From Mucilaginibacter oryzae (GTDB taxonomy: Bacteria; Bacteroidota; Bacteroidia; Sphingobacteriales; Sphingobacteriaceae): a DNA stretch of 64,000 nt. Positions within the stretch are counted from its first letter, which is position 1, and each line of letters opens with the position of its first letter. The notes under the pieces were generated by a model. The model was not told where the DNA came from. It saw only the letters and a list, made by a program, of their open reading frames with translations, and made no database searches. Made by a program: the position numbers and the translations under genes. The stretch covers positions 1-64,000 of the forward strand of contig NZ_QGHA01000004.1 of NCBI RefSeq assembly GCF_003148845.1. The letters are read 5' to 3'. Shown here piece by piece: positions 1 through 64,000 of this stretch.

Positions 1-170
1 AATATGCCCATCTTGTTTTTGATGATCTTTGCTTGGATTGTCATAATGCTAATCTCTGTTACGTGCGTTAATTAATCGTAATTGTCAGATTAAATTGTGA
101 CTATCTCAATTATTTGAGGTCTCAAAAATCTTTGAGAATGAGCTTCAATTTATAATTGAAGAAATAAATG

Positions 171-198
171 GAAAAAGCAGCCCGGGAGCTGCTTTTTC
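171..198. terminator. Intrinsic terminator-like hairpin
   Basis: A perfect 11-bp stem (GAAAAAGCAGC paired with GCTGCTTTTTC) closes a 6-base loop. The A-run and T-run lie inside the stem, so it could end transcription from either side. It probably terminates a gene left of the window edge. It also marks the point upstream of which the integrase-like reading frame is no longer recognisable. Confidence 0.7.
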
Positions 199-235
199 TA
201 TAAAAAATAACTACGGCATCCACGTCCACTTCCCT

Positions 236-395
236 CATTTATTTACTGCGGAAAAAATTAAAAATCGGTTCCTGGGCAAAACAGAAAAGCCCGTTATGCT
301 GGTTGATGTATTTAAGCAACATAAATCGCAAGGTAGCCGCCTTGATGAATGAGTAATTTGCTCCTGCTATCGTTACCAGGTATGAAACAATTTCA
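236..395 (+). pseudogene. Tyrosine recombinase (integrase) remnant, frameshifted
   Basis: The frame starting at 236 reads HLFTAEKIKNRFLGKTEKPV followed by MLVDVFKQH. This matches the linker between the arm-binding and SAM-like domains of Bacteroidota tyrosine recombinases. At about 321-326 the homology moves by one base: the next frame reads NRKVAALMNE, then an in-frame TAA at 354-356, then FAPAIVTRYET, which is the start of the SAM-like domain. One extra A and one stop therefore break the gene. Neither the N-terminal part nor the catalytic C-terminal domain is seen nearby. This is a dead fragment, most likely a relic of an integrated element. The family call rests on recognised motif order; no alignment was run. 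Confidence 0.75.
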
Positions 396-762
396 TTTGG
401 TATATAACCATCTTCCGAGCCAAGTACTTCATTATAGTCATTCTTGCAATTTAAAATCCGCCTTTCAAAAATTTTGCAATGTGTCGTCAGGTATCAATTG
501 TATAACAGTCCTGGTAACTTATTTCAACGTAATATCGTTCCATATAGAATTGACCCAGGGAGAATAATTGTACGACAAGGCAGTTTTCTTCACGATCAGC
601 AAAGAACATACCATCGAGTAGTAAGTGAGATGGTTGTTAAAGTTATCAGAAGTCAGCATTTACAAAACAAGTTAGTTCCTGGAATTTTTGATATTAAAGC
701 TTTGTCAATGCCGTTATTCCTTACAACCACATACGATCATCATACTACCGTTAAGACTAAAA
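396..762. other. Gene-poor degraded stretch
   Basis: No convincing gene is present. Small frames on the plus strand have unnatural composition. On the minus strand a stop-free 50-codon stretch at 487-636 reads LLLDGMFFADREENCLVV and onward and looks protein-like, but it has no start and ends at an in-frame stop. It may be a further gene remnant. Together with the integrase fragment this indicates sequence decay. Confidence 0.4.
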
Positions 763-1752
763 TTAATCTTTTGCAAATCCGCTTTTGCCATAAAATTTTG
801 TTACTGAATTCTTATCATCGTAATTGATATTCAAAATATCAGCAATCGCTTTTTTTTTATTTCCTGCTTGTCTATAATAACTTTTACAAATTTCATATCC
901 GATATAGTATCCGAGGTCTGGCCTTGTGCTAATCGCGCCTGAAATGAATAATTTAGCATTATATAACCAATTGTTAAAAATAAATTGCTTATCAGATTGG
1001 TTATCAGATTGTATATGTTCTATAAATAACTTCTTCAATGTTTTGGCATGTTTCCGTCCATAAATTGTGTATGGCATGGTATTCTTCCTGTTTAACAGAA
1101 AATCAGCAATAAAGTCTGCAGAACCTTCCATTAAACAAAGAGACAGGAGGTTCATATTTTCTAAATAGCCGGGATTTTGCTGAGTATGCGCAAGTTCGTG
1201 AGCGACCAAAAATTCTATACTTTGATTGTCGGAAACGATCATTTTAAAGTAAGGGTTAAGAGACTCTATTTTTGATTTTCTTGTGCCTGTTGCAATTTCT
1301 GTTCCTATAACAATACTATTATCTCCTTTATTAAATCCTCCGATTAGCATTGCCCCCATAGTGAATCGTATTTTGGGATAGCTGTAATTATTATAAGTTT
1401 TTTTAAAATTATCAAAAATCGCCAGATATTTAGCACTATCCGCTTTTACGCTTAAAGTTGCCTTTCTTATCGAATTTAAATATTCATGTTTATCTTTTAT
1501 CAACTTATATAGATCCCTGCTTTCAAAAAAATTGAAATTTTTTATCGCGGACAAAGCTTCAGAACCTTTATCGATATATTCATGCTGAATTAGTTGAACC
1601 GCAGTTACAGAATCAGGTATTGCGATGACTTTATCGTATACCTCCCAAAATAAATCAATGTCCGAGGTCTCAATCAGCGATTTTTGTTGTGCGAGTGAGC
1701 TTGCCATGACAAGACAAACCGTACCGAAAACTAATAGAATTCTTTTAATCAT
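763..1752 (-). CDS. Secreted HExxH metalloprotease-like protein (DUF2268/GldB-like)
   Basis: The 329-residue protein begins with a signal peptide (residues 1-21, ending in SLA-QQ), so it is exported. Residues 185-189 are HELAH, a zinc-binding HExxH motif. About 20 residues later comes LMEGSADF, whose glutamate is placed to be the third zinc ligand of a gluzincin. The layout (helical N-terminal half, HExxH in the second half, then EG(S/T)AD) resembles the predicted zinc proteases of DUF2268 and the GldB-like lipoproteins; no lipobox cysteine is seen. It stands alone on the minus strand, upstream of an AT-rich decayed stretch. The substrate is unknown. The peptidase fold is well supported by motif; activity is an inference. 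Confidence 0.65.
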   Translation of the reverse strand: MIKRILLVFGTVCLVMASSLAQQKSLIETSDIDLFWEVYDKVIAIPDSVTAVQLIQHEYIDKGSEALSAIKNFNFFESRDLYKLIKDKHEYLNSIRKATLSVKADSAKYLAIFDNFKKTYNNYSYPKIRFTMGAMLIGGFNKGDNSIVIGTEIATGTRKSKIESLNPYFKMIVSDNQSIEFLVAHELAHTQQNPGYLENMNLLSLCLMEGSADFIADFLLNRKNTMPYTIYGRKHAKTLKKLFIEHIQSDNQSDKQFIFNNWLYNAKLFISGAISTRPDLGYYIGYEICKSYYRQAGNKKKAIADILNINYDDKNSVTKFYGKSGFAKD

Positions 1753-1905
1753 AACTTATTATCATTATTACCGCATCCCGAGGGTGGATTGCATGTTCGC
1801 CTGCAACGCAAATTCTGCATTTCCTATGTATTTATGCGATGAAACTTTCATAACCAGAATTTTAACTTTATAATGGCCGCTTTACATTGTCTAATCAAAG
1901 GAAAC

Positions 1906-3111
1906 TTATACTATAGTTGCCAAAATTATCTGTTCCTTTGTTTGATTTACCACAGGTATACTCTTGTTGTATTTCAAATTAAGGTTTAACATACTAGCGA
2001 AAAAACTATTAAATATTATTTGCGTACCTAACATTAAAGATGTAACGGCAGGAATGATGAGTCTTAACATTTTAGATGGCTGAAGAGTTCCGAAAGACTT
2101 TCCAATCCACATATGAATCGCATATAACGTCAGAGACAACCCCAAAATCAACATGATCCCTCCCGCTATCAACCCCCGTTCTAAAGTGAAATAATGATTG
2201 AATTCCCCGACCCATCTATTTTTGTAATCGAACCCCTTTTTTGCAGCAAATAGTTTCGAGCAAAAGTAAAAGGTAAGAGTTTGGAAACCAATAACAATTG
2301 CGGAGGCTGAATAAACCATCGTATGAACATCGAAAGTTACGTGTCCGAGAGGCACAGGACCAGGTAACAACAATGTGGTGATCATAATTCCCACGACCAT
2401 TAATATGGAGCCAGGATAAAGGAAAAGCCATGTAGGACAGTAAAGAAAAAGAAAGCGGAGATGTCTCCAGCCATCATGCCACGTCCGTAAATGAGGAGGA
2501 CGGGAACGTCCGTCGGGATAAAGCCTGACCGGTATTTCAGTTATTTTCTGTCCACTTAACGAACACTTTATGATCATTTCAGATGCGAACTCCATACCTG
2601 TTGTAAATAAATTAATACTTGCCATAGCTTGTCGGTTAACCCCCCTTATTCCACAGTGAAAGTCTCCTACCGGGATCTTAAAAAACAACCTGCCTACAAA
2701 TGATAATACGGGATTACCTAAATAGCGATGCAGAAAAGGCATTGAATTCGGTTCAATCCCGCCTAAGAATCTGTTTCCCATAACAAGGTCGTAGCCTTCC
2801 CGTAATTTCAAGACGAACGGAAAAATCTCAGAGAAATCATAACTGTCATCGGAGTCCGCCATGATAATATATTGTCCTTTCGCATGTTCGATCCCCGCAC
2901 GCAATACATTTCCATATCCTCTTTCCTTTACAATTATAACCCGGGCACCCGCATCAATAGCCAAGGATACTGAATTATCTGCACTGCCATTATCAGACAC
3001 CAATATTTCAGCATTTAATTGATAACGCTCGATTGAAAATTGAGCTTTTTTTATACATATTGCAATGGTCTGCTCTTCATTTAGGCAGGGCATTAAAATT
3101 GTTATTTCCAC
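1906..3111 (-). CDS. GT2 glycosyltransferase, polyprenyl-phosphate sugar synthase-like, with C-terminal membrane domain
   Basis: Residues 1-200 form a GT-A domain of the dolichol-phosphate mannosyltransferase type: PCLNEE near the start, SDNGSADNS at 39-47 and the metal-binding DSDDSYDF at about 86-93. The C-terminal half carries about four membrane helices, as in enzymes that load a sugar onto polyprenyl phosphate at the inner face of the membrane. Its start lies within the 3' end of the upstream gene (10-bp overlap), so the three minus-strand genes 1906-5849 are probably cotranscribed. The inferred role is making a lipid-linked sugar donor for the two neighbouring membrane proteins. The sugar is not determinable. 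Confidence 0.8.
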   Translation of the reverse strand: MEITILMPCLNEEQTIAICIKKAQFSIERYQLNAEILVSDNGSADNSVSLAIDAGARVIIVKERGYGNVLRAGIEHAKGQYIIMADSDDSYDFSEIFPFVLKLREGYDLVMGNRFLGGIEPNSMPFLHRYLGNPVLSFVGRLFFKIPVGDFHCGIRGVNRQAMASINLFTTGMEFASEMIIKCSLSGQKITEIPVRLYPDGRSRPPHLRTWHDGWRHLRFLFLYCPTWLFLYPGSILMVVGIMITTLLLPGPVPLGHVTFDVHTMVYSASAIVIGFQTLTFYFCSKLFAAKKGFDYKNRWVGEFNHYFTLERGLIAGGIMLILGLSLTLYAIHMWIGKSFGTLQPSKMLRLIIPAVTSLMLGTQIIFNSFFASMLNLNLKYNKSIPVVNQTKEQIILATIV

Positions 3112-4502
3112 GATTTAGGTTTTAAATTGTATATAGATGGTAATAGGAAACTGTAAAAGTCCGAAAAGCAACCAACCTTGCCTAAATATAAAAATAAAGG
3201 CAATGGTAGCAGCCAAATAACACGGGTTTGATAACGTGGGAACACGCCTGAAAATGTGCTACATATCCAGGCGTTCACTATAAGCGCTATTAAAAAGAAC
3301 ACCATCACCATTCGTGTACGTCGATCTACTTTCTTATTTAAAAAAGAAAAAAAGTATAAGACCAAGCATATCGCAACAATAACATCCTGCGTAAAGTTCA
3401 TAAAGTCCACTTTCAAATGATTGGTGTTTTCCCGCGATTCCAAAAATACAGTATATTCCTCGTCATAGTTGGTCGCGACGGCACGCTTGACACGTTCAGC
3501 AGCCGGCGCTATTTCTTCCATATCGTAGTTAAAAAAAAGTTTGATGCTATATAGCCCCGACTGAAAAAGAAATGTCTTTAAATACTTTGGCCGTGTGACG
3601 ATGTCTTTCAGTATGTAAGTGTATTCTTTATCATTAACCACCCAGCCACCTGTTTTTTGCAATGGGCTATTTCCATCCCATATGAAATTATTAGGCAAAG
3701 AATCCTTATATGCGCAAATTTTGAATTGATGACATTGGCAATTGTCGTCAAGATAAATATCTATCAACCCCATCTCCACTGCGTTACTCATCAGGAATAT
3801 GATTCCTCCGCGAGAGCTGGTAAATCCACTATTGAAAAAGTAGTGAACCCCGCTTAGAAATATTTGACTAAATAGCACGAGGCCAAGAATATAAACGCTA
3901 CGTTTCAAGCCAAGCCCAATTATATTGTACCCGTATCTAACTCTTTTAAAAAAACACCCACCAAATAAGATGGACAAGATTGATATTGATATGTAAAAAT
4001 GTGAATTATGGACCCCGTTACTCAGAATAACCACTAACGATATTATTATATGATCTCTGCTTTTCAAATCTCTGACAAATACCAAAAGTCCAATACAAAG
4101 AACTAAAATAGGAGTAAATATATCTGGCATTATCCAACTAACTTCGAATGAAGCCCCCATGAAAAATGATGCCATGCAAATGAAAGCAATATAATAATAT
4201 AAAAACCGCTCTCCCCCAATTAAGTATCGGAAGTAATAATATATAACTAAGGCTGTGATTAATCCTTGTGAAATGACTACAAGCCATAATGACGTTGATA
4301 AGCTGGAGCAAAATATCAAGAGTCCGTATAATATCGGTCGATCAAGTTGGACGAAGCCATTGAATGCCGATTCAATGTACGACCCTGTATCATTATTAAA
4401 CGTTAAAGGATATCTGTTATAAAAAGCCATCCAGCACAATAAAATAGTTGTCGCGAGAATTGCGGCCGCTTTAGCAATCCTTTTATTTCCGTAATTTCCC
4501 AT
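3102..4502 (-). CDS. Polytopic membrane protein, possible GT-C-type glycosyltransferase
   Basis: The 466-residue protein has about ten hydrophobic helices. After the first helix comes the acidic loop motif NNDTGSYIESAF, then DRPILYG and SLWLVVISQ. The tail contains PRYQTRVIWLLPLP. An acidic pair in the first outer loop plus multiple helices is the layout of GT-C enzymes that use lipid-phosphate sugars, and the GT2 gene downstream fits as donor synthase. I do not recognise a named family. The next gene upstream is a diverged copy that shares the D-(T/S)-G-S-(Y/F)-I and IIWxLxLP motifs, and only 3 bp separate the two. The function is an inference. Confidence 0.6.
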   Translation of the reverse strand: MGNYGNKRIAKAAAILATTILLCWMAFYNRYPLTFNNDTGSYIESAFNGFVQLDRPILYGLLIFCSSLSTSLWLVVISQGLITALVIYYYFRYLIGGERFLYYYIAFICMASFFMGASFEVSWIMPDIFTPILVLCIGLLVFVRDLKSRDHIIISLVVILSNGVHNSHFYISISILSILFGGCFFKRVRYGYNIIGLGLKRSVYILGLVLFSQIFLSGVHYFFNSGFTSSRGGIIFLMSNAVEMGLIDIYLDDNCQCHQFKICAYKDSLPNNFIWDGNSPLQKTGGWVVNDKEYTYILKDIVTRPKYLKTFLFQSGLYSIKLFFNYDMEEIAPAAERVKRAVATNYDEEYTVFLESRENTNHLKVDFMNFTQDVIVAICLVLYFFSFLNKKVDRRTRMVMVFFLIALIVNAWICSTFSGVFPRYQTRVIWLLPLPLFLYLGKVGCFSDFYSFLLPSIYNLKPKSWK

Positions 4503-4505
4503 TCT

Positions 4506-5849
4506 CTATACTTCCTTTGATTGGCTTACTGATGATTTCTGCCCATTCGCTAAACCTAACCTTCCCAGACGTGTTTTACATAGATGCCCGAAAAAAGGAA
4601 GAGAAAGTATCCATATTATTTGTGAGTCAGGTTTTTTATCACCGCCGTAAATTGCAGCGCTGATAAAGCAGTAAACAATGATTGCGACTATCGAGTAAGA
4701 AGTTAGAGTAACATCTTTTTTAGTACGTAAAAAAACCAAGCACGCAAAACCAATAGCAATTGAAAGAATAACGATCATTTGCGAATAATTTAGATAGTCG
4801 AGCCAAAGCCAATTCTGGAACTGGCGAGAAATCATGCATTCCCGCGACTCCCAGTTATACCAATGATAAATAGAATCAAAACTTTCCGAGTTCACATCCG
4901 GCTTTTCATAACTTTCAATTCCAAAATTCGTTAAACGAGTGTAGAAATTTTGTATAGTTCTAATCAAGATTCTCCAATTGAGTGCCTTCTCAATTTGTAT
5001 TTGACTTACAATCTTCTTCGTTGAATTGGGGTCAACACCAATTGAAGAGAAATCATAAAAATGAGTTCCTCCTTTGTGGAGAATAGCCGGCACGAGTAAT
5101 TTACTGACATGAGTTTGATTTGGATAATCGAGAAGTATTCCTGTATTTCGAAAATAACAGAATTTGGCCGTAATTATTTCCAAATCAGCTTCACTTTTGC
5201 TCTGAGAAATCCTGCGACTAAAGAAAATCGATATAAGTGTTAACAAAGCAATACAAGATAAAACGCCGGATCTTTTAAATTTAAAGCTGCGAAAACCGCC
5301 TATAATTTTCCTTTTTCTCAAAACAAATTTTAATTTATAGCAGCAGCTGAAAAGTAAAATGAATAAAATATTAATAAAATCGACAAATGAACATGCTATA
5401 AGAATAAAAGCGATCAAATATAAATCCCGTTTTGACAATCCATCGGCGCAATAAAATACACCTAGGATTAGAATGGTGATGGATGAAAATATTCCCGGCG
5501 ATATCGTGCTGGTAATCAAAGATGCAGGTAAAAGTAATGTAATGATAGATACATAGGAGACATAAAGTACTGCTCTATTTCTTTCATGGAAAAAATATTT
5601 AAAACACAAGGCTAAGGTTACTGAAAGTAATAATGATTGACCGAGAATCACTAACCATATAGATTTTCCCCAACTGATGTGAGCAATAAATAAGCCGTAA
5701 AAAGAAGTCGAATGGTTTAGTAAAGTCCTGTCAAAGCCAGAATTGATAAAACTTCCTGAATCCAATGTTAATAACGGAAACTTATTCCTAAATCCGTAAA
5801 AACATAACATCACTGTGCTAAAAATAATAGCTATAATACTTTTATTCAT
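4506..5849 (-). CDS. Polytopic membrane protein, paralogue of its downstream neighbour
   Basis: The 447-residue protein has about ten membrane helices. It shares with the 3102-4502 product the early motif TLDSGSFINSGF, a following FYGLF, SIWLVILGQ, and a late IIWILSLPFF. It is first in the minus-strand block of three and ends 3 bp before the next start. The charged 300-residue region in the middle (carrying a W-Y-N-W stretch) would face the periplasm. A GT-C-like role using a lipid-linked sugar is possible. No catalytic assignment can be made from the sequence alone. Confidence 0.6.
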   Translation of the reverse strand: MNKSIIAIIFSTVMLCFYGFRNKFPLLTLDSGSFINSGFDRTLLNHSTSFYGLFIAHISWGKSIWLVILGQSLLLSVTLALCFKYFFHERNRAVLYVSYVSIITLLLPASLITSTISPGIFSSITILILGVFYCADGLSKRDLYLIAFILIACSFVDFINILFILLFSCCYKLKFVLRKRKIIGGFRSFKFKRSGVLSCIALLTLISIFFSRRISQSKSEADLEIITAKFCYFRNTGILLDYPNQTHVSKLLVPAILHKGGTHFYDFSSIGVDPNSTKKIVSQIQIEKALNWRILIRTIQNFYTRLTNFGIESYEKPDVNSESFDSIYHWYNWESRECMISRQFQNWLWLDYLNYSQMIVILSIAIGFACLVFLRTKKDVTLTSYSIVAIIVYCFISAAIYGGDKKPDSQIIWILSLPFFGHLCKTRLGRLGLANGQKSSVSQSKEV

Positions 5850-6212
5850 TCTTCAATTTACGAAATTTAGCCCTCAGAGGTGGCGTAAGCTGTTACTCAC
5901 CTTCTTTTGTAGTATAAGGCAATTAAAATTCTACTTTACCGAGTTGTCCAATGGCCTTCAATCTTTAGTCCGTCCAGTTGGTTCTATTATCCCTCAATAC
6001 AAAATAATAATTCATTTTAAACAAATGACCACAAGATGATCGTTGATGATAAAACGCCTTATTGAAAAACCAGCGTATTCTTCTCCTATGTCAGCGCAAC
6101 GGAAAGAGTTCAATTACTTCGTCAGTTTCATGATTTGCGATTTTTTTAAAATTCAGGATACCGGGTTATTCACCTCAACTAACTACGAAATAAAACAGCC
6201 GAGCAGTGGTGA
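5850..6212. other. Intergenic stretch without a supported gene
   Basis: This 363-bp AT-rich gap lies between the start of the membrane-protein operon (minus strand) and the end of the truncated receptor. It must hold the promoter of the operon, but I see no clear TAnnTTTG -7 box. A 58-codon plus-strand frame from about 6047 has no family resemblance and no obvious ribosome-binding site. Confidence 0.4.
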
Positions 6213-7581
6213 TTATTGATTTCCGTTTCTTCCAAACTTCCGCGGATAAAAGGCAAGAGTTAAGATATAGTATTGTTTTAAAACATTTACGTTGCCTATA
6301 GTAAGTGTGTTACCCGCCCCATAATTTATCACACTTTTATTTTGACGAAGTAGGTCGAGAGCCGAGAATTTAATCTCACCTTTATTGCCTTTCAAAAATC
6401 TGTAGGTTACGCTGGCGTTCCAAATATTAAAAGTACTTGGAGGTACATACGATGAAGTGATTTTATTGAAGGTGATATTGCTACTAAAAGTAATCTGGCC
6501 AGGAACATTCATACTCCCACTGACAATTGTCCGTTGAACGGAATTTCTTAATTGGGCATTGTTCGCACCGAATTGGTCTGAACGATACCAGGAAAAAAAC
6601 TGTGAAGCTTTTAAAGCAAAAGTATGCCCTAATGTATAGAGTAGATTTAAGACATTCTCATTGTAGAAATTTTTCACATGGGTGACTAAACCGTTAATAT
6701 ATTGAGGCTGCACACTTTCAGTAAAAACTGTGCTTCCGTTCACCTGTAATTGATTTTTGTTCATTTTGACAGCTTTATAAAATTCAGTTTTAGTTTTTAA
6801 ATATTTGGCATCAGGGACATTAATCGAATAATTGGCGGCACGACCGGCCCCATCGTAAATGATACTATCAACAAGTGCATTTCGCAAGCTCCCTAAGTTT
6901 ACGTACGTTACAAAGCTGTCGAATAATCCTTTTGATCGAAAGTTAATATAGGAAAAGTTGAACGACAGCTCTCTCTTGTAAAAAGGCCGGGCGTCTGGAT
7001 TTCCATATTGTTGGAAATAAGTATTTGTACTATCAATAAGCGACGTGATCTGGTTGACTGTCGGATAACCAATACTTGAGGAATAGTTCGATTTCAATGT
7101 TATTAAATGGTCGCCAAACTGGTCATCCGTATAGGTTATATCAGCTTGCGGCAGGAAAAACGCATAGCAGTGGTTAAAGTTCTGAAACTTATGTTGTGAA
7201 GTATTATGTTGATTATAAAATTGTTCCTGAATATCAGTTCCAAGGAAGAGCGACTTACGGAACCTGTTGGTAAAATTTTTATTGAATATTCTGAAAAACG
7301 ATAATGACGGAACGTCATCCGTAGTCGTGTAGCGACTTCTGTTAGTTAGATAGTTATTAATTATATAAGTTCCAGACGAGACATTATGATCTGTTATGAC
7401 ATTATTGGTTATATCTTCCTTTATCTTTATTGTATTAGTCAATAGTATGCTGATATCATAAATGCCAGCGGATTTGAAAAACAGTTTTTTAAGATCGGCC
7501 TGCGCCCGAAATTCATTGTAAATGCTTTCTATATGATTATCATAATTCCTGTCAAAGTTTGAATTTTGAAGCGTATCTGTA
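6213..7581 (-). pseudogene. TonB-dependent/outer-membrane beta-barrel receptor, 5' part lost at IS
   Basis: The C-terminal portion of an outer-membrane barrel is present: long alternating strands, extracellular loops rich in N, Y and T, and a C-terminal tail LTLAFYPRKFGRNGNQ typical of PF14905-type receptors. The annotated-looking start at 7442 is TTG and is not real. The frame stays open upstream through NSNFDRNYDNHIESIYNEF to about 7581, where the IS21 element begins and a stop (7584-7586) follows. Signal peptide, carboxypeptidase-like domain and plug are all missing. The 5' part is not on the other side of the element, so the gene cannot be restored by simple excision. It is non-functional as it stands. 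Confidence 0.8.
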
Positions 7582-7594
7582 TGTTATGGATATG

Positions 7595-7627
7595 TTGACC
7601 ACCCTTTTCCGGGCCAAATTGACCACT
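7595..7627. repeat. IS21 left-end transposase-binding repeats
   Basis: Two copies of a TTGACCA-containing site start at 7595 and 7619, 24 bp apart, the first followed by TTTTCCGGG. They are the inverted counterparts of the repeats at the right end and are probably IstA binding sites. Confidence 0.65.
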
Positions 7628-7701
7628 GGGTTAGCTGACTTTTGGGTTGCAGCAAATGCTATAAAAGCGTGTACAAAATAGTTATTTAAAAGGTATTTCC
7701 A

Positions 7702-8448
7702 TTAGTAGCTTTTTGCTGGTTCAACACTACGTTTTTTCCTCATAGATTCCCCCTTCAGTTCGATACGATGCGCATCATGAACGATCCGGTCAAGGATCGC
7801 ATCAGCAACCGTTTTTTCACCAATCACTTCAAACCATTTGCTTACCGGTAGCTGTGAGGTAATGATAAGGGAGGTCTTGCCATGCCTGTCCTCGATAAGT
7901 TCCATTAGCGCAGCCCTGCTTTGTGCATCAAAAGGCTGGATACCGAAGTCATCCAGTATGAGCAGCTGTGTCCTTTCGAGTTTAGCCAGCTCTTTGATAT
8001 AGGAGCCGTCTGCTTTTGCCATCTTCAGTTTAGCGAATAGCTTGGGGGTACTGGCGTAGAATACCCTGTAGCCCAGCATACAGGCCTGATAGCCAATAGC
8101 AGAAGCCACATAACTTTTACCAATGCCGGTACTACCAGTAACCAGTACGTTTTCATTGCGGTCAATGAAGGTACAGTCTGCCAGGCGCATGATCTGGTTG
8201 CGGTCGATACTTCGTTCGGCATGGTAATGCATGTCCTCTACAGAAGCTTTATAGCGGAACTTGGCATATTGTATTGTCCTTTCTATACGCCTGTTTTGCC
8301 GGTCGTCCCATTCTGCATCTACCAACAGAGCGAGTAGCTCATCCGCTGTATGATCGTTAGTTTTACCCGTTTCCATGCTGCTTTTGAAAGCATGGAATAT
8401 ACCGAAGAACTTCATCTTCCTCATCTTTTCTAATGTACTTGTGTTCAT
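7702..8448 (-). CDS. istB: IS21 transposition helper ATPase IstB
   Basis: The 248-residue AAA+ ATPase helps the IstA transposase to select targets. Walker A is GSTGIGKSYVA (about residue 104-114) and Walker B is LLILDDFGIQPF. The N-terminal helical segment starting MNTSTLEKMRKMKFFG is typical of IstB. The length is normal for the family and the frame is intact. The start is ATG at 8448, 19 bp after the restored istA stop, so the two genes form one transcript. A working IstB without a working IstA would not be expected to mobilise the element. Confidence 0.93.
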   Translation of the reverse strand: MNTSTLEKMRKMKFFGIFHAFKSSMETGKTNDHTADELLALLVDAEWDDRQNRRIERTIQYAKFRYKASVEDMHYHAERSIDRNQIMRLADCTFIDRNENVLVTGSTGIGKSYVASAIGYQACMLGYRVFYASTPKLFAKLKMAKADGSYIKELAKLERTQLLILDDFGIQPFDAQSRAALMELIEDRHGKTSLIITSQLPVSKWFEVIGEKTVADAILDRIVHDAHRIELKGESMRKKRSVEPAKSY

Positions 8449-8467
8449 GTTATTGTTGTTTTAATGG

Positions 8468-10017
8468 TTATTTGTAATAGTCTTTTCCCCTGATATTATC
8501 GTGGTTAGGCATCGGCAGCTCATCGGCAAACAAGCTTTCCTCATAGCCGTCCATCTTATTCTCCAGGATGGTTTGTATGGTTTTACAGTTGTAAATACCA
8601 TAGCTGAGTGCACGCTGGCAAGCCATTATTAACCGCTCGTTACCTGCTTTCTTCGCAAAGCCAAGTACCCCAGACAGGACTTGTAAGCCTGTTCCGGGTG
8701 CTGTTTGCGGTCAAGTATCTTAAGGGTATACAGTCTGACATCCTCATGGATGGAAGCAGCCCATTCTAAGAACTTATCAGGCGTCCAGTCGGTTACAAAG
8801 CGGTGCGTAGTAGCCATGTGGTCTTTGTCGGTCTTATAACCGTAAGGGTTCTTTGCCCGTTTGTGCAAAGCAATGCGCTCGTAGTTGGAGTAGATCTCTA
8901 CGATAGTACTGGAATACAAAAGCTTAACCCGCTTGCCGATGAAGCGATATGGCACACTGTAATAGTGTTTATCCGGGCCGAGGTTGACATGGCCGTTCTT
9001 GATCACTTTAGCGTAGAAGTGCTTTTTGAACTGGTAAGGCAGGACAGGCAACGGCATCAGCGTATGCCGCTCGATCTCTTCAAACTGTAGCCTTCGGCTG
9101 TAGTTGCGACCTTTAAGTAATTGACTGTTATGGGTTTCCAATGCTTCCCAGATACCTTTATTCAACTCTTTTAGAGAATGATAGGTAACCCGGTTGATCG
9201 GTGCATAGATCTTGGTATAAATGATCTTAACGGCACCTTCTACCAACGCTTTATCACGCGGGCGGTACGCCCGCGCTGGTAGTATGGTCGTGCCGTAATG
9301 ATCTGCAAAGTCTTCGAACGTTTCGTTCAGGGTGGGCTCATAGCGGCTGCTTTTGGTTACGGCTGCCTTCAGGTTATCGGGTACAATGGCCGCAGGAACG
9401 CCACCAATAAAGTGCAGGGTGTTCTCACAGGCAGCAATAAAGTCTTCCTTCTGTTGGCTCATAACTGCTTCAACATAGGTTAACTGGCTGGCTCCGAGGA
9501 TAGCCACAAAGACCTCTACTGCAATAACTTCACCGGTATCCTTATCGGTATAGCTTAGCTTTTCGCCTGCAAAGTCCACATAAAGCTTATCACCGGCTTT
9601 GTGATCCATATGCATGGTCGGGTTGACCCTGGCTTTCCACTGGTTATAATAAAAGCAGAATTGACTGTACTGATACCCGTCAGGAAACTCTTTATAGTAG
9701 GCCTCCCATAGGATCTGCCGGTTCCTGCCGGTCTTTTTAAGCTCTTTATCGACGTGGGGGAAACAGCGCAGCATGGACTGCATACGTGCGTTAGGCGGGT
9801 GTTCTTTAGACTTTCCGAACAGGTCTTCCAGTTCTTTGTCGTTCAGTGCATTAACCTCATCAAAGATGAGGCCACTGGCTTTTAATGTTGCTACATACTT
9901 TTTTACCGTGTTTCTCGATGCATCAGCCTGGGCAGCTATGGTCATTAAAGGCCGCTGTTGGCTGTACATCTTTAATATCTTTCTGATCTTACTCATGCTG
10001 ATTGTTAAGTTTGCCAT
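8468..10017 (-). pseudogene. istA: IS21 transposase IstA, 1-bp frameshift near the C terminus
   Basis: The frame from 10017 carries the N-terminal helix-turn-helix (MTIAAQADASRNTVKKYV) and the DDE core: YVDFAGEKL, VPDNLKAAV and a later RDKALVEGAV. It ends prematurely with CLGYLALRRKQVTSG at 8629. In the adjacent frame the expected continuation follows, SGVLGFAKKAGNERLIMACQ, and runs to LPMPNHDNIRGKDYYK and a stop at 8468-8470, which would give about 516 residues. The shift maps to a run of four C on the plus strand at 8668-8671; five would restore the frame. This may be a real mutation or a sequencing slip. The catalytic core is unaffected, so residual activity cannot be excluded. Confidence 0.85.
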
Positions 10018-10082
10018 TCTTAGGAAGGTGTATTTGCCCTCAAATGATGGTCTCTTCTACAGCATTTGCTACGTGTTTGCGG

Positions 10083-10168
10083 TGGTCAGTTTGCCCCGGA
10101 ATCAGGTGGTCAGTTTCGCCCGGAATAGATGGTCAGTTTGTCCCGGAACATAGTGGTCAAGTTCAACA
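10083..10168. repeat. IS21 right-end tandem transposase-binding repeats
   Basis: Three near-identical copies of TGGTCAGTTT(g)CCCCGGAA start at 10083, 10107 and 10130, and a fourth partial copy TGGTCAAGTTCAACA starts at 10154. Spacing is 23-24 bp. Their inverted counterparts lie at the left end. IS21 elements are known for multiple terminal binding sites, so these are probably IstA sites; the regular spacing is about two helix turns. Confidence 0.75.
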
Positions 10169-10525
10169 GAATCTCCAGATATAATCAATAGCCCCTTTAT
10201 AACTCATCATTTATCCAACTACAATAAAAGAAAGATTTTTGAGCTCGTATCAGATTTAAAATCATTCTATGCTGGAATATTATTGGAGGTATATGAGCAA
10301 AGGAATTATATTCAACATTCTGGAATCAGCAATGAAATGGCCATGGCTAAGTTGAATAAAACCTTACCTTCGATTATTGAGATTTTTAGATTTGCCATTT
10401 TTCAAACGGTGAAGAAAAACGAGACTAATGATTTGGATGAAGTATTGAAAAAACTTGAAAGTCCGAACAATGAAATTAGGGATATGATCAAAAATGGTTT
10501 AGACTTTTTGAGTTTAAAAGGATAA
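10169..10525 (+). pseudogene. HEPN-like protein, 5' part lost at IS
   Basis: The frame is open from the IS edge (first codon GAA at 10169) to the stop at 10525, 118 codons, mostly helical. It contains LEVYEQRNYIQHSGISNE, where R-N-Y-I-Q-H fits the R-x4-H signature of HEPN ribonuclease domains of the Apea-like kind. The possible TTG start at 10283 would remove only part of the upstream coding-like sequence, so it is more likely that the true start lay further 5' and was lost when the IS-mediated rearrangement occurred. HEPN proteins are often in defence or toxin systems. No partner gene is left. The family call is moderate. Confidence 0.5.
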
Positions 10526-10606
10526 ATTCTGGGCAATTTCTTTGATTTTACTGCCTAACTTAAACTAAGTGAAACCACTTGATGTTTAATCACGGTTTTA
10601 TCGGAT

Positions 10607-10640
10607 AAAAAAAGGGAGCTACATTGTTTTGTAACTCCCT
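10607..10640 (-). terminator. Intrinsic terminator downstream of the tRNA fragment
   Basis: On the minus strand the stem AGGGAGTTAC / GTAGCTCCCT (one G-U wobble, favourable only on this strand) encloses an 8-base loop and is followed by seven T. It lies 12 bp beyond the 3' end of the tRNA-Ala fragment, as expected for the natural terminator of a tRNA transcript. Confidence 0.8.
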
Positions 10641-10651
10641 GATTATCAAGG

Positions 10652-10697
10652 TGGGGAATATCGGAGTCGAACCGATGACCTCTTGCATGCCATGCAG
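10652..10697 (-). pseudogene. 3' half of tRNA-Ala(GGC), attachment-site remnant
   Basis: Read on the minus strand, the segment gives the anticodon loop ATGGCAT (anticodon GGC), the 3' anticodon strand, the variable region AGGTC, a perfect T-arm (ATCGG TTCGACT CCGAT), the 3' acceptor strand ATTCCCC and discriminator A. The D-arm and 5' acceptor strand are absent, and the 5' anticodon strand has a C-A mismatch, so it cannot be a working tRNA. Integrases of the tyrosine family often use the 3' half of a tRNA as attB and leave such a copy at the distal junction of an integrated element. CCA is not encoded. Confidence 0.8.
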
Positions 10698-11116
10698 GCT
10701 AAATTTTTTGAATTTTGTTCGTCACTTTTGTTACTTGTTTGTTGCTTTAAGATTGTAAGTACTTATAAATCAATTTAATATTTGATTCCGGCCATGCAAC
10801 AAAAGTAATAAAACGCCTGTGCTGCGTTACGGTTCCCGAACGCTTATGTCGTTTTGATGTAGTAAAGCAATTGAATTTCCGGTGCCTGCTTCGCGGGTAT
10901 GACAGGGATTATCTGTTCGTTCGCTTTAACGGCGGTTTTTGGATTACAGATTAACATCAACATGCAAAAGGTTTAATTGTTTATAAACAATTATAAGCTG
11001 ATCTTATAGCGCTTATGACTAAAACTAAAATCTTATAGCACAATGCAATGAATATCAGTGCGCCAAAAATAAACTGAAGGGCATTTTCATATTTGCGATT
11101 CCGGACAGGCATTTTT
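10698..11116. other. Intergenic stretch beside the tRNA fragment
   Basis: No gene is seen. The first 60 bases contain GTTCGTCACTTTTGTTAC and TTGTTTGTTGC, near-repeats that could be integrase arm sites of a lost element; this is speculative. The rest is non-coding in all frames, with an AT-rich stretch before the response-regulator stop. Confidence 0.35.
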
Positions 11117-11527
11117 TTAATTTTTTACGGCCGACAATATTTTAATCGCACTGATCAGTTTCGACGCAACCGGCTGTTTTAAAATGAACATGTTAGCGCC
11201 ATCAGCCATGATACGTTGATGCACCTCAGCAGAGGTTAGTGAAGAGTAGGCGATAATTGGTAAATACGGCCACGCTTGCCTTAAATATTTAACCACTTCA
11301 AAGCCACTCATCACGGGCATTTCTATATCCACTATCACTACTTCGGGCAGCGTTAACATGGATTGTAATGCCGCTATCCCGCACATACCGTTTTGAGCAT
11401 AAAATTTTACGTCCATCTCTGCCCGTTTCAATTGCCTGGTAATTAAAGCGGTATGTAGTTCATCATCGTCAATGATGGCAACCGTTATTGATTTATTTGT
11501 TTCCTCAAAGTTCGTTCGCCATGCCAT
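11117..11527 (-). CDS. Single-domain response regulator
   Basis: The 136-residue receiver domain stands alone. The acidic pocket is IIDDDE near residue 18-23, the phosphoacceptor aspartate lies in VDIEMP, and the conserved lysine follows in LKQP. There is no output domain. The gene overlaps the 3' end of the AraC-type gene by 23 bp, so the two are translationally coupled. It probably receives phosphate from an unlinked histidine kinase and acts through protein contact, perhaps with the AraC neighbour. No kinase is nearby. Confidence 0.88.
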   Translation of the reverse strand: MAWRTNFEETNKSITVAIIDDDELHTALITRQLKRAEMDVKFYAQNGMCGIAALQSMLTLPEVVIVDIEMPVMSGFEVVKYLRQAWPYLPIIAYSSLTSAEVHQRIMADGANMFILKQPVASKLISAIKILSAVKN

Positions 11528-12497
11528 GCTGATGATTATTTAATTTTTTATACCATGTAGAAAAAGTGCTGCTTTTTTTAAACCCCAGCTCATTAGCTAT
11601 TTGTTTAACCGTTTTTTCCCGCCCGTTAAAAGAGGCTGTTGCATAATTAATCTGCAGGTTTCTGAAATAATTAAGCGGCGTTATCCCGAAGGTTGCCTTA
11701 AAATCTCTTTTGAGTTTAGAAACAGATATATTACATTCTGAGGCCAGCTTTAAAATTCCGGGAAAGCCTTCCGATAAGTGCGCTTCAAGTATCATCACAG
11801 CTTTAGACATGATGTAAACATTACGCGTTTTCGAATCGTTATTCACGGTATCTTTTTTAATTGCCGAAAGTTTGATGAACGAGGTTGTTAAACCGTAAAC
11901 CGCGCTAAAAAGCGAGGCCCGGTAATGCGCCTGATCGCGCTCGTACCGTAAAATGTTAAACAGGCGGTTTTGAAGAAAAAGCTCGGCTTTAACAGCTCTC
12001 CGGTTGCCAAGGTTTTTGAAGATGCTGATTATCGCTGATGAAACATTTTGATCCGTATCTGTGAGGGCACTAAGAAAAGTATCGGTATAAATAAGCCTGC
12101 TGCATTTTAATATCGTGTCTGCTTCAAGATAAATTTCGTGAGAAGTGCCCGGGTCAAATGAAAGTACATGATTATCTGACCAATAAATATCGCTGCCGTT
12201 TTTATATCCTATCTTTTTTGATCCTGAAAAAAAATTTACCGAATATAAATCGGTTTTATTCCTGGGCATCACATAGTAATGGGTGTTTTGCTTTGCTTTT
12301 ATTTCCATAGCAAGCATGCCAAACCCTTCCTGTATTTTTTCAAAAAACACTTCTCCCGATGCGTATTCCTCGTTTAAGTAAAACTTACTTTTAATAACCA
12401 GCCCCGACAAACTGGAATAGCTTTTACAATAACGTAGGTATATAAACGGCGCCTCATGACTAAGGTTGATATTTCGCCATTTTGTTAATAACGCCAT
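11505..12497 (-). CDS. AraC-family transcriptional regulator
   Basis: The 330-residue protein has an unrecognised N-terminal sensing region and a C-terminal AraC-type double helix-turn-helix at about 235-325: ILKLASECNISVSKLKRDF, then FGITPLNYFRNLQI and VKQIANELGFKKSSTFSTWY. The second HTH has the usual GF.K.S.FS signature. It overlaps the response regulator gene downstream by 23 bp. The target genes are unknown. The closest unlinked neighbour upstream is a small zinc-ribbon gene on the same strand. Confidence 0.85.
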   Translation of the reverse strand: MALLTKWRNINLSHEAPFIYLRYCKSYSSLSGLVIKSKFYLNEEYASGEVFFEKIQEGFGMLAMEIKAKQNTHYYVMPRNKTDLYSVNFFSGSKKIGYKNGSDIYWSDNHVLSFDPGTSHEIYLEADTILKCSRLIYTDTFLSALTDTDQNVSSAIISIFKNLGNRRAVKAELFLQNRLFNILRYERDQAHYRASLFSAVYGLTTSFIKLSAIKKDTVNNDSKTRNVYIMSKAVMILEAHLSEGFPGILKLASECNISVSKLKRDFKATFGITPLNYFRNLQINYATASFNGREKTVKQIANELGFKKSSTFSTWYKKLNNHQHGMANEL

Positions 12498-12554
12498 AAT
12501 TTATTCTGCGGTCAACTCGGTTAATTATACTGCATTATTGAATTCAGACATAGA

Positions 12555-12770
12555 TCATAGCGAATTGTTGTTTTCGGGAATTTCTGCAGATTTCCCTGGG
12601 CGTCTCACATAAACAGAGCGCTTGCATTTATAACAAAAGTATTTTTTGATGTAAGGAAAAAAGCGCTTGAAGAACGGCGACCTGGGCCTGCGGTCTATCA
12701 GTGATCCGCATTTTGGACATTTGTTAATTTGTGGTTTAGAAATTTCTGATAAAGTAAAACTGCTTTCCAT
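12555..12770 (-). CDS. Small zinc-ribbon protein
   Basis: From the ATG at 12770 (MESSFTLSEISK) the product has 71 residues. Two CxxC knuckles, CPKCGSL and CYKCKRS, lie about 25 residues apart and would bind one zinc. The linker is basic (RRPRSPFFKRF), and the tail is also basic. A longer frame reaching 12827 adds an unlikely hydrophobic N terminus, so the inner ATG is preferred. No named family is recognised. It may bind nucleic acid or be a partner of the regulators downstream; that is a guess. Confidence 0.55.
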   Translation of the reverse strand: MESSFTLSEISKPQINKCPKCGSLIDRRPRSPFFKRFFPYIKKYFCYKCKRSVYVRRPGKSAEIPENNNSL

Positions 12771-13233
12771 ACAATAAATAAAAGGATGCGCAATTTTAAA
12801 CAAAATAGGAGTAAGCATTAGGCCCAAACGATACCTGATAGGCTCTTTTTTAAGCTACGGAGAAAACTTTGGTATTGCTGGTATTTGATTAACATATTGG
12901 TTTATAGAGGTGTTGCAAGGCTAAACAAGTCCATTTATCTTTTTTTATCTAAAAGTTAACGGCGGGTTTTGATTATGTTTACCTAAGCCCTTTTGCCAGC
13001 TTCTTCCCTATGGCTTAAGCAGTTCATTATAGGTGAATTAACCCCAGGTTGGTACCTCCAAAATACCTGGAAGTAACCGGAAAAAAATCAAAAGGTTTTG
13101 TAAATCGATAATAATTTTCTTCGCGGGGCGATCCTTTGCGATCAGATAAAATTTATTCATTTGATGAAATTCGGGTTCGGATAATTACCCTATTTTTGCA
13201 GCAAATTACCAGGCAGGGGTTTAAGCTTTAAAA
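12771..13233. other. Intergenic boundary between accessory and core regions
   Basis: No gene is present in these 463 bp. A short imperfect palindrome, CCAGGTTGGTACCTCC followed by TACCTGG (13045-13071), could be an operator. The promoter of the DUF4271 gene lies at the right end. Confidence 0.4.
13191..13198 (+). promoter_or_regulatory. Bacteroidota-type -7 promoter box for the DUF4271-hemD genes
   Basis: TATTTTTG matches the TAnnTTTG consensus of the Bacteroidota primary sigma factor and sits 36 bp before the ATG. The -33 element is poor (TTCG near 13170). Confidence 0.5.
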
Positions 13234-14214
13234 ATGCGTTTATTTATTTGTTGTTGCCTTAATGTATTACTATTTTGCTCTGCGGCCTTTGCGCAGCGGG
13301 ATACAACAGCAGTTGATACTCCGGTTACAACGCGGGTACATGCTTTCCGCCCGGGTAATTCGGTGTTGGATTCAGTAGCCAAAGCCATGCAAAGCCGTGA
13401 TCAATTTATAGCCGATTCTGTTTCGATGCGCTACCTGCGCCCGCCCGACGCGGCTATGCGGGCGCAATATGCCGACAGCGTTTTTAAAAATGAACTTTAT
13501 CATGGCTACGGTTTTCTCGATCTGCATTCGCAATCAAAAAACCGGGTAATGGAAGGCCATGCCAGGGCAGTACGCGACCCCTGGGCTATTATTACCATTA
13601 TTGGTATGCTATTATATACCGCTATTTTGAACCTTGTTTTAAGTAAAGACGTAAGCAACGTGTATACTTCGTTTTACAGCAAGCGGGTACTTTCCATCGC
13701 AGGTAAAGAGGAGGGGCCGGTAAGCACATGGGCATTTATTGGGTTATTTTTGCTTTTTTGCACCACATTCAGCCTGTTTTTATACCAGCTGGCGGCCTAT
13801 AAAGGGGTTTATTACCGTATAGCAGGCAGTAGCTTATTTATAACCCTGGTAGTGGTTGTTATTGTATTATTCTCGCTTAAATTTTTAATACTTAAATTTT
13901 TGGGCTTTATTTTTGATATTAATAAGCTGGTAAGTGAATATTTAAACATATTACACCTTACTTACTTTAATATAGCGTTTGTTTTTTTACCGGTTGTGAT
14001 ATGTTTCAGCCTGCTGGGGGCTCAGTATATCCCGTTTTTACTTACATTAACCCTTATTATCATCATCATAATTTTTATTTGGCAATACTTACGGAGCAGC
14101 GTGAACATAATTTCTACTTTTCGGTTTCATAAATTTTATTTATTTACGTATCTTTGTGCCCTCGAAATTTGCCCTGTTTTGATTTTAATAAAGGCATTGA
14201 ATATTAAAATTTAG
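13234..14214 (+). CDS. DUF4271 membrane protein
   Basis: The 326-residue protein has a signal peptide (residues 1-20, AFAQRD) and a periplasmic segment of about 85 residues. About seven membrane helices follow, starting at WAIITIIGMLLYTAIL. The order matches DUF4271 proteins, which in Bacteroidota are commonly found just upstream of a HemD-like gene, as here (20-bp gap). The function is not established. Position beside the gld genes suggests an envelope role, but that is only context. Confidence 0.8.
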   Translation: MRLFICCCLNVLLFCSAAFAQRDTTAVDTPVTTRVHAFRPGNSVLDSVAKAMQSRDQFIADSVSMRYLRPPDAAMRAQYADSVFKNELYHGYGFLDLHSQSKNRVMEGHARAVRDPWAIITIIGMLLYTAILNLVLSKDVSNVYTSFYSKRVLSIAGKEEGPVSTWAFIGLFLLFCTTFSLFLYQLAAYKGVYYRIAGSSLFITLVVVVIVLFSLKFLILKFLGFIFDINKLVSEYLNILHLTYFNIAFVFLPVVICFSLLGAQYIPFLLTLTLIIIIIIFIWQYLRSSVNIISTFRFHKFYLFTYLCALEICPVLILIKALNIKI

Positions 14215-14234
14215 GTTATTAAAAGCACTCTGAT

Positions 14235-14993
14235 TTGGAAGATAGAAAGAAAAAGGTTAAAAGCATACTGGTTACTTTGCCTAAACCCGACAACGACAAA
14301 AATCCTTATGCCGAGCTGGCAAAAAAGCTTAACCTGAAAATTGATTTCAGATCATTTATTCATGTTGAGGGCGTGCCTGCTAAAGATTTCAGGAAAGAAA
14401 GGATTAACCTGGCCGATTTTACGGCCGTAATTTTCACCAGCCGCAACTCGGCCGACCATTTTTTCCGTATTTGCGAAGAGATGCGTTTCGAGGTGCCTGT
14501 AGAAATGAAATATTTTTGCCTTTCCGAAACTATCGCGCTCTACCTTCAAAAATACATTCAATACCGTAAGCGTAAAATCTTTTTCGGTAAGCAAACCGCT
14601 GCCGATCTGGCTGAAGTGCTGAAAAAACATTCGTCAGAAAAATTTCTCTATCCTTGCTCAGACGTTGCTGCCGAAGAAACTCAACGCTTTCTGCTGGAAA
14701 ACGGGTATAACTTTACGCCTGCTGTACTTTTCCGCACGGTGTGCAGCGATCTGTCTGATCTGGCTGATGTTTTTTATGACGTAATCGCGTTTTTCAGTCC
14801 TTCAAGTATCCAGTCGCTGTACAAAAACTTCCCTGATTTTAAACAGAATAATACCCGCATAGCCGCATTCGGCGCCACTACACACAAAGCAGTGCTTGAA
14901 GCCGGGCTAATATTAGATATCCCCGCGCCAACGCCCGTTGCGCCATCTATGACCATGGCCATTGAGCAATATGTGAAGCTGGTTAATAAATAA
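14235..14993 (+). CDS. hemD: Uroporphyrinogen-III synthase family protein (HemD-like)
   Basis: The 252-residue protein belongs to the HEM4 fold: two alpha/beta lobes with ILVTLPKP at the start, AVIFTSRNSADHF in the first lobe, IAFFSPSSIQSLY in the second, and RIAAFGATTHKAVLEAG near the end. HemD closes hydroxymethylbilane to uroporphyrinogen III. It starts with TTG at 14235; no ATG fits the conserved N terminus. A second HemD domain exists in this window, fused to HemC at 46478-48052, so this copy may be a paralogue with another role. It probably forms a short operon with the DUF4271 gene. Confidence 0.8.
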   Translation: MEDRKKKVKSILVTLPKPDNDKNPYAELAKKLNLKIDFRSFIHVEGVPAKDFRKERINLADFTAVIFTSRNSADHFFRICEEMRFEVPVEMKYFCLSETIALYLQKYIQYRKRKIFFGKQTAADLAEVLKKHSSEKFLYPCSDVAAEETQRFLLENGYNFTPAVLFRTVCSDLSDLADVFYDVIAFFSPSSIQSLYKNFPDFKQNNTRIAAFGATTHKAVLEAGLILDIPAPTPVAPSMTMAIEQYVKLVNK

Positions 14994-15233
14994 ATTTCCT
15001 TTTCTCCCAACATTTGCAACTTTCAGTTGTATTATACCGTATAACAGCTAACTAATTGATGTATTAGCAATTAGTTAGCTTAAGGTTAAATGTGTTGCCT
15101 TTAGCGCATGTTTAGCGATTTTGAGGTATTTTACTGCCACTTTATCTTTTTTTTATCGTTTACATTGCACAAAATGTAATATATTCGGGCGGCGTATTGC
15201 ATTACGGTAACCTAATTGATTTTGAATTTGGAA

Positions 15234-16550
15234 ATGAAGAAAATATACTTTTTAATTGTTGTTTTAGCGGGAGGTGTTTTAAGTGGCTGCGGCCGTGGCG
15301 GCGGAGACAGGGGTGAGGTAGTAGGCGTTCCGGCGCGTTCATTCAGGGCCGAGGTGCCCTACGGCATGGTTTATATCCCGGGCGGCAGTTTCCTGATGGG
15401 GCAAACCGATCAGGACGTAACTTTTTCGCAGATCGCCCAAACCAAGCAGGTTACCATCCAGCCATTTTTTATGGATCAAACCGAAACCACCAACAGCCAG
15501 TACAAAATGTTTGTAAACTGGGTCCGAGATTCTATTGCTATCTCAAAATACATTAACGATAACAAGTATTACATCCAGCCCCAGGGCGGTGCCGGTAAAA
15601 ACGCTAACGGTAAAAAATATATCAACTGGGATTACGTAAAGAAAAACCCTATCTGGAGCAATAAAAAGGGGCAAGCCAATAACTCCCAGAAGCTGCAGGG
15701 CATGTACTACCAGGGCGACGACCGGGTATTTGACCGCGATGAAGTTGACGTTCGTGTTTTAAAATATAATTACGCGCTGTATACCTTGCGTGATGCCGCC
15801 AACTATCATAACGATAAAAGTAAACACCGTTCCGATTTCATTTTCCGCGATACAGTTCCCGTTTATCCTGACACCCTGGTTTGGTTAAGCGACTTTTCGT
15901 ATGCGGCCAATGAGCCTATGGTTGAAAGCTACTTTTCGCACCCTGCATTCCGCAACTATCCGGTGGTTGGTGTTACCTGGAGACAGGCCCGTGCCTACAC
16001 CGTATGGCGTACCCGTTACAACGATGCCTATAAAGATAAACGCCACCTGCCACACCGCGCCCCATATATGTTACCAACCGAGGCCGAGTTTGAATACGCT
16101 GCACGTGGCGGCAGGATTGGTACCGATTACCCATGGGGTGGCCCGTATATTAAAAATGCCAAAGGATGTTTACTGGCTAACTTTAAACCAGGCCGTGGTA
16201 ACTACACCGATGATGGGGGCCCTTATACCGTAAACGTACGCTCTTATTTCCCTAATGATTACGGTTTGTATAACATGGCAGGCAATGTTTCCGAATGGAC
16301 ACTATCTGCGTTCGACGAATCGGCCTCTTCTTTTGTGCATGACCTCGCACCAACTTTTAACTATGAAGCCAAATCAACCGACCCTGAAGTATTAAAACGT
16401 AAAGTTGTACGCGGCGGTTCCTGGAAAGACATAGGTTATTTTCTTCAAAACTCAACCCGCACTTATGAGTACCAGGACACCGCTAAATCATACATCGGTT
16501 TCCGCTGCGTGACCCATTACCTGGGCCGGGATATTAAAGACAAACGCTAA
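15234..16550 (+). CDS. gldK: Type IX secretion lipoprotein GldK (PorK)
   Basis: This is an outer-membrane lipoprotein of the T9SS ring, a partner of GldN. The preferred start is the ATG at 15234: the product then begins MKKIYFLIVV and has the lipobox LSGC at about residues 17-20. The rest is a formylglycine-generating-enzyme-like domain: VYIPGGSFLMGQTD, TETTNSQYKMFV, YPVVGVTWRQARAY, PTEAEFEYAARGG, NMAGNVSEW and RGGSWKD. The TTG at 15216 would add six residues in front of the signal peptide. It is the first gene of gldKLMN, with 69 bp to gldL. Confidence 0.93.
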   Translation: MKKIYFLIVVLAGGVLSGCGRGGGDRGEVVGVPARSFRAEVPYGMVYIPGGSFLMGQTDQDVTFSQIAQTKQVTIQPFFMDQTETTNSQYKMFVNWVRDSIAISKYINDNKYYIQPQGGAGKNANGKKYINWDYVKKNPIWSNKKGQANNSQKLQGMYYQGDDRVFDRDEVDVRVLKYNYALYTLRDAANYHNDKSKHRSDFIFRDTVPVYPDTLVWLSDFSYAANEPMVESYFSHPAFRNYPVVGVTWRQARAYTVWRTRYNDAYKDKRHLPHRAPYMLPTEAEFEYAARGGRIGTDYPWGGPYIKNAKGCLLANFKPGRGNYTDDGGPYTVNVRSYFPNDYGLYNMAGNVSEWTLSAFDESASSFVHDLAPTFNYEAKSTDPEVLKRKVVRGGSWKDIGYFLQNSTRTYEYQDTAKSYIGFRCVTHYLGRDIKDKR

Positions 16551-16619
16551 CCATACGTTAGCTTATCATCGCACAAATCAAAAAAACAATTAATAAAAAA
16601 AGTTTATCTCTGAATTATT

Positions 16620-17423
16620 ATGGCTGGAAAGAAAAAACCTTACGGAATAGGTAACATCGTATCATGGGGTGCTACAGTGGTGATTATAGGGTTAATGTTT
16701 AAAATATTACACTGGCCTGGTGCCACCTATTGGATAGCGGCTGGACTTATAACTGAAGCTATCTTGTTTTTTATTTTAGGTTTTCAACGCGAAGACAAGG
16801 AAATTGACTGGGTTAGGGTGTATCCCGAATTAAGCGAAGATTTTCAGGGTGAACTGCCAAAAGCTACTGTGCGAGGCTTTAGCAGCAATCCTGGTCCGTC
16901 AACTACTGCCGCTTTGGATAAAATGATGGAGGACGCCAAAATTGGTCCTGAACTGGTTCGCAGTCTTGGCGATGGTCTGCGTTCATTTGGCGATAAAGTA
17001 GCTGCTATTTCGCGCGTTACCGATGCCGGAGAAGCAACCATAGCTTTTACCAGTAAAGTTAAAGCAGCCACCGAAAGTTATGATAAGTTGAGCAACTCTT
17101 TCGAAAAGGCGTCGGCCAATTTGGTTGAAATGGCCAATTCAAATGTTGATTCAAAAGCTTACCATGACCAGGTTAACCAACTGGCTAAAAACCTCTCGGC
17201 TTTAAATGCTGTATACGAACTTGAATTGCAGGATTCGAGCGCACACTTAAAATCAATGAATAAATTTTACCAGAACCTTGCCCTTACCATGAACAACTTT
17301 AACGAATCGATGGACGATTCGAAACAGTTTAAGGAAGAGGTTGGCCGTTTGGCTAAAAACCTGGCATCATTAAACTCGATTTATGGCAATATGCTTACTG
17401 CCATGAACCAGCCGCGCGTTTAA
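16620..17423 (+). CDS. gldL: Type IX secretion inner-membrane motor subunit GldL (PorL)
   Basis: GldL and GldM form the proton-driven motor that powers T9SS and gliding. Two adjacent helices at the N terminus (about residues 10-30 and 35-55) include ILHWPGATYWIAAGLITEAI, with the glutamate in the second helix expected to take part in proton transfer. The remaining 200 residues are cytoplasmic, largely coiled coil, with two related segments (DQVNQLAKNLSALN and EEVGRLAKNLASLN). The length of 267 is near the family norm. Confidence 0.95.
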   Translation: MAGKKKPYGIGNIVSWGATVVIIGLMFKILHWPGATYWIAAGLITEAILFFILGFQREDKEIDWVRVYPELSEDFQGELPKATVRGFSSNPGPSTTAALDKMMEDAKIGPELVRSLGDGLRSFGDKVAAISRVTDAGEATIAFTSKVKAATESYDKLSNSFEKASANLVEMANSNVDSKAYHDQVNQLAKNLSALNAVYELELQDSSAHLKSMNKFYQNLALTMNNFNESMDDSKQFKEEVGRLAKNLASLNSIYGNMLTAMNQPRV

Positions 17424-17464
17424 TTATAATTAATTGATTGATTACAAGAAAAGAATTAAAATAG

Positions 17465-18982
17465 ATGGCCGGAGGTAAGGAAACCCCAAGACAGCGAATG
17501 ATAGGTATATTATACCTGGTACTATTGGGCCTTATAGCCCTTAATGTACCGGATAGCCTGTTAGACGCATTTAAAAATATAACAAACAGTTTGGATGCAT
17601 CAACCAAAAACGTTAATACCGGCCTGCAGGCCACTTACAGTGCGTTTGAAGCTACTAAACTAAAAGAACAGGCAGATAGAGCTAAGCCTATTTATGAAAA
17701 GGCTAAGCGAGCAAGTGCTATTGCTGCCGAATTGAATACTTATATTGAAGAGTTAAAAGCGAAACTGATAGCTGAGGGTGGAGGGATTAATCCAGAAATA
17801 GACGACGTTGATGGACGTGATAATCTTGACATCTCGCCGCGCATCATGATAAATCAAAAAAATGGCGAAAAGTTAAAAGCTAAAATTGACGAAACACGCC
17901 GGAAGTTACTTGAAGTTTTAGACAAGGATAGCGTTGGTGTACAGTTTTCGCTAAACACTGTTGCTCCTAAAACACATGGAGATGTTAAAAAATCATGGGA
18001 GGAAGCAAATTTTGGTGACGGTATTCCGCTGGGAGCAACACTTACCACTTTAGCTAAAATTGAAGCCGATAATAAAAATGCAGAGAACGAAGTAGTTAAG
18101 AAGGTATTAGGTAAAATAGATCAGGCGCAGGTTACACTTGATAAATTCAGCGCAGTTGTGGTAGCACCAAGCAGCTATATTATAGCAGGCCAGCCGTACA
18201 CCGCTCAAATCTTTTTAACAGCGTACGATTCAAAATCAAACCCGGACATTACAATTAACGGCAGCAAGGTAGCGGTAACCGATGGTAAGGGCAATTATAC
18301 AGTTACCGCAAGTGGCGAAGGCAAACATAGTTTTGAAGGCTTTATCCGAGTTAAAAACAATACAACCGGGAAAGACGACGCCTATCCTTTTAAGCAGGAG
18401 TATACTGTTGCGAAACCCTCGGCGGTTATCTCTCCGGATAAAATGAATGTACTTTACATCGGTGTGCCTAACCCGATCTCGGTTTCGGCTCCTGGTGTAC
18501 TAACTTCCAGTATCAATGCGCGTATCAGCAGTGGTTCTTTGAGCGGCTCGGGCGGCCATTTCACAGCTACCGTAAGCAGTATTGGTAAAGCAACCATCAC
18601 AGTTACCGGCGAAAAGGGAATGGTATTAGGTTCAAACGAGTTCCGCATCAAACGGATCCCTGATCCTAAGCCTCAATTTGCAGGTAAAAGCGGCGGTAAC
18701 ACCAGTTCTGCCAATATTAAAGCGCAGGACAGGCTTTTCGCGCAACTGGATAACTTTGATTTCGACGCCAAGTTTAACGTAACACACTTTACTTTATTGG
18801 TTGTTAAGCCACGTCAGGATGCTATCATTTTATCGGGCAGCAGCGGCGAGTTAACAAGCGCCATGCATAGCGCTTTAAATACGGTTACACCCGGAACTAC
18901 GGTTGTATTTAAGGATATCGTAGCTGTAGGCCCTGATCGTCAACCAAGGTCACTTGATCCGATTGTTATATCGGCAAACTAA
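17465..18982 (+). CDS. gldM: Type IX secretion motor/shaft protein GldM (PorM)
   Basis: The 505-residue protein has one N-terminal membrane helix (MIGILYLVLLGLIALNV, about 13-29) followed by the conserved PDSLLDAFKNIT. A large periplasmic part of four domains follows that spans to the GldKN ring. The length equals the family norm. It starts 41 bp after gldL and ends 6 bp before gldN, so the motor and ring genes are one transcription unit. Confidence 0.95.
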   Translation: MAGGKETPRQRMIGILYLVLLGLIALNVPDSLLDAFKNITNSLDASTKNVNTGLQATYSAFEATKLKEQADRAKPIYEKAKRASAIAAELNTYIEELKAKLIAEGGGINPEIDDVDGRDNLDISPRIMINQKNGEKLKAKIDETRRKLLEVLDKDSVGVQFSLNTVAPKTHGDVKKSWEEANFGDGIPLGATLTTLAKIEADNKNAENEVVKKVLGKIDQAQVTLDKFSAVVVAPSSYIIAGQPYTAQIFLTAYDSKSNPDITINGSKVAVTDGKGNYTVTASGEGKHSFEGFIRVKNNTTGKDDAYPFKQEYTVAKPSAVISPDKMNVLYIGVPNPISVSAPGVLTSSINARISSGSLSGSGGHFTATVSSIGKATITVTGEKGMVLGSNEFRIKRIPDPKPQFAGKSGGNTSSANIKAQDRLFAQLDNFDFDAKFNVTHFTLLVVKPRQDAIILSGSSGELTSAMHSALNTVTPGTTVVFKDIVAVGPDRQPRSLDPIVISAN

Positions 18983-18988
18983 ACGCGT

Positions 18989-19966
18989 ATGAAGAAGAAG
19001 ATTTTAGTTATTATCCTTTGCCTGGCTTGCGTGGGCGGCGCTTATGCTCAAAAAAAGCGTACTAAACGTACTCCGGCTAAAAAGACAGCGGCAGCCCGGC
19101 AAACTCAGGTTCAGCCGGATAACGTGACCAGTCAGCAGCCAATGGGCGGCGGCACCGATTCTATCAGGAAAATAAACGGAAAGCCTTTTGAAAGGCCGCT
19201 TGATGGCTATTATAAAAAGAATAACATATTTAGTGCAAGGGTTACGCCATATCCAAATGTGCGCGAAAATGACGTGGTTTTTTCAAAACGGGTATGGCGC
19301 GAGATTGATGTTCGCGAAAAAATGAACCAGTACCTCGCATCACCCAAGCGCCGTTTAATTGACGTACTGCTGGATGCCATTGTTGCAGGCGAACTTACCG
19401 CTTACGACCCCACCCCGGGTAAAAAGGATGATGTTGGGGGCGATGAGTTCAGCACGCCGTTAACTGGTGCCCAGGCCCGCGGCCGCCTGGCATCAGACAG
19501 CAGCGTAGTTGAAAAACGCGATAAAGATAACAACGTGATATCATCACAAATGGTGGCCGGTGAGTTTAATCCCGATAGCGTATTAAAATTCCGTATTAAG
19601 GAAGATTGGATTTTTGATAAGCAACGTTCTGTATTTGAGCCGCGGATTATAGGTATAGCACCGCTGATTAAACCTAAAGGTGCAGGCTCGCTGGATATTG
19701 ATTTTCAGCCGGCGTTTTGGGTTTATTTTCCCGACGCCCGTGCGGTACTGGCAACCAAAGAGGTTATCAGCCGTAATAATGATGCTACCGGCTTAAGCTT
19801 TGACGATGTTTTTATGAAGCGCATTTTTACCAGCTATATTGTTAAAGAAAGCAATGATAAAGACGAGCGTATAAAAGATTATGCGCAGGGTATAGACAGG
19901 CTTTATGAATCTGAAAGGATTAAAAAGGAGCTGATGGACTGGGAGCTTAACCTCTGGCAGTATTAA
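18989..19966 (+). CDS. gldN: Type IX secretion ring protein GldN (PorN)
   Basis: The 325-residue periplasmic protein binds GldK in the outer-membrane-attached ring. A signal peptide (MKKKILVIILCLACVGGAYA) precedes a basic low-complexity linker. The conserved core includes VVFSKRVWREIDVREKMNQ, the segment KFRIKEDWIFDKQRSVFEPR, and IIGIAPL. It is the last gene of gldKLMN and is followed by a hairpin terminator. Confidence 0.95.
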   Translation: MKKKILVIILCLACVGGAYAQKKRTKRTPAKKTAAARQTQVQPDNVTSQQPMGGGTDSIRKINGKPFERPLDGYYKKNNIFSARVTPYPNVRENDVVFSKRVWREIDVREKMNQYLASPKRRLIDVLLDAIVAGELTAYDPTPGKKDDVGGDEFSTPLTGAQARGRLASDSSVVEKRDKDNNVISSQMVAGEFNPDSVLKFRIKEDWIFDKQRSVFEPRIIGIAPLIKPKGAGSLDIDFQPAFWVYFPDARAVLATKEVISRNNDATGLSFDDVFMKRIFTSYIVKESNDKDERIKDYAQGIDRLYESERIKKELMDWELNLWQY

Positions 19967-19980
19967 GCTAAAGGGATTTT

Positions 19981-20019
19981 ATAATGCAAGCGCGGTGATT
20001 TTTACCGCGCTTGTATTAT
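19981..20019. terminator. Terminator hairpin after gldN
   Basis: A 16-bp stem (arms 19981-19996 and 20004-20019, one G-T wobble) encloses a 7-base T-rich loop 15 bp after the gldN stop. A T-run follows a few bases later. It separates gldN from the convergent pbp1A. Confidence 0.65.
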
Positions 20020-20359
20020 ACCGGTATTTTTTCGTCTGGGAGGGCGCTGCCTGTGAATGTAAACGACTTGTGAGATTGGGAAAGGCTAAGAAAAGGAACG
20101 GTTAAACAAGGGGCGTTATAATCACCATTTGAACTTAGACTACGCTGAAATCCTCTGTGATCGCGTCCTTAAAAATAAGGAAACCTATGAATGTTTTCGG
20201 TATTATATATAATGATGAACAATAATAAGCGGTATAAACTGATCAGCACATGAACCAATACAATGCCTGCCTTAACGGCATTGCTGTCAAAATATATCAC
20301 TTAATACCAATATCCTCTCAAGCGGCAGAAGCTATTCTATTCGATCTCTCCCTTTGCTA
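20020..20359. other. Intergenic stretch between convergent genes
   Basis: No gene is supported in these 340 bp between the gldN terminator and the pbp1A stop. A plus-strand frame from 20250 is mostly antisense to pbp1A and is not counted. Confidence 0.4.
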
Positions 20360-22627
20360 TCAAAACCCTAACTTATTATCTACTTCGCTATTATTGCCTT
20401 GCTGTTGCTGGTTATATACGTCGCAGTTCATTTCAATGCTTACGCCGTTTGCCGGGGCATCAAAGTCTACATTTTTTTTGATCCCCAGGGCCGGGTTGGC
20501 ATATACCTTTTTCATATAGAAAGCAAAGATCGGCAGGGCGCTGTTGGCACCTTCACCCAGGCGTGTACTTTGAAAAGCAATGTCCCGGTCTTCGCAGCCT
20601 GTCCACAAGCCTGTAACCAACTGGGGGGTGATGCCGATAAACCAGCCGTCGGAGTTGTTTTGGGTGGTGCCCGTTTTACCGCCAATAGGGTTGCGCAAGC
20701 CATATTTATAGGCCAGGCGCGAACCGGTACCATTTTCAATAACGCCTTTAAGCATATAGGTCATTACATAGGCGGTTTGCGGGTTCATGGCCTGCACCAC
20801 GCGTGGTGTATGGGTGTATAATACGTTTCCGTTTTTATCTTCAATACGTAAAATATAGGTAGGCTCGGTCCATAAGCCATGGTTGGCAAATGTTGAGTAA
20901 GCGGCAGTCATTTCAAAAACAGAGGCATCGAAAGTACCCAGGCAAATAGATGGGTACGGCGGAACATTGGAGGTGATGCCCATTTTCTTAATCAGCTCAA
21001 CCACAGGTTCGGGTTTAACTTCGCCCATAATATGGGCTGTAACCCAGTTTTGCGAGTGTGCCAATGCCTGTCTCAGCGTGATGAAACCCGGCAGCGTTTC
21101 GGCCGGCGATGAGCGTGGGCACCATGGGGCACCGTAACCGCGGATGGTATCGGGCACGTTATTGATTTTGAGGCATGGCGAATAGCCATTATCAATAGCT
21201 ACGGCATAGGTAAAAGGTTTAGCTGTTGAGCCTACCTGGCGCGTACCGCTTTTTACCTGGTCGTATTTAAAGTGCTCGAAATTAGTACCACCCACCCATG
21301 CTTTAACATAGCCGGTTGTAGGGTCCATGCTCATGAGGGCGTTACGAAGCAGCATTTTGCTGTATATGATAGAATCTATGGGTCGCATCAACGTATCGAT
21401 GTTGCCATGCCAGGTAAACAGGTTGAGGGTTGTTTTGGTATTGAAGTTTTCCTGGATCTCCTCGTCGGTTTTATCCTGTTGTTTCAACTGCTTGTACCTG
21501 TCGGATTTTTGCATCCCCTGGTCCAGTAAAAACTTAAAATTATGGATGCTTTTGTACAGGTTGCGGCCGCGCCAATGGTTGTTAAACTGCGCCTGCAGAT
21601 CCTTCATATACTCTTTTTGTGCTTCTTCGGCATATTGCTGCATGGTGGCATCAATGGTGGTGTATATTTTCAGGCCGTCGCGGTCAAGGTCGTAAGGGGT
21701 ACCATCCGGGCGGTTGATGTTTTGTTCTTTAAAAATCTTCTGAACCTCTTTTTTCAAAACCGAACGGAAGTAAGGCGCCAAACCGTCAAAATGATTGTTC
21801 TGGTGAAAATCCAGGCCCAGCGGTTTTCTTTTAAAGTCTTCTGCCTGGCCTTCGCTCAGGTACTTTTGCTCGGCCATGCGATTTAGCACGAGGTTACGGC
21901 GTTTGATGGCATTATCCGGATGACGGATAGGCGAGTAAATGCCTGGCCCGTTAACCATGCCGATCAGCAAAGCGGCCTGATCGGGCGTTAGTTTATCGGG
22001 GGTAGTATTAAAATAAGTGCGTGCTGCAGATTTGATGCCGAAGGTATTATAGGCGCCAAAATCAACCGTGTTCAGGTACATCGTCAGGATCTCTTCCTTG
22101 GTGTAGTGGCGTTCCAGCTTAACAGCGGTAACCCATTCCTGCAATTTCTGGATAATACGTTTAAATGGATTGGCCGACCGCTCGGAAAAGAGGTTGAGCG
22201 CGAGTTGCTGCGTGATGGTACTGCCGCCTTGCTTTTCGCCAATAAGCAGGTGAGCGAAAATAGTAAAGCTCCGACCGAAATCAATGCCCGAATGCTCATA
22301 AAAGCGTTTATCCTCGGTTGCTACCAGGGCATTAATTACGTTGGGCGATAGCTCACGGTAAGTAACGTTTGACCGGTTTTGAACATAATAAGTACCTAAA
22401 ACCTGCTTATCTGACGAGAGAATCTCGGTAGCCTGGTTGCTTTTAGGGTTTTCCAGATCGCGGAAGGAAGGCAGCTGGCCAAATACATCAAAAATGGTTA
22501 AGGTGATCATGATCACCACAAAGGCAAACAATGCTATTACAGTTCGCCATATATACCAGTTGTATCTTCTGATATCCGCGGGCTGCAGGGTGTTTTTCGG
22601 GTTATATCCGGTATTAGTGATTCTCAT
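20360..22627 (-). CDS. Class A penicillin-binding protein 1A
   Basis: This bifunctional peptidoglycan synthase has a cytoplasmic tail and a membrane helix at about 28-48. A GT51 transglycosylase domain follows with ATEDKRFYEHSGIDFGRS (104-121) and GGSTITQQLALNLF. The transpeptidase domain has all three motifs: SxxK in GSTAKPFTYAV, SQN in AHSQNWVTAH, and KTGT in GGKTGTTQNNSDGWF. At 755 residues the length is normal. It starts 3 bp after the porW/sprE stop, so both are on one minus-strand transcript. That linkage may tie wall synthesis to T9SS assembly. Confidence 0.95.
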   Translation of the reverse strand: MRITNTGYNPKNTLQPADIRRYNWYIWRTVIALFAFVVIMITLTIFDVFGQLPSFRDLENPKSNQATEILSSDKQVLGTYYVQNRSNVTYRELSPNVINALVATEDKRFYEHSGIDFGRSFTIFAHLLIGEKQGGSTITQQLALNLFSERSANPFKRIIQKLQEWVTAVKLERHYTKEEILTMYLNTVDFGAYNTFGIKSAARTYFNTTPDKLTPDQAALLIGMVNGPGIYSPIRHPDNAIKRRNLVLNRMAEQKYLSEGQAEDFKRKPLGLDFHQNNHFDGLAPYFRSVLKKEVQKIFKEQNINRPDGTPYDLDRDGLKIYTTIDATMQQYAEEAQKEYMKDLQAQFNNHWRGRNLYKSIHNFKFLLDQGMQKSDRYKQLKQQDKTDEEIQENFNTKTTLNLFTWHGNIDTLMRPIDSIIYSKMLLRNALMSMDPTTGYVKAWVGGTNFEHFKYDQVKSGTRQVGSTAKPFTYAVAIDNGYSPCLKINNVPDTIRGYGAPWCPRSSPAETLPGFITLRQALAHSQNWVTAHIMGEVKPEPVVELIKKMGITSNVPPYPSICLGTFDASVFEMTAAYSTFANHGLWTEPTYILRIEDKNGNVLYTHTPRVVQAMNPQTAYVMTYMLKGVIENGTGSRLAYKYGLRNPIGGKTGTTQNNSDGWFIGITPQLVTGLWTGCEDRDIAFQSTRLGEGANSALPIFAFYMKKVYANPALGIKKNVDFDAPANGVSIEMNCDVYNQQQQGNNSEVDNKLGF

Positions 22628-22630
22628 TTT

Positions 22631-25594
22631 TTAATAATATTTCTGGTAGTAGTCAATATAACTCTCCAATGTTTTCGGGGTTGCTAATTTATCCAGATTT
22701 TCTTTCGTAATAATAAAAAAGCTGTATTTCTCCTTGGGTACCTTCATAATATCAGGCATCAGCGGTATAATTGCCCTTGCGTAGGCTTTAACATCCTCCA
22801 AACTGTAAAAACGGCCAACATATATCAGCTGGTTATCGTCTCCTACACTTTTAATTAGATGAAATATACGTGTGTTAGCGTAACGCGTTCTATTAAATTG
22901 CCCTATACCGAAACGGGATGAGGCCAGATTAGTTGTACCTGTAGCTACATTTATAACAAAAAAGTAAAAGCTGCTATCGCGCTTGCTGAATATATAATTA
23001 ACAGTGGGTACATTACTGATAGCTACCGGCGGTTTGGTTACCACACTGTCTTTTGTTTTCGGGGCTGACTGCATCACAAGGTCAGGTGCGTTTGACATCG
23101 GCGGGATATCATGTTTAGGCATCGGAATCCGGATATCATTGATTTTTGCTTGCTGCGGAGCTGCCTCCTGCCCGATTTTGGCCGCGGGGGCTTTCGCCGT
23201 TTCTATTTGTTTGTCACGTTCTATCCGTTGCTGCGGGGTTACGGCTTCGGCAACATACGGCTTGCGGTATTCCGTTTGTTTTTGATAGGCCACGGGCGGC
23301 GTAAACGGGATCTCGTTCGGATCGTCGTTATATAAAACCACGGGGCGGGCGGCAATCTCGGCCCGGTTGGAGTCGATATAAGCCAGGTGCTGGTTAACTA
23401 ATGGCGTTACCAGTTTATCCTGCGGATATTTTGCGGCGATAAGTTGCAGATCGGTTTGGAAAGGAGCCAGTTTTTCCTGGTGCCCGGCTGCGATGGTTTT
23501 TAAATAATATAACTGGGCCGAATAGCGGTTGTCAGGGTATTTTTTTAGCAGTTCATCGGCACTGCTAACCACCCGGGCATATTGTTTTTCGGCATATAAT
23601 TGATAAACCTGGTTGTAATAGCCGTTAAACTCAGCATTTACATCATCAAGTTTACGGGCATAATCCGGGTCGGTGATAACCCTGGCAAATACGCTTTCCG
23701 GATACTCTTTCAGTACCCGGTTTTTATAGCCTGTTGATTTGTTTTCATCAATACCCGCATACAGCCTGTACAGGTTGTAATAAATGGATGGCCTGTCGTT
23801 GCTTTGCGGAAAGCGGGCCAGGAGGGCTTCGTAAGTGGCGATAGCTTCTTTTTTATCCTCCAGCACGTCGCGGTAAAAATTGGCCATTTCAAAATAGGCA
23901 TCATATACGCGCATGTTTGATTGCTGCAGCAAAGCCGGGGTAAGCGGCAGGTTTTTGGTTAGTTCCTGCCGGTAGGCGCCTGCCGAGGTATTGGTGGCGT
24001 TGTATGCCGCGGTTCCTATAGGTGCGTCAGGATCGGAAACTTGCGCTATACCCGAGGCCCCGGTAGATACAACGGCGTTAGAACGCCTGCTGCGGCGCCA
24101 GTTATCTTCAAGTTTACGGTTACCCCAAAGCCGCTTAAAATCATTATAGCCCTGGCTTACGGCGCTGTTATTATAAAAATAAAAGGTGCTGCCGTTGTTT
24201 CGGCCTTTTGAGGCTGATTGCCGGTTGTCACTGTCGTAATTGTTGCTTAGAGGGGCGCCGTTACCGGCGTTGTTTGTTTCGGCAAGGGTCAGTTGTTGCT
24301 GGATGCGCATTTTACGGGCCACCATGGCATCAATCCGCGCATCCCTTGTTTTTTCGTCGAGCGAGGCCAGCATCTGCAGGGTATCCTCGCGCGAGATCGT
24401 TTCCAGCAGGCGCGTAAGAACCTGCAGGTTATCGGCTTTTTTGCGGATAAGCTGATAGCCCGGGTAATTCACCGGCAGGTTACGAAGCGTACTATCGTAG
24501 TATAACTTTGAACTTGCGTAGTCGGCCTTGTTTTTAAAGTTGATCTCGGCTATGCGTAGATAGGAGAGGCCCTTTTGGTTTTGATTTTTGGTGCTCAGCC
24601 TTACCGATTTTTGATAGCTTTTAAGGGCGTTTTCAATGTCGTTGGCTTTGAATTGCTGTTCGCCTATCTGGTAATAAATCTGGTCGTAAAAGTCCGCGTT
24701 ATCCTCGTTTTTAAGCAAACTGCGTAACAACGATATTTTACCGGCCTTAATACCGTTTTGATTATCCTGGATGCCGATGCGGTTAAGGTTGGCATTAAAA
24801 GCCATTTCAAAACTGGCATTGCTTTTAACAATGCGAGTATAATTTTGATAAGCGTCGCCCGCTTTAAGGTTAAGCTCCTGCAGTTGTGCCAGTATAAAAG
24901 TCCACCTGAGGGTAAGGTTTTGGTTACGGCTGTATTTGATAGCCTGTTTGGCCATCTCCTCGGCTTCGGTGTAGTTTTGGGTGATGATATCGTACTGCAG
25001 TTTGGTAGCGAAAACATCAGCGCTGATACTTTTTTTGGGGTTGATGTTCCGAATGGCCGTATCGATGGTTGTTTGGGCCAGGGGTAGCTGGTTAAGGTAC
25101 ATCAGGCCACGGGCCTTCCAAACCAATGCTTCCTGTTTCAGATTAGCCTGCCCTTTTTCATCGCCAAACGAGCGGATCACATAATTAAAATATTCAACCG
25201 CGTCAAAATAATTAGCTTCCAGGTAGCGTGCCTTGCCTAAAACCAGGTAAGCATCGCCCAGGTAATGGCTTTGTTCTTTGATGCTGATGATCTTGTTGGC
25301 TTTTTTAACCGCCTCTTCCAGATCTTTATCCGGGGTGCCTGTTTGAGCAGTAGTATCGGGATATACGCTCAACAATTCGTTATAGGCATCCGGAAAGGCC
25401 AGGGCATAGCTTTCCTGTTTCAGCCGTAAAATCTCGTTGGCATTAAACAGGATGTTATAATGCGCCGTAAGATTTTGCATAGCGCGGTTAAAGCCGCTTT
25501 GCTTTTCGAGCGAACAGCCAACTGCCGTAACTATTAAAGCAAACAGGAAAAAAATGCCGGTTTTTGGTGTAATGGTTGATGTTCCTCGCCTCAA
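22631..25594 (-). CDS. porW: T9SS-associated TPR lipoprotein PorW/SprE-like
   Basis: The 987-residue lipoprotein starts with TTG at 25594; no ATG lies between the upstream in-frame stop and the signal sequence. The lipobox is VTAVGC at about residues 22-27. Next comes NLTAHYNILFNANEIL, characteristic of SprE/PorW proteins, and then many TPR-like helical repeats. A low-complexity PA-rich segment follows, and a C-terminal domain resembling SPOR-type folds ends the protein. PorW/SprE is needed for T9SS function and gliding and links PorKN to the translocon. The gene is convergent with gldKLMN a few kb away. Confidence 0.8.
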   Translation of the reverse strand: MRRGTSTITPKTGIFFLFALIVTAVGCSLEKQSGFNRAMQNLTAHYNILFNANEILRLKQESYALAFPDAYNELLSVYPDTTAQTGTPDKDLEEAVKKANKIISIKEQSHYLGDAYLVLGKARYLEANYFDAVEYFNYVIRSFGDEKGQANLKQEALVWKARGLMYLNQLPLAQTTIDTAIRNINPKKSISADVFATKLQYDIITQNYTEAEEMAKQAIKYSRNQNLTLRWTFILAQLQELNLKAGDAYQNYTRIVKSNASFEMAFNANLNRIGIQDNQNGIKAGKISLLRSLLKNEDNADFYDQIYYQIGEQQFKANDIENALKSYQKSVRLSTKNQNQKGLSYLRIAEINFKNKADYASSKLYYDSTLRNLPVNYPGYQLIRKKADNLQVLTRLLETISREDTLQMLASLDEKTRDARIDAMVARKMRIQQQLTLAETNNAGNGAPLSNNYDSDNRQSASKGRNNGSTFYFYNNSAVSQGYNDFKRLWGNRKLEDNWRRSRRSNAVVSTGASGIAQVSDPDAPIGTAAYNATNTSAGAYRQELTKNLPLTPALLQQSNMRVYDAYFEMANFYRDVLEDKKEAIATYEALLARFPQSNDRPSIYYNLYRLYAGIDENKSTGYKNRVLKEYPESVFARVITDPDYARKLDDVNAEFNGYYNQVYQLYAEKQYARVVSSADELLKKYPDNRYSAQLYYLKTIAAGHQEKLAPFQTDLQLIAAKYPQDKLVTPLVNQHLAYIDSNRAEIAARPVVLYNDDPNEIPFTPPVAYQKQTEYRKPYVAEAVTPQQRIERDKQIETAKAPAAKIGQEAAPQQAKINDIRIPMPKHDIPPMSNAPDLVMQSAPKTKDSVVTKPPVAISNVPTVNYIFSKRDSSFYFFVINVATGTTNLASSRFGIGQFNRTRYANTRIFHLIKSVGDDNQLIYVGRFYSLEDVKAYARAIIPLMPDIMKVPKEKYSFFIITKENLDKLATPKTLESYIDYYQKYY

Positions 25595-25664
25595 TGTAAT
25601 ACGGTGGGTTAAAAAGCATTGCTAAAATACTAAAGATTATACAATAGGTTTAATAAATTTGCGC

Positions 25665-25895
25665 ATGCCAGAAAATGAACGGGGTAATAAAAATGATACG
25701 GGCAAGCAGGTTAGCAGCTACGCCAGGTTTACAGGTATCGCTTTCCAGATGATCGTAATTATTGGTGTCTGCGCTTTCGCGGGTTATAAAATTGATGAGC
25801 GTACCGGGCATACGGTAAAATGGGTTACCGCCGCGCTTTCGCTTGCGGGTGTATTTATCGCATTATTTCTTGTTATCCGATCTGTAAAAAATTAA
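25665..25895 (+). CDS. AtpZ/AtpI family protein
   Basis: From the ATG at 25665 the product has 76 residues: a polar N terminus and two membrane helices, IAFQMIVIIGVCAFAGYKID and VTAALSLAGVFIALFLVI. This is the layout of AtpZ/AtpI proteins encoded at the start of F1Fo operons, thought to help c-ring assembly or magnesium entry. The frame extends to a TTG at 25659, which adds only two residues. Confidence 0.85.
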   Translation: MPENERGNKNDTGKQVSSYARFTGIAFQMIVIIGVCAFAGYKIDERTGHTVKWVTAALSLAGVFIALFLVIRSVKN

Positions 25896-25899
25896 AAAA

Positions 25900-26280
25900 T
25901 TGCTGCGAGTTATCCTATCCTTTTTTCTGTTTGTAATTATCACTGCGGTACCCCCGGTTTTACTTACTTATACCGGCCATTCGGGCTGGCTTGTACCCCG
26001 TTTCTGGCTTATCTTTTTTTTTATCTCGGCGCTCACTTTTATCACCGTTTTTATGGTGAATTTTGTAGGTAAAATCAACTACTCGCTGTATACACAAACC
26101 TTCCTGGCGGCTACTACGGTTAAAATTTTAGCCGCTATGTTTTTCGCCCTGTTTTTCCTCATGAAGGTTAAACCTGACAACGGGATTTTTCTGGCCGATT
26201 TTTTTTACGTGTATTTCTTAAACATAGCCTTTGAAATTTACGGTTTGTTGTGTACCTTGCGCAACCAAAAAATAAAGTAA
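25900..26280 (+). CDS. Small membrane protein of the ATP synthase operon (AtpI-like position)
   Basis: The 126-residue protein has four membrane helices and starts with TTG at 25900, 4 bp after the preceding stop. No enzyme motif is visible. Its place between atpZ and atpB fits the second AtpI-like subunit found in many Bacteroidota operons. It runs to 26280; atpB starts 14 bp later. Function is inferred from position only. Confidence 0.65.
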   Translation: MLRVILSFFLFVIITAVPPVLLTYTGHSGWLVPRFWLIFFFISALTFITVFMVNFVGKINYSLYTQTFLAATTVKILAAMFFALFFLMKVKPDNGIFLADFFYVYFLNIAFEIYGLLCTLRNQKIK

Positions 26281-26294
26281 AAAACTCTCTGCTA

Positions 26295-27377
26295 ATGGAT
26301 TTTAGGCCTGTTTTGAACTCAAAAAAAATCACCTTAGGTATCGTTTTAAGCGTTTTTTCGCTGTTTGTATCTGTAAAGGCTTTCGCTTTTCAAGAAAAAA
26401 ATGCCGCTGAACCGGCCACTGAAACTAAAGAAGAGGGCAAATTTGATCCGACTGAAACCATTATGGAGCACATTTCGGATTCACATTATTTCCACATAGG
26501 TGGAAAACTCGCAATGCCGCTTCCGGTAATACTTTATACTGATAAAGGGCTTGAAGTTTTCATGTCGTCGGTATTTGAAGAAGGCGAAAAAATCCATGAA
26601 GGCAAATATTACAAGTATGCCCTTATTCATGATAAAATAAAGGCGGTAACCGGCGAGGATAAAACCGAGGATGCCACCGCCAAAGTTTATGATTTGTCGA
26701 TCACTAAAAACGTAGCTTCCATGCTGCTATCGATGGTGATTTTGCTGTTGGTGTTCCTGAGCGTAGCATCAACTTACAAAAAACGTGCAGGCAAAGCGCC
26801 GAAAGGCTTACAATCGTTCCTTGAGCCAATAATTTTGTTTGTGCGTGATGATATCGCGTTGCCGAATATTGGTTACAAATACGCGCGCTTTATGCCGTTA
26901 TTATTAACAGTGTTTTTCTTTATCCTGATCAACAACCTGATTGGTTTGGTGCCGTTCTTCCCGGGTGGGTCAAACCTTACCGGTAATATTGCGGTAACCA
27001 TGGTGTTATCGGTAATTACCTTGCTGGTGGTCAACCTTAATGGTAATAAACACTATTGGGCACATATTTTTGTGCCGAGCACTGTGCCTGTTTGGTTATG
27101 GCCTTTATGGTGGGTTGTTGAGTTGTTGGGTATCTTTTCAAAGCCATTCGCGTTAATGATCCGTTTGTTCGCAAACATTACCGCAGGTCACATCATTGTA
27201 CTTGCCCTGATCTCATTGATATTCGTATTCAAATCGGTAGCTATCGCGCCAGTCTCGGTTGCTTTCGTAGTATTTATGGATGTACTTGAGTTATTGGTAG
27301 CGATGTTACAGGCGTTTATCTTCACATTGCTTACCGCATTGTTTATTGGTACTGCCATAGAGGAGCACCATCATTAA
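26295..27377 (+). CDS. atpB: F1Fo ATP synthase subunit a
   Basis: This is the membrane stator subunit forming the proton half-channels. The ATG at 26295 (MDFRPVLNSKK) is preferred over a frame extension into the previous gene. A signal-like helix and a 90-residue acidic periplasmic extension precede the usual helices, so at 360 residues it is longer than proteobacterial subunit a, as is common in Bacteroidota. The conserved arginine lies in FALMIRLFANITAGHI, and the helix LLTALFIGTAIEEHHH ends the protein. Confidence 0.95.
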   Translation: MDFRPVLNSKKITLGIVLSVFSLFVSVKAFAFQEKNAAEPATETKEEGKFDPTETIMEHISDSHYFHIGGKLAMPLPVILYTDKGLEVFMSSVFEEGEKIHEGKYYKYALIHDKIKAVTGEDKTEDATAKVYDLSITKNVASMLLSMVILLLVFLSVASTYKKRAGKAPKGLQSFLEPIILFVRDDIALPNIGYKYARFMPLLLTVFFFILINNLIGLVPFFPGGSNLTGNIAVTMVLSVITLLVVNLNGNKHYWAHIFVPSTVPVWLWPLWWVVELLGIFSKPFALMIRLFANITAGHIIVLALISLIFVFKSVAIAPVSVAFVVFMDVLELLVAMLQAFIFTLLTALFIGTAIEEHHH

Positions 27378-27404
27378 TTAGTAAACAACTATAATATATA
27401 TTAA

Positions 27405-27632
<228 letters not shown>

Positions 27633-27734
27633 TCAACCCCATTAAAATTTAGAACCGCGGCCGGAGCGGTTGGCGCCGGAGCGGTTCTTATTAAAATGTT
27701 TAATTGAAAGAGAAAAAAAAGAGGTCAATATAAA

Positions 27735-28229
27735 ATGAATCCATTAGTTACCCCGGAATTAGGTTTAGTTGTTTGGACTACAGTAGCTTTCGCTCTTCTG
27801 TTTTTTATTTTAGCTAAATTTGCCTGGAAACCAATTATGGGCGCCATCACCGAGCGTGAGCGTTCTATCGAAGATGCTTTGTTAAAAGCCGAGGCTGCTA
27901 AAGAAGAAATGAGCCGTTTAACTAACGAAAACGAATCGTTAATTAAACAGGCCCGCGCCGAGCGCGACCTGATCCTTTCTGAAGCCCGCAAAGTGAAAGA
28001 AAGCATTATCAGCGAAGCTAAAGAAACCGCCCACAAAGAAGGCGCCCGCATGATTGAACTTGCCCGTGTGGAAATTAACAACCAAAAAGCAATTGCTTTG
28101 GCAGATGTTAAAAACCAGGTAGCTACTTTATCTTTAGAGATTGCTGAGAAAATCCTTCGCAAGCAATTTGAAGATCAGGCAAAACAAGACGAACTGGTAA
28201 GCCAGTTATTAAAAGAAGTGAAATTGTAG
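27735..28229 (+). CDS. atpF: F1Fo ATP synthase subunit b
   Basis: The 164-residue peripheral stalk subunit has one N-terminal helix (VVWTTVAFALLFFILAKF) followed by a long charged coiled coil (ERERSIEDALLKAEAAKEEM onward). The length is typical. A 115-bp gap with an inverted repeat separates it from atpH. Confidence 0.95.
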   Translation: MNPLVTPELGLVVWTTVAFALLFFILAKFAWKPIMGAITERERSIEDALLKAEAAKEEMSRLTNENESLIKQARAERDLILSEARKVKESIISEAKETAHKEGARMIELARVEINNQKAIALADVKNQVATLSLEIAEKILRKQFEDQAKQDELVSQLLKEVKL

Positions 28230-28335
28230 GGATTTCGGATGTTCGATTTCGGATTTACGTCCGGCAGGGCATCCAAATTTTTAATTCCTTAATTCAAATA
28301 AAAAATTCCGAAATCGAATATTCGAAATCCGAAAT
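28230..28335. repeat. Word-type inverted repeat between atpF and atpH (ATTTCGGA family)
   Basis: The left arm (28230-28256) strings together GATTTCGGAT, TTCGATTTCGGATTT. The right arm (28302-28335) holds the reverse words, TTCCGAAATCGAA, TTCGAAATCCGAAATT. The arms are imperfectly complementary with about 45 bp between them. The transcript would fold into a long hairpin between the two coding regions. Confidence 0.75.
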
Positions 28336-28344
28336 TAAAACAGC

Positions 28345-28887
28345 ATGTCAGAAATAACGGTAGCAACCAGGTACGCGAAATCGATCATTGATCTTGCCCA
28401 GGAACAAGGTATTGTTGCGGAGATCAAAGCCGATATGGACCTTTTTCTTAAAACCCTGAAGGGCAGCCCCGAGCTGGTAGCCGTATTGGCCAACCCGATC
28501 ATCTCTCACTCAAAAAAAATAAAAATTCTTGATGAGATTTTTTTGGGCAAGGTGAACAAGGCTACTATCGCTTTTTTTAAGCTAATGGTTAACAAAGGCC
28601 GCGGCGAAGTTTTGTACTTTACGGCAGGTGAATATATTAACCAGTACAATGTTAAAAATCATATTACCAAAGCGCAGGTAACGTCGGCTACTCCGCTTTC
28701 TGAAGCTAACAAGGCTACATTGATTGCCGAGTTGCAGCAAGTAATTGGCGGTACTGTGTTGTTGGAAACTAAAATAAACCCGGCCCTCATAGGTGGTTTT
28801 GTACTAACCATTGGCGATAGGCAGGTTGATACCAGTATTGCTGCAAGCCTTAGGAAATTGAAAAAAGAATTTGCTGTTCAGGCATAA
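28345..28887 (+). CDS. atpH: F1Fo ATP synthase subunit delta
   Basis: The 180-residue stator cap links the b stalk to F1. Signature segments are VATRYAKSIIDLAQEQG at the start, and PALIGGFVLTIGDRQVDTSI with a final RKLKKEF near the end. It is 42 bp before atpA. Confidence 0.95.
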   Translation: MSEITVATRYAKSIIDLAQEQGIVAEIKADMDLFLKTLKGSPELVAVLANPIISHSKKIKILDEIFLGKVNKATIAFFKLMVNKGRGEVLYFTAGEYINQYNVKNHITKAQVTSATPLSEANKATLIAELQQVIGGTVLLETKINPALIGGFVLTIGDRQVDTSIAASLRKLKKEFAVQA

Positions 28888-28929
28888 TTAATAAGTATTA
28901 AAAGTAAAACTCTAAATAAATTTTAAACA

Positions 28930-30504
28930 ATGGTAGAGGTAAGACCAGACGAAGTATCAGCAATTTTGCGTCAGCAGTTGGCCGGCTTCAAGTCAGAATC
29001 TGAATTAGAAGAAGTGGGTACTGTACTCCAGGTGGGTGATGGTATCGCACGCGTTTATGGATTAACTAAAGTACAGTCGGGCGAGTTGGTTGAATTTGGC
29101 ACAGGATTGCAAGGCATCGTACTTAACCTTGAAGAAGATAACGTGGGTGTGGTATTGTTGGGTAAATCTGACGATATTAAAGAAGGTGATACCGTTAAAC
29201 GTACCAACAGGATCGCATCTATTAAAGTAGGTGAAGGCATGCTTGGCCGCGTTGTGGATACCTTAGGTAACCCTATCGATGGCAAAGGACCCATCACCGG
29301 CGAAACTTACGAGATGCCGCTTGAGCGTAAAGCGCCGGGTGTAATCTACCGTCAGCCGGTAACCGAGCCATTACAAACCGGTATCAAAGCTATCGACGCG
29401 ATGATCCCTATTGGTCGTGGCCAGCGTGAGTTGGTAATCGGCGACCGCCAGACCGGTAAAACCGCGGTTTGTATCGATACCATCATCAATCAGAAAGAAT
29501 TTTATGATGCAGGCCAGCCTGTTATCTGTATATATGTAGCCTGCGGACAAAAAGCATCAACTGTTGCCAACATCGTTCGTACGTTAGAAGAGAACGGCGC
29601 TATGCCTTACTCTATCGTAGTTGCCGCTAACGCTTCAGATTCTGCTACCATGCAGTTCTTTGCTCCGTTTGCAGGCGCTGCTATTGGCGAGTACTTCCGT
29701 GATACAGGTCGCCCGGGCCTGATCATCTATGATGATTTGTCGAAACAAGCTGTTGCTTACCGTGAGGTTTCATTATTATTACGTCGTCCACCGGGCCGTG
29801 AGGCTTACCCTGGTGACGTATTTTACCTGCACAGCCGTTTATTAGAGCGTGCCGCTAAAATCAACTCAAACGATTCGATCGCGCAGCAAATGAACGATCT
29901 TCCTGAGTCCATCAAACATATCGTTAAAGGCGGTGGTTCATTAACAGCGCTTCCGATTATCGAAACACAGGCCGGTGACGTATCTGCATACATCCCAACC
30001 AACGTAATTTCGATTACCGATGGTCAGATTTTCTTAGAGTCGAACCTGTTCAACGCCGGTGTTCGTCCTGCTATCAACGTAGGTATCTCGGTATCACGTG
30101 TAGGTGGTAACGCGCAGATCAAATCGATGAAGAAAGTTGCCGGTACCTTGAAATTGGATCAGGCCCAGTTCCGCGAGTTAGAGGCTTTCTCTAAATTCGG
30201 TTCGGACCTTGACGCTTCAACCAAAAACGTGTTGGACAAAGGTATCCGTAACGTAGAGATCCTTAAACAAGGTCAATACTCTCCGGTTACTGTAGAAAAA
30301 CAAGTTGCTATCATTTACTTAGGTACCAAAAACTTAATGCGTAACGTACCGGTAAATAAAGTGAGGGAATTTGAAACCGAATTTACCGACCAGTTAGAAG
30401 CCCGTCACCCTGAAGTTTTAGCTGCCCTTAAAGCAGGTAAATTTGACGACCAGCTTACCGGCGTACTGGAAACAGTAGCTAAAGAACTGGCAGCAAGGTA
30501 TTAA
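28930..30504 (+). CDS. atpA: F1Fo ATP synthase subunit alpha
   Basis: The 524-residue non-catalytic nucleotide-binding subunit has the P-loop [30 protein letters not shown], and the family signature [14 protein letters not shown] with the arginine finger. The length is normal. The gene ends before a 132-bp gap containing inverted repeats. Confidence 0.98.
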
Positions 30505-30510
30505 TCTTTT

Positions 30511-30629
30511 GATGTGCAGATATGCTGATGTGCGAATGTGCAGATCAGCATATCTCTTCAAATGATTTTAATTAAATAAATCGGTGCGGTGGGCAATTTG
30601 CACATCTGCACATTTAAAATTTGCACATC
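30511..30629. repeat. Word-type inverted repeat between atpA and atpG (GATGTGCA family)
   Basis: The left part repeats the word GATGTGCAGAT, GATGTGCGAATGTGCAGAT (30511-30545). The right part carries its reverse, TTTGCACATCTGCACATTT and TTTGCACATC (30597-30629). Inside, 30518-30529 and 30543-30554 form a perfect 12-bp stem (AGATATGCTGAT). The word differs from that of the atpF-atpH gap. Confidence 0.75.
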
Positions 30630-30636
30630 GTAAAGA

Positions 30637-31524
30637 ATGGCTAATTTAAAAGAAGTAAGAAACAGGATCAAATCTGTAACCTCAACCCAGCAGATTACCA
30701 AGGCCATGAAAATGGTTTCGGCTGCCAAGTTGAAACGTGCTACCAACGCTATTATCCAATTGCGCCCTTATGCAAGTAAGCTGAAGGATTTGTTGGCTAA
30801 CCTGTCGGCAAGTTTGGAAGATAATACCTCGCCTTATCTGCAGGAGCGCGAACCGGTGCGTGTTTTGGTAGTTGTGGTATCATCAAACCGTGGTTTGGCC
30901 GGTGCTTTCAACACCAACGTTATCAAAACGGCCAATAACTTAATTGCCGAGAAATATCCTAAGCAATTGGCTGCCGGTAACGTATCTATCGTTGCCATCG
31001 GTAAAAAAGCACAGGAGTTTTATCAAAGGCGTAAGTACAACGTTATTGGTAACAACAATGAGTTGTACTCGGATCTGAACTTTGAAAATGCTTCAAAAAT
31101 TACTGAAGCCATTATGCAGGGTTTTGTAAACGGCGATTACGACCGTGTGGAATTGGTGTACAACCACTTCCGTAACGCGGCTGTACAATACCTGATCACC
31201 GAGCAGTTATTGCCGGTGCCAAAACCTGAGAAGAAGGAAGAAGCCAAAGCAGCTAACGTTGATTACATCCTTGAGCCTTCACAACAGGAAATTGTTGAAC
31301 AACTGATCCCTAAAAATATCAAGATCCAGTTATACCGTGCTGTTTTGGATTCGAACGCATCTGAACATGGTGCCCGTATGACAGCGATGGATAAAGCAAC
31401 CGAAAACGCCGGTGAGCTTTTAAAATCACTAAAACTTTCATACAACCAGGCCCGTCAGGCAGCCATCACTACCGAGCTTACCGAGATTGTGAGCGGTGCG
31501 GCAGCCCTATCAGGCGGTAACTAA
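30637..31524 (+). CDS. atpG: F1Fo ATP synthase subunit gamma
   Basis: The 295-residue central rotor shaft has conserved ends: RNRIKSVTSTQQITKAMKMV at the N terminus, and ATENAGELLKSLKLSYNQAR with ITTELTEIVSGAAAL at the C terminus. It is the last gene of the operon and is followed by a terminator. Beta and epsilon genes are not in the window. Confidence 0.97.
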   Translation: MANLKEVRNRIKSVTSTQQITKAMKMVSAAKLKRATNAIIQLRPYASKLKDLLANLSASLEDNTSPYLQEREPVRVLVVVVSSNRGLAGAFNTNVIKTANNLIAEKYPKQLAAGNVSIVAIGKKAQEFYQRRKYNVIGNNNELYSDLNFENASKITEAIMQGFVNGDYDRVELVYNHFRNAAVQYLITEQLLPVPKPEKKEEAKAANVDYILEPSQQEIVEQLIPKNIKIQLYRAVLDSNASEHGARMTAMDKATENAGELLKSLKLSYNQARQAAITTELTEIVSGAAALSGGN

Positions 31525-31549
31525 GTTTAAGAGTACTTTTATATAGAAG

Positions 31550-31580
31550 AAGGCTTTCCGTGAGGAGAGCCTTTTTTATT
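31550..31580 (+). terminator. Intrinsic terminator of the atp operon
   Basis: The stem AAGGCTTTCC / GGAGAGCCTT (one mismatch) with loop GTGA is followed by a T-rich tract, 26 bp after the atpG stop. Confidence 0.85.
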
Positions 31581-31798
31581 TGTTCAGCCACAACGCCGGT
31601 GTTCAAAATACCAACGGTTAAAAACTCCTACATGCTGAAATGCTGCCGACTGCACTTAATGGCCTAAATTATTAGCTATGGTAACTATTCTGTTACTTCC
31701 AACTCGCTTATAGCGGCCGGAAGTTAAAAAGTGTTAAACGCACATTTTTCATTGTAACGGTCGGATATCTTACACGTCTTATCACCAAAATCGCAATT

Positions 31799-34282
31799 AT
31801 GAAACAAGTTTTACTAACAGTGTTATGCTGTTTTGTAACGGGCCTGGCAATGGCCCAAACTACCACAACAGTGCCTGTTAAAAATATAACGGTGAAGGGA
31901 ACAGTGATCGATTCGGCGGCTAACAAGCCTTTAGGCTATGGCACCGTTGCCCTGCAGGATGCTGCTACCAAAGCTCCTGTAAAAAGCACCCTTGCCAAAG
32001 ATGACGGCAGCTTTGAATTGAAAGCACCCGAAGGCAAAACCTACCAATTGGTAGTGGCCTCGGTTGGCTATGCTACCAAAATTATCCCGGTAAAACTTAA
32101 TGGGAGTATCTTTGATGCGGGTCGGATCCTGGTAGCCACATCTAACAAACAACTGAACGAGGTAACCATTACCGCCGTAAAACCGGTAATGAAGCAGGAG
32201 GTTGACCGGCTGAGCTACGATGTAACTGCCGACCCGGAAAGCAAAGCCATATCAGCATTAGACATGATGCGGAAAGTGCCGCTTTTAGCTGTTGATGGCG
32301 ACGATAACATCAAATTAAAGGGCAGTGGCAAATACAAGATCCTGATTAACGGAAAAGAATCGGCGCTGATGGCTAAAAACCCGTCGGATGTGTTGAAAGC
32401 CATGCCTGCAACCAATATCGAAAAAATTGAGGTGATCACCACGCCACCTGCAAAATACGATGCTGAAGGTTTAGCCGGTATCATCAACATCATCACCAAA
32501 AAAAATGCCGACCAGGGCTTTAATGGCAGCGTAAACTCCCGTTACAACACCGTTTGGGGAGCGGGTTATAACCTTAATATTACCGCCAAACAAGGTAAAT
32601 TCGGTATTTCGGGTTATGCGGGTTTCGGGAATCAAAAACGTAACACCAATACATCAACCACCAAACAAACTTTTTTTAATCCGCAGTCAACAATTCTGCA
32701 AACGGGCGATAATTCGTTCGGCGGAAAATACCGATACGCCAATGCCGAAATGAGTTATGAAATTGATACGCTGAACCTGCTTACCGGTTCGTTTGAGTTT
32801 TTTCATGGCGAGTTTGATCAGAATGGCGCCCAACGCTTAAGACAAATCAACGCGGCCGACGCTTTAACGCAGGGCTATTTTTTAACTACCAACGGTTATA
32901 ACCACGACCAGGGACTGGACGCATCCATCAACTACCAGTTGGGTTTTAAGGGGCATAAAGATGAGTTGCTGACCTTATCGTACAAATACAGCTACGGACC
33001 GGGCAAAAACTACAGCGATAACCTGTTTACCGACAGGGATCATTATTATAACGCTATTCAACCCGATTTCAGGCAGTACAATAACGCCGGTAACCGCGAA
33101 CATACCTTCCAGCTGGATTATGCCTACCCGGTAAAAAAGATCAGCATCGAGGCAGGGGCCAAAGTGATCCTCCGTAATAACTTCAGCGATTACAGGCGTG
33201 AAGATAAAGACTCGACCACCGCGGCTCCCAACGCCATATACAATGTAAACGCAGGCCAAACCGGCGAGTTTAATTATCACCAGGATGTGTACAGCGCCTA
33301 TAACTCGTACCAGTTAAAGTTTGATAAATGGACGGGTAAAGCAGGTTTACGCCTGGAGCACACCCAGGTGGATGCCGTATTTACCGGTACGCCACTTGAT
33401 AAAAGTTATAACAACCTGATCCCGTCGGTATCCATCCAGCGTTCGCTGAAAAGCAGCAGCCTGAGCCTTGGTTTTACCCAACGTATCCAAAGGCCGGGTA
33501 TTTACCAGTTAAACCCTTTTATCGATAAATCAAACCCCAAATTTATCACCACCGGTAACCCTGATCTGAAGCCGGAACTGAACAATACCTTCGAGTTGAA
33601 TTACAGCAATTTCTCTAAAGGGTCAATCAATGTTGGCTTGAGCTACGCGTTCTCCAACAATGCTATCCAGAATGTAACCAGTCTCGTCCAGAATAATATG
33701 GGCGATCATATCGACACTGTTACCTTCACCACATATCAAAACCTGGGCAGCAACCGTTCGTTAGGTTTAAACCTAAATACCAATTATTCTATCACTAAAA
33801 AGTTTACGATTAATATTAACGGGCAGGTTTCGCACATCTGGCTAAAGGGTACCTATAATGGCCGGTTTTATAAAAATGATGGGTACACAGGCAATGCTTT
33901 CGCCAACTTAGCCTATAAATTTGACGGTGGCTACCGCCTGGGGCTTGATGCCGGTTTTTTTAGCGGCGATGTTACGCTGCAGGGCAAATCGAGCAATTTT
34001 ATTTTTAACTCGTACGTACTCTCCAAAGAGTTCCTGAATAAAAAGCTTACCATATCGGCAGTAGCCAATAACCCGTACAGCAGGTACCGCACTTTCCGGT
34101 CGACCACCCATACCGCCGATTTTGACCAGGAATCGTTGTTCCATAACCGCTACCGAAACTTTGCTGTGAGGGTTAACTTTAAATTCGGTAAGCTCAACAG
34201 CGAGATTAAAAAGAATCAGCGCGGTATTAACAATGATGATACCAAAGGCGGCGGCAAAAGCAATGGCGGCGGTAACGGATAA
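31799..34282 (+). CDS. TonB-dependent receptor-like outer-membrane protein (PF14905 type)
   Basis: The 827-residue protein has a signal peptide (to about residue 20, AMAQTT). A carboxypeptidase-regulatory-like beta sandwich spans 28-105 (VKGTVIDSAANKPLGYGTVA). The plug domain at about 115-230 includes LDMMRKVPLLAVDGDDNIKL and GLAGIINIITKKNA, and a beta barrel fills the rest. The last strand is followed by a basic, glycine-rich tail (DDTKGGGKSNGGGNG) instead of ending in the aromatic residue. The substrate is unknown; no SusD partner follows. It is intact, in contrast to the truncated receptor at 6213-7581. Confidence 0.85.
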   Translation: MKQVLLTVLCCFVTGLAMAQTTTTVPVKNITVKGTVIDSAANKPLGYGTVALQDAATKAPVKSTLAKDDGSFELKAPEGKTYQLVVASVGYATKIIPVKLNGSIFDAGRILVATSNKQLNEVTITAVKPVMKQEVDRLSYDVTADPESKAISALDMMRKVPLLAVDGDDNIKLKGSGKYKILINGKESALMAKNPSDVLKAMPATNIEKIEVITTPPAKYDAEGLAGIINIITKKNADQGFNGSVNSRYNTVWGAGYNLNITAKQGKFGISGYAGFGNQKRNTNTSTTKQTFFNPQSTILQTGDNSFGGKYRYANAEMSYEIDTLNLLTGSFEFFHGEFDQNGAQRLRQINAADALTQGYFLTTNGYNHDQGLDASINYQLGFKGHKDELLTLSYKYSYGPGKNYSDNLFTDRDHYYNAIQPDFRQYNNAGNREHTFQLDYAYPVKKISIEAGAKVILRNNFSDYRREDKDSTTAAPNAIYNVNAGQTGEFNYHQDVYSAYNSYQLKFDKWTGKAGLRLEHTQVDAVFTGTPLDKSYNNLIPSVSIQRSLKSSSLSLGFTQRIQRPGIYQLNPFIDKSNPKFITTGNPDLKPELNNTFELNYSNFSKGSINVGLSYAFSNNAIQNVTSLVQNNMGDHIDTVTFTTYQNLGSNRSLGLNLNTNYSITKKFTININGQVSHIWLKGTYNGRFYKNDGYTGNAFANLAYKFDGGYRLGLDAGFFSGDVTLQGKSSNFIFNSYVLSKEFLNKKLTISAVANNPYSRYRTFRSTTHTADFDQESLFHNRYRNFAVRVNFKFGKLNSEIKKNQRGINNDDTKGGGKSNGGGNG

Positions 34283-34320
34283 TTAACTATTTGAGCATAT
34301 ACAACTATTAATAACCATCA

Positions 34321-34340
34321 GGCGCCGTGAGGCGCCTTTT
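34321..34340 (+). terminator. Intrinsic terminator after the receptor gene
   Basis: A GGCGCC / GGCGCC stem with loop GTGA is followed by TTTT, 38 bp after the stop. Confidence 0.8.
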
Positions 34341-34410
34341 CTGTTGCAGAGGCCTGCAGGTTTTGTTTATGCGCTGATAGGCCTGTAGTTTTAATGATTA
34401 AATTTACCCC

Positions 34411-34761
34411 ATGAAAGTTTACGGAATAACCAATTGCAACACAGTAAAAAAAGCCCTCGACTGGCTAAAACAAAATAATGTAGCCTACGATTTTCAGGAT
34501 TTTAAAAAGCTTGGCGTAAGCACCGAAAAGCTTCAGGAATGGGATACCAAGGCAGGCTACGAAAAGTTTATGAACAAACAGGGCCTCACCTGGAAACAGC
34601 TCGACCCGGCTGTTAAAGAAAGCATCAAAACCAATACCGATGCCCTGCAACTATTGCAGCAAAAAACCAGTATGATTAAACGCCCGGTTATTGAGGATGG
34701 CGGTTTCCTTTATTTTGGATTTGATGAAAAGGTTTACGCCGATCATTTTTTGGGGAGGTAA
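34411..34761 (+). CDS. ArsC/Spx/YffB-family thioredoxin-fold protein
   Basis: The 116-residue protein starts VYGITNCNTVKKALDWL, with a single cysteine at the N-terminal redox position, and ends with the IKRPVIEDGG segment that holds the cis-proline and arginine of the ArsC fold. It is closer to YffB-type proteins (CNTVKKA) than to true arsenate reductases, and no ars genes are near. Substrate and role are unknown. A single-gene unit is likely. Confidence 0.8.
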   Translation: MKVYGITNCNTVKKALDWLKQNNVAYDFQDFKKLGVSTEKLQEWDTKAGYEKFMNKQGLTWKQLDPAVKESIKTNTDALQLLQQKTSMIKRPVIEDGGFLYFGFDEKVYADHFLGR

Positions 34762-34893
34762 GAGAGCGGTGGCTTACGAGCATCAAATATCGCAAGCCCG
34801 TATGCCTTTGTTGGTGACAACCGTGACAACACCAATCCCGGGGAATTCGGCGATGTGATTTTTATTTTATCTTTAGTGAATGATAACAAATAC

Positions 34894-35400
34894 ATGAAAT
34901 ACATCCTTAAAGAAATATCCCGTTTAGCTATCCCGGAAGACAGGTGGAACCTGTTAACAGATGAACAGATTCAAACAGAGTGGTTAGGTAAACCACCGGC
35001 TTCAGAAAATGAGATAAAAGCTGCCGAAGATAGATTGGGCGTAGCGTTTCCTGCTGATTACAAGGATTTTTTGTTAATAGCCAATGGTTTTTCTGCGCCC
35101 AACGATATTGAGCCGGGCTTTGAACCGGCAGATCGGGTGGATTTCCTGAAAAATATAGATCCCTTTTTGGTGGAAATTTGGAATGAAACAGAATTGGATG
35201 AACGTGTTGACCTGGAACGAAGCATAGTAGTTGCAGGGATTGATGCGGAACAGTATTTTTTACTTGTTCCTCCTTTGCCAGGCGCAGTTAATTGGAAGTA
35301 TTTGAAGTTTGCCAATTGGATACCAGGCAGCATTTATTACGAAAATTTGGAAGCTTATTTCAGGAATGTGTTGCATTTTATGCAAAAACATTCGAAATAA
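34894..35400 (+). CDS. SMI1/KNR4 (SUKH) family protein
   Basis: The ATG at 34894 gives 168 residues (MKYILKEISRLA). The SUKH fold signature is visible: PPASENEIKAAEDRLGVAFP followed by ADYKDFLLIANGFS, and later the segment with YLKFANWIPGSIY. Many bacterial SUKH proteins are immunity proteins for polymorphic toxins. No toxin gene with a C-terminal nuclease domain is adjacent, so this is an orphan; a house-keeping role is possible. The 13-residue longer frame from 34855 has no better start. Confidence 0.8.
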   Translation: MKYILKEISRLAIPEDRWNLLTDEQIQTEWLGKPPASENEIKAAEDRLGVAFPADYKDFLLIANGFSAPNDIEPGFEPADRVDFLKNIDPFLVEIWNETELDERVDLERSIVVAGIDAEQYFLLVPPLPGAVNWKYLKFANWIPGSIYYENLEAYFRNVLHFMQKHSK

Positions 35401-35472
35401 AATGAAGCTAAGAGTCTCGAATTAAATCTACCCTTCCTCGTTAATAAAACCGTAACAATCGTTTTACCCAAC

Positions 35473-35503
35473 TTTCGCATCTCCTTAATTTGTAGTATAC
35501 TTG
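35473..35503 (+). promoter_or_regulatory. Candidate promoter of the M1 peptidase gene
   Basis: TATACTTG (35496-35503) differs from TAnnTTTG at one position. It is preceded after 18 bases by TTTCG (35473-35477), a weak match to the -33 TTTG. Confidence 0.35.
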
Positions 35504-35532
35504 TTCCTTTACGCAATTTATTTGACTGAACA

Positions 35533-37518
35533 ATGAAACTAAAACTGATGGCAGGTTGCAGCCTTGCCCTTACATTGGCTGCCGCCGTAGGTAACGCACA
35601 GCAGGCATCATCCACCACCCCGCAGGGCTCGGTGTATGATTACCACGAAACTTTTGGTCCGGGCTTTTACACTAAAAACGGTACCGAATTCAGGGCCGCC
35701 AGCGGTGAACCGGGTGCCAAATACTGGCAAAACCGTGCCGATTACCAACTGGCCGCCAAACTTGATGACCAAACCAACGAAATTACCGGTTCTGAAACTT
35801 TAACCTACACCAACAACAGTCCGCAAACTTTGGGCTTTATGTGGATGCAGCTGGATCAGAATTTGTTTAAGCTCGATTCGAGGGGCACCGCCATTGTGCC
35901 GCCTTCGGGTAGCCGTAACTGGGGCAGGGGCGAGGCTTTTGATGCCGGTTATAAAATTAAATCAGTAAAAGTAGCCAACGCCAAAGGCGAATACAACGAT
36001 GTTAAATTCCTGATTAACGATACCCGCATGCAGATCTTTTTACCCAAAGATATTGCTGCCAACGGAGGCCAGGCTAAAGTGAAAATTGAATATTCGTTTG
36101 TATCGCCAAACTACGGCTCAGACCGTATGGGTTACCTGCAAACCAAAAACGGTAAAATTTACACCATTGCACAGTGGTATCCCCGTGTTTGTGTGTATGA
36201 TGATGTAATGGGCTGGAATACCCTGCCATACAGCGGCCCGGGCGAGTTTTATTTAGAGTATGGCGATTTTGACCTGAGTATTACCGCTCCTGCAAACCAT
36301 ATTGTTGTAGCATCGGGCGAGTTGCAAAATCCACAGGAAGTTTATACTCCTGAGCAATTAAAACGTTGGGCAGCTGCCGAAAAAAGCGAGACTACCGTGA
36401 TTATCCGCGGCGCTAACGAGGTTACTGATCCAAAATCACGCCCGGCCGGTAAGCCAACCTTAACCTGGCACTTTAAAATCAAAAACGCGCGCGACGCTTC
36501 GTGGGCTTCATCAGCTGCATTTATTATTGATGCCGCTAAAATGGATTTGCCAAGCGGAAAAAAATCAACCGCTATTTCGGCTTATCCTGTTGAAAGCGAT
36601 GGTAACGATGCCTGGGGCCGCTCAACCGAGTACGTAAAAAAATCTATCGAGTATAACTCGAAAAAATGGTTCGAATTTCCTTACCCTGCCGCCACAGCCG
36701 TTGCCGGTATTGTTGGTGGCATGGAATATCCGGGTATTGTTTTCTGCGGATCGAAAGCCAGAAAAGCAAGCCTTTGGGGCGTAAATGATCACGAGTTTGG
36801 CCATACCTGGTTCCCGATGATCGTAGGCTCGAACGAGCGTATGTACGGCTGGATGGACGAAGGCTTTAACACTTTCATCAACACCCTTTCAACTGCCGAT
36901 TTTAATAACGGCGAATACAAAAATAACCGCCCGCTGGATATGCACCGCATAGGCGACTTTTTTACCAAGCCTGATCTGGAGCCGGTGATGAGCCAGCCTG
37001 CTAACCTGAAGGAAAGAAATACCGGCACTTTGTTGTATTCAAAACCAAGCGCTGGGTTGGTATTGCTGCGCGAGCAGATCCTGGGCCCTGAACGCTTCGA
37101 TTTCGCTTTCAAAACCTACATTAACCGCTGGGCATTTAAACATCCGCAACCCGACGACTTTTTCCGCACCATGGAAAATGCTGCCGGCGAAAACCTGCAA
37201 TGGTTTTGGAGAGGCTGGTTTATGAACGATTGGCGTTTAGACGTATCAGTAAGCGACGTGAAATATGTGGATAACGACCCAACCAAAGGTTCATTGATCA
37301 CCATCAATAACCTGGGTAAAATGGCCATGCCGGTGATCCTCGAAGTGAAAACCACCAGCGGTAAAACCGACCGTATAAAATTACCGGTTGAAATTTGGGA
37401 GCGTAACGCCACCTGGACGTTCAAATATCCGTCGACCGAAGAAATTGAATCGGTTACTTATGATCCTGACAAAGTATTGCCTGATTATAATTCAGACAAT
37501 AACGTTTGGAAAAAATAA
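35533..37518 (+). CDS. M1-family metallopeptidase
   Basis: The 661-residue protein has a signal peptide (cleaved after about VGNAQQ) and so acts in the periplasm or outside. The aminopeptidase N-like core has [10 protein letters not shown] (a variant of the exopeptidase GxMEN motif) and the zinc site HEFGHTWFP. The third ligand glutamate lies in [10 protein letters not shown], 18 residues on. The N-terminal 300 residues form the usual beta-saddle domain. The C-terminal region carries no T9SS CTD signature that I can recognise. Confidence 0.9.
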
Positions 37519-37520
37519 AA

Positions 37521-37557
37521 CCCCGATGCCCCACTAAATCTCCCCTGAAGGGGAGAC
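37521..37557. repeat. Intergenic CCCC...GGGG palindromic repeat
   Basis: CCCCGATGCCCCACTAAA followed by TCTCCCCTGAAGGGGAGA, starting 2 bases after the M1 peptidase stop. It belongs to the same class as the repeats at 48054, 50648 and 54087. Confidence 0.65.
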
Positions 37558-37560
37558 GTT

Positions 37561-37603
37561 AACAAAAACGGCGGTGAGTTTAATGCTCATCGCCGTTTTT
37601 GTT
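37561..37603. terminator. Bidirectional terminator between convergent genes
   Basis: An 18-bp stem (37561-37578 with 37586-37603, one wobble) has AAAAA at its left foot and TTTTT at its right foot. It lies between the M1 peptidase (plus) and the NHL-repeat gene (minus) and can serve both. Confidence 0.85.
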
Positions 37604-37658
37604 AGTAATCATCGCCGGTGTTGTCAAAATATCTTTAATCCGGATTTGCACATCTCGC

Positions 37659-38927
37659 TTATTGAAATGATATTTTAAGTATCTTGTTATTCCGTGTATC
37701 GGCAATGAAAATATTGCCGCTTTTATCAACTACATGCCCTTCTGCATCAGCTAAGCCACCGGCCATAAGGGTAGTAACGTTATCTGTATTAACTTTTATT
37801 ACCGATGAGTTTGCGCTAACATATAAATTGCCTGTAGCATCTGCAGTTATTGCATTGATTCCATCAAAGGATGTGATACGAACGCCTGTTGTTGTAACTG
37901 TTGTAACTACTCCGGCAGAAGTTATTTTCCGGATGCGTTGATTTAACAGATCGGCTACAAAAACATTTCCGTTTTTGTCGGCAGCAACACTTACCGGCAA
38001 ATTGAAACTCGCGGTTGTTCCGGTGCCATCGGTTAATGCCGATATCGAATTTCCGGCAAAAGTGTTCACCATACCGGTATTATCAATTTTTCTGATCACA
38101 TTGTTTTGCGGATCGGCCACATAAAAATTACCTGAGTTATCAAGGGTAATGCCTGTCGGGTTTTTAAATGCAGCCAATGCAGACGAGCCATTTGTAAGGC
38201 CATAAGTACCACTGCCTGCAAAAGTACTTACTGAAGCTGTTGGGGTGATTTTTCGTATCACATGGTTTAACTCATCGGCAACATAAATGTTTCCGGCATT
38301 ATCTAAGGTTAGCGCATCCGGGTGATTAAAGCAAGCTGCTGTACCAACGCCATTTACAAGGCCTGCAGTACCGCTTCCTGCAAACGTGCTTACCGTACCG
38401 GTTGGGCTTATTTTTCTGATCTTGTTATTTTTTGCATCGGCAACATATAAATTTCCGTCATTGTCTATTACTATACCAATTGGTTCGTTAAAACTTGCGA
38501 GGGTGCCATCAGCATCATTTGCACCTGCTGTTCCGCTGCCTGCAATGGTGGTGGTTACTGGTGTTAACAAATAGGTAAATAGTGGGCCGGTGGCAGTTTT
38601 GCCGCTTACCGTAACTTTTATAACTCCGCTTCCTGCCCCTACAGGTACGTTTGCTGTAAGTGTGGTTTCTGTAGCTGTTTTTACAAAACCTTCCTTATCG
38701 TTAAAAAATACTTTATTATCGGCTAAGGTGGTACTAAAGCCGGCGCCGGTTATCTCAACCAAGGTATTAAAAGGTCCTTCATTAACATTGATTGAACTTA
38801 TGACCAAGGCCGGAGGGTCTGTTTTGGGCCATGTTGGATTCTCGCTGTTTTTGGAGCATGAAAACAAAAGAGCAATAACAAACAGCAGTATGGCAGACGA
38901 AATTAATTTTAGATTTAGGTGTAGCAT
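37659..38927 (-). CDS. IPT/TIG and NHL-repeat lipoprotein
   Basis: The 422-residue lipoprotein has the lipobox LLFSC at about residues 20-24. An IPT/TIG Ig-like domain follows (SSINVNEGPFNTLVEITGAGF). After it come about five NHL repeats of the form DNxGNxYVADxxNNxIRKI, which make a beta propeller: DNDGNLYVADAKNNKIRKIS, DNAGNIYVADELNHVIRKIT and so on. The repeats are separated by similar T(F/L)AGSGT(A/Y)G linkers. It is probably surface exposed and binds a ligand or partner protein. The substrate is unknown. Confidence 0.85.
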   Translation of the reverse strand: MLHLNLKLISSAILLFVIALLFSCSKNSENPTWPKTDPPALVISSINVNEGPFNTLVEITGAGFSTTLADNKVFFNDKEGFVKTATETTLTANVPVGAGSGVIKVTVSGKTATGPLFTYLLTPVTTTIAGSGTAGANDADGTLASFNEPIGIVIDNDGNLYVADAKNNKIRKISPTGTVSTFAGSGTAGLVNGVGTAACFNHPDALTLDNAGNIYVADELNHVIRKITPTASVSTFAGSGTYGLTNGSSALAAFKNPTGITLDNSGNFYVADPQNNVIRKIDNTGMVNTFAGNSISALTDGTGTTASFNLPVSVAADKNGNVFVADLLNQRIRKITSAGVVTTVTTTGVRITSFDGINAITADATGNLYVSANSSVIKVNTDNVTTLMAGGLADAEGHVVDKSGNIFIADTRNNKILKISFQ

Positions 38928-39044
38928 TTGATTAATGATTTGGTATAAAAATACCTAATAATTGCCAACTTCTGCAACAATGAAACACGCCTGACAAACA
39001 ATTGCCCGTTTACCTGTTAATTTGATATAAAAACACAAGCTATC

Positions 39045-39887
39045 ATGAGTAAAAAAGTATGGTTAATAACAGGCTGCTCTACCGGCTTTGGCCGCGAGCT
39101 GGCCAAACTGGTTTTAGATTTAGGTTATAAAGCAGGCGTGGCATCGCGCAATACCGATGATGTGAAGGATATAGTAGAAGCTTATCCCGAAACAGCCGTT
39201 GCGCTTAAATTGGATGTTACAAAATCTGACGAGATCAAAGCGGCTATAGAAACAGTGCAGGAAAGATTCGGCACTATTGATGTATTGGTAAATAATGCCG
39301 GTATAGGTTATTTCGGCGCTATCGAAGAAAGTGAAGAAGACGAGGTTCGCCGCATGTTCGAGATTAATTTCTTCGGATTGGCCAACATGACAAAAGCCGT
39401 ACTGCCGCTTATGCGTGCGCAGCGCAGCGGCCATGTGGTTAACATAGCCTCGATAGGTGGCCTGGTAGCTTTCCCGGCCGTTGGGTTTTACAACGCTACT
39501 AAGTTTGCGGTAGACGGTTATTCGGAAGCCTTAGCTAAAGAAACCAAACACCTCGGCATTAAAGTTACGGTAATAGCGCCAAGCGGTTTCCGTACAGATT
39601 GGGCCGGCCGTTCGGCCAATAACAGCAAAATTGTTATTGACGATTATAAGGAAACTGCCGGAACCAACAAAAACAATATCCGCGGTTATAGCGGCAAACA
39701 ACCCGGCGACCCGGAACGCGCCGCCAAAGCAATTGTTGCGGCAGTGGAGGCAGAAAACCCGCCATTGCGTTTATTACTGGGCAAGGCCGCGTTGAAAGGC
39801 GCCCGTAACAAATTACAGGAGTTGCAAAGGGATTTTGATGCATGGGAAGATACAACTACCGGTGCCGATTTCCCGGAAGGTGAATAA
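39045..39887 (+). CDS. Short-chain dehydrogenase/reductase
   Basis: The 280-residue NAD(P)-dependent oxidoreductase has the Rossmann motif TGCSTGFGRELA (a TGxxxGxG pattern), NNAG at about 86, the catalytic serine in NIASIGG, and YNATKFA with the tyrosine and lysine of YxxxK. Proteins of this length with SRNTDDV after strand 2 are commonly annotated as oxidoreductase only; the substrate cannot be named. A hairpin follows its stop. Confidence 0.9.
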   Translation: MSKKVWLITGCSTGFGRELAKLVLDLGYKAGVASRNTDDVKDIVEAYPETAVALKLDVTKSDEIKAAIETVQERFGTIDVLVNNAGIGYFGAIEESEEDEVRRMFEINFFGLANMTKAVLPLMRAQRSGHVVNIASIGGLVAFPAVGFYNATKFAVDGYSEALAKETKHLGIKVTVIAPSGFRTDWAGRSANNSKIVIDDYKETAGTNKNNIRGYSGKQPGDPERAAKAIVAAVEAENPPLRLLLGKAALKGARNKLQELQRDFDAWEDTTTGADFPEGE

Positions 39888-39893
39888 AGGAAC

Positions 39894-39924
39894 TGCCGGT
39901 TTAAGCGTCACGCTTAAACCGGCA
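39894..39924 (+). terminator. Perfect 15-bp hairpin after the SDR gene
   Basis: TGCCGGTTTAAGCGT and its exact reverse complement are separated by one base, 6 bp after the stop. No clear T-run follows, so it may act as an mRNA 3' end or a weak terminator. Confidence 0.6.
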
Positions 39925-39985
39925 AATACCTGTAAGTTTTAAAAATGACCTTGTTTTAGTAACTTGCCTCAACAAAATTCATCCT

Positions 39986-40303
39986 ATGGGACAAATTGTA
40001 ATTGTTGCCTACAAACCTAAACCCGGTAAGGAGCAGGCGCTGAAACAGTTAATGCGAACACATTTAACGCGCCTTAAGCAGGAAGGATTGGTTACCGATC
40101 GCCAGTCCATCATTATGGAGGCCACAGATGGCACTATCATCGAAGTTTTTGAATGGCTCAGCGCCGAAGCCATAGCCAACGCGCATAATAATCAGGCTGT
40201 ACAACAAATGTGGGCCGAATATGCGGAAGTGTGTGATTATGTACCGCTGAATACCCTGAAAGAGGCAGGCGATATGTTTGCAGGCTTTACGCCTTTTAAC
40301 TAA
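39986..40303 (+). CDS. ABM-domain (antibiotic biosynthesis monooxygenase-like) protein
   Basis: The 105-residue ferredoxin-like fold starts QIVIVAYKPKPGKEQALKQL and continues with IIEVFEWLSAEAI, typical of the ABM superfamily. The catalytic role is unknown; many members only bind or modify small aromatics or heme. It ends 10 bp before the helicase start, so the two may be cotranscribed. Confidence 0.75.
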   Translation: MGQIVIVAYKPKPGKEQALKQLMRTHLTRLKQEGLVTDRQSIIMEATDGTIIEVFEWLSAEAIANAHNNQAVQQMWAEYAEVCDYVPLNTLKEAGDMFAGFTPFN

Positions 40304-40313
40304 CAAAATAATT

Positions 40314-41723
40314 GTGGCTACTACGTTAAATGCCGATCAGAAAGCTGCCTTCAAGGCAATTCAAAAGTTTCTTGATCATCCTGTTGCCAACGTTTTTGTG
40401 CTGAAAGGCTACGCCGGTACAGGTAAAACCTTTTTAATGCAGCACATAGCCCAATGGCTGCAGGATAAAAAGAAAAAGTTTTGCATGCTTGCTGCTACCG
40501 GCAGGGCGGCTACTGTGTTAAGGGGTAAAACAGGCTTCACCGCATCTACAGTACATAGTGAACTCTATAATTTCAGCAGGATTGACGGGTTGGATGAGGA
40601 AACGTTATCCGAAAATTCGCCGGCCGGTATTTCAGGGCAGATGACCTTACAGTTTACCACCCGCCAGCCCGATGAGGAAACAACCGTTTATATAGTCGAT
40701 GAAGCTTCCATGCTCTCGGGAGAATTATCGGATAATAACGATTTCGCTGTATTTGGTTCAGGTATTCTATTGAACGATTTTTTCCAGGTAGCGGGGAAAA
40801 GCAAGATCATTTTTGTGGGCGATCCCTGCCAGTTGCCGCCGGTTGGGCAATCATTTAGCCCCGCTTTGGATGTGGATTGGATTTCAAAGCAGCAGAAAGT
40901 ACCCATATCAATGCAGTTATCAAAAATTGAACGCACTAAAGGTGATAATGATATACTGGTGCTTGCCGGCGCTATCCGCGATTTGAGTGAAAGCCGTGAA
41001 CGGATCAGGTTTCCTAAAATTCCGGCAGGCAACCTCGGTAATGTCAAGCTCCACCAATCGGATGAAGAAATGTTCCGGCTTTATGCAGCCAACTATAAAT
41101 CCCTCGGCCCAACCCAATGCCTGGCTATAGCGCGCAGCAATAAAACGGTGCAGCAAATAAACCGCGATATGCGCCGGGAGCTTTTTGGTTCGGGTTATGT
41201 GCCTTTGCAGGTGGGTGATGTTTTGCTGGTTACACAAAATAATTATGCTGTGCCGCTAACCAATGGCGATTTTGTGGTGGTAGACCAGTTGGAAGAAGTT
41301 ACTGAAAAAGTGGGCATCAAATTTCAAAAGGTACAGGTAACCGCCATAGCCTCCGGAAAAGAGTTTAAGTTATTCTTATCGCTCAACGCGCTCGAAAGTT
41401 TAAAGGGTAGCCATGACAATGATGAATCAAAGGCTTTGATGGTGAGTTTTAACAACCGCATGAAAACGGAAGGAATAGCCTCTGGCAGTGAAGAATACCT
41501 GACCGCTATGCGCGAAGACCCTTATCTCAATTGCCTTAAGGCCACCTACGGATATGCCGTAACCTGCCACAAGGCACAGGGCGGCGAGTGGAACAAAGTT
41601 TACCTTTTTTTAGATAAAAGTATGTTTGGCGCGCCGTACTATGAACTTTGCAAGTGGTGGTATACGGCGGTTACACGGGCCAAAGATGAACTGAATCTGG
41701 TGAACGACTGGTGGGTGGTTTAA
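40314..41723 (+). CDS. RecD/Dda-like superfamily 1 helicase
   Basis: From the GTG at 40314 (VATTLNADQKAAF) the product has 469 residues. Walker A is GYAGTGKTFL, Walker B YIVDEASML, motif III GDPCQLPPVG, motif V TCHKAQGGEW and motif VI YTAVTRAKDEL, the order of SF1B helicases. A TTG at 40278 inside the preceding gene would add 12 residues unlike other family N termini. The likely role is 5'-3' DNA unwinding in repair or replication restart. No RecB or RecC gene is near. Confidence 0.85.
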   Translation: MATTLNADQKAAFKAIQKFLDHPVANVFVLKGYAGTGKTFLMQHIAQWLQDKKKKFCMLAATGRAATVLRGKTGFTASTVHSELYNFSRIDGLDEETLSENSPAGISGQMTLQFTTRQPDEETTVYIVDEASMLSGELSDNNDFAVFGSGILLNDFFQVAGKSKIIFVGDPCQLPPVGQSFSPALDVDWISKQQKVPISMQLSKIERTKGDNDILVLAGAIRDLSESRERIRFPKIPAGNLGNVKLHQSDEEMFRLYAANYKSLGPTQCLAIARSNKTVQQINRDMRRELFGSGYVPLQVGDVLLVTQNNYAVPLTNGDFVVVDQLEEVTEKVGIKFQKVQVTAIASGKEFKLFLSLNALESLKGSHDNDESKALMVSFNNRMKTEGIASGSEEYLTAMREDPYLNCLKATYGYAVTCHKAQGGEWNKVYLFLDKSMFGAPYYELCKWWYTAVTRAKDELNLVNDWWVV

Positions 41724-41771
41724 TGTTTCCTACCTGGTAACGGTTCAGCCAAAACTGAGGCAGCATCTTAC

Positions 41772-42866
41772 TTATTGTGCGCAGCGAATGTCTATGTCAC
41801 CCTTAATATCGCTCTTTTTAAGCACCTTTTTTAAATAATTTGTAACCGGCATTTCACAGAACTTATAAAAAGCGATGCCGACAAAAACGGCTACAATAAC
41901 GCTTAATACAATTGATATTAAAGGCTGTTTATAGCCAAAACTATTTAAAACTGCAGGAATTAACGGAGCCACACTCGGGTGAATTAAATAAAGTGAATAG
42001 GAAGCCGTACCTAAATAAACAAGTTTGCTGCTAAACTGTATCCTGGCACCATCTAAAGATGCACCCCCATAGATAATTAAAAAGGCCGCTAAACCGAAAA
42101 TCATTTGATTAGTCCCGAAATTAGGAAAAACGATAGCGGCAGGAACAACCAGATAAAGCAGCCCAATTGTAACGAGAGCGATTGCAACTTTAGCAGGCAT
42201 TTTATACCCCTTTAAAATCAGCTTCGCGGCTATCATTCCGTAAAGAAAATCAAGCACAACCGGATCTGCATAAAAAGCGAGATCCGGCCATCCCGGTTTT
42301 TTAAAATACGACAGGATAGCCAGGGGCAAAAAAAGCGCGGCAAAAAAATGGATTGGTTTAAACTTAAAGGCGAGCGAAATACCAAACAGCATGTAAAAAA
42401 ACATTTCCATGTTCAATGTCCACCCAACGCCATAAAGCGGACGGTATTCGCCATCCACATTTAGGGCCGGGATAAACAAATAGGATTTAACCGCAAGCCA
42501 AAAACTAAGCTGCGAGTGCAAAACCATGCCCTGTGTTTTGAGCAACAAAAGTAATTTGAATGTGGTGATAAGCCAGTAGATAGGCACTATCCTTACTATA
42601 CGTTTAACCGCGAACCGCTGCCAGCCGTCCTTAACGCCTGTAAGGCTTTGCGACGAGATAATCATCACAAAACCGCTGATCACAAAAAACAGTTCGACAC
42701 CGTTGGCGCCCTGCCCATAAATGTACGATTCTTTAACCAGGCGCTCATGAGTATAAAACGACGAATGGCAGATAATTACCATCAGTGCCGCTATAAACCT
42801 GAGTACCTGGATACTGTTAAATTGTGTTGGCCTGCTGGCCGTTGAAAGCCGTATCTGTGATTCCAT
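41772..42866 (-). CDS. Acyltransferase family 3 membrane protein (OafA-like)
   Basis: The 364-residue protein has about ten membrane helices. It starts with a polar tail and then QVLRFIAALMVIICHSSF, the R...H motif of acyltransferase-3 enzymes, followed by GVELFFVISGFVM. These transfer acetyl or other acyl groups to surface polysaccharide or lipid. The linked acceptor is unknown, and no polysaccharide operon adjoins it. The nearest gene on the same strand is an FtsX-type permease 107 bp upstream. Confidence 0.85.
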   Translation of the reverse strand: MESQIRLSTASRPTQFNSIQVLRFIAALMVIICHSSFYTHERLVKESYIYGQGANGVELFFVISGFVMIISSQSLTGVKDGWQRFAVKRIVRIVPIYWLITTFKLLLLLKTQGMVLHSQLSFWLAVKSYLFIPALNVDGEYRPLYGVGWTLNMEMFFYMLFGISLAFKFKPIHFFAALFLPLAILSYFKKPGWPDLAFYADPVVLDFLYGMIAAKLILKGYKMPAKVAIALVTIGLLYLVVPAAIVFPNFGTNQMIFGLAAFLIIYGGASLDGARIQFSSKLVYLGTASYSLYLIHPSVAPLIPAVLNSFGYKQPLISIVLSVIVAVFVGIAFYKFCEMPVTNYLKKVLKKSDIKGDIDIRCAQ

Positions 42867-42973
42867 TACTCACAAGTACGGCGGTAATTCCGGCCGCGTT
42901 GCCAAGCAGCCTTATTATTTGCTATTTCTCCTACCTTTTGCCTTCAACCTTTATCCTTTCACCTCGTCCAAAA

Positions 42974-45484
42974 TTACTCGTTCCTCAAACTATCAACAGG
43001 GTTTGCGCGGGCTGCTTTTAAGGTATGATAACTAACTGCAGCCAGGGCAGTAATTACTGATATTACAGCACTGGTAGCAAACAACAGCCAATCGGGCTTA
43101 ATGCGGTATGCGAAGTTTTGCAGCCAGCTGTTGGCCAGGTACCAGGCCAGCGGAGTAGCTATCACAAAAGCGCCTGCGGCGAGGTACATGGTACCGCGGT
43201 TAAGCTGCACAAACAGGCTGCCTACCGATGCTCCCAGCACTTTACGGATACCGATCTCTTTAGTGCGGTTAATGGTAGTAAGTCCCGACAGCCCAAACAA
43301 ACCAAGACATGCTAAAATAATAGCCATAATGCATGATGTAGTAACCGTAGCCATCCAGCTCAAATAAGCATCATAACTTTTGGCAACTTCCTCATCTAAA
43401 AAAGTATAATTAAAAGGCAGCTTACCGGTTAGTTTATCCCACTCGGCTTTCAGTTTTTCCATAGCCAGGGGGATGCTTTGATGTGGCTTGATCCTGAACC
43501 AGATTAAAAACGTAAGCCCGCGGTTTACCGTGTGATAAGCAGGTTTGATGGCCTGCGTCAAATCGCGATTATGATAGTCTTTACAAACCCCTATAATTAC
43601 GCCGCCAATGGTTTCGTTATAAACATTCAGGGGCGGTTTGCCGAGCATTTTATACAAAGTTTGGTTAACAATGGTGTTATGCCTCAATTTGGTGCCTTCC
43701 GATTTCTTTTGCGAGTCGGTTAGGTCAAACTTCGCGCTGTCAGCTGCTATGTCGCGCGAAAAATCGCGGCCCAGTACAATGGGGATCTTGTTAAATTTAA
43801 AGTATTCAAAATCGGCATTGAGGTGATCTATCTGTACTTTTTCGCCGTTCACGAGGTGCGTATTCATATTAGCTCCGCCAAAGCCGAATGAGGTTGCTAC
43901 GGCTCCGGCCATAAAGGGCTGCATTTCGGTCCAGTGGTAAAGCTGTGCTTGCAGGGCCGTGGCCTGTTGTTTATCGGTAAACCAATAAGGGTTTTCGACC
44001 ATCACTACCTGGTCTTTATCAAAACCCATTTCGGTTTGGCTTACAAAACGCATTTGTTTGTTAATAATGAGCGATGATATCACCAGCACCACACAAACAC
44101 CAAACTGCACCATAATAAGCCCTTTCGATAACACCGGATTAATGCGATAAGCCGAAAACCCGCGCATAATATTTAAAGGTTTCAGGCCCGACATGGCGTA
44201 GGCCGGGTAAATACCCGCCAGCAGGCCAAGCAGTAAACCAAGCCCCATCAGCAAAACGCCTAAATCGGCAAACGAAAAACTGTTTAACGAGATGTCTGCG
44301 CCCGTAACACTATTAAAAAAAGGCATAGCCGCCACCGCCAGTACAAAACCCACCGCTACCGAAACAAATGCAAGCACCTGCGTTTGGGTATAATACTGTA
44401 CAATAATTTGCAGCCTGCCCGCGCCAATAGTTTTGCGCACCCCCACATCCTGCGATTTTGATACCGCGTTGGTAAGTGTAAGCAACACATAATTAAAGCA
44501 GGCTATCACCAAAATCAATACCATCAGGCACATCAGCTGATAAATATTTTTAAGATTGGTGTAATGCTCCCACGAACCGCCTGTGTTGTAATGCGCATCG
44601 GCAAAGGGCCTTAAGCGGATATAGGTATCAGGCACTTTGGTATCTGGCGACTGGCTTTGAACGCTGCTATTTAGCGGCTTAAAATAGGTTTTAGAAAAGG
44701 CGTCCAGCTTTTGCTGAAAGCGGGCCATATCCGTACCGTTTTTTAGCTTGATAATAAGTATCTCATTAAACGTATTAAGCCCATCCTTCATTTTACCGGC
44801 ATAACCGTCCATCGAGGTAATTGGCATCACCATATCAAACTGCATGCTTGAATTGGCTGGGAAGTTTTTCATTAAACCAACAATACTTACGGGCACAGGC
44901 TGGGCATCGCCAGGGATAAGCACGGTTTTACCGATAGGATCGGCAATGCCGAAATATTTTTTAGCCAGCCGCTCGCTGATTACAGCCTGGTTATGGCCCG
45001 ATAATATGGTTTCCGGATCGCCATGCAGCAGGGGGAAATTAAATGTTTTAAAAAAATCGGCATCAACAAAGGCCAGGGTATGCTTGTCCTCCTGAAAGCT
45101 TTGGTTACCAACTTTAATAACCGGTTTGTAATAGCCATCAAACCTTACGGCGCTCTCAATTTCGGGAAAGTTTTGCTTAAGCGCGGGACCTAAAACCGGT
45201 GGGGTAACAGGGGTATTTTCTTCATCTTCGGTTTTGGTTAAAAATGAGAAAATACTTTTCGGCTTTTGATCGTCTGCTTTAGGTGGGTTAAGCCCCGTTT
45301 CTTCAACCCTGTACAACTGATCTGCATCGTTATGAAATTTATCAAACGATTGCTCGTTTTTTACATGCAGGTAAATCAGGATACAAAAAGCGCTTGCCAT
45401 ACCAAGGCCAATAATATTAATGGCCGAGTACAGTTTGTTGCGAAAAATGTTGCGGAACGCGAGTACGAGGTTGGTCTTTAGCAT
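42974..45484 (-). CDS. FtsX/MacB-type ABC transporter permease
   Basis: The 836-residue protein starts MLKTNLVLAFRNIFRNKLYS, typical of Bacteroidota MacB-PCD permeases. Four helices plus a large periplasmic domain are repeated twice (FtsX core at about 290-470 and again at 700-830). TIGAGRLQIIVQY and TKEIGIRKVLGASVGSLF are the coupling-helix motifs. No ATPase gene is adjacent, so it must pair with an unlinked MacB/LolD-like subunit. A role in lipoprotein or antimicrobial export is possible. Confidence 0.85.
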   Translation of the reverse strand: MLKTNLVLAFRNIFRNKLYSAINIIGLGMASAFCILIYLHVKNEQSFDKFHNDADQLYRVEETGLNPPKADDQKPKSIFSFLTKTEDEENTPVTPPVLGPALKQNFPEIESAVRFDGYYKPVIKVGNQSFQEDKHTLAFVDADFFKTFNFPLLHGDPETILSGHNQAVISERLAKKYFGIADPIGKTVLIPGDAQPVPVSIVGLMKNFPANSSMQFDMVMPITSMDGYAGKMKDGLNTFNEILIIKLKNGTDMARFQQKLDAFSKTYFKPLNSSVQSQSPDTKVPDTYIRLRPFADAHYNTGGSWEHYTNLKNIYQLMCLMVLILVIACFNYVLLTLTNAVSKSQDVGVRKTIGAGRLQIIVQYYTQTQVLAFVSVAVGFVLAVAAMPFFNSVTGADISLNSFSFADLGVLLMGLGLLLGLLAGIYPAYAMSGLKPLNIMRGFSAYRINPVLSKGLIMVQFGVCVVLVISSLIINKQMRFVSQTEMGFDKDQVVMVENPYWFTDKQQATALQAQLYHWTEMQPFMAGAVATSFGFGGANMNTHLVNGEKVQIDHLNADFEYFKFNKIPIVLGRDFSRDIAADSAKFDLTDSQKKSEGTKLRHNTIVNQTLYKMLGKPPLNVYNETIGGVIIGVCKDYHNRDLTQAIKPAYHTVNRGLTFLIWFRIKPHQSIPLAMEKLKAEWDKLTGKLPFNYTFLDEEVAKSYDAYLSWMATVTTSCIMAIILACLGLFGLSGLTTINRTKEIGIRKVLGASVGSLFVQLNRGTMYLAAGAFVIATPLAWYLANSWLQNFAYRIKPDWLLFATSAVISVITALAAVSYHTLKAARANPVDSLRNE

Positions 45485-45756
45485 AGGTGTTTGTTTTAGT
45501 GTTAATGATAAAGCAGGCCCTGTTAGCTAAAGCTATTATGTTAAAAAAAATGTCCGGTCAGCTAACGCTCGTTTTTCATGCCAATATTATGCCTGCATTA
45601 TAATAAACTGTATATCAAACAGTAAAATATCAAACCAAAGTTAAATCGTCCGTTTACGAACAGTGGAGCGTTCGGAAATATACACTGAATGGGGTGTTGG
45701 CCGAAGGTTCTTTATGGGTCGAAGTTTAGCGGTATCGTAATTTCAACTGGGGTATT
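45485..45756. other. Intergenic stretch without a supported gene
   Basis: These 272 bp hold the upstream region of the minus-strand permease and no coding frame that I trust. Confidence 0.4.
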
Positions 45757-45786
45757 TTGGCAGCCTAAAAGAAATTAGGCTGCCAA
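45757..45786. terminator. Perfect 12-bp hairpin after the VOC gene
   Basis: TTGGCAGCCTAA and TTAGGCTGCCAA enclose AAGAAA, 16 bp downstream of the VOC stop on the minus strand. No T-run follows, so it is a probable but not classical terminator. Confidence 0.6.
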
Positions 45787-45802
45787 CCATATCTAAACCA
45801 GC

Positions 45803-46201
45803 TTATTCTGCCGCGCCCTCTTCTTCATCCTTAGGCTCCCAAAGTTCAATGATATTGCCTTCGGGGTCGAGGATATGTACAAATTTGCCGTAATCGTATT
45901 CGGCAATCTCATCAACAATAGTTACGTTCTCTTTTTTCAATTCATCAATCAGGGCGGAGAGGTTTTCTACCCGGTAATTGATCATAAAAGGTTTTTCGGA
46001 TGGGTTAAAGTACTTGGTATCCTGCGGGAAGGCGCTCCAGGTTGTTGATCCTTTTTTTGAAGGATCATCATCATGCCGCCATTCAAAAGTTGTTCCGTAC
46101 GCGCTTACAGGGAAACCTAAGTTTTTTGCATACCATTCGTTCATCGATTTTGGGTCGTTACTTTTAAAAAATAAGCCGCCAATGCCTGTTACTTTTTTCA
46201 T
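45803..46201 (-). CDS. VOC (glyoxalase/bleomycin resistance-like) protein
   Basis: The 132-residue protein has two beta-alpha-beta-beta-beta modules. It starts VTGIGGLFFKSNDPKSMNEW and ends with the glutamate in DPEGNIIELWEP, the usual last metal ligand of the VOC fold. The tail is very acidic (DEEEGAAE). The substrate is unknown. It is a single gene on the minus strand, divergent from hemC. Confidence 0.85.
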   Translation of the reverse strand: MKKVTGIGGLFFKSNDPKSMNEWYAKNLGFPVSAYGTTFEWRHDDDPSKKGSTTWSAFPQDTKYFNPSEKPFMINYRVENLSALIDELKKENVTIVDEIAEYDYGKFVHILDPEGNIIELWEPKDEEEGAAE

Positions 46202-46447
46202 ATTTAGATGTGAGGTTTATTGATCACTAAGATAAGCTTCTTAATGTATTGTTGGTGAGAATGCTTTGTAAAATAGTTTACACAATCGATCCTCCCGTTT
46301 TACACTGTCAGTAAACATCAGCCGTTATCCGGACCGTAGTATAAAACCTTTGGCCTTTTAACATTCCTCCTTTACCTTAATACGTCATTTAGTTGCAATT
46401 AACAATAATTCATGCCATTGTTGTACCTTATCATCGGCACAAAAAAT

Positions 46448-46455
46448 TAAATTTG
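46448..46455 (+). promoter_or_regulatory. -7 promoter box of the heme operon
   Basis: TAAATTTG is an exact TAnnTTTG match, 22 bp before the TTG start of hemC. TTGTTG at 46418-46423 is a possible -33 with spacing somewhat longer than usual. Confidence 0.55.
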
Positions 46456-46477
46456 CAACCGTTAAACATTCATTCTT

Positions 46478-48052
46478 TTGGACAGAAAACTGATTATAGG
46501 AACCCGTGGCAGTGAATTGGCTTTATGGCAGGCCAATTTTGTTAAAGACAGCCTTGCTGCCATCAACATTACCGCCGAGTTAAAGATCATCAAAACACAG
46601 GGCGACCGTATCCTGAACCTTAGCTTTGATAAGCTGGAAGGCAAAGGTTTCTTTACCAAAGAATTAGAAGAAGAATTATTAGCCGGCACTATAGATCTGG
46701 CCGTTCATTCGCATAAAGATTTGCCGACTGAAAACCCTCCGGGACTCATTATCGCGGCAGTTTCAGAACGGGAAGATCCGTCTGAACTGTTGTTGATATT
46801 GAAGGATTGCGTTGATGTGCACCAGAAACTGTCGCTTAAATATGGCGGTATAGTAGGTACCTCATCAAACCGCCGTAAAGCCCAGTTGCTGGCCCACCGT
46901 CCCGACCTTGAAATTGAAGATTTGCGCGGCAACGTACCTACGCGGATAGGGAAACTGCGCGACGAAAAATATGACGCCATTATGCTGGCCAAAGCCGGTG
47001 TTGCCCGTTTAGGGATCGACCTGAGCGAGTTCCACGTTGAGGAACTTACCCCTGTCGAACTGATCCCGGCCCCGGCGCAAGGGGCGTTGGCTATCCAGAT
47101 TCGCGAAACAGACCACGAACTTTTTGAAGCCCTGCAGGCCTTACATCATGCCGATGTAGCCGAGGAATTAGCAGTTGAGCGTACTGTATTAAAATTATTT
47201 GGCGGCGGCTGCCATTTGCCTTTAGGCTGCTACTGCCGTAAAGAAGAGGGGCAGTTCCAGGTATTCACCTCGAAAGCTGAAGAAGGCGACCAGTTTCCGG
47301 ACAGGTTGTTTTTAGAAGCGCCAACCACCGAAGGCCTTGCCGAGCGGGTAGTAGCTAAATTTGACAAGGACCGCAAGCGCCCTGCAAGCGTATTCATTTC
47401 GCGCGAGTTGGGTGAGCAAAGCTATTTCCGCAAAGCGATTGAAAAGCACGGCATCGCCGTAGAGGCGCGCTCACTGATCCGCACCGTGCCGGTAATGACG
47501 CACCTCGATTCATACATATTAAGAAATGTGGATTGGATCTTCTTTTCGAGCAAAAACGCTGTCGAATACTTTTTTCAGCTTAACCCGCAGTTTCCTAAAA
47601 AGGTGAAGTTTGGGGTAATGGGTAGCGGCAGCGAAGAAATGTTGCGCCGCAAAGGCCACTTTACCGATTATGTGGGCGAAGGTACCGACACCGCCGAAGT
47701 AGCCGAAGAATTTGCCAAACTGGCCAACGGAAGCATTGTGCTGTTCCCGGGGGCTGAAAACCCGATGAGGAGCATTCAGCAGGGGCTTTCGGCCGATACC
47801 AAAATAATCGACCTGCCCGTTTACGAAACCGTGCTGGAAGAGGATGTTGAGGCCAGCGGCGCGGATGTGATGGTGTTTACCAGTCCGTCAAACGTGGAAG
47901 CCTACTTTGCCAATAACCTGCTCGACCCTTACCAGAAAGTAGTGGCGATAGGCAAATCAACCGGCAAAAAATTTGACGAAATGGGTGTAAAATACACGCT
48001 TCCCTACTCGCCCGACGAAGTTGGGCTGGCAGAGGCGGTGTTTGGGATATAA
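46478..48052 (+). CDS. hemC: Hydroxymethylbilane synthase fused to uroporphyrinogen-III synthase
   Basis: Residues 1-300 are a complete HemC: IIGTRGSELALWQANFV, the catalytic loop VHSHKDLPTE, LRGNVPTRIGKL, PAPAQGALAIQ, and the cofactor cysteine in GGGCHLPLGCY. After a short linker, residues 310-524 form a second domain with VFISRELGEQSYFRKAI, DWIFFSSKNAVEYFF, VMVFTSPSNVEAYF and VVAIGKSTGKKFDEMG, a HEM4 fold. A single polypeptide would therefore turn porphobilinogen into uroporphyrinogen III. The start is TTG at 46478. The stop TAA directly precedes a CCCC repeat and then hemB. Confidence 0.93.
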   Translation: MDRKLIIGTRGSELALWQANFVKDSLAAINITAELKIIKTQGDRILNLSFDKLEGKGFFTKELEEELLAGTIDLAVHSHKDLPTENPPGLIIAAVSEREDPSELLLILKDCVDVHQKLSLKYGGIVGTSSNRRKAQLLAHRPDLEIEDLRGNVPTRIGKLRDEKYDAIMLAKAGVARLGIDLSEFHVEELTPVELIPAPAQGALAIQIRETDHELFEALQALHHADVAEELAVERTVLKLFGGGCHLPLGCYCRKEEGQFQVFTSKAEEGDQFPDRLFLEAPTTEGLAERVVAKFDKDRKRPASVFISRELGEQSYFRKAIEKHGIAVEARSLIRTVPVMTHLDSYILRNVDWIFFSSKNAVEYFFQLNPQFPKKVKFGVMGSGSEEMLRRKGHFTDYVGEGTDTAEVAEEFAKLANGSIVLFPGAENPMRSIQQGLSADTKIIDLPVYETVLEEDVEASGADVMVFTSPSNVEAYFANNLLDPYQKVVAIGKSTGKKFDEMGVKYTLPYSPDEVGLAEAVFGI

Positions 48053-48053
48053 G

Positions 48054-48161
48054 CCCCGCCCCCTAACCCCCTAAAGGGGGAACAATTAGTTGGGTGAATG
48101 ATATAGTGTATAATTAATAACTTGATTTTAAAACTCCCCCTTTAGGGGGTTTGGGGGGCTT
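48054..48161. repeat. Inverted pair of CCCCCTAAAGGGGG repeats between hemC and hemB
   Basis: One unit, CCCCGCCCCCTAACCCCC then TAAAGGGGGAAC, lies at 48054-48083. A reverse unit, CTCCCCCTTTAGGGGG followed by TTTGGGGGGCTT, lies at 48135-48161 and ends at the ATG of hemB. Each unit is itself a palindrome, and the two are inverted relative to each other. The hemB ribosome-binding region is embedded in the second unit. Confidence 0.85.
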
Positions 48162-49133
48162 ATGTTACAACGACCAAGAAGGAACCGCAAGAGTGAAGTG
48201 ATCCGCCAGATGGTGCAGGAAACGCATGTTAGCGCGGCTAACCTGATTTTTCCGCTGTTTATTATTGATGGCGTAAACCAGAAAAGTGAAGTGGCATCAA
48301 TGCCGGGCATCTTCCGTTATTCTATTGATAATTTGCTGCGCGAGATTGAAAGCTGCATGAAGTTGGGCTTGAACTCGTTCGATCTGTTCCCGAATATTGC
48401 CGAGGAACTGAAAGATAAATTCGCTACCGAAAGCTACCGCGACGAAAGTTTATACCTGCGCGCTATCCGCGAGGTAAAGAAAAACTTTCCGGAAGCCTGC
48501 GTAATTACCGATGTTGCTATGGATCCTTACAGCAGCGATGGCCACGACGGCATTGTAGAGAATGGTGTGATCCTGAATGATGAAACTTTAGATGTTTTGG
48601 GTAAAATGGCTTTGGCACATGCACAATCGGGCGCGGATATCATCGCCCCATCAGATATGATGGACGGCCGTGTGGGTTACATTCGCAATGTGCTGGATGA
48701 TAATGGCTTTACCAATGTATCTATCATGTCGTACTCGGCCAAGTATGCCAGTGCGTTTTATGGGCCGTTCAGGGATGCCTTGAACTCGGCGCCTAAATTC
48801 GGCGATAAAAAAACCTACCAGATGAACCCTGCAAACCAACGCGAGGCCCTGATTGAGGCCGAGTTGGATGAGGTGGAAGGCGCGGACTTCCTGATGGTAA
48901 AACCGGCATTATCATACCTGGATGTGATCAAGCTGATCAAAGATAACACCGAGCTACCGGTAGCTGCCTACAACGTAAGCGGCGAATATGCCATGATCAA
49001 GGCAGCGGTACAACGCGGCTGGCTTAATGAGCAGCGCGCCATTACCGAGGTGCTCACCAGCATCCGCCGTGCAGGTGCAACCGCCATTTTAACTTACCAC
49101 GCCAAGGAGGTTTTGGAGAATAAGTGGTTGTAG
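48162..49133 (+). CDS. hemB: Porphobilinogen synthase (5-aminolevulinate dehydratase)
   Basis: The 323-residue enzyme joins two 5-aminolevulinates. Motifs: LIFPLFIIDG near the start, DVAMDPYSSDGHDG, IAPSDMMDGRVGYIR, the first active-site lysine in SYSAKYASAFYGPFRDA, and the Schiff-base lysine in FLMVKPALSYLDVI. The region of the metal-binding cysteines has DVAMDPYSSDGHDGI in place of the cysteine triad, so the enzyme is magnesium- rather than zinc-dependent. Its ATG immediately follows a repeat, so translation probably depends on that structure. Confidence 0.96.
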   Translation: MLQRPRRNRKSEVIRQMVQETHVSAANLIFPLFIIDGVNQKSEVASMPGIFRYSIDNLLREIESCMKLGLNSFDLFPNIAEELKDKFATESYRDESLYLRAIREVKKNFPEACVITDVAMDPYSSDGHDGIVENGVILNDETLDVLGKMALAHAQSGADIIAPSDMMDGRVGYIRNVLDDNGFTNVSIMSYSAKYASAFYGPFRDALNSAPKFGDKKTYQMNPANQREALIEAELDEVEGADFLMVKPALSYLDVIKLIKDNTELPVAAYNVSGEYAMIKAAVQRGWLNEQRAITEVLTSIRRAGATAILTYHAKEVLENKWL

Positions 49134-49135
49134 GG

Positions 49136-49270
49136 GAGCTAAAAGCGGAAGGCTAAAGGCCCAGAGCTCAATAAACAACAATAATAAAAGCTTTAAGCCT
49201 TGAGCTTTTTGCTTTTAGCTAATAAAAACAGCTTTAAGCCTTTGGCTTTCTGCTTTACGCTCAAAAAAAG
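49136..49270. repeat. Word-type inverted repeats between hemB and hemL (AGCTTTAAGCC family)
   Basis: The left arm GAGCTAAAAGCGGAAGGCTA and onward (49136-49170) is complementary to the arm GCTTTAAGCCTTTGGCTTTC and onward at 49230-49262. An intermediate copy, AAGCCTTGAGCTTTTTGC then TTTTAGCT, lies at 49196-49220. All arms use variants of the words AGCTTTAAGCC, GCTTTTAGCT. Together they fill the gap before hemL. Confidence 0.75.
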
Positions 49271-49288
49271 CTTTAAGCTTAAATAAAT

Positions 49289-50680
49289 ATGTTTGATTCA
49301 ATAAAAAAGATGTTTTCAGCAGAGGATGAACCGGTAAATACAACGGGTAAGCCGGATATTAGTCGCGAAAAATCGGCAGAGTTGTATGCCAGGGCGCAAA
49401 CTTATTTTCCGGGTGGGGTTAACTCGCCGGTGAGGGCTTTTAAATCGGTTTACGGTACGCCGTTGTTTATTCAAAAAGGGGATGGTGCGCATATCTGGGA
49501 TGCCGATGGCAACGAGTTTATAGATTATTGCTGCTCATGGGGGCCGCTCATCCTGGGCCATAACAACGCCAAAGTACGCGAAAAAGTAACCGAGGTAATG
49601 CAAAACGGCATGAGTTTCGGCGCGCCAACAGCTTTAGAAAACGAGCTTGCCGAGCTGATCCTCAAAAACAACAAGTTTATCGAAAAAATCCGTTTTGTAA
49701 GCTCAGGCACCGAGGCCGTAATGTCGGCTATCAGGTTGGCCAGGGGCTACACCAAACGCGATAAGATCCTGAAGTTTGAAGGCTGCTACCACGGACATGC
49801 CGATGCCCTGCTGGTAAAAGCGGGTTCGGGTTTGGTTACTTTCGGCGAAACCTCATCGGCAGGTGTGCCAAAATCAGTAGCTGATGAAACCATTGTGGTA
49901 GCTTTGAATGATAAGGAAGCTTTAATTAAGGCATTTGAGGAGTTTAAAAACCAGATAGCGGCAGTAATTATTGAGCCGGTACCGGCCAACAACGGTTTAT
50001 TGCTGCAGGAAAAAGAATACCTGCAATACCTGCGCGACATCTGTACCCAAAACGGTACCCTGTTGATATTTGATGAGGTGATTTCGGGCTTCCGTGTGGG
50101 CTTTGAGGGCGCTGCCGGTTACTACCAGATCAAACCGGATATCATTACTTACGGTAAAATTATCGGTGGCGGGATGCCCGTGGGCGCTTATGGTTCATCG
50201 GCGGCTATAATGAGTAATATTTCGCCGGAAGGGTCTGTTTACCAGGCCGGTACTTTATCAGGTAACCCGGTTGCCATGGGGGCTGGCATTGCTCAACTCA
50301 GCGAGCTTTTACGCGCAGGCTTTTACCGCGACCTGAACAATAAAACAGAAGAGTTTGTAGAAGCAATTCAGCGGTTTGCTACTGCCCGCAATTATAAATT
50401 TAAGGTATTTGGCATCGGCTCCATATTTTGGTTCGCATTTACAGATAAAGAGTATATTCGTAAGGCAGAAGATATAGATGCATCTGGAATGGAGAAATTC
50501 AAAAAGCTTCACCGCGAGTTGCTGAACAGGGGCATTTATTTAGGTCCGTCGGGTTATGAGGTTGGCTTTATATCATCAGCCCATACCAAAACAGACCTGG
50601 AGAAAACAAAACGTGCTATATTTGATAGTTTGGATTTAGTTTTTAAACCCCACCCAACCCTCCCAGGAAGGGAGGGCTAA
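49289..50680 (+). CDS. hemL: Glutamate-1-semialdehyde 2,1-aminomutase
   Basis: The 463-residue PLP enzyme converts GSA to 5-aminolevulinate. It has the N-terminal pattern FPGGVNSPVRAFKSV, CSWGPLILGH, the tight G-x-E-A-V-M-S-A-I-R-L-A-R-G phosphate site, EPVPANNGLL, FDEVISGFR, and the Schiff-base lysine in ITYGKIIGGGMPVGAYG. About 30 extra residues precede the core. The last ten residues, PHPTLPGREG, are encoded by an intergenic-type repeat (50648-50677), so the original C terminus has probably been replaced. Confidence 0.96.
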   Translation: MFDSIKKMFSAEDEPVNTTGKPDISREKSAELYARAQTYFPGGVNSPVRAFKSVYGTPLFIQKGDGAHIWDADGNEFIDYCCSWGPLILGHNNAKVREKVTEVMQNGMSFGAPTALENELAELILKNNKFIEKIRFVSSGTEAVMSAIRLARGYTKRDKILKFEGCYHGHADALLVKAGSGLVTFGETSSAGVPKSVADETIVVALNDKEALIKAFEEFKNQIAAVIIEPVPANNGLLLQEKEYLQYLRDICTQNGTLLIFDEVISGFRVGFEGAAGYYQIKPDIITYGKIIGGGMPVGAYGSSAAIMSNISPEGSVYQAGTLSGNPVAMGAGIAQLSELLRAGFYRDLNNKTEEFVEAIQRFATARNYKFKVFGIGSIFWFAFTDKEYIRKAEDIDASGMEKFKKLHRELLNRGIYLGPSGYEVGFISSAHTKTDLEKTKRAIFDSLDLVFKPHPTLPGREG

Positions 50681-50725
50681 AATAAAATCTTGAAGTCTCC
50701 TCCTTTGGAGGAGATTTAGAGGAGG
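50648..50725. repeat. CCCTCCC...GGGAGGG repeat overlapping the end of hemL, plus inverted partner
   Basis: The unit at 50648-50677 (CCCCACCCAACCCTCCC, then AGGAAGGGAGGGC) lies in the hemL frame and provides its tail and stop. A reverse unit at 50694-50725 (GTCTCCTCCTTTGGAGGAG and ATTTAGAGGAGG) runs up to the histidine kinase start and contains its GGAGG ribosome-binding site. Confidence 0.8.
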
Positions 50726-50729
50726 TACA

Positions 50730-51605
50730 ATGAAAAAGACATTCGTAATTTTCTATGCGCTCATTACCTACGCTGTTGCGGAGTTGGTTTGGTGGGGCTA
50801 TATGCTGGTTACGCTGCAGCCGCGCCGTACCGGCATGATCATGGGCGAAGGCGCCATGTTTATTGCCGTGTTTTTAATAGGCGCTATTAACCTGCACCGT
50901 TCGTTTAACAAAGAGCGCCGGTTACAGGAGCAGAAAAAGAATTTCCTGATGTCGGTTACGCATGAGTTGAAATCGCCATTGGCTTCCATCAAGATCCTTT
51001 TGCAAACCATCCAGAAGCGCCAGCTTACCAGGGAGCAGATTCTCGATTTTATTGATAAATCATTAAACGATGTGGAGCGTTTGGATGATATGGTGGAGAA
51101 CATGCTGCTGGCATCCAAGCTCGAAAACCAATCGTACAGCTTTCCTAAGGCCAGCTTTAACCTTTCGGTTTTGGTTGACAGCATTGTTAACCGTTTGCAA
51201 ATATCCAAATGCGATTGTAACCAGCAGATCATCGAAGCAGAGATTGAGCCTAAGGTGGAAATTATCGGCGATAAGTTCGCGCTTACCTCGGTAGTGACTA
51301 ATTTGATTGAGAACGCCGTAAAATATTCAAGTCCGTGTTCGTCGGTAGGTGTAAAACTTTTCTCGAAAGATGATAAGGTTTATTTGCAGGTATCAGATCA
51401 CGGCATCGGTATTGCCGATTCAGAAAAAACACGCATCTTCGATCGGTTTTACCGCGTAGGCAGTGAAGATACCCGTAACACCAAAGGCACCGGACTGGGC
51501 CTTTACATCGTTAAGGAGGTGTTGGATAAACACCAGGCCAGCATCAGGGTGAAAGATAACCGCCCGGTTGGCAGCATTTTTGAAGTTACATTTGGATTAA
51601 CCTAA
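50730..51605 (+). CDS. Two-component sensor histidine kinase
   Basis: The 291-residue kinase has two N-terminal helices with almost no periplasmic loop (residues 5-25 and 38-57), so it probably senses within the membrane or cytoplasm. The H box is SVTHELKSPLASIK, the N box NLIENAVKYS, then DHGIGIAD and GTGLGLYIVKEVL. Its partner regulator starts 8 bp downstream. It sits between hemL and hemE on the same strand, so heme or precursor level is a plausible signal; that is context only. Confidence 0.92.
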   Translation: MKKTFVIFYALITYAVAELVWWGYMLVTLQPRRTGMIMGEGAMFIAVFLIGAINLHRSFNKERRLQEQKKNFLMSVTHELKSPLASIKILLQTIQKRQLTREQILDFIDKSLNDVERLDDMVENMLLASKLENQSYSFPKASFNLSVLVDSIVNRLQISKCDCNQQIIEAEIEPKVEIIGDKFALTSVVTNLIENAVKYSSPCSSVGVKLFSKDDKVYLQVSDHGIGIADSEKTRIFDRFYRVGSEDTRNTKGTGLGLYIVKEVLDKHQASIRVKDNRPVGSIFEVTFGLT

Positions 51606-51613
51606 ATTACAAG

Positions 51614-52330
51614 ATGAACAATACGCCCAACAAAAAAAGAATTTTACTGGCCGAAGACGAAGAGCATTTGTTAGAGGCTATTAAGCTTAACCTTGAGCTT
51701 GAGGGCTACAAGGTTTCGCCGGCTAAAAACGGCAAAAAAGCCTTGCAACTTTTTAAAGAAGAACGTTTTAACCTGGTGATATTAGACGTGATGATGCCCG
51801 AGATTGACGGCTTTGTGGTAGCCGAAACCATCAGGCTTGAAAATACCGAGGTGCCTATCATGTTTTTGACGGCTAAAAACACCAACGAGGACAAGATTTC
51901 GGGCCTGAAAAAAGGAGCTGATGATTACCTGACCAAGCCGTTTAACCTGGAAGAGTTGATTTTAAGGGTGAACAACCTGGTGAAACGCAGCCTGAAAGGC
52001 GAAGACCTGAAAGAGTTTAACAGCTATAAAATAGGCGATAAAACCATCCACTTCAACTCGTTTGAACTGGTTAATGAAGATGGTTCGATCACCGCGCTTA
52101 CCAAAAAAGAAACCATGCTGCTGAAACTGCTGATTGAGCGCCGTAACGACGCTGTATCGCGCGAGCAAATCCTGGAAACTGTTTGGAACTATGACGTTTA
52201 CCCGTCAACCCGTACTATCGATAACTTTATCCTAACCTTCCGTAAGTATTTTGAACCGGATCCTAAAAACCCGGTTTATTTTCACTCTATCCGCGGTGTA
52301 GGCTATAAATTTACCGATAACCAGCATTAA
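51614..52330 (+). CDS. OmpR-family response regulator
   Basis: The 238-residue protein has a receiver domain with AEDEEHLL, the phosphoaspartate in ILDVMMPEIDG and the lysine in YLTKPFNLEE. A winged-helix DNA-binding domain follows (LTKKETMLLKLLIE, SREQILETVWNYD, TRTIDNFILTFRKYFE and IRGVGYKF). Its stop TAA overlaps the ATG of the next gene by one base, so the downstream TPR protein is coupled to it. Confidence 0.95.
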   Translation: MNNTPNKKRILLAEDEEHLLEAIKLNLELEGYKVSPAKNGKKALQLFKEERFNLVILDVMMPEIDGFVVAETIRLENTEVPIMFLTAKNTNEDKISGLKKGADDYLTKPFNLEELILRVNNLVKRSLKGEDLKEFNSYKIGDKTIHFNSFELVNEDGSITALTKKETMLLKLLIERRNDAVSREQILETVWNYDVYPSTRTIDNFILTFRKYFEPDPKNPVYFHSIRGVGYKFTDNQH

Positions 52331-52851
52331 TGTTCAGCAACAGGGTACGCATATTCATTGCTTTTGTATTCCTGCTATCGTTGGGGGTGTTATTGTATTT
52401 CCGCATTTATGAGCTGGCCGCTGTAGCTGCCATGATGATCATTTTGCTAATCTGGGATTATTTCAGGCAAGGTACGTTGGTGGTAGCAGCCAAACATTTT
52501 CATGTTAAGGATTATGATAAAACGGTAGCCTCGCTAAACCAGATCATGAAACCCGAATGGCTCAGCAAAAAGCGCCGCGGTTATTATGAGTTTATATACG
52601 GCGGTGTATGCCTGCAAAAGCAGGATTTTGAAGGGGCAGAAAGGCATTATGAAATAGCGGCGCAATATCCTCTACGTTCTGTAAATGATCACGTAGCCGC
52701 GTTGGTAAGCGTGGCCAATATCAGCATAAGGCGCGGCAACTACGAAAAAGCCAAAGCCTACCTGCAACTGGCCGAGCAGCACAGGGATACGATAACCGCA
52801 AAAATGAAGGAGGTAATTAACCGCCTTCAACAGGAATTGAAAAAGCACTAA
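52330..52851 (+). CDS. Small membrane-anchored TPR-like protein
   Basis: The 173-residue protein has one or two hydrophobic helices at the N terminus (residues 5-42). About 120 residues of helical repeats follow: AAKHFHVKDYDKTVASLNQI, CLQKQDFEGAERHYEIAA and ISIRRGNYEKAKAYLQLA, the last two matching TPR spacing. It probably works with the kinase and regulator encoded just upstream. It is not a recognised heme enzyme. Confidence 0.7.
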   Translation: MFSNRVRIFIAFVFLLSLGVLLYFRIYELAAVAAMMIILLIWDYFRQGTLVVAAKHFHVKDYDKTVASLNQIMKPEWLSKKRRGYYEFIYGGVCLQKQDFEGAERHYEIAAQYPLRSVNDHVAALVSVANISIRRGNYEKAKAYLQLAEQHRDTITAKMKEVINRLQQELKKH

Positions 52852-53059
52852 AAAGAGAGTCAAGACAGCAAGAAGTAAGAGTCAAGACAGCAAGAGACAA
52901 TAAAAAAGATAAAGAGACGGGAGGACAGATTCAGGAAACAAGATAAAAAGCGAGGGAAGCAAAAAATAAGAGTAAGGAAGAGTAGTTCTTTCTTGCATCT
53001 TGATTTCTTACTTCCTGATTCTCTTCTTCTTGGCACTTGATTCTTGATTTCTTGCTTCT
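52852..53059. repeat. Word-type inverted repeats before hemE (TCAAGA/CAAGAAGT family)
   Basis: The left arm uses GAGTCAAGACAGCAAGA twice (52857-52893). The right arm (52991-53059) consists of the reverse words TCTTGCATCTTGATTTC, TTGATTCTTGATTTC and CTTGCTTC. The complement is imperfect and about 95 bp lie between the arms. It fills the gap before hemE, whose ATG at 53070 lies 10 bp beyond. Confidence 0.7.
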
Positions 53060-53069
53060 ACCACAAATT

Positions 53070-54095
53070 ATGAGAGATTCGTTATTAATAAAAGCGGCAT
53101 TTTCAGAGGCTACAGAACGCCCGCCGGTATGGATGATGAGGCAGGCAGGCCGCTTTATGAAAGAGTATTGGGATATCAAAAACAAATACTCCTTCCTTGA
53201 AATGTGCAAAACACCGGAGATTGCTGCCGATGTTACCATGCTGCCGGTTGATCTGCTGGGTATTGACGGCGCGATCCTGTTTTCGGATATCCTGGTAACC
53301 GGCGAAGCCATGGGTGGCGACTTGAGTTTTAACGCGGGTGTTGGTCCGCTGTTCGCGAACCCGGTGCGCACACAGGCCGATATCGACGCTTTGCAAACCG
53401 ATGTATTGGATAAACTGCAATATGTGGGTGATGCCATTAAAGTAATTCAGCAACGCCTGGCTGGCCGCATCCCTTTAATCGGTTTTGCCGGTGCGCCGTT
53501 TACGGTGATGAGTTACCTGGTTGAGGGCGGATCATCAAAGGATTTTAAACGCACCAAGCTGATGCTGCACAATGAGCCGGAAATGGCACATCAGCTGTTA
53601 GCAAAAATTGCCAGAGTTACGGCAGATTACCTGAATATGCAGATAGCTGCAGGTGTAAACGCCGTGCAAATTTTTGATAGCTGGGCACAGGCTTTGGCTT
53701 GGGATGATTACAAAGAGTTTAGCCACCGTTATATTGCCGAAATCATCAGCAAGTTAAACCGTAAGGATATCCCGGTGATTTCTTTCTGCAAAGGCAGCTC
53801 GGTTTTCGCGCCACTAATGGCGGAGGCCAAACCGGATGTGGTATCTATCGACTGGAATGTTGATCTTTTAGACATCAAAAAACGTTTACCAGCAGGCATC
53901 GCAGTACAGGGTAACCTCGACCCGCATATTTTGTATGCTGATAAGAAAGTAATTAAAGAACGCATCTACCGCTTGTTCGACAGGATGAAAGGAGAGAACG
54001 GCTTTATTTTCAACCTGGGCCACGGCATTATGCCGGATATTCCATTTGATAATGTGAAGTACGCGGTGGAAGTGATTAAAGAATATGCCCCCTAA
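53070..54095 (+). CDS. hemE: Uroporphyrinogen decarboxylase
   Basis: The 341-residue enzyme decarboxylates uroporphyrinogen III to coproporphyrinogen III. The ATG at 53070 gives the conserved start MRDSLLIKAAF; an upstream extension reads poorly. The substrate-binding PPVWMMRQAGRFMKEY, the aspartate in ILFSDILVTGEAMG, GFAGAPFTVMSYL and FNLGHGIMPDIPFDNV are all present. Its final codons GCC CCC TAA are part of the GCCCCCTAACCCC repeat, so the repeat provides the stop. Confidence 0.96.
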   Translation: MRDSLLIKAAFSEATERPPVWMMRQAGRFMKEYWDIKNKYSFLEMCKTPEIAADVTMLPVDLLGIDGAILFSDILVTGEAMGGDLSFNAGVGPLFANPVRTQADIDALQTDVLDKLQYVGDAIKVIQQRLAGRIPLIGFAGAPFTVMSYLVEGGSSKDFKRTKLMLHNEPEMAHQLLAKIARVTADYLNMQIAAGVNAVQIFDSWAQALAWDDYKEFSHRYIAEIISKLNRKDIPVISFCKGSSVFAPLMAEAKPDVVSIDWNVDLLDIKKRLPAGIAVQGNLDPHILYADKKVIKERIYRLFDRMKGENGFIFNLGHGIMPDIPFDNVKYAVEVIKEYAP

Positions 54096-54352
54096 CCCCA
54101 TAAAGGGGGAACTGAGGCGCAAAGCCCCCCGGCCCCCTAAAGGGGGAGTTTTAAGAACATGAGGGGATTGGCGCTAAGTGCAACGATACAAGGGGCTTTA
54201 AATAAATTATAGAATATAAACCGGCGAGGGCCGGGAAGCGCGATTCCCCTCTTGAGAGGGGTGGAGGGGTGTGTTAACAAGGCGATAAGAACGCGGATGA
54301 AACACACCCCTGCTTACGCTCTTTCCCACCGCGCCCCTCTCAAGTGGGGGTG
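54087..54352. repeat. Cluster of four CCCC/GGGG palindromic repeats between hemE and hemJ
   Basis: Unit 1 is 54087-54110 (GCCCCCTAACCCCATAAAGG...), unit 2 is 54124-54150, unit 3 is 54244-54275 (TTCCCCTCTTGAGAGGGG...) and unit 4 is 54301-54352 (AACACACCCCTG ... CGCCCCTCTCAAGTGGGG). Units 3 and 4 are inverted to each other (TGTGTT/AACACA and CCCCTC/GAGGGG words). The gap of 314 bp holds no gene. Confidence 0.8.
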
Positions 54353-54409
54353 TAAACCGCCGGACATTGAATAACGCTAATAAATACACCCATTTAGGGG
54401 CGGGGACAT

Positions 54410-54943
54410 ATGTACGATTACGTAAAAGCTATACACATCATTTTTGTAGTCTGCTGGATGGCGGGCTTATTTTATAGCGTACGTTTGTTTATTTATCATA
54501 CCGAGGCACAGGATAAGCCCGAGCCTGACCGTACTATACTATCCAAACAATTTGAGATCATCGAGTGCAAGTTATGGAATATCATAACCATCCCCTCTAT
54601 GTACCTCACCATAGCGGCGGGTGCAACAATGCTTATCCTGAAACCAATTTGGTTGCATTTTGGTTGGATGCATATTAAACTAACCTTTGTACTGGGGTTG
54701 GTAGTTTACCATTTTATCTGCCAAAATAAAATAAAACAGATGCGTAATGGTGTATTCAAATGGACATCTATTCAACTCCGTTTATGGAATGAGGTTGCCA
54801 CAATTTTTCTTTTCGCCATTGTTTTCCTTGTAGTACTTAAAAGTGCTTTGAATTGGATTTTCGGCGTTGTGGGATTGGTCTCGCTGGCTGTGATCTTGAT
54901 GATAGCGGTGAAAATCTATAAGCGGTTTAGGGAGAGGAAATAA
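54410..54943 (+). CDS. hemJ: HemJ-type protoporphyrinogen IX oxidase
   Basis: The 177-residue protein has four membrane helices and begins MYDYVKAIHIIFVVCWMAGL, with a conserved histidine in helix 1. RLFIYHTEA and a later HIKLTFVLGLVVYHF carry further histidines. This is the HemJ/UPF0093 family, the oxygen-independent-type protoporphyrinogen oxidase that functionally replaces HemG and HemY. Its place behind hemE on the same strand supports that. Confidence 0.88.
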   Translation: MYDYVKAIHIIFVVCWMAGLFYSVRLFIYHTEAQDKPEPDRTILSKQFEIIECKLWNIITIPSMYLTIAAGATMLILKPIWLHFGWMHIKLTFVLGLVVYHFICQNKIKQMRNGVFKWTSIQLRLWNEVATIFLFAIVFLVVLKSALNWIFGVVGLVSLAVILMIAVKIYKRFRERK

Positions 54944-54948
54944 GATTG

Positions 54949-55353
54949 TTAATTAAAATTCACAGTCTTCAACCCCGAGTTTTGGATTATAAATTGAAAG
55001 TCCTGATCATCATGTAGAAGCAAAACATTATTTTTAATTGCGTATGTCGCAATTAAGCAATCATTCGGCTTTCTAATTGTTATCCCCTTTGTTCGTAAAT
55101 TCTGATATAAATTGGCAGCTTCAATAGCCATTTCGTAGGGGTCTTCCGCCAACTTGGTCATGCTATCAAAATAAGATTTGATTTTCTTTACTTCAGAATC
55201 TAAAGCGATGCCTTGCAACATTTCCTGCATTATTATAGGGCAGGTAGCCACCACAATATATGCAAGATTACTCCTTAAAAACTTACTTGCTTGTGTTTCG
55301 ATGCCCTTAAAAAAATTGATCCAGACTGATGTGTCAACTAAAACAATATCCAC
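54949..55353 (-). CDS. vapC: VapC-type PIN-domain toxin
   Basis: The 134-residue PIN ribonuclease has the acidic tetrad spread as in VapC: VDTSVWINFF at residues 6-15, the glutamate in MQEMLQG, the aspartate in KPNDCLIATYA, and HDDQDFQF. It overlaps the antitoxin gene upstream by one base. It is convergent with hemJ, 5 bp apart. Confidence 0.92.
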   Translation of the reverse strand: MDIVLVDTSVWINFFKGIETQASKFLRSNLAYIVVATCPIIMQEMLQGIALDSEVKKIKSYFDSMTKLAEDPYEMAIEAANLYQNLRTKGITIRKPNDCLIATYAIKNNVLLLHDDQDFQFIIQNSGLKTVNFN

Positions 55354-55532
55354 TATTCAAAAGCTTTATCATCAAGTTGAACTTTACCCCACAGTTCTGC
55401 AAGTTTTTTTTGATTTTCAATAGTGACATATAATTTCAAAGCCTCTTCAATAACAGCCTTCTTGGTTTTTATATTACCCAATTCCTGAGCTTTTGCTATC
55501 AATTCGTCGTTTAAATCTACATTCGTTCTCAT
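55353..55532 (-). CDS. vapB: VapB-type antitoxin
   Basis: The ATG at 55532 gives 59 residues: RTNVDLNDELIAKAQELGNI followed by KTKKAVIEEALKLYVTIENQ, a ribbon-helix-helix DNA-binding start, then a C-terminal tail that binds the toxin. A longer frame to 55610 adds a hydrophobic N terminus not expected in VapB. Its stop overlaps the vapC start by one base. The pair probably represses its own promoter. Confidence 0.9.
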   Translation of the reverse strand: MRTNVDLNDELIAKAQELGNIKTKKAVIEEALKLYVTIENQKKLAELWGKVQLDDKAFE

Positions 55533-55646
55533 ACACATAAATTTTAATAAATATACACATTTTAGAAATTCATTGCTAAATTTATTCACCAAAAATATTT
55601 CAATCCCCATGCAACCATTTACATCTCCCCACCATCTTACCTATAA

Positions 55647-56222
55647 ATGATGTTTTTGGAACCTAACTATACCATTCACCAATTGATTGATCGCTGCCGG
55701 GCAGGCGAGCGTAAAGCACAGGAGTTGCTTTACAAACAGTTTGCCGGGAAAATGCTGGGGGTATGCATGCGCTACGCTACCGACCGCATGGAGGCCGAAG
55801 ATATGCTGCAGAATGGTTTTATCAGGGTTTTTCAAAAACTGCAGGATTACCGGGGCGACGGATCATTTGAGGGCTGGGTTAGGCGCATTATGGTTCATAG
55901 TTCTATCGAGTATTACCGAAAACATCATAAAATGATGCAGGTTGTTGATATGGACGAGGCCGCGGGCAACGAACCTTCGGTAAACCCGATAGCCTCGGCC
56001 AACCTGGATGCCAAAGTGCTGATGGGCATGATCCAGCAACTGTCGCCGGGATACCGCATCGTATTTAACCTTTACGCGCTTGAAGGTTATTCGCATAAAG
56101 AGATAGCCGAAATTGTGGGCATTACCGAGGGTGCCTCCAAATCGCAGCTATCAAGGGCGCGCACAATACTGAAAGAACAAATTGCTAAAATGGAGGGCAA
56201 AAGTTATGGATATGCAGGATAA
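55647..56222 (+). CDS. RNA polymerase sigma-70 factor (ECF-like)
   Basis: The 191-residue protein has region 2 at about 12-80 (LLYKQFAGKMLGVCMRYATD, EAEDMLQNGFIRVFQKL) and region 4 at about 125-180 (QLSPGYRIVFNLYALEGYSH with KEIAEIVGITEGASKSQLSR). There is no region 1 or 3. Its 3' end overlaps the anti-sigma-like gene by 17 bp, the usual arrangement for translational coupling of a sigma factor and its inhibitor. Confidence 0.92.
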   Translation: MMFLEPNYTIHQLIDRCRAGERKAQELLYKQFAGKMLGVCMRYATDRMEAEDMLQNGFIRVFQKLQDYRGDGSFEGWVRRIMVHSSIEYYRKHHKMMQVVDMDEAAGNEPSVNPIASANLDAKVLMGMIQQLSPGYRIVFNLYALEGYSHKEIAEIVGITEGASKSQLSRARTILKEQIAKMEGKSYGYAG

Positions 56223-57012
56223 GGAACTGGACAGGCTGTTTAAACAACAGCTCGATGACCTGGAAATACAACCGTCGGCCGAGGTATGGCAAGGCATCAG
56301 CTCCGGATTAAATACCCACAGGCGTAAAACGATGTTATTGCCCCTGCTTAGCGCGGCAGCAGGCGTAATATTGCTGGTTACTGCCGGAATACTGTTTATC
56401 CCCAAAAAACCGGTTAAAAGTGCTGATGCCCAACATTCAAACCAAATAGTTAAAATAGCTAAACCTGTAAAGCAACCAGCTGCTGTTAAAAATGATGCCG
56501 TGGCACCTCCAACACCAATTCAAAACAAAACAACAGTTAACCCGGTTATAGCACCTGTTAATACGTTAGCGCAAACAAATAAACCTAAAACAAAAAACAA
56601 TTTGGCCCAGCCTGTAAAACAGCCCGTTAGCGAAAACAAACCTCCTGTAGATGCCCTTGCAGATCAGCCTGTTGTTGCGCAAGCTCCTGTTGTAAACCAT
56701 GATGTTGTTAACATTTCAAAACCGGATACATCGGTTAATGTTATCACTCCCAAACCAGCTGTGCTTAATGATGACAAATCGCAGCAGGCATTAATAGCGC
56801 AGGTTCCTGCCCGGCCTGCTCCAACAGATGCAAAACCGGCAAAGAAACATCACCGCATCCGCAGTATTGGCGATGTGTTTAATGTGATGATAGCCGCCGT
56901 GGATAAACGGAAAGACAAGGTAATTGAGTTTACCAACACAGATGATGACGATGCCACCATTACAGGTGTAAACCTCGGCTTCATTAAAGTGAAAAAAGAA
57001 AAAGATAAATAA
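56206..57012 (+). CDS. Anti-sigma-like single-pass membrane protein
   Basis: From the ATG at 56206 the product has 268 residues. Its N-terminal cytoplasmic 40 residues (MDMQDKELDRLFKQQLDDLE...) resemble a sigma-binding tail, and one membrane helix follows (LLPLLSAAAGVILLVTAGIL). A long proline-, alanine- and lysine-rich periplasmic linker and a final 60-residue domain (KKHHRIRSIGDVFNVMIAAV) complete it. It overlaps the sigma factor gene, so an anti-sigma role is likely, although no ZAS zinc motif is present. Confidence 0.6.
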   Translation: MDMQDKELDRLFKQQLDDLEIQPSAEVWQGISSGLNTHRRKTMLLPLLSAAAGVILLVTAGILFIPKKPVKSADAQHSNQIVKIAKPVKQPAAVKNDAVAPPTPIQNKTTVNPVIAPVNTLAQTNKPKTKNNLAQPVKQPVSENKPPVDALADQPVVAQAPVVNHDVVNISKPDTSVNVITPKPAVLNDDKSQQALIAQVPARPAPTDAKPAKKHHRIRSIGDVFNVMIAAVDKRKDKVIEFTNTDDDDATITGVNLGFIKVKKEKDK

Positions 57013-57043
57013 GATTAAATAGAAAAGATATATTGCAACAGAT

Positions 57044-57865
57044 ATGAAACGTCTCTTTTTTACCCTCATAATATCCCTTGCCGCTGGTTTTGCCTACGCG
57101 CAAACCAGCACTCCCGATTCAACTCAGATAGATACCACTACTACCCATAGGAAGCACGTTAAAGTAAAACTTGGCTTTGGTGATGATGTGGCGCAGGTTA
57201 ACGTGAATGATCCGGATACGGCATACCATGCCCACAAAGCGCCGGGCTTTTCATTTGGCATTACTTTTTCAAGGATCGACCTTGGTTTTGCCACCCTGAT
57301 TGATAACGGAAGCTTCACCCTGTCGCAAAACAACAAATTCCTGAGCTACCGCCAGTGGAAAACCAGCAACTTTGGTTTTGACGTGCTCCAATTTGGCTAT
57401 CGCTTTAACAGCGCCTTCAAGATCTACGTATCCGGCGGTTTTGACTGGACGCATATCCGCATCCGTAATGATATTACCATACAGCGCAACGCGCCGGTGC
57501 TTACTTACGTGCAGGATAGCATCCATTTCAGCAAAAACCGTTTTTCGTCAAGCTACCTCCGCATCCCGTTATCGTTTTACTACCGCAGCCATGAGGATGA
57601 CAGGGGTAACTACTTCAGGTTGGTTGCCGGTCCGGAGATTGGAATATTGTTAAACGGCCGTGTAAAGCAGATCAGCGAGGAAAACGGCAAGCAGAAATTT
57701 AACGATGACTACCATTTTGCCAAATTGCGCAAAGGTGTATTTGTGCGCATGGGTTACGGCATCATGGGCTTATATGCCAAATACTACTTCAACGATATGT
57801 TCGAGGATAGCCCGGCGCAAAAGGGTTTGAGAAACTTTTCGTTTGGTTTAACATTCGGTTTCTGA
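57044..57865 (+). CDS. Outer-membrane beta-barrel protein (PorT-like)
   Basis: The 273-residue protein has a signal peptide (MKRLFFTLIISLAAGFAYAQ) and then alternating strands ending in KGLRNFSFGLTFGF, with a terminal phenylalanine as expected for BAM substrates. It is of the small-barrel type often annotated as PorT-family or OMP-b-brl. It lies 32 bp after the anti-sigma-like gene, so the three genes probably form one envelope-stress operon. Confidence 0.75.
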   Translation: MKRLFFTLIISLAAGFAYAQTSTPDSTQIDTTTTHRKHVKVKLGFGDDVAQVNVNDPDTAYHAHKAPGFSFGITFSRIDLGFATLIDNGSFTLSQNNKFLSYRQWKTSNFGFDVLQFGYRFNSAFKIYVSGGFDWTHIRIRNDITIQRNAPVLTYVQDSIHFSKNRFSSSYLRIPLSFYYRSHEDDRGNYFRLVAGPEIGILLNGRVKQISEENGKQKFNDDYHFAKLRKGVFVRMGYGIMGLYAKYYFNDMFEDSPAQKGLRNFSFGLTFGF

Positions 57866-57873
57866 TTTTTTGT

Positions 57874-58083
57874 GGGATTACACCGATTATTTTAGTGATT
57901 ACACCGATACCTTACCGGTGGCCGAAAGATGATTTTTAAGAACAGAATCAATTCTGGATATTTTAATGATTGATAAAATCCCCATTCAAATCAGCGGACA
58001 TAACCACATGAAGAATGGAATAATCACAAATAATCAATCCTCAAAAAATCGGTGTAATCACTAAAATAATCGGTGTAATCCCC
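57874..58083. repeat. Perfect 35-bp inverted repeat before the ABC ATPase gene
   Basis: The left arm at 57874-57908 (GGGATTACACCGATTATTTT, then AGTGATTACACCGAT) has its exact reverse complement at 58048-58083 (ATCGGTGTAATCACTAAAAT, then AATCGGTGTAATCCC). Within each arm the word ATTACACCGAT occurs twice. About 139 bp lie between them and contain further AATCA-rich words. The right arm ends 32 bp before the ATG of the ABC gene. Confidence 0.9.
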
Positions 58084-58115
58084 AAAATAAAATCAACGGC
58101 GTATCTTTACCCCTG

Positions 58116-59114
58116 ATGTCAGATATACCATTTTTCCAGGCGGTTGCCGTAAGTAAAATATATCCCGGTAAACAGCAATCCGGTTTAAAAAAAACGGATT
58201 TAACGATTGCTCCCGGGAAGATCACGGCCATTATCGGCGAAAGCGGCAGCGGCAAAAGTACTTTACTAAAGCTGCTCTACGGATTGCTCTCGCCGGATGA
58301 GGGTAAGGTTTACTTTAAAGGTGAGCGTATCTGGGGACCGGAAGAAAAACTGATTCCCGGTCATGATGCCATGAAAATGGTAACCCAGCATACTGATGAT
58401 CTGAACCTTTTTGCCAAAGTATGGGATAATATAGCAGCCATGCTCCCGGCTACCGATCTGAAAGCCAAACAGGAAAAAACCGAGCGTGTACTACGGCAGC
58501 TTAACATGTTTACCATGGCCGATAAACGCGTGGCCGATTTAAGTGGCGGCGAAAAACAACGTGTGGCCATAGCCAGGGCCATTGTTACTCAGCCCGCAGT
58601 TTTATTTCTGGATGAACCCTTTAACCAGGTAGATACCTCATTCAGGGAGGGTTTGCAGCATGACATCAGGCAGATAGTGAAGGAAACCGGCATAACGGTG
58701 ATCATGGTATCGCACGATCCGGCTGAGGTGCTTTCGATGGCCGACGAACTCATCGTTTTAAATAAGGGCGAGATAGTTGAAACCGGCAACCCCAAGACGA
58801 TGTATAAGCATCCGCAAAACCTTTATACAGCTAAGCTTTTAACCAACTGCAATATCTTCAATGCTGCCGAAGCCCATTTTTCGGGCATCAATACCGGGGC
58901 ACAGTATGTGGTTATTTACCCGGAGCATGTGAAAATAAAACTCATCGCCCCTGCAAAAAACTGGGTGGTAAAACAGGTGCTGTTTAAAGGTTTTTATGAG
59001 GAATTAATATTGCGGCAAGGTGAAACCGAAATGCGGGTTTTGAGCGAAGAACCCGGCATGCATACAGAAGGGGAGCAGGTGGCTGTGCGGGTGGATAAAT
59101 GGCTGGAGTATTAA
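58116..59114 (+). CDS. ABC transporter ATP-binding protein with C-terminal TOBE-like domain
   Basis: The 332-residue ATPase has Walker A GESGSGKSTLL, the Q-loop VTQHTDDLNL, the signature LSGGEKQRVAIARA, Walker B AVLFLDEPFNQVD and the switch histidine in VSHDPAEV. The 75-residue C-terminal region (VVIYPEHVKIKLI onward) resembles a TOBE domain, as in PotA- or UgpC-like importers. No permease or binding protein gene is adjacent, so its partners are unlinked or it serves another role. Confidence 0.9.
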   Translation: MSDIPFFQAVAVSKIYPGKQQSGLKKTDLTIAPGKITAIIGESGSGKSTLLKLLYGLLSPDEGKVYFKGERIWGPEEKLIPGHDAMKMVTQHTDDLNLFAKVWDNIAAMLPATDLKAKQEKTERVLRQLNMFTMADKRVADLSGGEKQRVAIARAIVTQPAVLFLDEPFNQVDTSFREGLQHDIRQIVKETGITVIMVSHDPAEVLSMADELIVLNKGEIVETGNPKTMYKHPQNLYTAKLLTNCNIFNAAEAHFSGINTGAQYVVIYPEHVKIKLIAPAKNWVVKQVLFKGFYEELILRQGETEMRVLSEEPGMHTEGEQVAVRVDKWLEY

Positions 59115-59179
59115 AATTTTGGACCGCTGCCGTACCTCGCGCCGACAACCGGTCCTTAAACGTATATTAAAAAAAGGTC

Positions 59180-59491
59180 TTAATGTTTCAGGTTAAGGCT
59201 AAGTGTTACCAGGTTTCGGCTTTCAATGTAAGCGGTGCGTTCATTCAGTTTATCCAGGATCTGGTTTAACGCTACCAATATTTTTTTCTTTTTGATGTTG
59301 AGTTTGGTGTAAACGGTTTCCTCGTACATCAGCCTGTTACGGGCATCGTAAAACTTTACCGTTTGTACCTTAGGCAGGTTGATGTTGTTTTCAATAACCC
59401 AGAAACCCTGGTTGGCAGTTATTTTATCTTGTGCCCGGCTACCGGTAATCAGGGCGGCAATAATGGCGATGGTTGTGATAATTTTTCTCAT
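59180..59491 (-). CDS. Small secreted protein, function unknown
   Basis: The 103-residue protein has an N-terminal signal (MRKIITTIAIIAALITGSRA). The mature part is short and mixed alpha/beta: TANQGFWVIENNINLPKVQ, YDARNRLMYEETVYTKLN and a C-terminal helix. I do not recognise a family. It faces away from the ABC gene (convergent). Confidence 0.65.
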   Translation of the reverse strand: MRKIITTIAIIAALITGSRAQDKITANQGFWVIENNINLPKVQTVKFYDARNRLMYEETVYTKLNIKKKKILVALNQILDKLNERTAYIESRNLVTLSLNLKH

Positions 59492-59726
59492 GGTTTTATT
59501 TTATGATGAAACCAATTTAGGCTTACTTCAACTATCAATAAAACATTGCAGCCATACCGCCGCTATCTGTAGATGAACTGTGGATGTGTTACTTTTAGGT
59601 ACGTTTATCGTATAAACATTACAGGAAACCCGGCTTTTCATGTTGTTCGTCGTTAAACCAAGGTATTTTGTCGCAATTGATTGGTTGTAGAAGCACTATA
59701 TCATCGCTTTAGCGTAAATTAGTGAT

Positions 59727-60854
59727 ATGAATCATGGTTCCGGTTTCCCGTTGGGTAATATCAGGCTGCCTCGCTTTTTGCAGCATCTCGTATTCTGGAT
59801 CATTGTTTCCTTGTTTATTACCGGCCTGTATTCACTGCAAACCAACTTCTGGGTGTCGCTCCGCAATAATTTGCTTTACATGCCTATCCAGATAGCCTAC
59901 TACTATGCCATTGCCTATTGGCTTATACCCAAATATGTTTTTCAAAAACGCTATCTAATGTTTATGCTGATGCTAATACCGCTTGTTTTTGCGGTAATGT
60001 TTATCAGCCGCACTATAGGGATCCTGTTTGTGGCTCCTTACCTCATCAGGGTGATGCATGTTACCGATGCAGGTTACCTCGAATCAACCAGTCGCCCGTT
60101 TTTGGAGCAATTGTTTGATGGGCAAAGCCTAGTCAATTCATTTAAAGGCAATAACCTGTTTACCGGGTTTGTATTGGCTATTAAGCTGTTTAAGATGTGG
60201 TACGAGCGCAAACAGGCCGCTTTGGAGGCCGAACTGAACGCCCTGAAAGCGCAGGTTCACCCGCATTTTTTGTTCAATACTTTAAACAACCTTTACTCGC
60301 TCAGCCTTAATAATTCGTCTAAATCGCCGCAGGCCATCATGGGCCTGTCGGATATTTTAAGGTATATGCTTTATGAATGTTCGGATCATGAAGTGCTGTT
60401 AGAGAAAGAGATCTTTATGATGCAGCAATATGTAAAGCTGGAAAAGCTGCGCTATGAAGACCGTATTGATATTAATTTCACCATCACCGGCGATCTGAAA
60501 GATAAAACCATAGCGCCGCTGCTTATTCTTCCCTTTATTGAAAACGCTTTTAAACATGGCGCCAGCGAAAAGGTTGGCGATACCTGGATCAATATCGATG
60601 TTAGCGTTACCCTCAACCATTTTAAACTAAAGGTAGCCAACAGCAAACCAGAGCGACCTGTTGATACGGGCAATGACGCTCCGGGGCATATCGGCCTGAA
60701 AAATGTAAGCACCCGTTTAAATTTGCTCTACCCTAATACCTCACGACTTAAGATCATCGACGAAGAAGATACTTTTTTTGTAGTGCTCGATCTCGACCTG
60801 AAGATAAACAGGCAGCCTAAACCTGCTTTAACCCCACAACCGGCATTGGCATGA
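59727..60854 (+). CDS. LytS/YehU-family sensor histidine kinase
   Basis: The 375-residue kinase has four N-terminal membrane helices without a large sensor loop, then a short coiled segment and a His-kinase domain of the LytS type. The H box is HPHFLFNTLNNLYSLS, and later ILPFIENAFKHGA and GHIGLKNVSTRLNLLY follow. It overlaps the LytTR regulator by 4 bp (ATGA). No linked target operon is visible. Confidence 0.93.
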   Translation: MNHGSGFPLGNIRLPRFLQHLVFWIIVSLFITGLYSLQTNFWVSLRNNLLYMPIQIAYYYAIAYWLIPKYVFQKRYLMFMLMLIPLVFAVMFISRTIGILFVAPYLIRVMHVTDAGYLESTSRPFLEQLFDGQSLVNSFKGNNLFTGFVLAIKLFKMWYERKQAALEAELNALKAQVHPHFLFNTLNNLYSLSLNNSSKSPQAIMGLSDILRYMLYECSDHEVLLEKEIFMMQQYVKLEKLRYEDRIDINFTITGDLKDKTIAPLLILPFIENAFKHGASEKVGDTWINIDVSVTLNHFKLKVANSKPERPVDTGNDAPGHIGLKNVSTRLNLLYPNTSRLKIIDEEDTFFVVLDLDLKINRQPKPALTPQPALA

Positions 60855-61582
60855 AAATCCGCACGCTGATAGTTGATGATGAGCCGCACGCCATTGAGGT
60901 GCTGAAGAACTACCTTTCGCGCTTTAGCGAAATGGAAATCACCGCTACCTGTACCGATGGCATCCAGGCCTTCCGCCTGCTACAGCAAAAGCCTGTTGAT
61001 TTGATGTTCCTCGATATCCAAATGCCCGGTATCAAAGGTACCGATCTGCTTAAAAGCCTTAAAAACCCACCAAAAGTAATTTTCACCACAGCCTACAGCG
61101 AATACGCCTTAGATGGTTTTGAACTGAACGCGGTTGATTACCTGCTGAAACCGATCTCGTTCGAACGCTTTTTGAGAGCTGTTGATAAGATCTACCAGTT
61201 GAACGAACCAAAAGGCAAGCCGCTGATAAGCCATGAAGAGCCCGTTGGCGATGTCCATACCTTCATTTACCTGAAAGTTGACCGCAAAACGGTTAAGGTG
61301 AATATCAATGATATTTTATGGATAGAAAGCCTGCGCGATTATATCAAAGTGGTTGCCCTCAATAACCATGTTTACATTACCCGGCAAAAAATAAGTTTAC
61401 TGGAAGAGATGCTGCCCGAAAACAGGTTTGTGCGCATTCATCGGTCGTTTATAGTAGCGCTGAACAAAATCGATTCTTTTTATGCCTACAGTATTGATAT
61501 TGGCGGGCATGAATTGCCTATAGGGCGTAATTATAAGCAGGATGTGCAGAAGAAACTAAAGGCTGAACGCTTGCAGATATGA
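60851..61582 (+). CDS. LytTR-family response regulator
   Basis: The 243-residue protein has a receiver domain with VDDEPHAIE, the phosphoaspartate in MFLDIQMPGIKG and the lysine in YLLKPISFER. A LytTR DNA-binding domain spans 130-240 (FIYLKVDRKTVKVNINDILW, FVRIHRSFIVALNKID and LPIGRNYKQDVQKKL). It is coupled to the kinase gene by a 4-bp overlap. It is convergent with hemA. Confidence 0.95.
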   Translation: MKIRTLIVDDEPHAIEVLKNYLSRFSEMEITATCTDGIQAFRLLQQKPVDLMFLDIQMPGIKGTDLLKSLKNPPKVIFTTAYSEYALDGFELNAVDYLLKPISFERFLRAVDKIYQLNEPKGKPLISHEEPVGDVHTFIYLKVDRKTVKVNINDILWIESLRDYIKVVALNNHVYITRQKISLLEEMLPENRFVRIHRSFIVALNKIDSFYAYSIDIGGHELPIGRNYKQDVQKKLKAERLQI

Positions 61583-61678
61583 GATAGAAAAAAGAAGTGC
61601 TTTGCGGTGCCTTATAATTAGTTTGAGGATTTTATACGGGTAAGCTATACAGGTTGTTTGTGAAATCTACAACCGCTC

Positions 61679-62905
61679 TCAATTTTCATTGATCAATATA
61701 TCCTTCGCCATAATCATGGGTACGCTGATATATTTTTTTTCCATGTAATTGATCACCTTTTCAAGGATCTCGCGCGATTGCTCGTCCATACCTTGCACCT
61801 CTTCGGCAAATACCGAGTTGATGGCGGTGTTCCTGATCTCCTTGATCTTTTCGGGCACCCGGCGCATAGCAAGTTCTATGCGGCGTTGTTTAAGCTGCAT
61901 AATAAACTCGGCAATGTTTTGCTCAATAATGGCTTCGGCATGTACCAGCTCATGATAGCGTTCCTGCAGGTTTTTTTTGGCAACTTCGTTTAACGAATGT
62001 ACCTCGATAAAGTTAACCGGGAATTGCTCCAAAACCTCGGGAGCGGTATCATTAGGAATGGCTAAATCCACAATGGTTTTGCGCCCGGTTTCGCCGTTTA
62101 GCAGCGATTTGTAAATTTCGGGTGTGATGATAGGCTCAACTGCCGAAGTACAGGTGATAATGGCATCGAAACCTTTATTATAGGTTTTTAACGCTTCCAG
62201 GCCAAAAGCTTCGCCGTTAAGGTCTTTAGCCAATATTTCGGCATTGGCTACCGTACGGTTAAATACCGTAAAGTTTGAAAATTTATGCTTTTGAAGATAT
62301 TTAGAAAGGTTGCGGTTGGTTTCGCCTGCCCCGATAATCAATACACGGGCGTTTGAACACAAATTGAGGTCTTTAAGCTTACGATAGGCCAGTGATACAA
62401 CCGAAATGGGATTTTTTGAAATATTGGTATGGGTATAAACCTCCTTGGCCGTTTTTACCACACAATTCATGATCATGCGCATGGCATCGCCGGTTAAGCC
62501 TGCTTCTTTACAATGCTCATAAGCTTTGCGCAACTGGGCCAGAATCTCTTTCTCGCCTACTACCAAACTCTCCAAACTGCATGATGTACGCAACAGGTGT
62601 ACCATCGCTTCCTGGTCTTCATAGATAGACGCGCTATCCATAAAAGTGCTCAGCGAATCGTGGCAAAGTTCTGTATTAAAGGCTTCTATGAATTTTTTCG
62701 CAAAATCTTTATCAACTGTTTGAGGGGTGGTCATTACAAACTCAACGCGGTTGCAGGTAGCCAGGTAGAAGATCTCGGGAATGTTAAATTGGGCTTTTAC
62801 CTGCGCCAGTTTTTCCGACAGATTTTCCTGACAAACCACCAGTCTACCCAATTCCTTCAGTTCAATCTGTTTGTGCGTAAAAGCTATAACCTTTAGATAC
62901 TTCAA
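61679..62905 (-). CDS. hemA: Glutamyl-tRNA reductase
   Basis: The 408-residue enzyme reduces Glu-tRNA to glutamate-1-semialdehyde, the first committed step of C5 tetrapyrrole synthesis. The catalytic cysteine is C51 in YLATCNRVEFV, VGEKEILAQLRKA follows, the NADPH fold is VLIIGAGETNRNL, and a dimerisation helix runs near the C terminus. Its location opposite the heme cluster, with its own promoter, allows separate control of pathway entry. Confidence 0.97.
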   Translation of the reverse strand: MKYLKVIAFTHKQIELKELGRLVVCQENLSEKLAQVKAQFNIPEIFYLATCNRVEFVMTTPQTVDKDFAKKFIEAFNTELCHDSLSTFMDSASIYEDQEAMVHLLRTSCSLESLVVGEKEILAQLRKAYEHCKEAGLTGDAMRMIMNCVVKTAKEVYTHTNISKNPISVVSLAYRKLKDLNLCSNARVLIIGAGETNRNLSKYLQKHKFSNFTVFNRTVANAEILAKDLNGEAFGLEALKTYNKGFDAIITCTSAVEPIITPEIYKSLLNGETGRKTIVDLAIPNDTAPEVLEQFPVNFIEVHSLNEVAKKNLQERYHELVHAEAIIEQNIAEFIMQLKQRRIELAMRRVPEKIKEIRNTAINSVFAEEVQGMDEQSREILEKVINYMEKKYISVPMIMAKDILINEN

Positions 62906-62927
62906 AGCAGTTTTAAATTTGACCGAA

Positions 62928-62955
62928 CAAAAGTATCACTATTCAGCACATTCAA
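62928..62955 (-). promoter_or_regulatory. Promoter of hemA
   Basis: On the minus strand, TTG (62953-62955), a 17-base spacer and TACTTTTG (62928-62935) match the TTG-N17-19-TAnnTTTG pattern of Bacteroidota. The -7 box is 22 bp before the hemA ATG. Confidence 0.75.
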
Positions 62956-63072
62956 TGTCAATACTTTGTCAGAACGGCTTATTTGGAATGTTTATAAATT
63001 AGGAAAATGGCTTCTTTTACCGTATTTAAACTGTTTTATAGACTATTTAACGAAATATTCGTAAATTAAATT

Positions 63073-63462
63073 ATGAATACGTTTAAAAAAATAAGCCTCA
63101 TCATACTCATCGCGTTTTACATACTGGCAGGCGGCAATCACTTTCTTAATCCGGCTTTTTATTATGCCGTAATGCCCCATAACCTTTTGTATCCGGAGGC
63201 TGTAAATATTGTTGCCGGGATAGTTGAAATAGCGCTCGGCTTACTGCTTATTTCAACCCAAACAAGGTATTGGGCCGCCTGGGGCATTATATTAATGCTG
63301 GTTGCTTTTTTAACGGTGCACGTGGGTATGATATTTAAAGCGCCGTTTAAGGTAGAGGGCTTAACGGTAACGCCCTTGTTTGCCTGGCTAAGGCTTGCGG
63401 CACAGTTTTTACTGATAGCCTGGGTTTACCGGCACACCAACGACAAGCAGAAATTAGTTTAA
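63073..63462 (+). CDS. DoxX-like membrane protein
   Basis: The 129-residue protein has four membrane helices. It begins FKKISLIILIAFYILAGGNH followed by FLNPAFYYAVMPH, the typical DoxX-family opening, and later contains VAGIVEIALGLLLI. No redox motif is visible. The function of these proteins is generally unassigned. It stands alone and diverges from hemA. Confidence 0.75.
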   Translation: MNTFKKISLIILIAFYILAGGNHFLNPAFYYAVMPHNLLYPEAVNIVAGIVEIALGLLLISTQTRYWAAWGIILMLVAFLTVHVGMIFKAPFKVEGLTVTPLFAWLRLAAQFLLIAWVYRHTNDKQKLV

Positions 63463-63493
63463 ACCAATTGAGCTTTTGGGTGTTGGAAGAAAT

Positions 63494-63622
63494 GACTCAC
63501 CCGGCCTACACTTTGCTGGGCCACTTTCTCTATCCTCGGATAAAGGGGGTGAACAACAAATAATCCTCTCTTTACGGCTTGCCGTAGAGAGGGCTGACGA
63601 GCGCAGCGATGTCGGGGTGAGT
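63494..63622. repeat. Intergenic inverted repeat (ACTCACCC/GGGTGAGT type)
   Basis: ACTCACCC at about 63494-63501 pairs with GGGTGAGT at 63615-63622. Between them a stem CCTCTCTTTACGGC / GCCGTAGAGAGG (63565-63592, two-base bulge) forms. The segment GGGCTGACGAGCGCAGCGAT before the right arm contributes no gene. It separates the DoxX-like gene from the next one. Confidence 0.65.
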
Positions 63623-63651
63623 AAACAAAAACGGATATCTAAATACAATAT

Positions 63652-64000
63652 ATGGATCTGCAAAGTGTTGAATTGCGCAACCTGGAGGTACAGGATTACC
63701 AGGAGTTAAAAAAATCAATGAAATCGGCCTATATGGATATGGACGAAGATTATTGGGATGCCAACTCCATTAAAAAACTCATTAAGCTTTTTCCCGAAGG
63801 GCAGATCTGTGTTACGGTTAACGATGTGGTAGTAGGGTGCGCTTTATCCATCATTGTTGATTATCAGAAATTTGGTGATAACCATACCTATAAACAAATA
63901 ACCGGCGACAGTACCTTTAAAACCCATAACGATAAAGGTGACGTATTATATGGCATCGATATTTTTGTGCACCCCAATTACCGGGGATTGCGCCTGGCCC
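63652..64000 (+). CDS. GNAT acetyltransferase/carbon-nitrogen hydrolase fusion, N-terminal part
   Basis: The gene starts at the ATG at 63652 and runs off the window after 116 codons. The sequence VELRNLEVQDYQELKKSMKS, then KKLIKLFPEGQICVTVNDVV, HTYKQITGDSTFKTHNDKGD and YGIDIFVHPNYRGLRLA matches the GNAT half of a Bacteroidota protein that continues into a nitrilase-like C-N hydrolase domain. Only the acetyl-CoA domain is visible, and the hydrolase part is predicted from family knowledge. Confidence 0.8.
   Translation, partial: MDLQSVELRNLEVQDYQELKKSMKSAYMDMDEDYWDANSIKKLIKLFPEGQICVTVNDVVVGCALSIIVDYQKFGDNHTYKQITGDSTFKTHNDKGDVLYGIDIFVHPNYRGLRLA

Follow-up and report, generated by a model that had tools for sequence, protein, structure and literature searches.

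A GT2 gene linked to two paralogous GT-C-fold membrane proteins in Mucilaginibacter oryzae: a candidate module for O-glycosylation of an exported peptide

Layout of the gene trio and the lipid-sugar synthase

To which acceptor would a sugar be transferred by the products of three adjacent genes coding for a lipid-sugar synthase and two related membrane proteins, and would both membrane proteins act as transferases? The genes are located on the minus strand of the window, i.e., the 64,000-nucleotide stretch of Mucilaginibacter oryzae DNA analysed here, and comprise a GT2 gene of the polyprenyl-phosphate sugar synthase type (1906..3111, 401 aa, GTG start), ORF2, coding for a membrane transferase of predicted GT-C fold that is the probable catalytic subunit (3102..4502, 466 aa), and ORF3, coding for a GT-C fold paralogue that is probably a non-catalytic partner (4506..5849, 447 aa). 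We regard the chances as even that they form part of a dedicated extracytoplasmic O-glycosylation module having an exported peptide as acceptor, where we infer both the acceptor and the sugar.

All three ORFs are intact, and the tight linkage given in the original prediction is confirmed by an overlap of 10 bp between the GT2 gene and ORF2 and a gap of 3 bp between ORF2 and ORF3. The two membrane proteins are indeed paralogues (BLASTP E 2e-24, 25% identity across 441 columns) with a common first-loop motif (DTGSYI in ORF2 and DSGSFI in ORF3), while the second motif that had been proposed, IIWxLxLP near the end, is nearly exact (VIWLLPLP and IIWILSLP, respectively). The trio is not unique to the window, as the genome has a second copy on contig C25. 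An ORF3-type gene is found directly upstream of ORF2 in 7/7 cases, namely the window, the C25 copy and five relatives being 41-54% identical, as opposed to none of the 17 readable ORF2 relatives of 26-33% identity, and the pairing is therefore more than a matter of chance.

The GT2 protein matches Glycos_transf_2 (PF00535) over residues 4-163 (Pfam E 9.7e-24), its nearest NCBIfam model being the archaeal AglJ (E 4.5e-36), with a score of 124.7 bits where the cut-off is 325. Matches in the PDB (phmmer, E 1e-11 to 1e-7) comprise ArnC-type enzymes, Dol-P-Man synthase and sll0501, and according to hydropathy the C-terminal part consists of four hydrophobic segments, which together bear out the description as a DPM-type GT2 with C-terminal membrane helices. 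From its sequence, it is predicted to be a polyprenyl-P-sugar synthase as in the three-component Gtr systems, in which, according to passages of PMC7389260, a GT2-type enzyme makes the polyprenyl-P-sugar and a membrane glycosyltransferase transfers the sugar outside. No match to GtrA (PF04138) was found in the GT2 tail at E 1, nor is there a separate gene for a GtrA-type flippase within the window trio.

With respect to its distribution, the GT2 gene directly follows ORF2 at 5/7 ORF3-ORF2 loci, once in truncated form, and the GT2 of the C25 copy is a truncated protein of 246 aa. In the six trio genomes, long-form relatives with at least 42% identity occur only at ORF3-ORF2 loci, the one exception being an N. 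vici copy that contains an in-frame stop. In Mucilaginibacter sp. FT3.2, ORF3-ORF2 and a poly-Ser peptide are present but no long-form GT2 is encoded anywhere in the genome (best 29% identity), and the GT2 is thus replaceable. A GT2 gene is found within the examined stretch at 2/20 non-trio ORF2 loci (a recount taking every ORF, including L078 and leaving out L103 at a contig edge). Of the lasting linkage expected for the three genes, the pairing of ORF2 and ORF3 thus stands (7/7), while that of GT2, rare outside the trio and absent from one genome of the trio clade, does not hold throughout.

GT-C fold and residues of the two membrane proteins

The scheme originally put forward, in which the GT2 would charge polyprenyl phosphate and a GT-C enzyme would transfer the sugar outside, fits the predicted structures, since the GT-C helix bundle, whose absence would have spoken against it, is present in the confident models of both membrane proteins. 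The AlphaFold model (AF2) of ORF2 (pLDDT 88.7, pTM 0.89) has the helix bundle of the GT-C superfamily and its best structural matches in Pmt4 and Pmt1-Pmt2 (VIA Z 16.4), and rows 1-43 of the structure search are GT-C-type proteins (Z 7.5-16.4), including 9ub7_B and 8imx_U, subunits of the GPI transamidase that are GT-C-like, the first other row having Z 4.5. ArnT (Z 13.5) and PglB (Z 13.0) share the fold at Z values below those of the PMTs. While PglB transfers oligosaccharides from a lipid pyrophosphate, ArnT modifies lipid A, and an ArnT-like lipid A modification was dismissed as first choice because of this ranking, which is one among distant matches where Z alone is not decisive.

D38, D54-R55-P56, D127, H165 and R423 of ORF2 are invariant in 23/23 aligned rows, the window's own ORF2 included. 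In the model, D38 resides where helix 36-48 begins behind TM1, i.e., as an acid in the first external loop, D127 as the second-loop acid where helix 126-142 begins, following directly on 117-122, and R423 as the last-loop Arg between helices 394-417 and 426-429, the loops of the latter two being predicted to be external as well. These signature residues reside in the same loops as in MtPMT, for which a passage of PMC12331936 gives D74, D176 and R441 as EL1 acid, EL2 acid and EL5 Arg, and as in the TMTC/ArnT analysis described in parts of PMC7801869. ORF2 is accordingly labelled here, as a prediction from the model, the probable catalytic subunit.

Sequence searches give no family for it. Neither ORF2 nor ORF3 matches a Pfam or NCBIfam family above cut-off, which led us to discard the assignment of ORF2 to a curated family, and there is no sequence-based membership in GT39/PMT, as the window ORF2 has no Pfam match at E 0.01. 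Single members of the ORF2 family yielded matches at chance level to PMT_2 (1/23 members, E 0.0059), Androglobin_IV (E 0.16) and STM3941_fam (E 0.0079), a sequence-profile search of the PDB returned 0 matches at E 10, and Foldseek alone gave no match at E 0.001, with GPCRs and transporters of low probability among its top rows. ORF2 represents a GT-C family that is not covered by any Pfam or NCBIfam model, relatives of which were found in 68/395 sampled genomes of the class when the protein of one relative served as query, counting the window's genome and that of the query. A phylum-wide search using a four-row profile matched the own genome alone among 395, which is probably due to a loss of sensitivity given the outcome of the one-protein search (other sample, other query), and an initial contig scan with one protein as query gave no match.

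In common with Ppm1 and PMT (GT39) of Actinobacteria and with Dpm1 and Pmt1-Pmt2 or Pmt4 of fungi, a GT2 lipid-sugar synthase would feed a GT-C enzyme in the trio; excerpts of the literature describe Ppm1 and Pmt as working partners in Actinobacteria, and the structure titles give Pmt4 as a homodimer and Pmt1-Pmt2 as a complex of paralogues. Unlike these systems, the trio does not match the PMT family at cut-off, includes one paralogue that looks inactive, and is embedded in a peptide cluster. In addition, ORF2 has 466 aa, whereas most fungal PMT structures among the matches listed have chains of 690-728.

The AF2 model of ORF3 (pLDDT 82.1, pTM 0.85), built from an alignment including 18 ORF2 rows, contains the GT-C helix bundle as well and reaches Z 17.1 against Pmt4. 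ORF3 lacks the full catalytic residue set of the superfamily: 6/6 ORF3 rows, and the C25 copy as well, have lost the equivalents of D127 and H165, and since the second acid and the histidine are thus missing from every aligned ORF3, the protein is probably non-catalytic and not a second working transferase. That ORF3 is instead an active transferase for another acceptor or donor, the pair adding two sugars or two linkages, would be in line with the preserved fold, with an equivalent of D38 in 5/6 rows and with the D-R-P motif kept in both Niastella copies. However, besides the loss of the D127 and H165 equivalents, the first-loop acid is missing in the Sphingobacterium ORF3 and a lysine in the C25 copy, the equivalent of R423 aligns in 2/6 rows only and in a poorly conserved stretch, and the terminal branches are longer than those of ORF2 (0.54-2.52 vs 0.35-1.47), making an active ORF3 quite unlikely. 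The seven ORF3s form one clade (100/99), as do the trio ORF2s, and both together constitute a single clade of 14 (100/99), a topology explained by one duplication retained in pairs. ORF3 is thus best described as probably a faster-evolving, non-catalytic partner that arose from this one duplication.

The surrounding peptide cluster and the likely acceptor

An acceptor does not follow from the GT-C fold by itself. Genes for an exported peptide and for DUF5128 beta-propellers are clustered with ORF3-ORF2 in five named Bacteroidota genomes as well as at the C25 copy, and the cluster often also encodes an outer-membrane barrel, a signal peptidase I or an FAD oxidoreductase. Chitinophaga tropicalis and Sphingobacterium sp. 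GVS05A have the tightly packed order peptide-propeller-small-propeller-barrel-ORF3-ORF2-GT2 in common, the intergenic gaps ranging from -53 to +95 bp. A peptide gene is part of the cluster at 6/6 loci besides the truncated window, and of the 15 DUF5128 matches that the six trio genomes contain, 10 are located at an ORF3-ORF2 locus, comprising all matches in 5/6 genomes, with five being away from the trio in N. vici. The unit is therefore larger than the three genes originally proposed and includes the likely acceptor peptide.

Serine runs of at least 10 residues are found only in these cluster peptides among 2233 ORFs of 47 loci (five ORF records representing 3 distinct peptides; five places are counted twice, namely L064/L084, L065/L088, L025/L091, L068/L089 and L074/L090), and a fourth peptide has a run of 7 Ser plus SST repeats. 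While 4/6 cluster peptides thus carry serine runs or S/T repeats, the other two, including that of this genome, do not have a serine run (longest 3 and 2); S + T content after residue 40 amounts to 19-47% in all six. The sequon D-S/T-x, which is the general one in Bacteroidetes, occurs once across the six peptides. Among the 389 ORFs of 29 DUF5128 loci with neither ORF2 nor ORF3 in the stretch examined (1.5 kb on each side), serine runs reach 4 residues at most. Such DUF5128/DUF4934 six-bladed propeller loci likewise encode, close together, a propeller, a barrel and a small protein that contains Cys and has a hydrophobic stretch at its N-terminus, but those used as control have neither ORF2/ORF3 in the stretch examined nor a serine-run peptide. 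Peptides with Ser runs, counting the 7-Ser run, are present at 4/6 trio loci vs 0/5 trio-less loci (p 0.045, Fisher's exact test), in a small, hand-picked comparison for which the trio-less peptides were chosen by eye (L122, L125, L129, L130, L134).

Since the cluster of the relatives encodes an exported and often serine-rich peptide, this peptide is the likely target. By contrast, a GtrB-like GT2 and a GT-C might decorate LPS, capsule or another surface polymer, their position in the peptide cluster being incidental or regulatory. A GT2 plus a membrane glycosyltransferase is indeed the core of GtrA/GtrB/GtrX and CsbB/GtcA/YfhO, whose acceptors, O-antigen and teichoic acids, are named in passages of PMC7389260. 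These systems, together with GtlA/GtcA/GtlB and Ppm1/PMT, also qualify the statement that no named system has exactly this composition: close ones exist, while the trio differs from the three-component systems by having no GtrA-family gene and two paralogous GT-Cs instead of one. A decorated polymer would also be consistent with the occurrence of ORF2 relatives in 68/395 genomes of the class, those examined being outside peptide loci, and with the GtrA-type gene (PF04138, E 2.7e-25) with which the Sphingobacterium locus begins. However, inspection by eye revealed neither a GtrA beside the other six ORF3-ORF2 loci nor genes for O-antigen or capsule in the surroundings of the trio, and the same tight gene order with the peptide is kept in two bacterial families. 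Decoration of a polymer is therefore considered unlikely, and the neighbourhood, as judged from gene order, points to a peptide and not to a polysaccharide as acceptor.

Outside the trio, most members of the ORF2 family examined across Bacteroidota lack a GT2 or peptide locus, implying that the ancestral acceptor must have been something else. At L082, outside the trio clade, tandem ORF2-family genes are about 16 bp apart with no such peptide seen, so that pairing alone is no mark of this system; L070 carries a broken ORF2.

With the peptide as acceptor, the GT2 would, as its family suggests, transfer one sugar from a nucleotide sugar to polyprenyl phosphate on the cytoplasmic side, and the lipid-linked sugar would then be flipped, possibly aided by the four-segment tail of the GT2. 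On the outer face, ORF2 would pass the sugar to the acceptor, with D38 of the first loop acting as base and the lipid phosphate being held by R423 of the last loop, if roles are assigned by analogy, and ORF3 would pair with ORF2 as a duplicated, mostly non-catalytic partner like in PMT dimers. Judged by gene order, the exported and often Ser/Thr-rich peptide of the same cluster is the most likely acceptor, and signal peptidase I, the beta-propellers and the outer-membrane barrel may serve in its processing and export. A more complete reading, which we advance tentatively and hold to be somewhat short of even chances, is that of a glycopeptide system in which the cluster makes a Ser/Thr-rich peptide, a lipid-sugar synthase and a PMT-like heterodimer of an active and a degenerate subunit coating the serine tract, along with peptidase, propellers and barrel to process, display or release the product.

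Such a glycopeptide system of Bacteroidota would be an uncharacterised one. Literature searches returned nothing on polyserine glycosylation, on Bacteroidetes O-glycosylation with GT-C, on NVEALA, on secreted peptides with NHL repeats or on three-component Und-P glycosylation with GT-C, and none of the matches listed dealt with DUF5128/DUF4934 loci with small exported peptides. If true, an O-glycosylation enzyme of Bacteroidota would be encoded beside its own substrate, rendering enzyme, sugar and acceptor directly testable, and the active/degenerate GT-C pair, which parallels PMT heterodimers, would allow for a test of the purpose of the second subunit.

The interrupted window copy and the copy on C25

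Upstream of the trio, the window copy of the cluster is truncated by an IS21-type insertion sequence (7578..10178, minus strand), at which the locus ends and whose two ORFs (7702-8448 and 8629-10017) we take from their sequences to be of the IS21 istA-istB type. Contig C5 carries a related element that matches query positions 19-568 and 831-2619 with 73-75% DNA identity, the outer limits of the C5 match corresponding to window 7578-10178. Between trio and insertion lies the C-terminal half of an outer-membrane barrel gene (6213..7568, minus strand, tblastn) with its 5' half missing; residues 495-941 of a Niastella caeni barrel match window 7568-6228 (43%, E 2e-100, tblastn). The missing half was not found beyond the insertion in the window, and no convincing one was found elsewhere in the assembly. 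A transfer to contig C12 was rejected, as the C12 gene has its own C-terminal matches, and neither IS21 DNA nor a propeller match was found in the 20 kb of C12 examined.

Only the glycosylation end of the cluster is retained in the window, and the peptide of this genome is encoded at the C25 copy. The window copy might hence be a decaying leftover without substrate, its barrel gene being cut and the genes for peptide, propeller and peptidase gone from the site, as suggested by what lies directly upstream, an IS21-type element and a truncated barrel gene, and by the location of the genome's sole DUF5128 match on C25. We consider this somewhat unlikely, since the trio is intact in all three ORFs, with the invariant residues of ORF2 preserved; moreover, with the GT2 of the C25 copy being truncated, the GT2 encoded in the window may still be needed in trans.

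The trio and the folds of its membrane proteins

With respect to the layout of the trio, which lies at the beginning of contig C4 (assembly size 5.94 Mb), the original prediction of three tightly linked genes was borne out: the genes for the GT2 (1906-3111; PF00535), ORF2 (3102-4502) and ORF3 (4506-5849) all reside on the minus strand, where ORF2 overlaps the GT2 gene by 10 bp and is separated from ORF3 by 3 bp. A PDB sequence search identifies ArnC, Dol-P-Man synthase and sll0501 as relatives of the GT2, at whose C-terminal side hydropathy indicates four hydrophobic segments. ORF2 and ORF3 have no match above cut-off in Pfam or NCBIfam and are homologous to each other in a pairwise comparison (E 2e-24). 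Directly downstream of the GT2 gene, a predicted Zn-dependent protease (763-1752, minus strand; DUF2268, E 1.2e-9) is encoded, of which no counterpart was seen by eye at the other trio loci.

The models of ORF2 (pLDDT 88.7; alignment of 23 rows, i.e., 22 relatives) and of ORF3 (pLDDT 82.1; 24 rows, 18 of them ORF2s) establish that both polytopic proteins are GT-C-like, as had been proposed. Foldseek gave weak results for ORF2, with ArnT as the best match (E 0.021) and with ArnT, PglB, OST and protein O-mannosyltransferase (PMT) chains in the top rows among low-probability receptors and transporters. In VIA-align, Pmt4 and Pmt1-Pmt2 rank first (Z 16.4, 325-334 residues, rmsd 4.3-4.7), and GT-C-type proteins fill rows 1-43, two of them being GPI-transamidase subunits, which are GT-C-like. 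Arrangement alone can bring helical bundles to about Z 13, but here there is a wide gap to unrelated proteins, the next row dropping to Z 4.5. The ORF3 model matches Pmt4 with Z 17.1.

Conserved residues and family history

Among the residues invariant in all 23 ORF2 rows are D38, Y42, D54-R55-P56, Y59, Q79, D127, H165, two cysteines (255 and 263), W275, W287, R423 and W430. The model places D38 at the first helix of loop 1 and D127 where loop 2 ends; H165 belongs to loop 3 and R423 to the final loop, and these loops would face the outer side. The placement of D38, D127 and R423 agrees with that in published GT-C enzymes: one report assigns D74 of MtPMT to EL1, D176 to the second luminal loop and R441 to EL5 (PMC12331936), and another describes in the TMTCs an acid motif in EL1 and an Arg ahead of TM10 (PMC7801869). 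By analogy, the conserved residues of ORF2 may have the same roles as in these enzymes.

The first-loop Asp is present in five of the six aligned ORF3s, the D-R-P motif and an Arg aligned with R423 in two each, and equivalents of D127 and H165 in none. The ORF3 on C25, the contig carrying the second copy in the same genome, is outside this alignment; it has a lysine in place of the first Asp and also lacks D127 and H165 equivalents. The trio is neither ordinary housekeeping nor a new fold, but varies the design of lipid-sugar synthase plus GT-C protein in a new way, with an unusual, probably active/degenerate pair.

In a 33-row tree, rooted by midpoint only, the ORF3s (7 rows, 100/99) and the trio ORF2s (7 rows, 95/93) each form a clade and together make up one side of one branch (14 rows, 100/99), so that a single duplication within the lineage explains the pair. 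The wider ORF2 family occurs in 68 of 395 genomes of the class, the window's and the query's genomes counted, and is rare in the window's own family (3/399, own genome counted).

The larger cluster and its two copies in M. oryzae

ORF3-ORF2 is found at seven loci, namely the window, C25, Mucilaginibacter sp. FT3.2, Chitinophaga tropicalis, Niastella vici, N. caeni and Sphingobacterium sp. GVS05A. A GT2 gene immediately follows ORF2 at five of these, the C25 copy being truncated; in N. caeni the GT2 is divergent and 3 kb from ORF3, and a search of the FT3.2 genome found none. C. tropicalis and Sphingobacterium share one arrangement, which runs from the peptide gene through a DUF5128 propeller, a small protein, a second propeller and the barrel to ORF3, ORF2 and GT2, all on a single strand and spaced by -53 to +95 bp; the remaining loci differ in gene order. 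A scan of six genomes for PF17170 (DUF5128) yielded 15 matches. Ten lie at an ORF3-ORF2 locus, where all matches are found in five genomes and one of six in N. vici.

Other domains were searched on selected members only, the remaining cluster genes being assigned by eye. These searches identified the C25 barrel as OMP_b-brl_3, three peptidases as Peptidase_S26, an FAD amine oxidoreductase domain in FT3.2 and Sphingobacterium, and LytTR in C25 and FT3.2. The FAD oxidoreductase gene is present at four of the seven loci (L084, 5243-6661; L086, N. vici, 2698-4116; L087, 5746-7164; L088, Sphingobacterium, 11769-13409) and might supply an unusual sugar donor; the FT3.2 protein exceeds the cut-off of NCBIfam PRK07208.1-4 (E 3.4e-157) and also matches Pfam GLF (UDP-galactopyranose mutase; E 5e-8). 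Additional polytopic proteins without a Pfam match are encoded at L086 (4113-5477, 454 aa) and L088 (10487-11785, 432 aa) and may be further GT-C-like or flippase components.

The window locus, with its trio intact, retains only the C-terminal half of the barrel gene (6213-7568) and is terminated by an IS21-type element (7578-10178, limits set by a 73-75% identical copy on contig C5); the peptide, propeller and peptidase genes present on C25 are absent from it. In the C25 GT2 (L024, C25:1-13465; 7856-8596), the first 226 residues are retained (63% identical); the protein stops at 246 aa and has none of the four hydrophobic segments. At about 31790-33784 (plus strand), the window encodes another outer-membrane protein with distant likeness to the cluster barrel (22-31% identity).

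The exported peptide and a possible mechanism

Six of the seven loci encode a protein of 140-192 aa that contains 3-7 cysteines and is hydrophobic near its N-terminus; family searches with it gave nothing over cut-off. Its longest serine run is 24 in Sphingobacterium, 17 in FT3.2, 13 in C. tropicalis, 7 in N. caeni (plus SST repeats), 3 in C25 and 2 in N. vici. The runs of Sphingobacterium and N. caeni mix TCN and AGY codons, and thus serine itself seems to be kept; those of FT3.2 and C. tropicalis use AGT/AGC only, so that a slipped repeat may account for them. Across 47 loci (2233 ORFs, with some places entered twice), runs of at least 10 serines are confined to these peptides. At 29 DUF5128 loci from the same family, with no ORF2 or ORF3 in the stretch examined, the longest run is 4 (389 ORFs), and most lack a clear peptide candidate within the 1.5 kb searched. 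In N. vici, a DUF5128 locus apart from the trio encodes a peptide of 95 aa in which no more than 2 serines stand in a row.

PMTs glycosylate Ser/Thr of exported proteins, and a serine-rich exported peptide adjoining a PMT-like enzyme is therefore suggestive; the cluster likely contains a built-in substrate. Gene order, protein families and folds, residue conservation and the link with the peptide are direct results of the analysis; going beyond them, the GT2 would produce a polyprenyl-phosphate sugar, which ORF2 would pass on at the outer side to the peptide as putative acceptor, with ORF3 as a presumed structural or regulatory partner. Against this model, two of the six peptides have no serine run, the GT2 is missing from one genome, and ORF2s outside the trio clade must use another acceptor.

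At non-trio ORF2 loci, a window-like GT2 lies within the stretch examined at 2 of 20. Outside the trio clade, a tandem ORF2-family pair was observed at L082 (G838:C13:42001-60000; 8284-9666 and 9683-11002, about 16 bp apart). At L026 (G044:C109, 5446-10898), the gene of an ORF2 relative shares an overlap with that of a DPM-type GT2, and two further genes for 8-helix proteins come after it; this may be another multi-transferase cluster.
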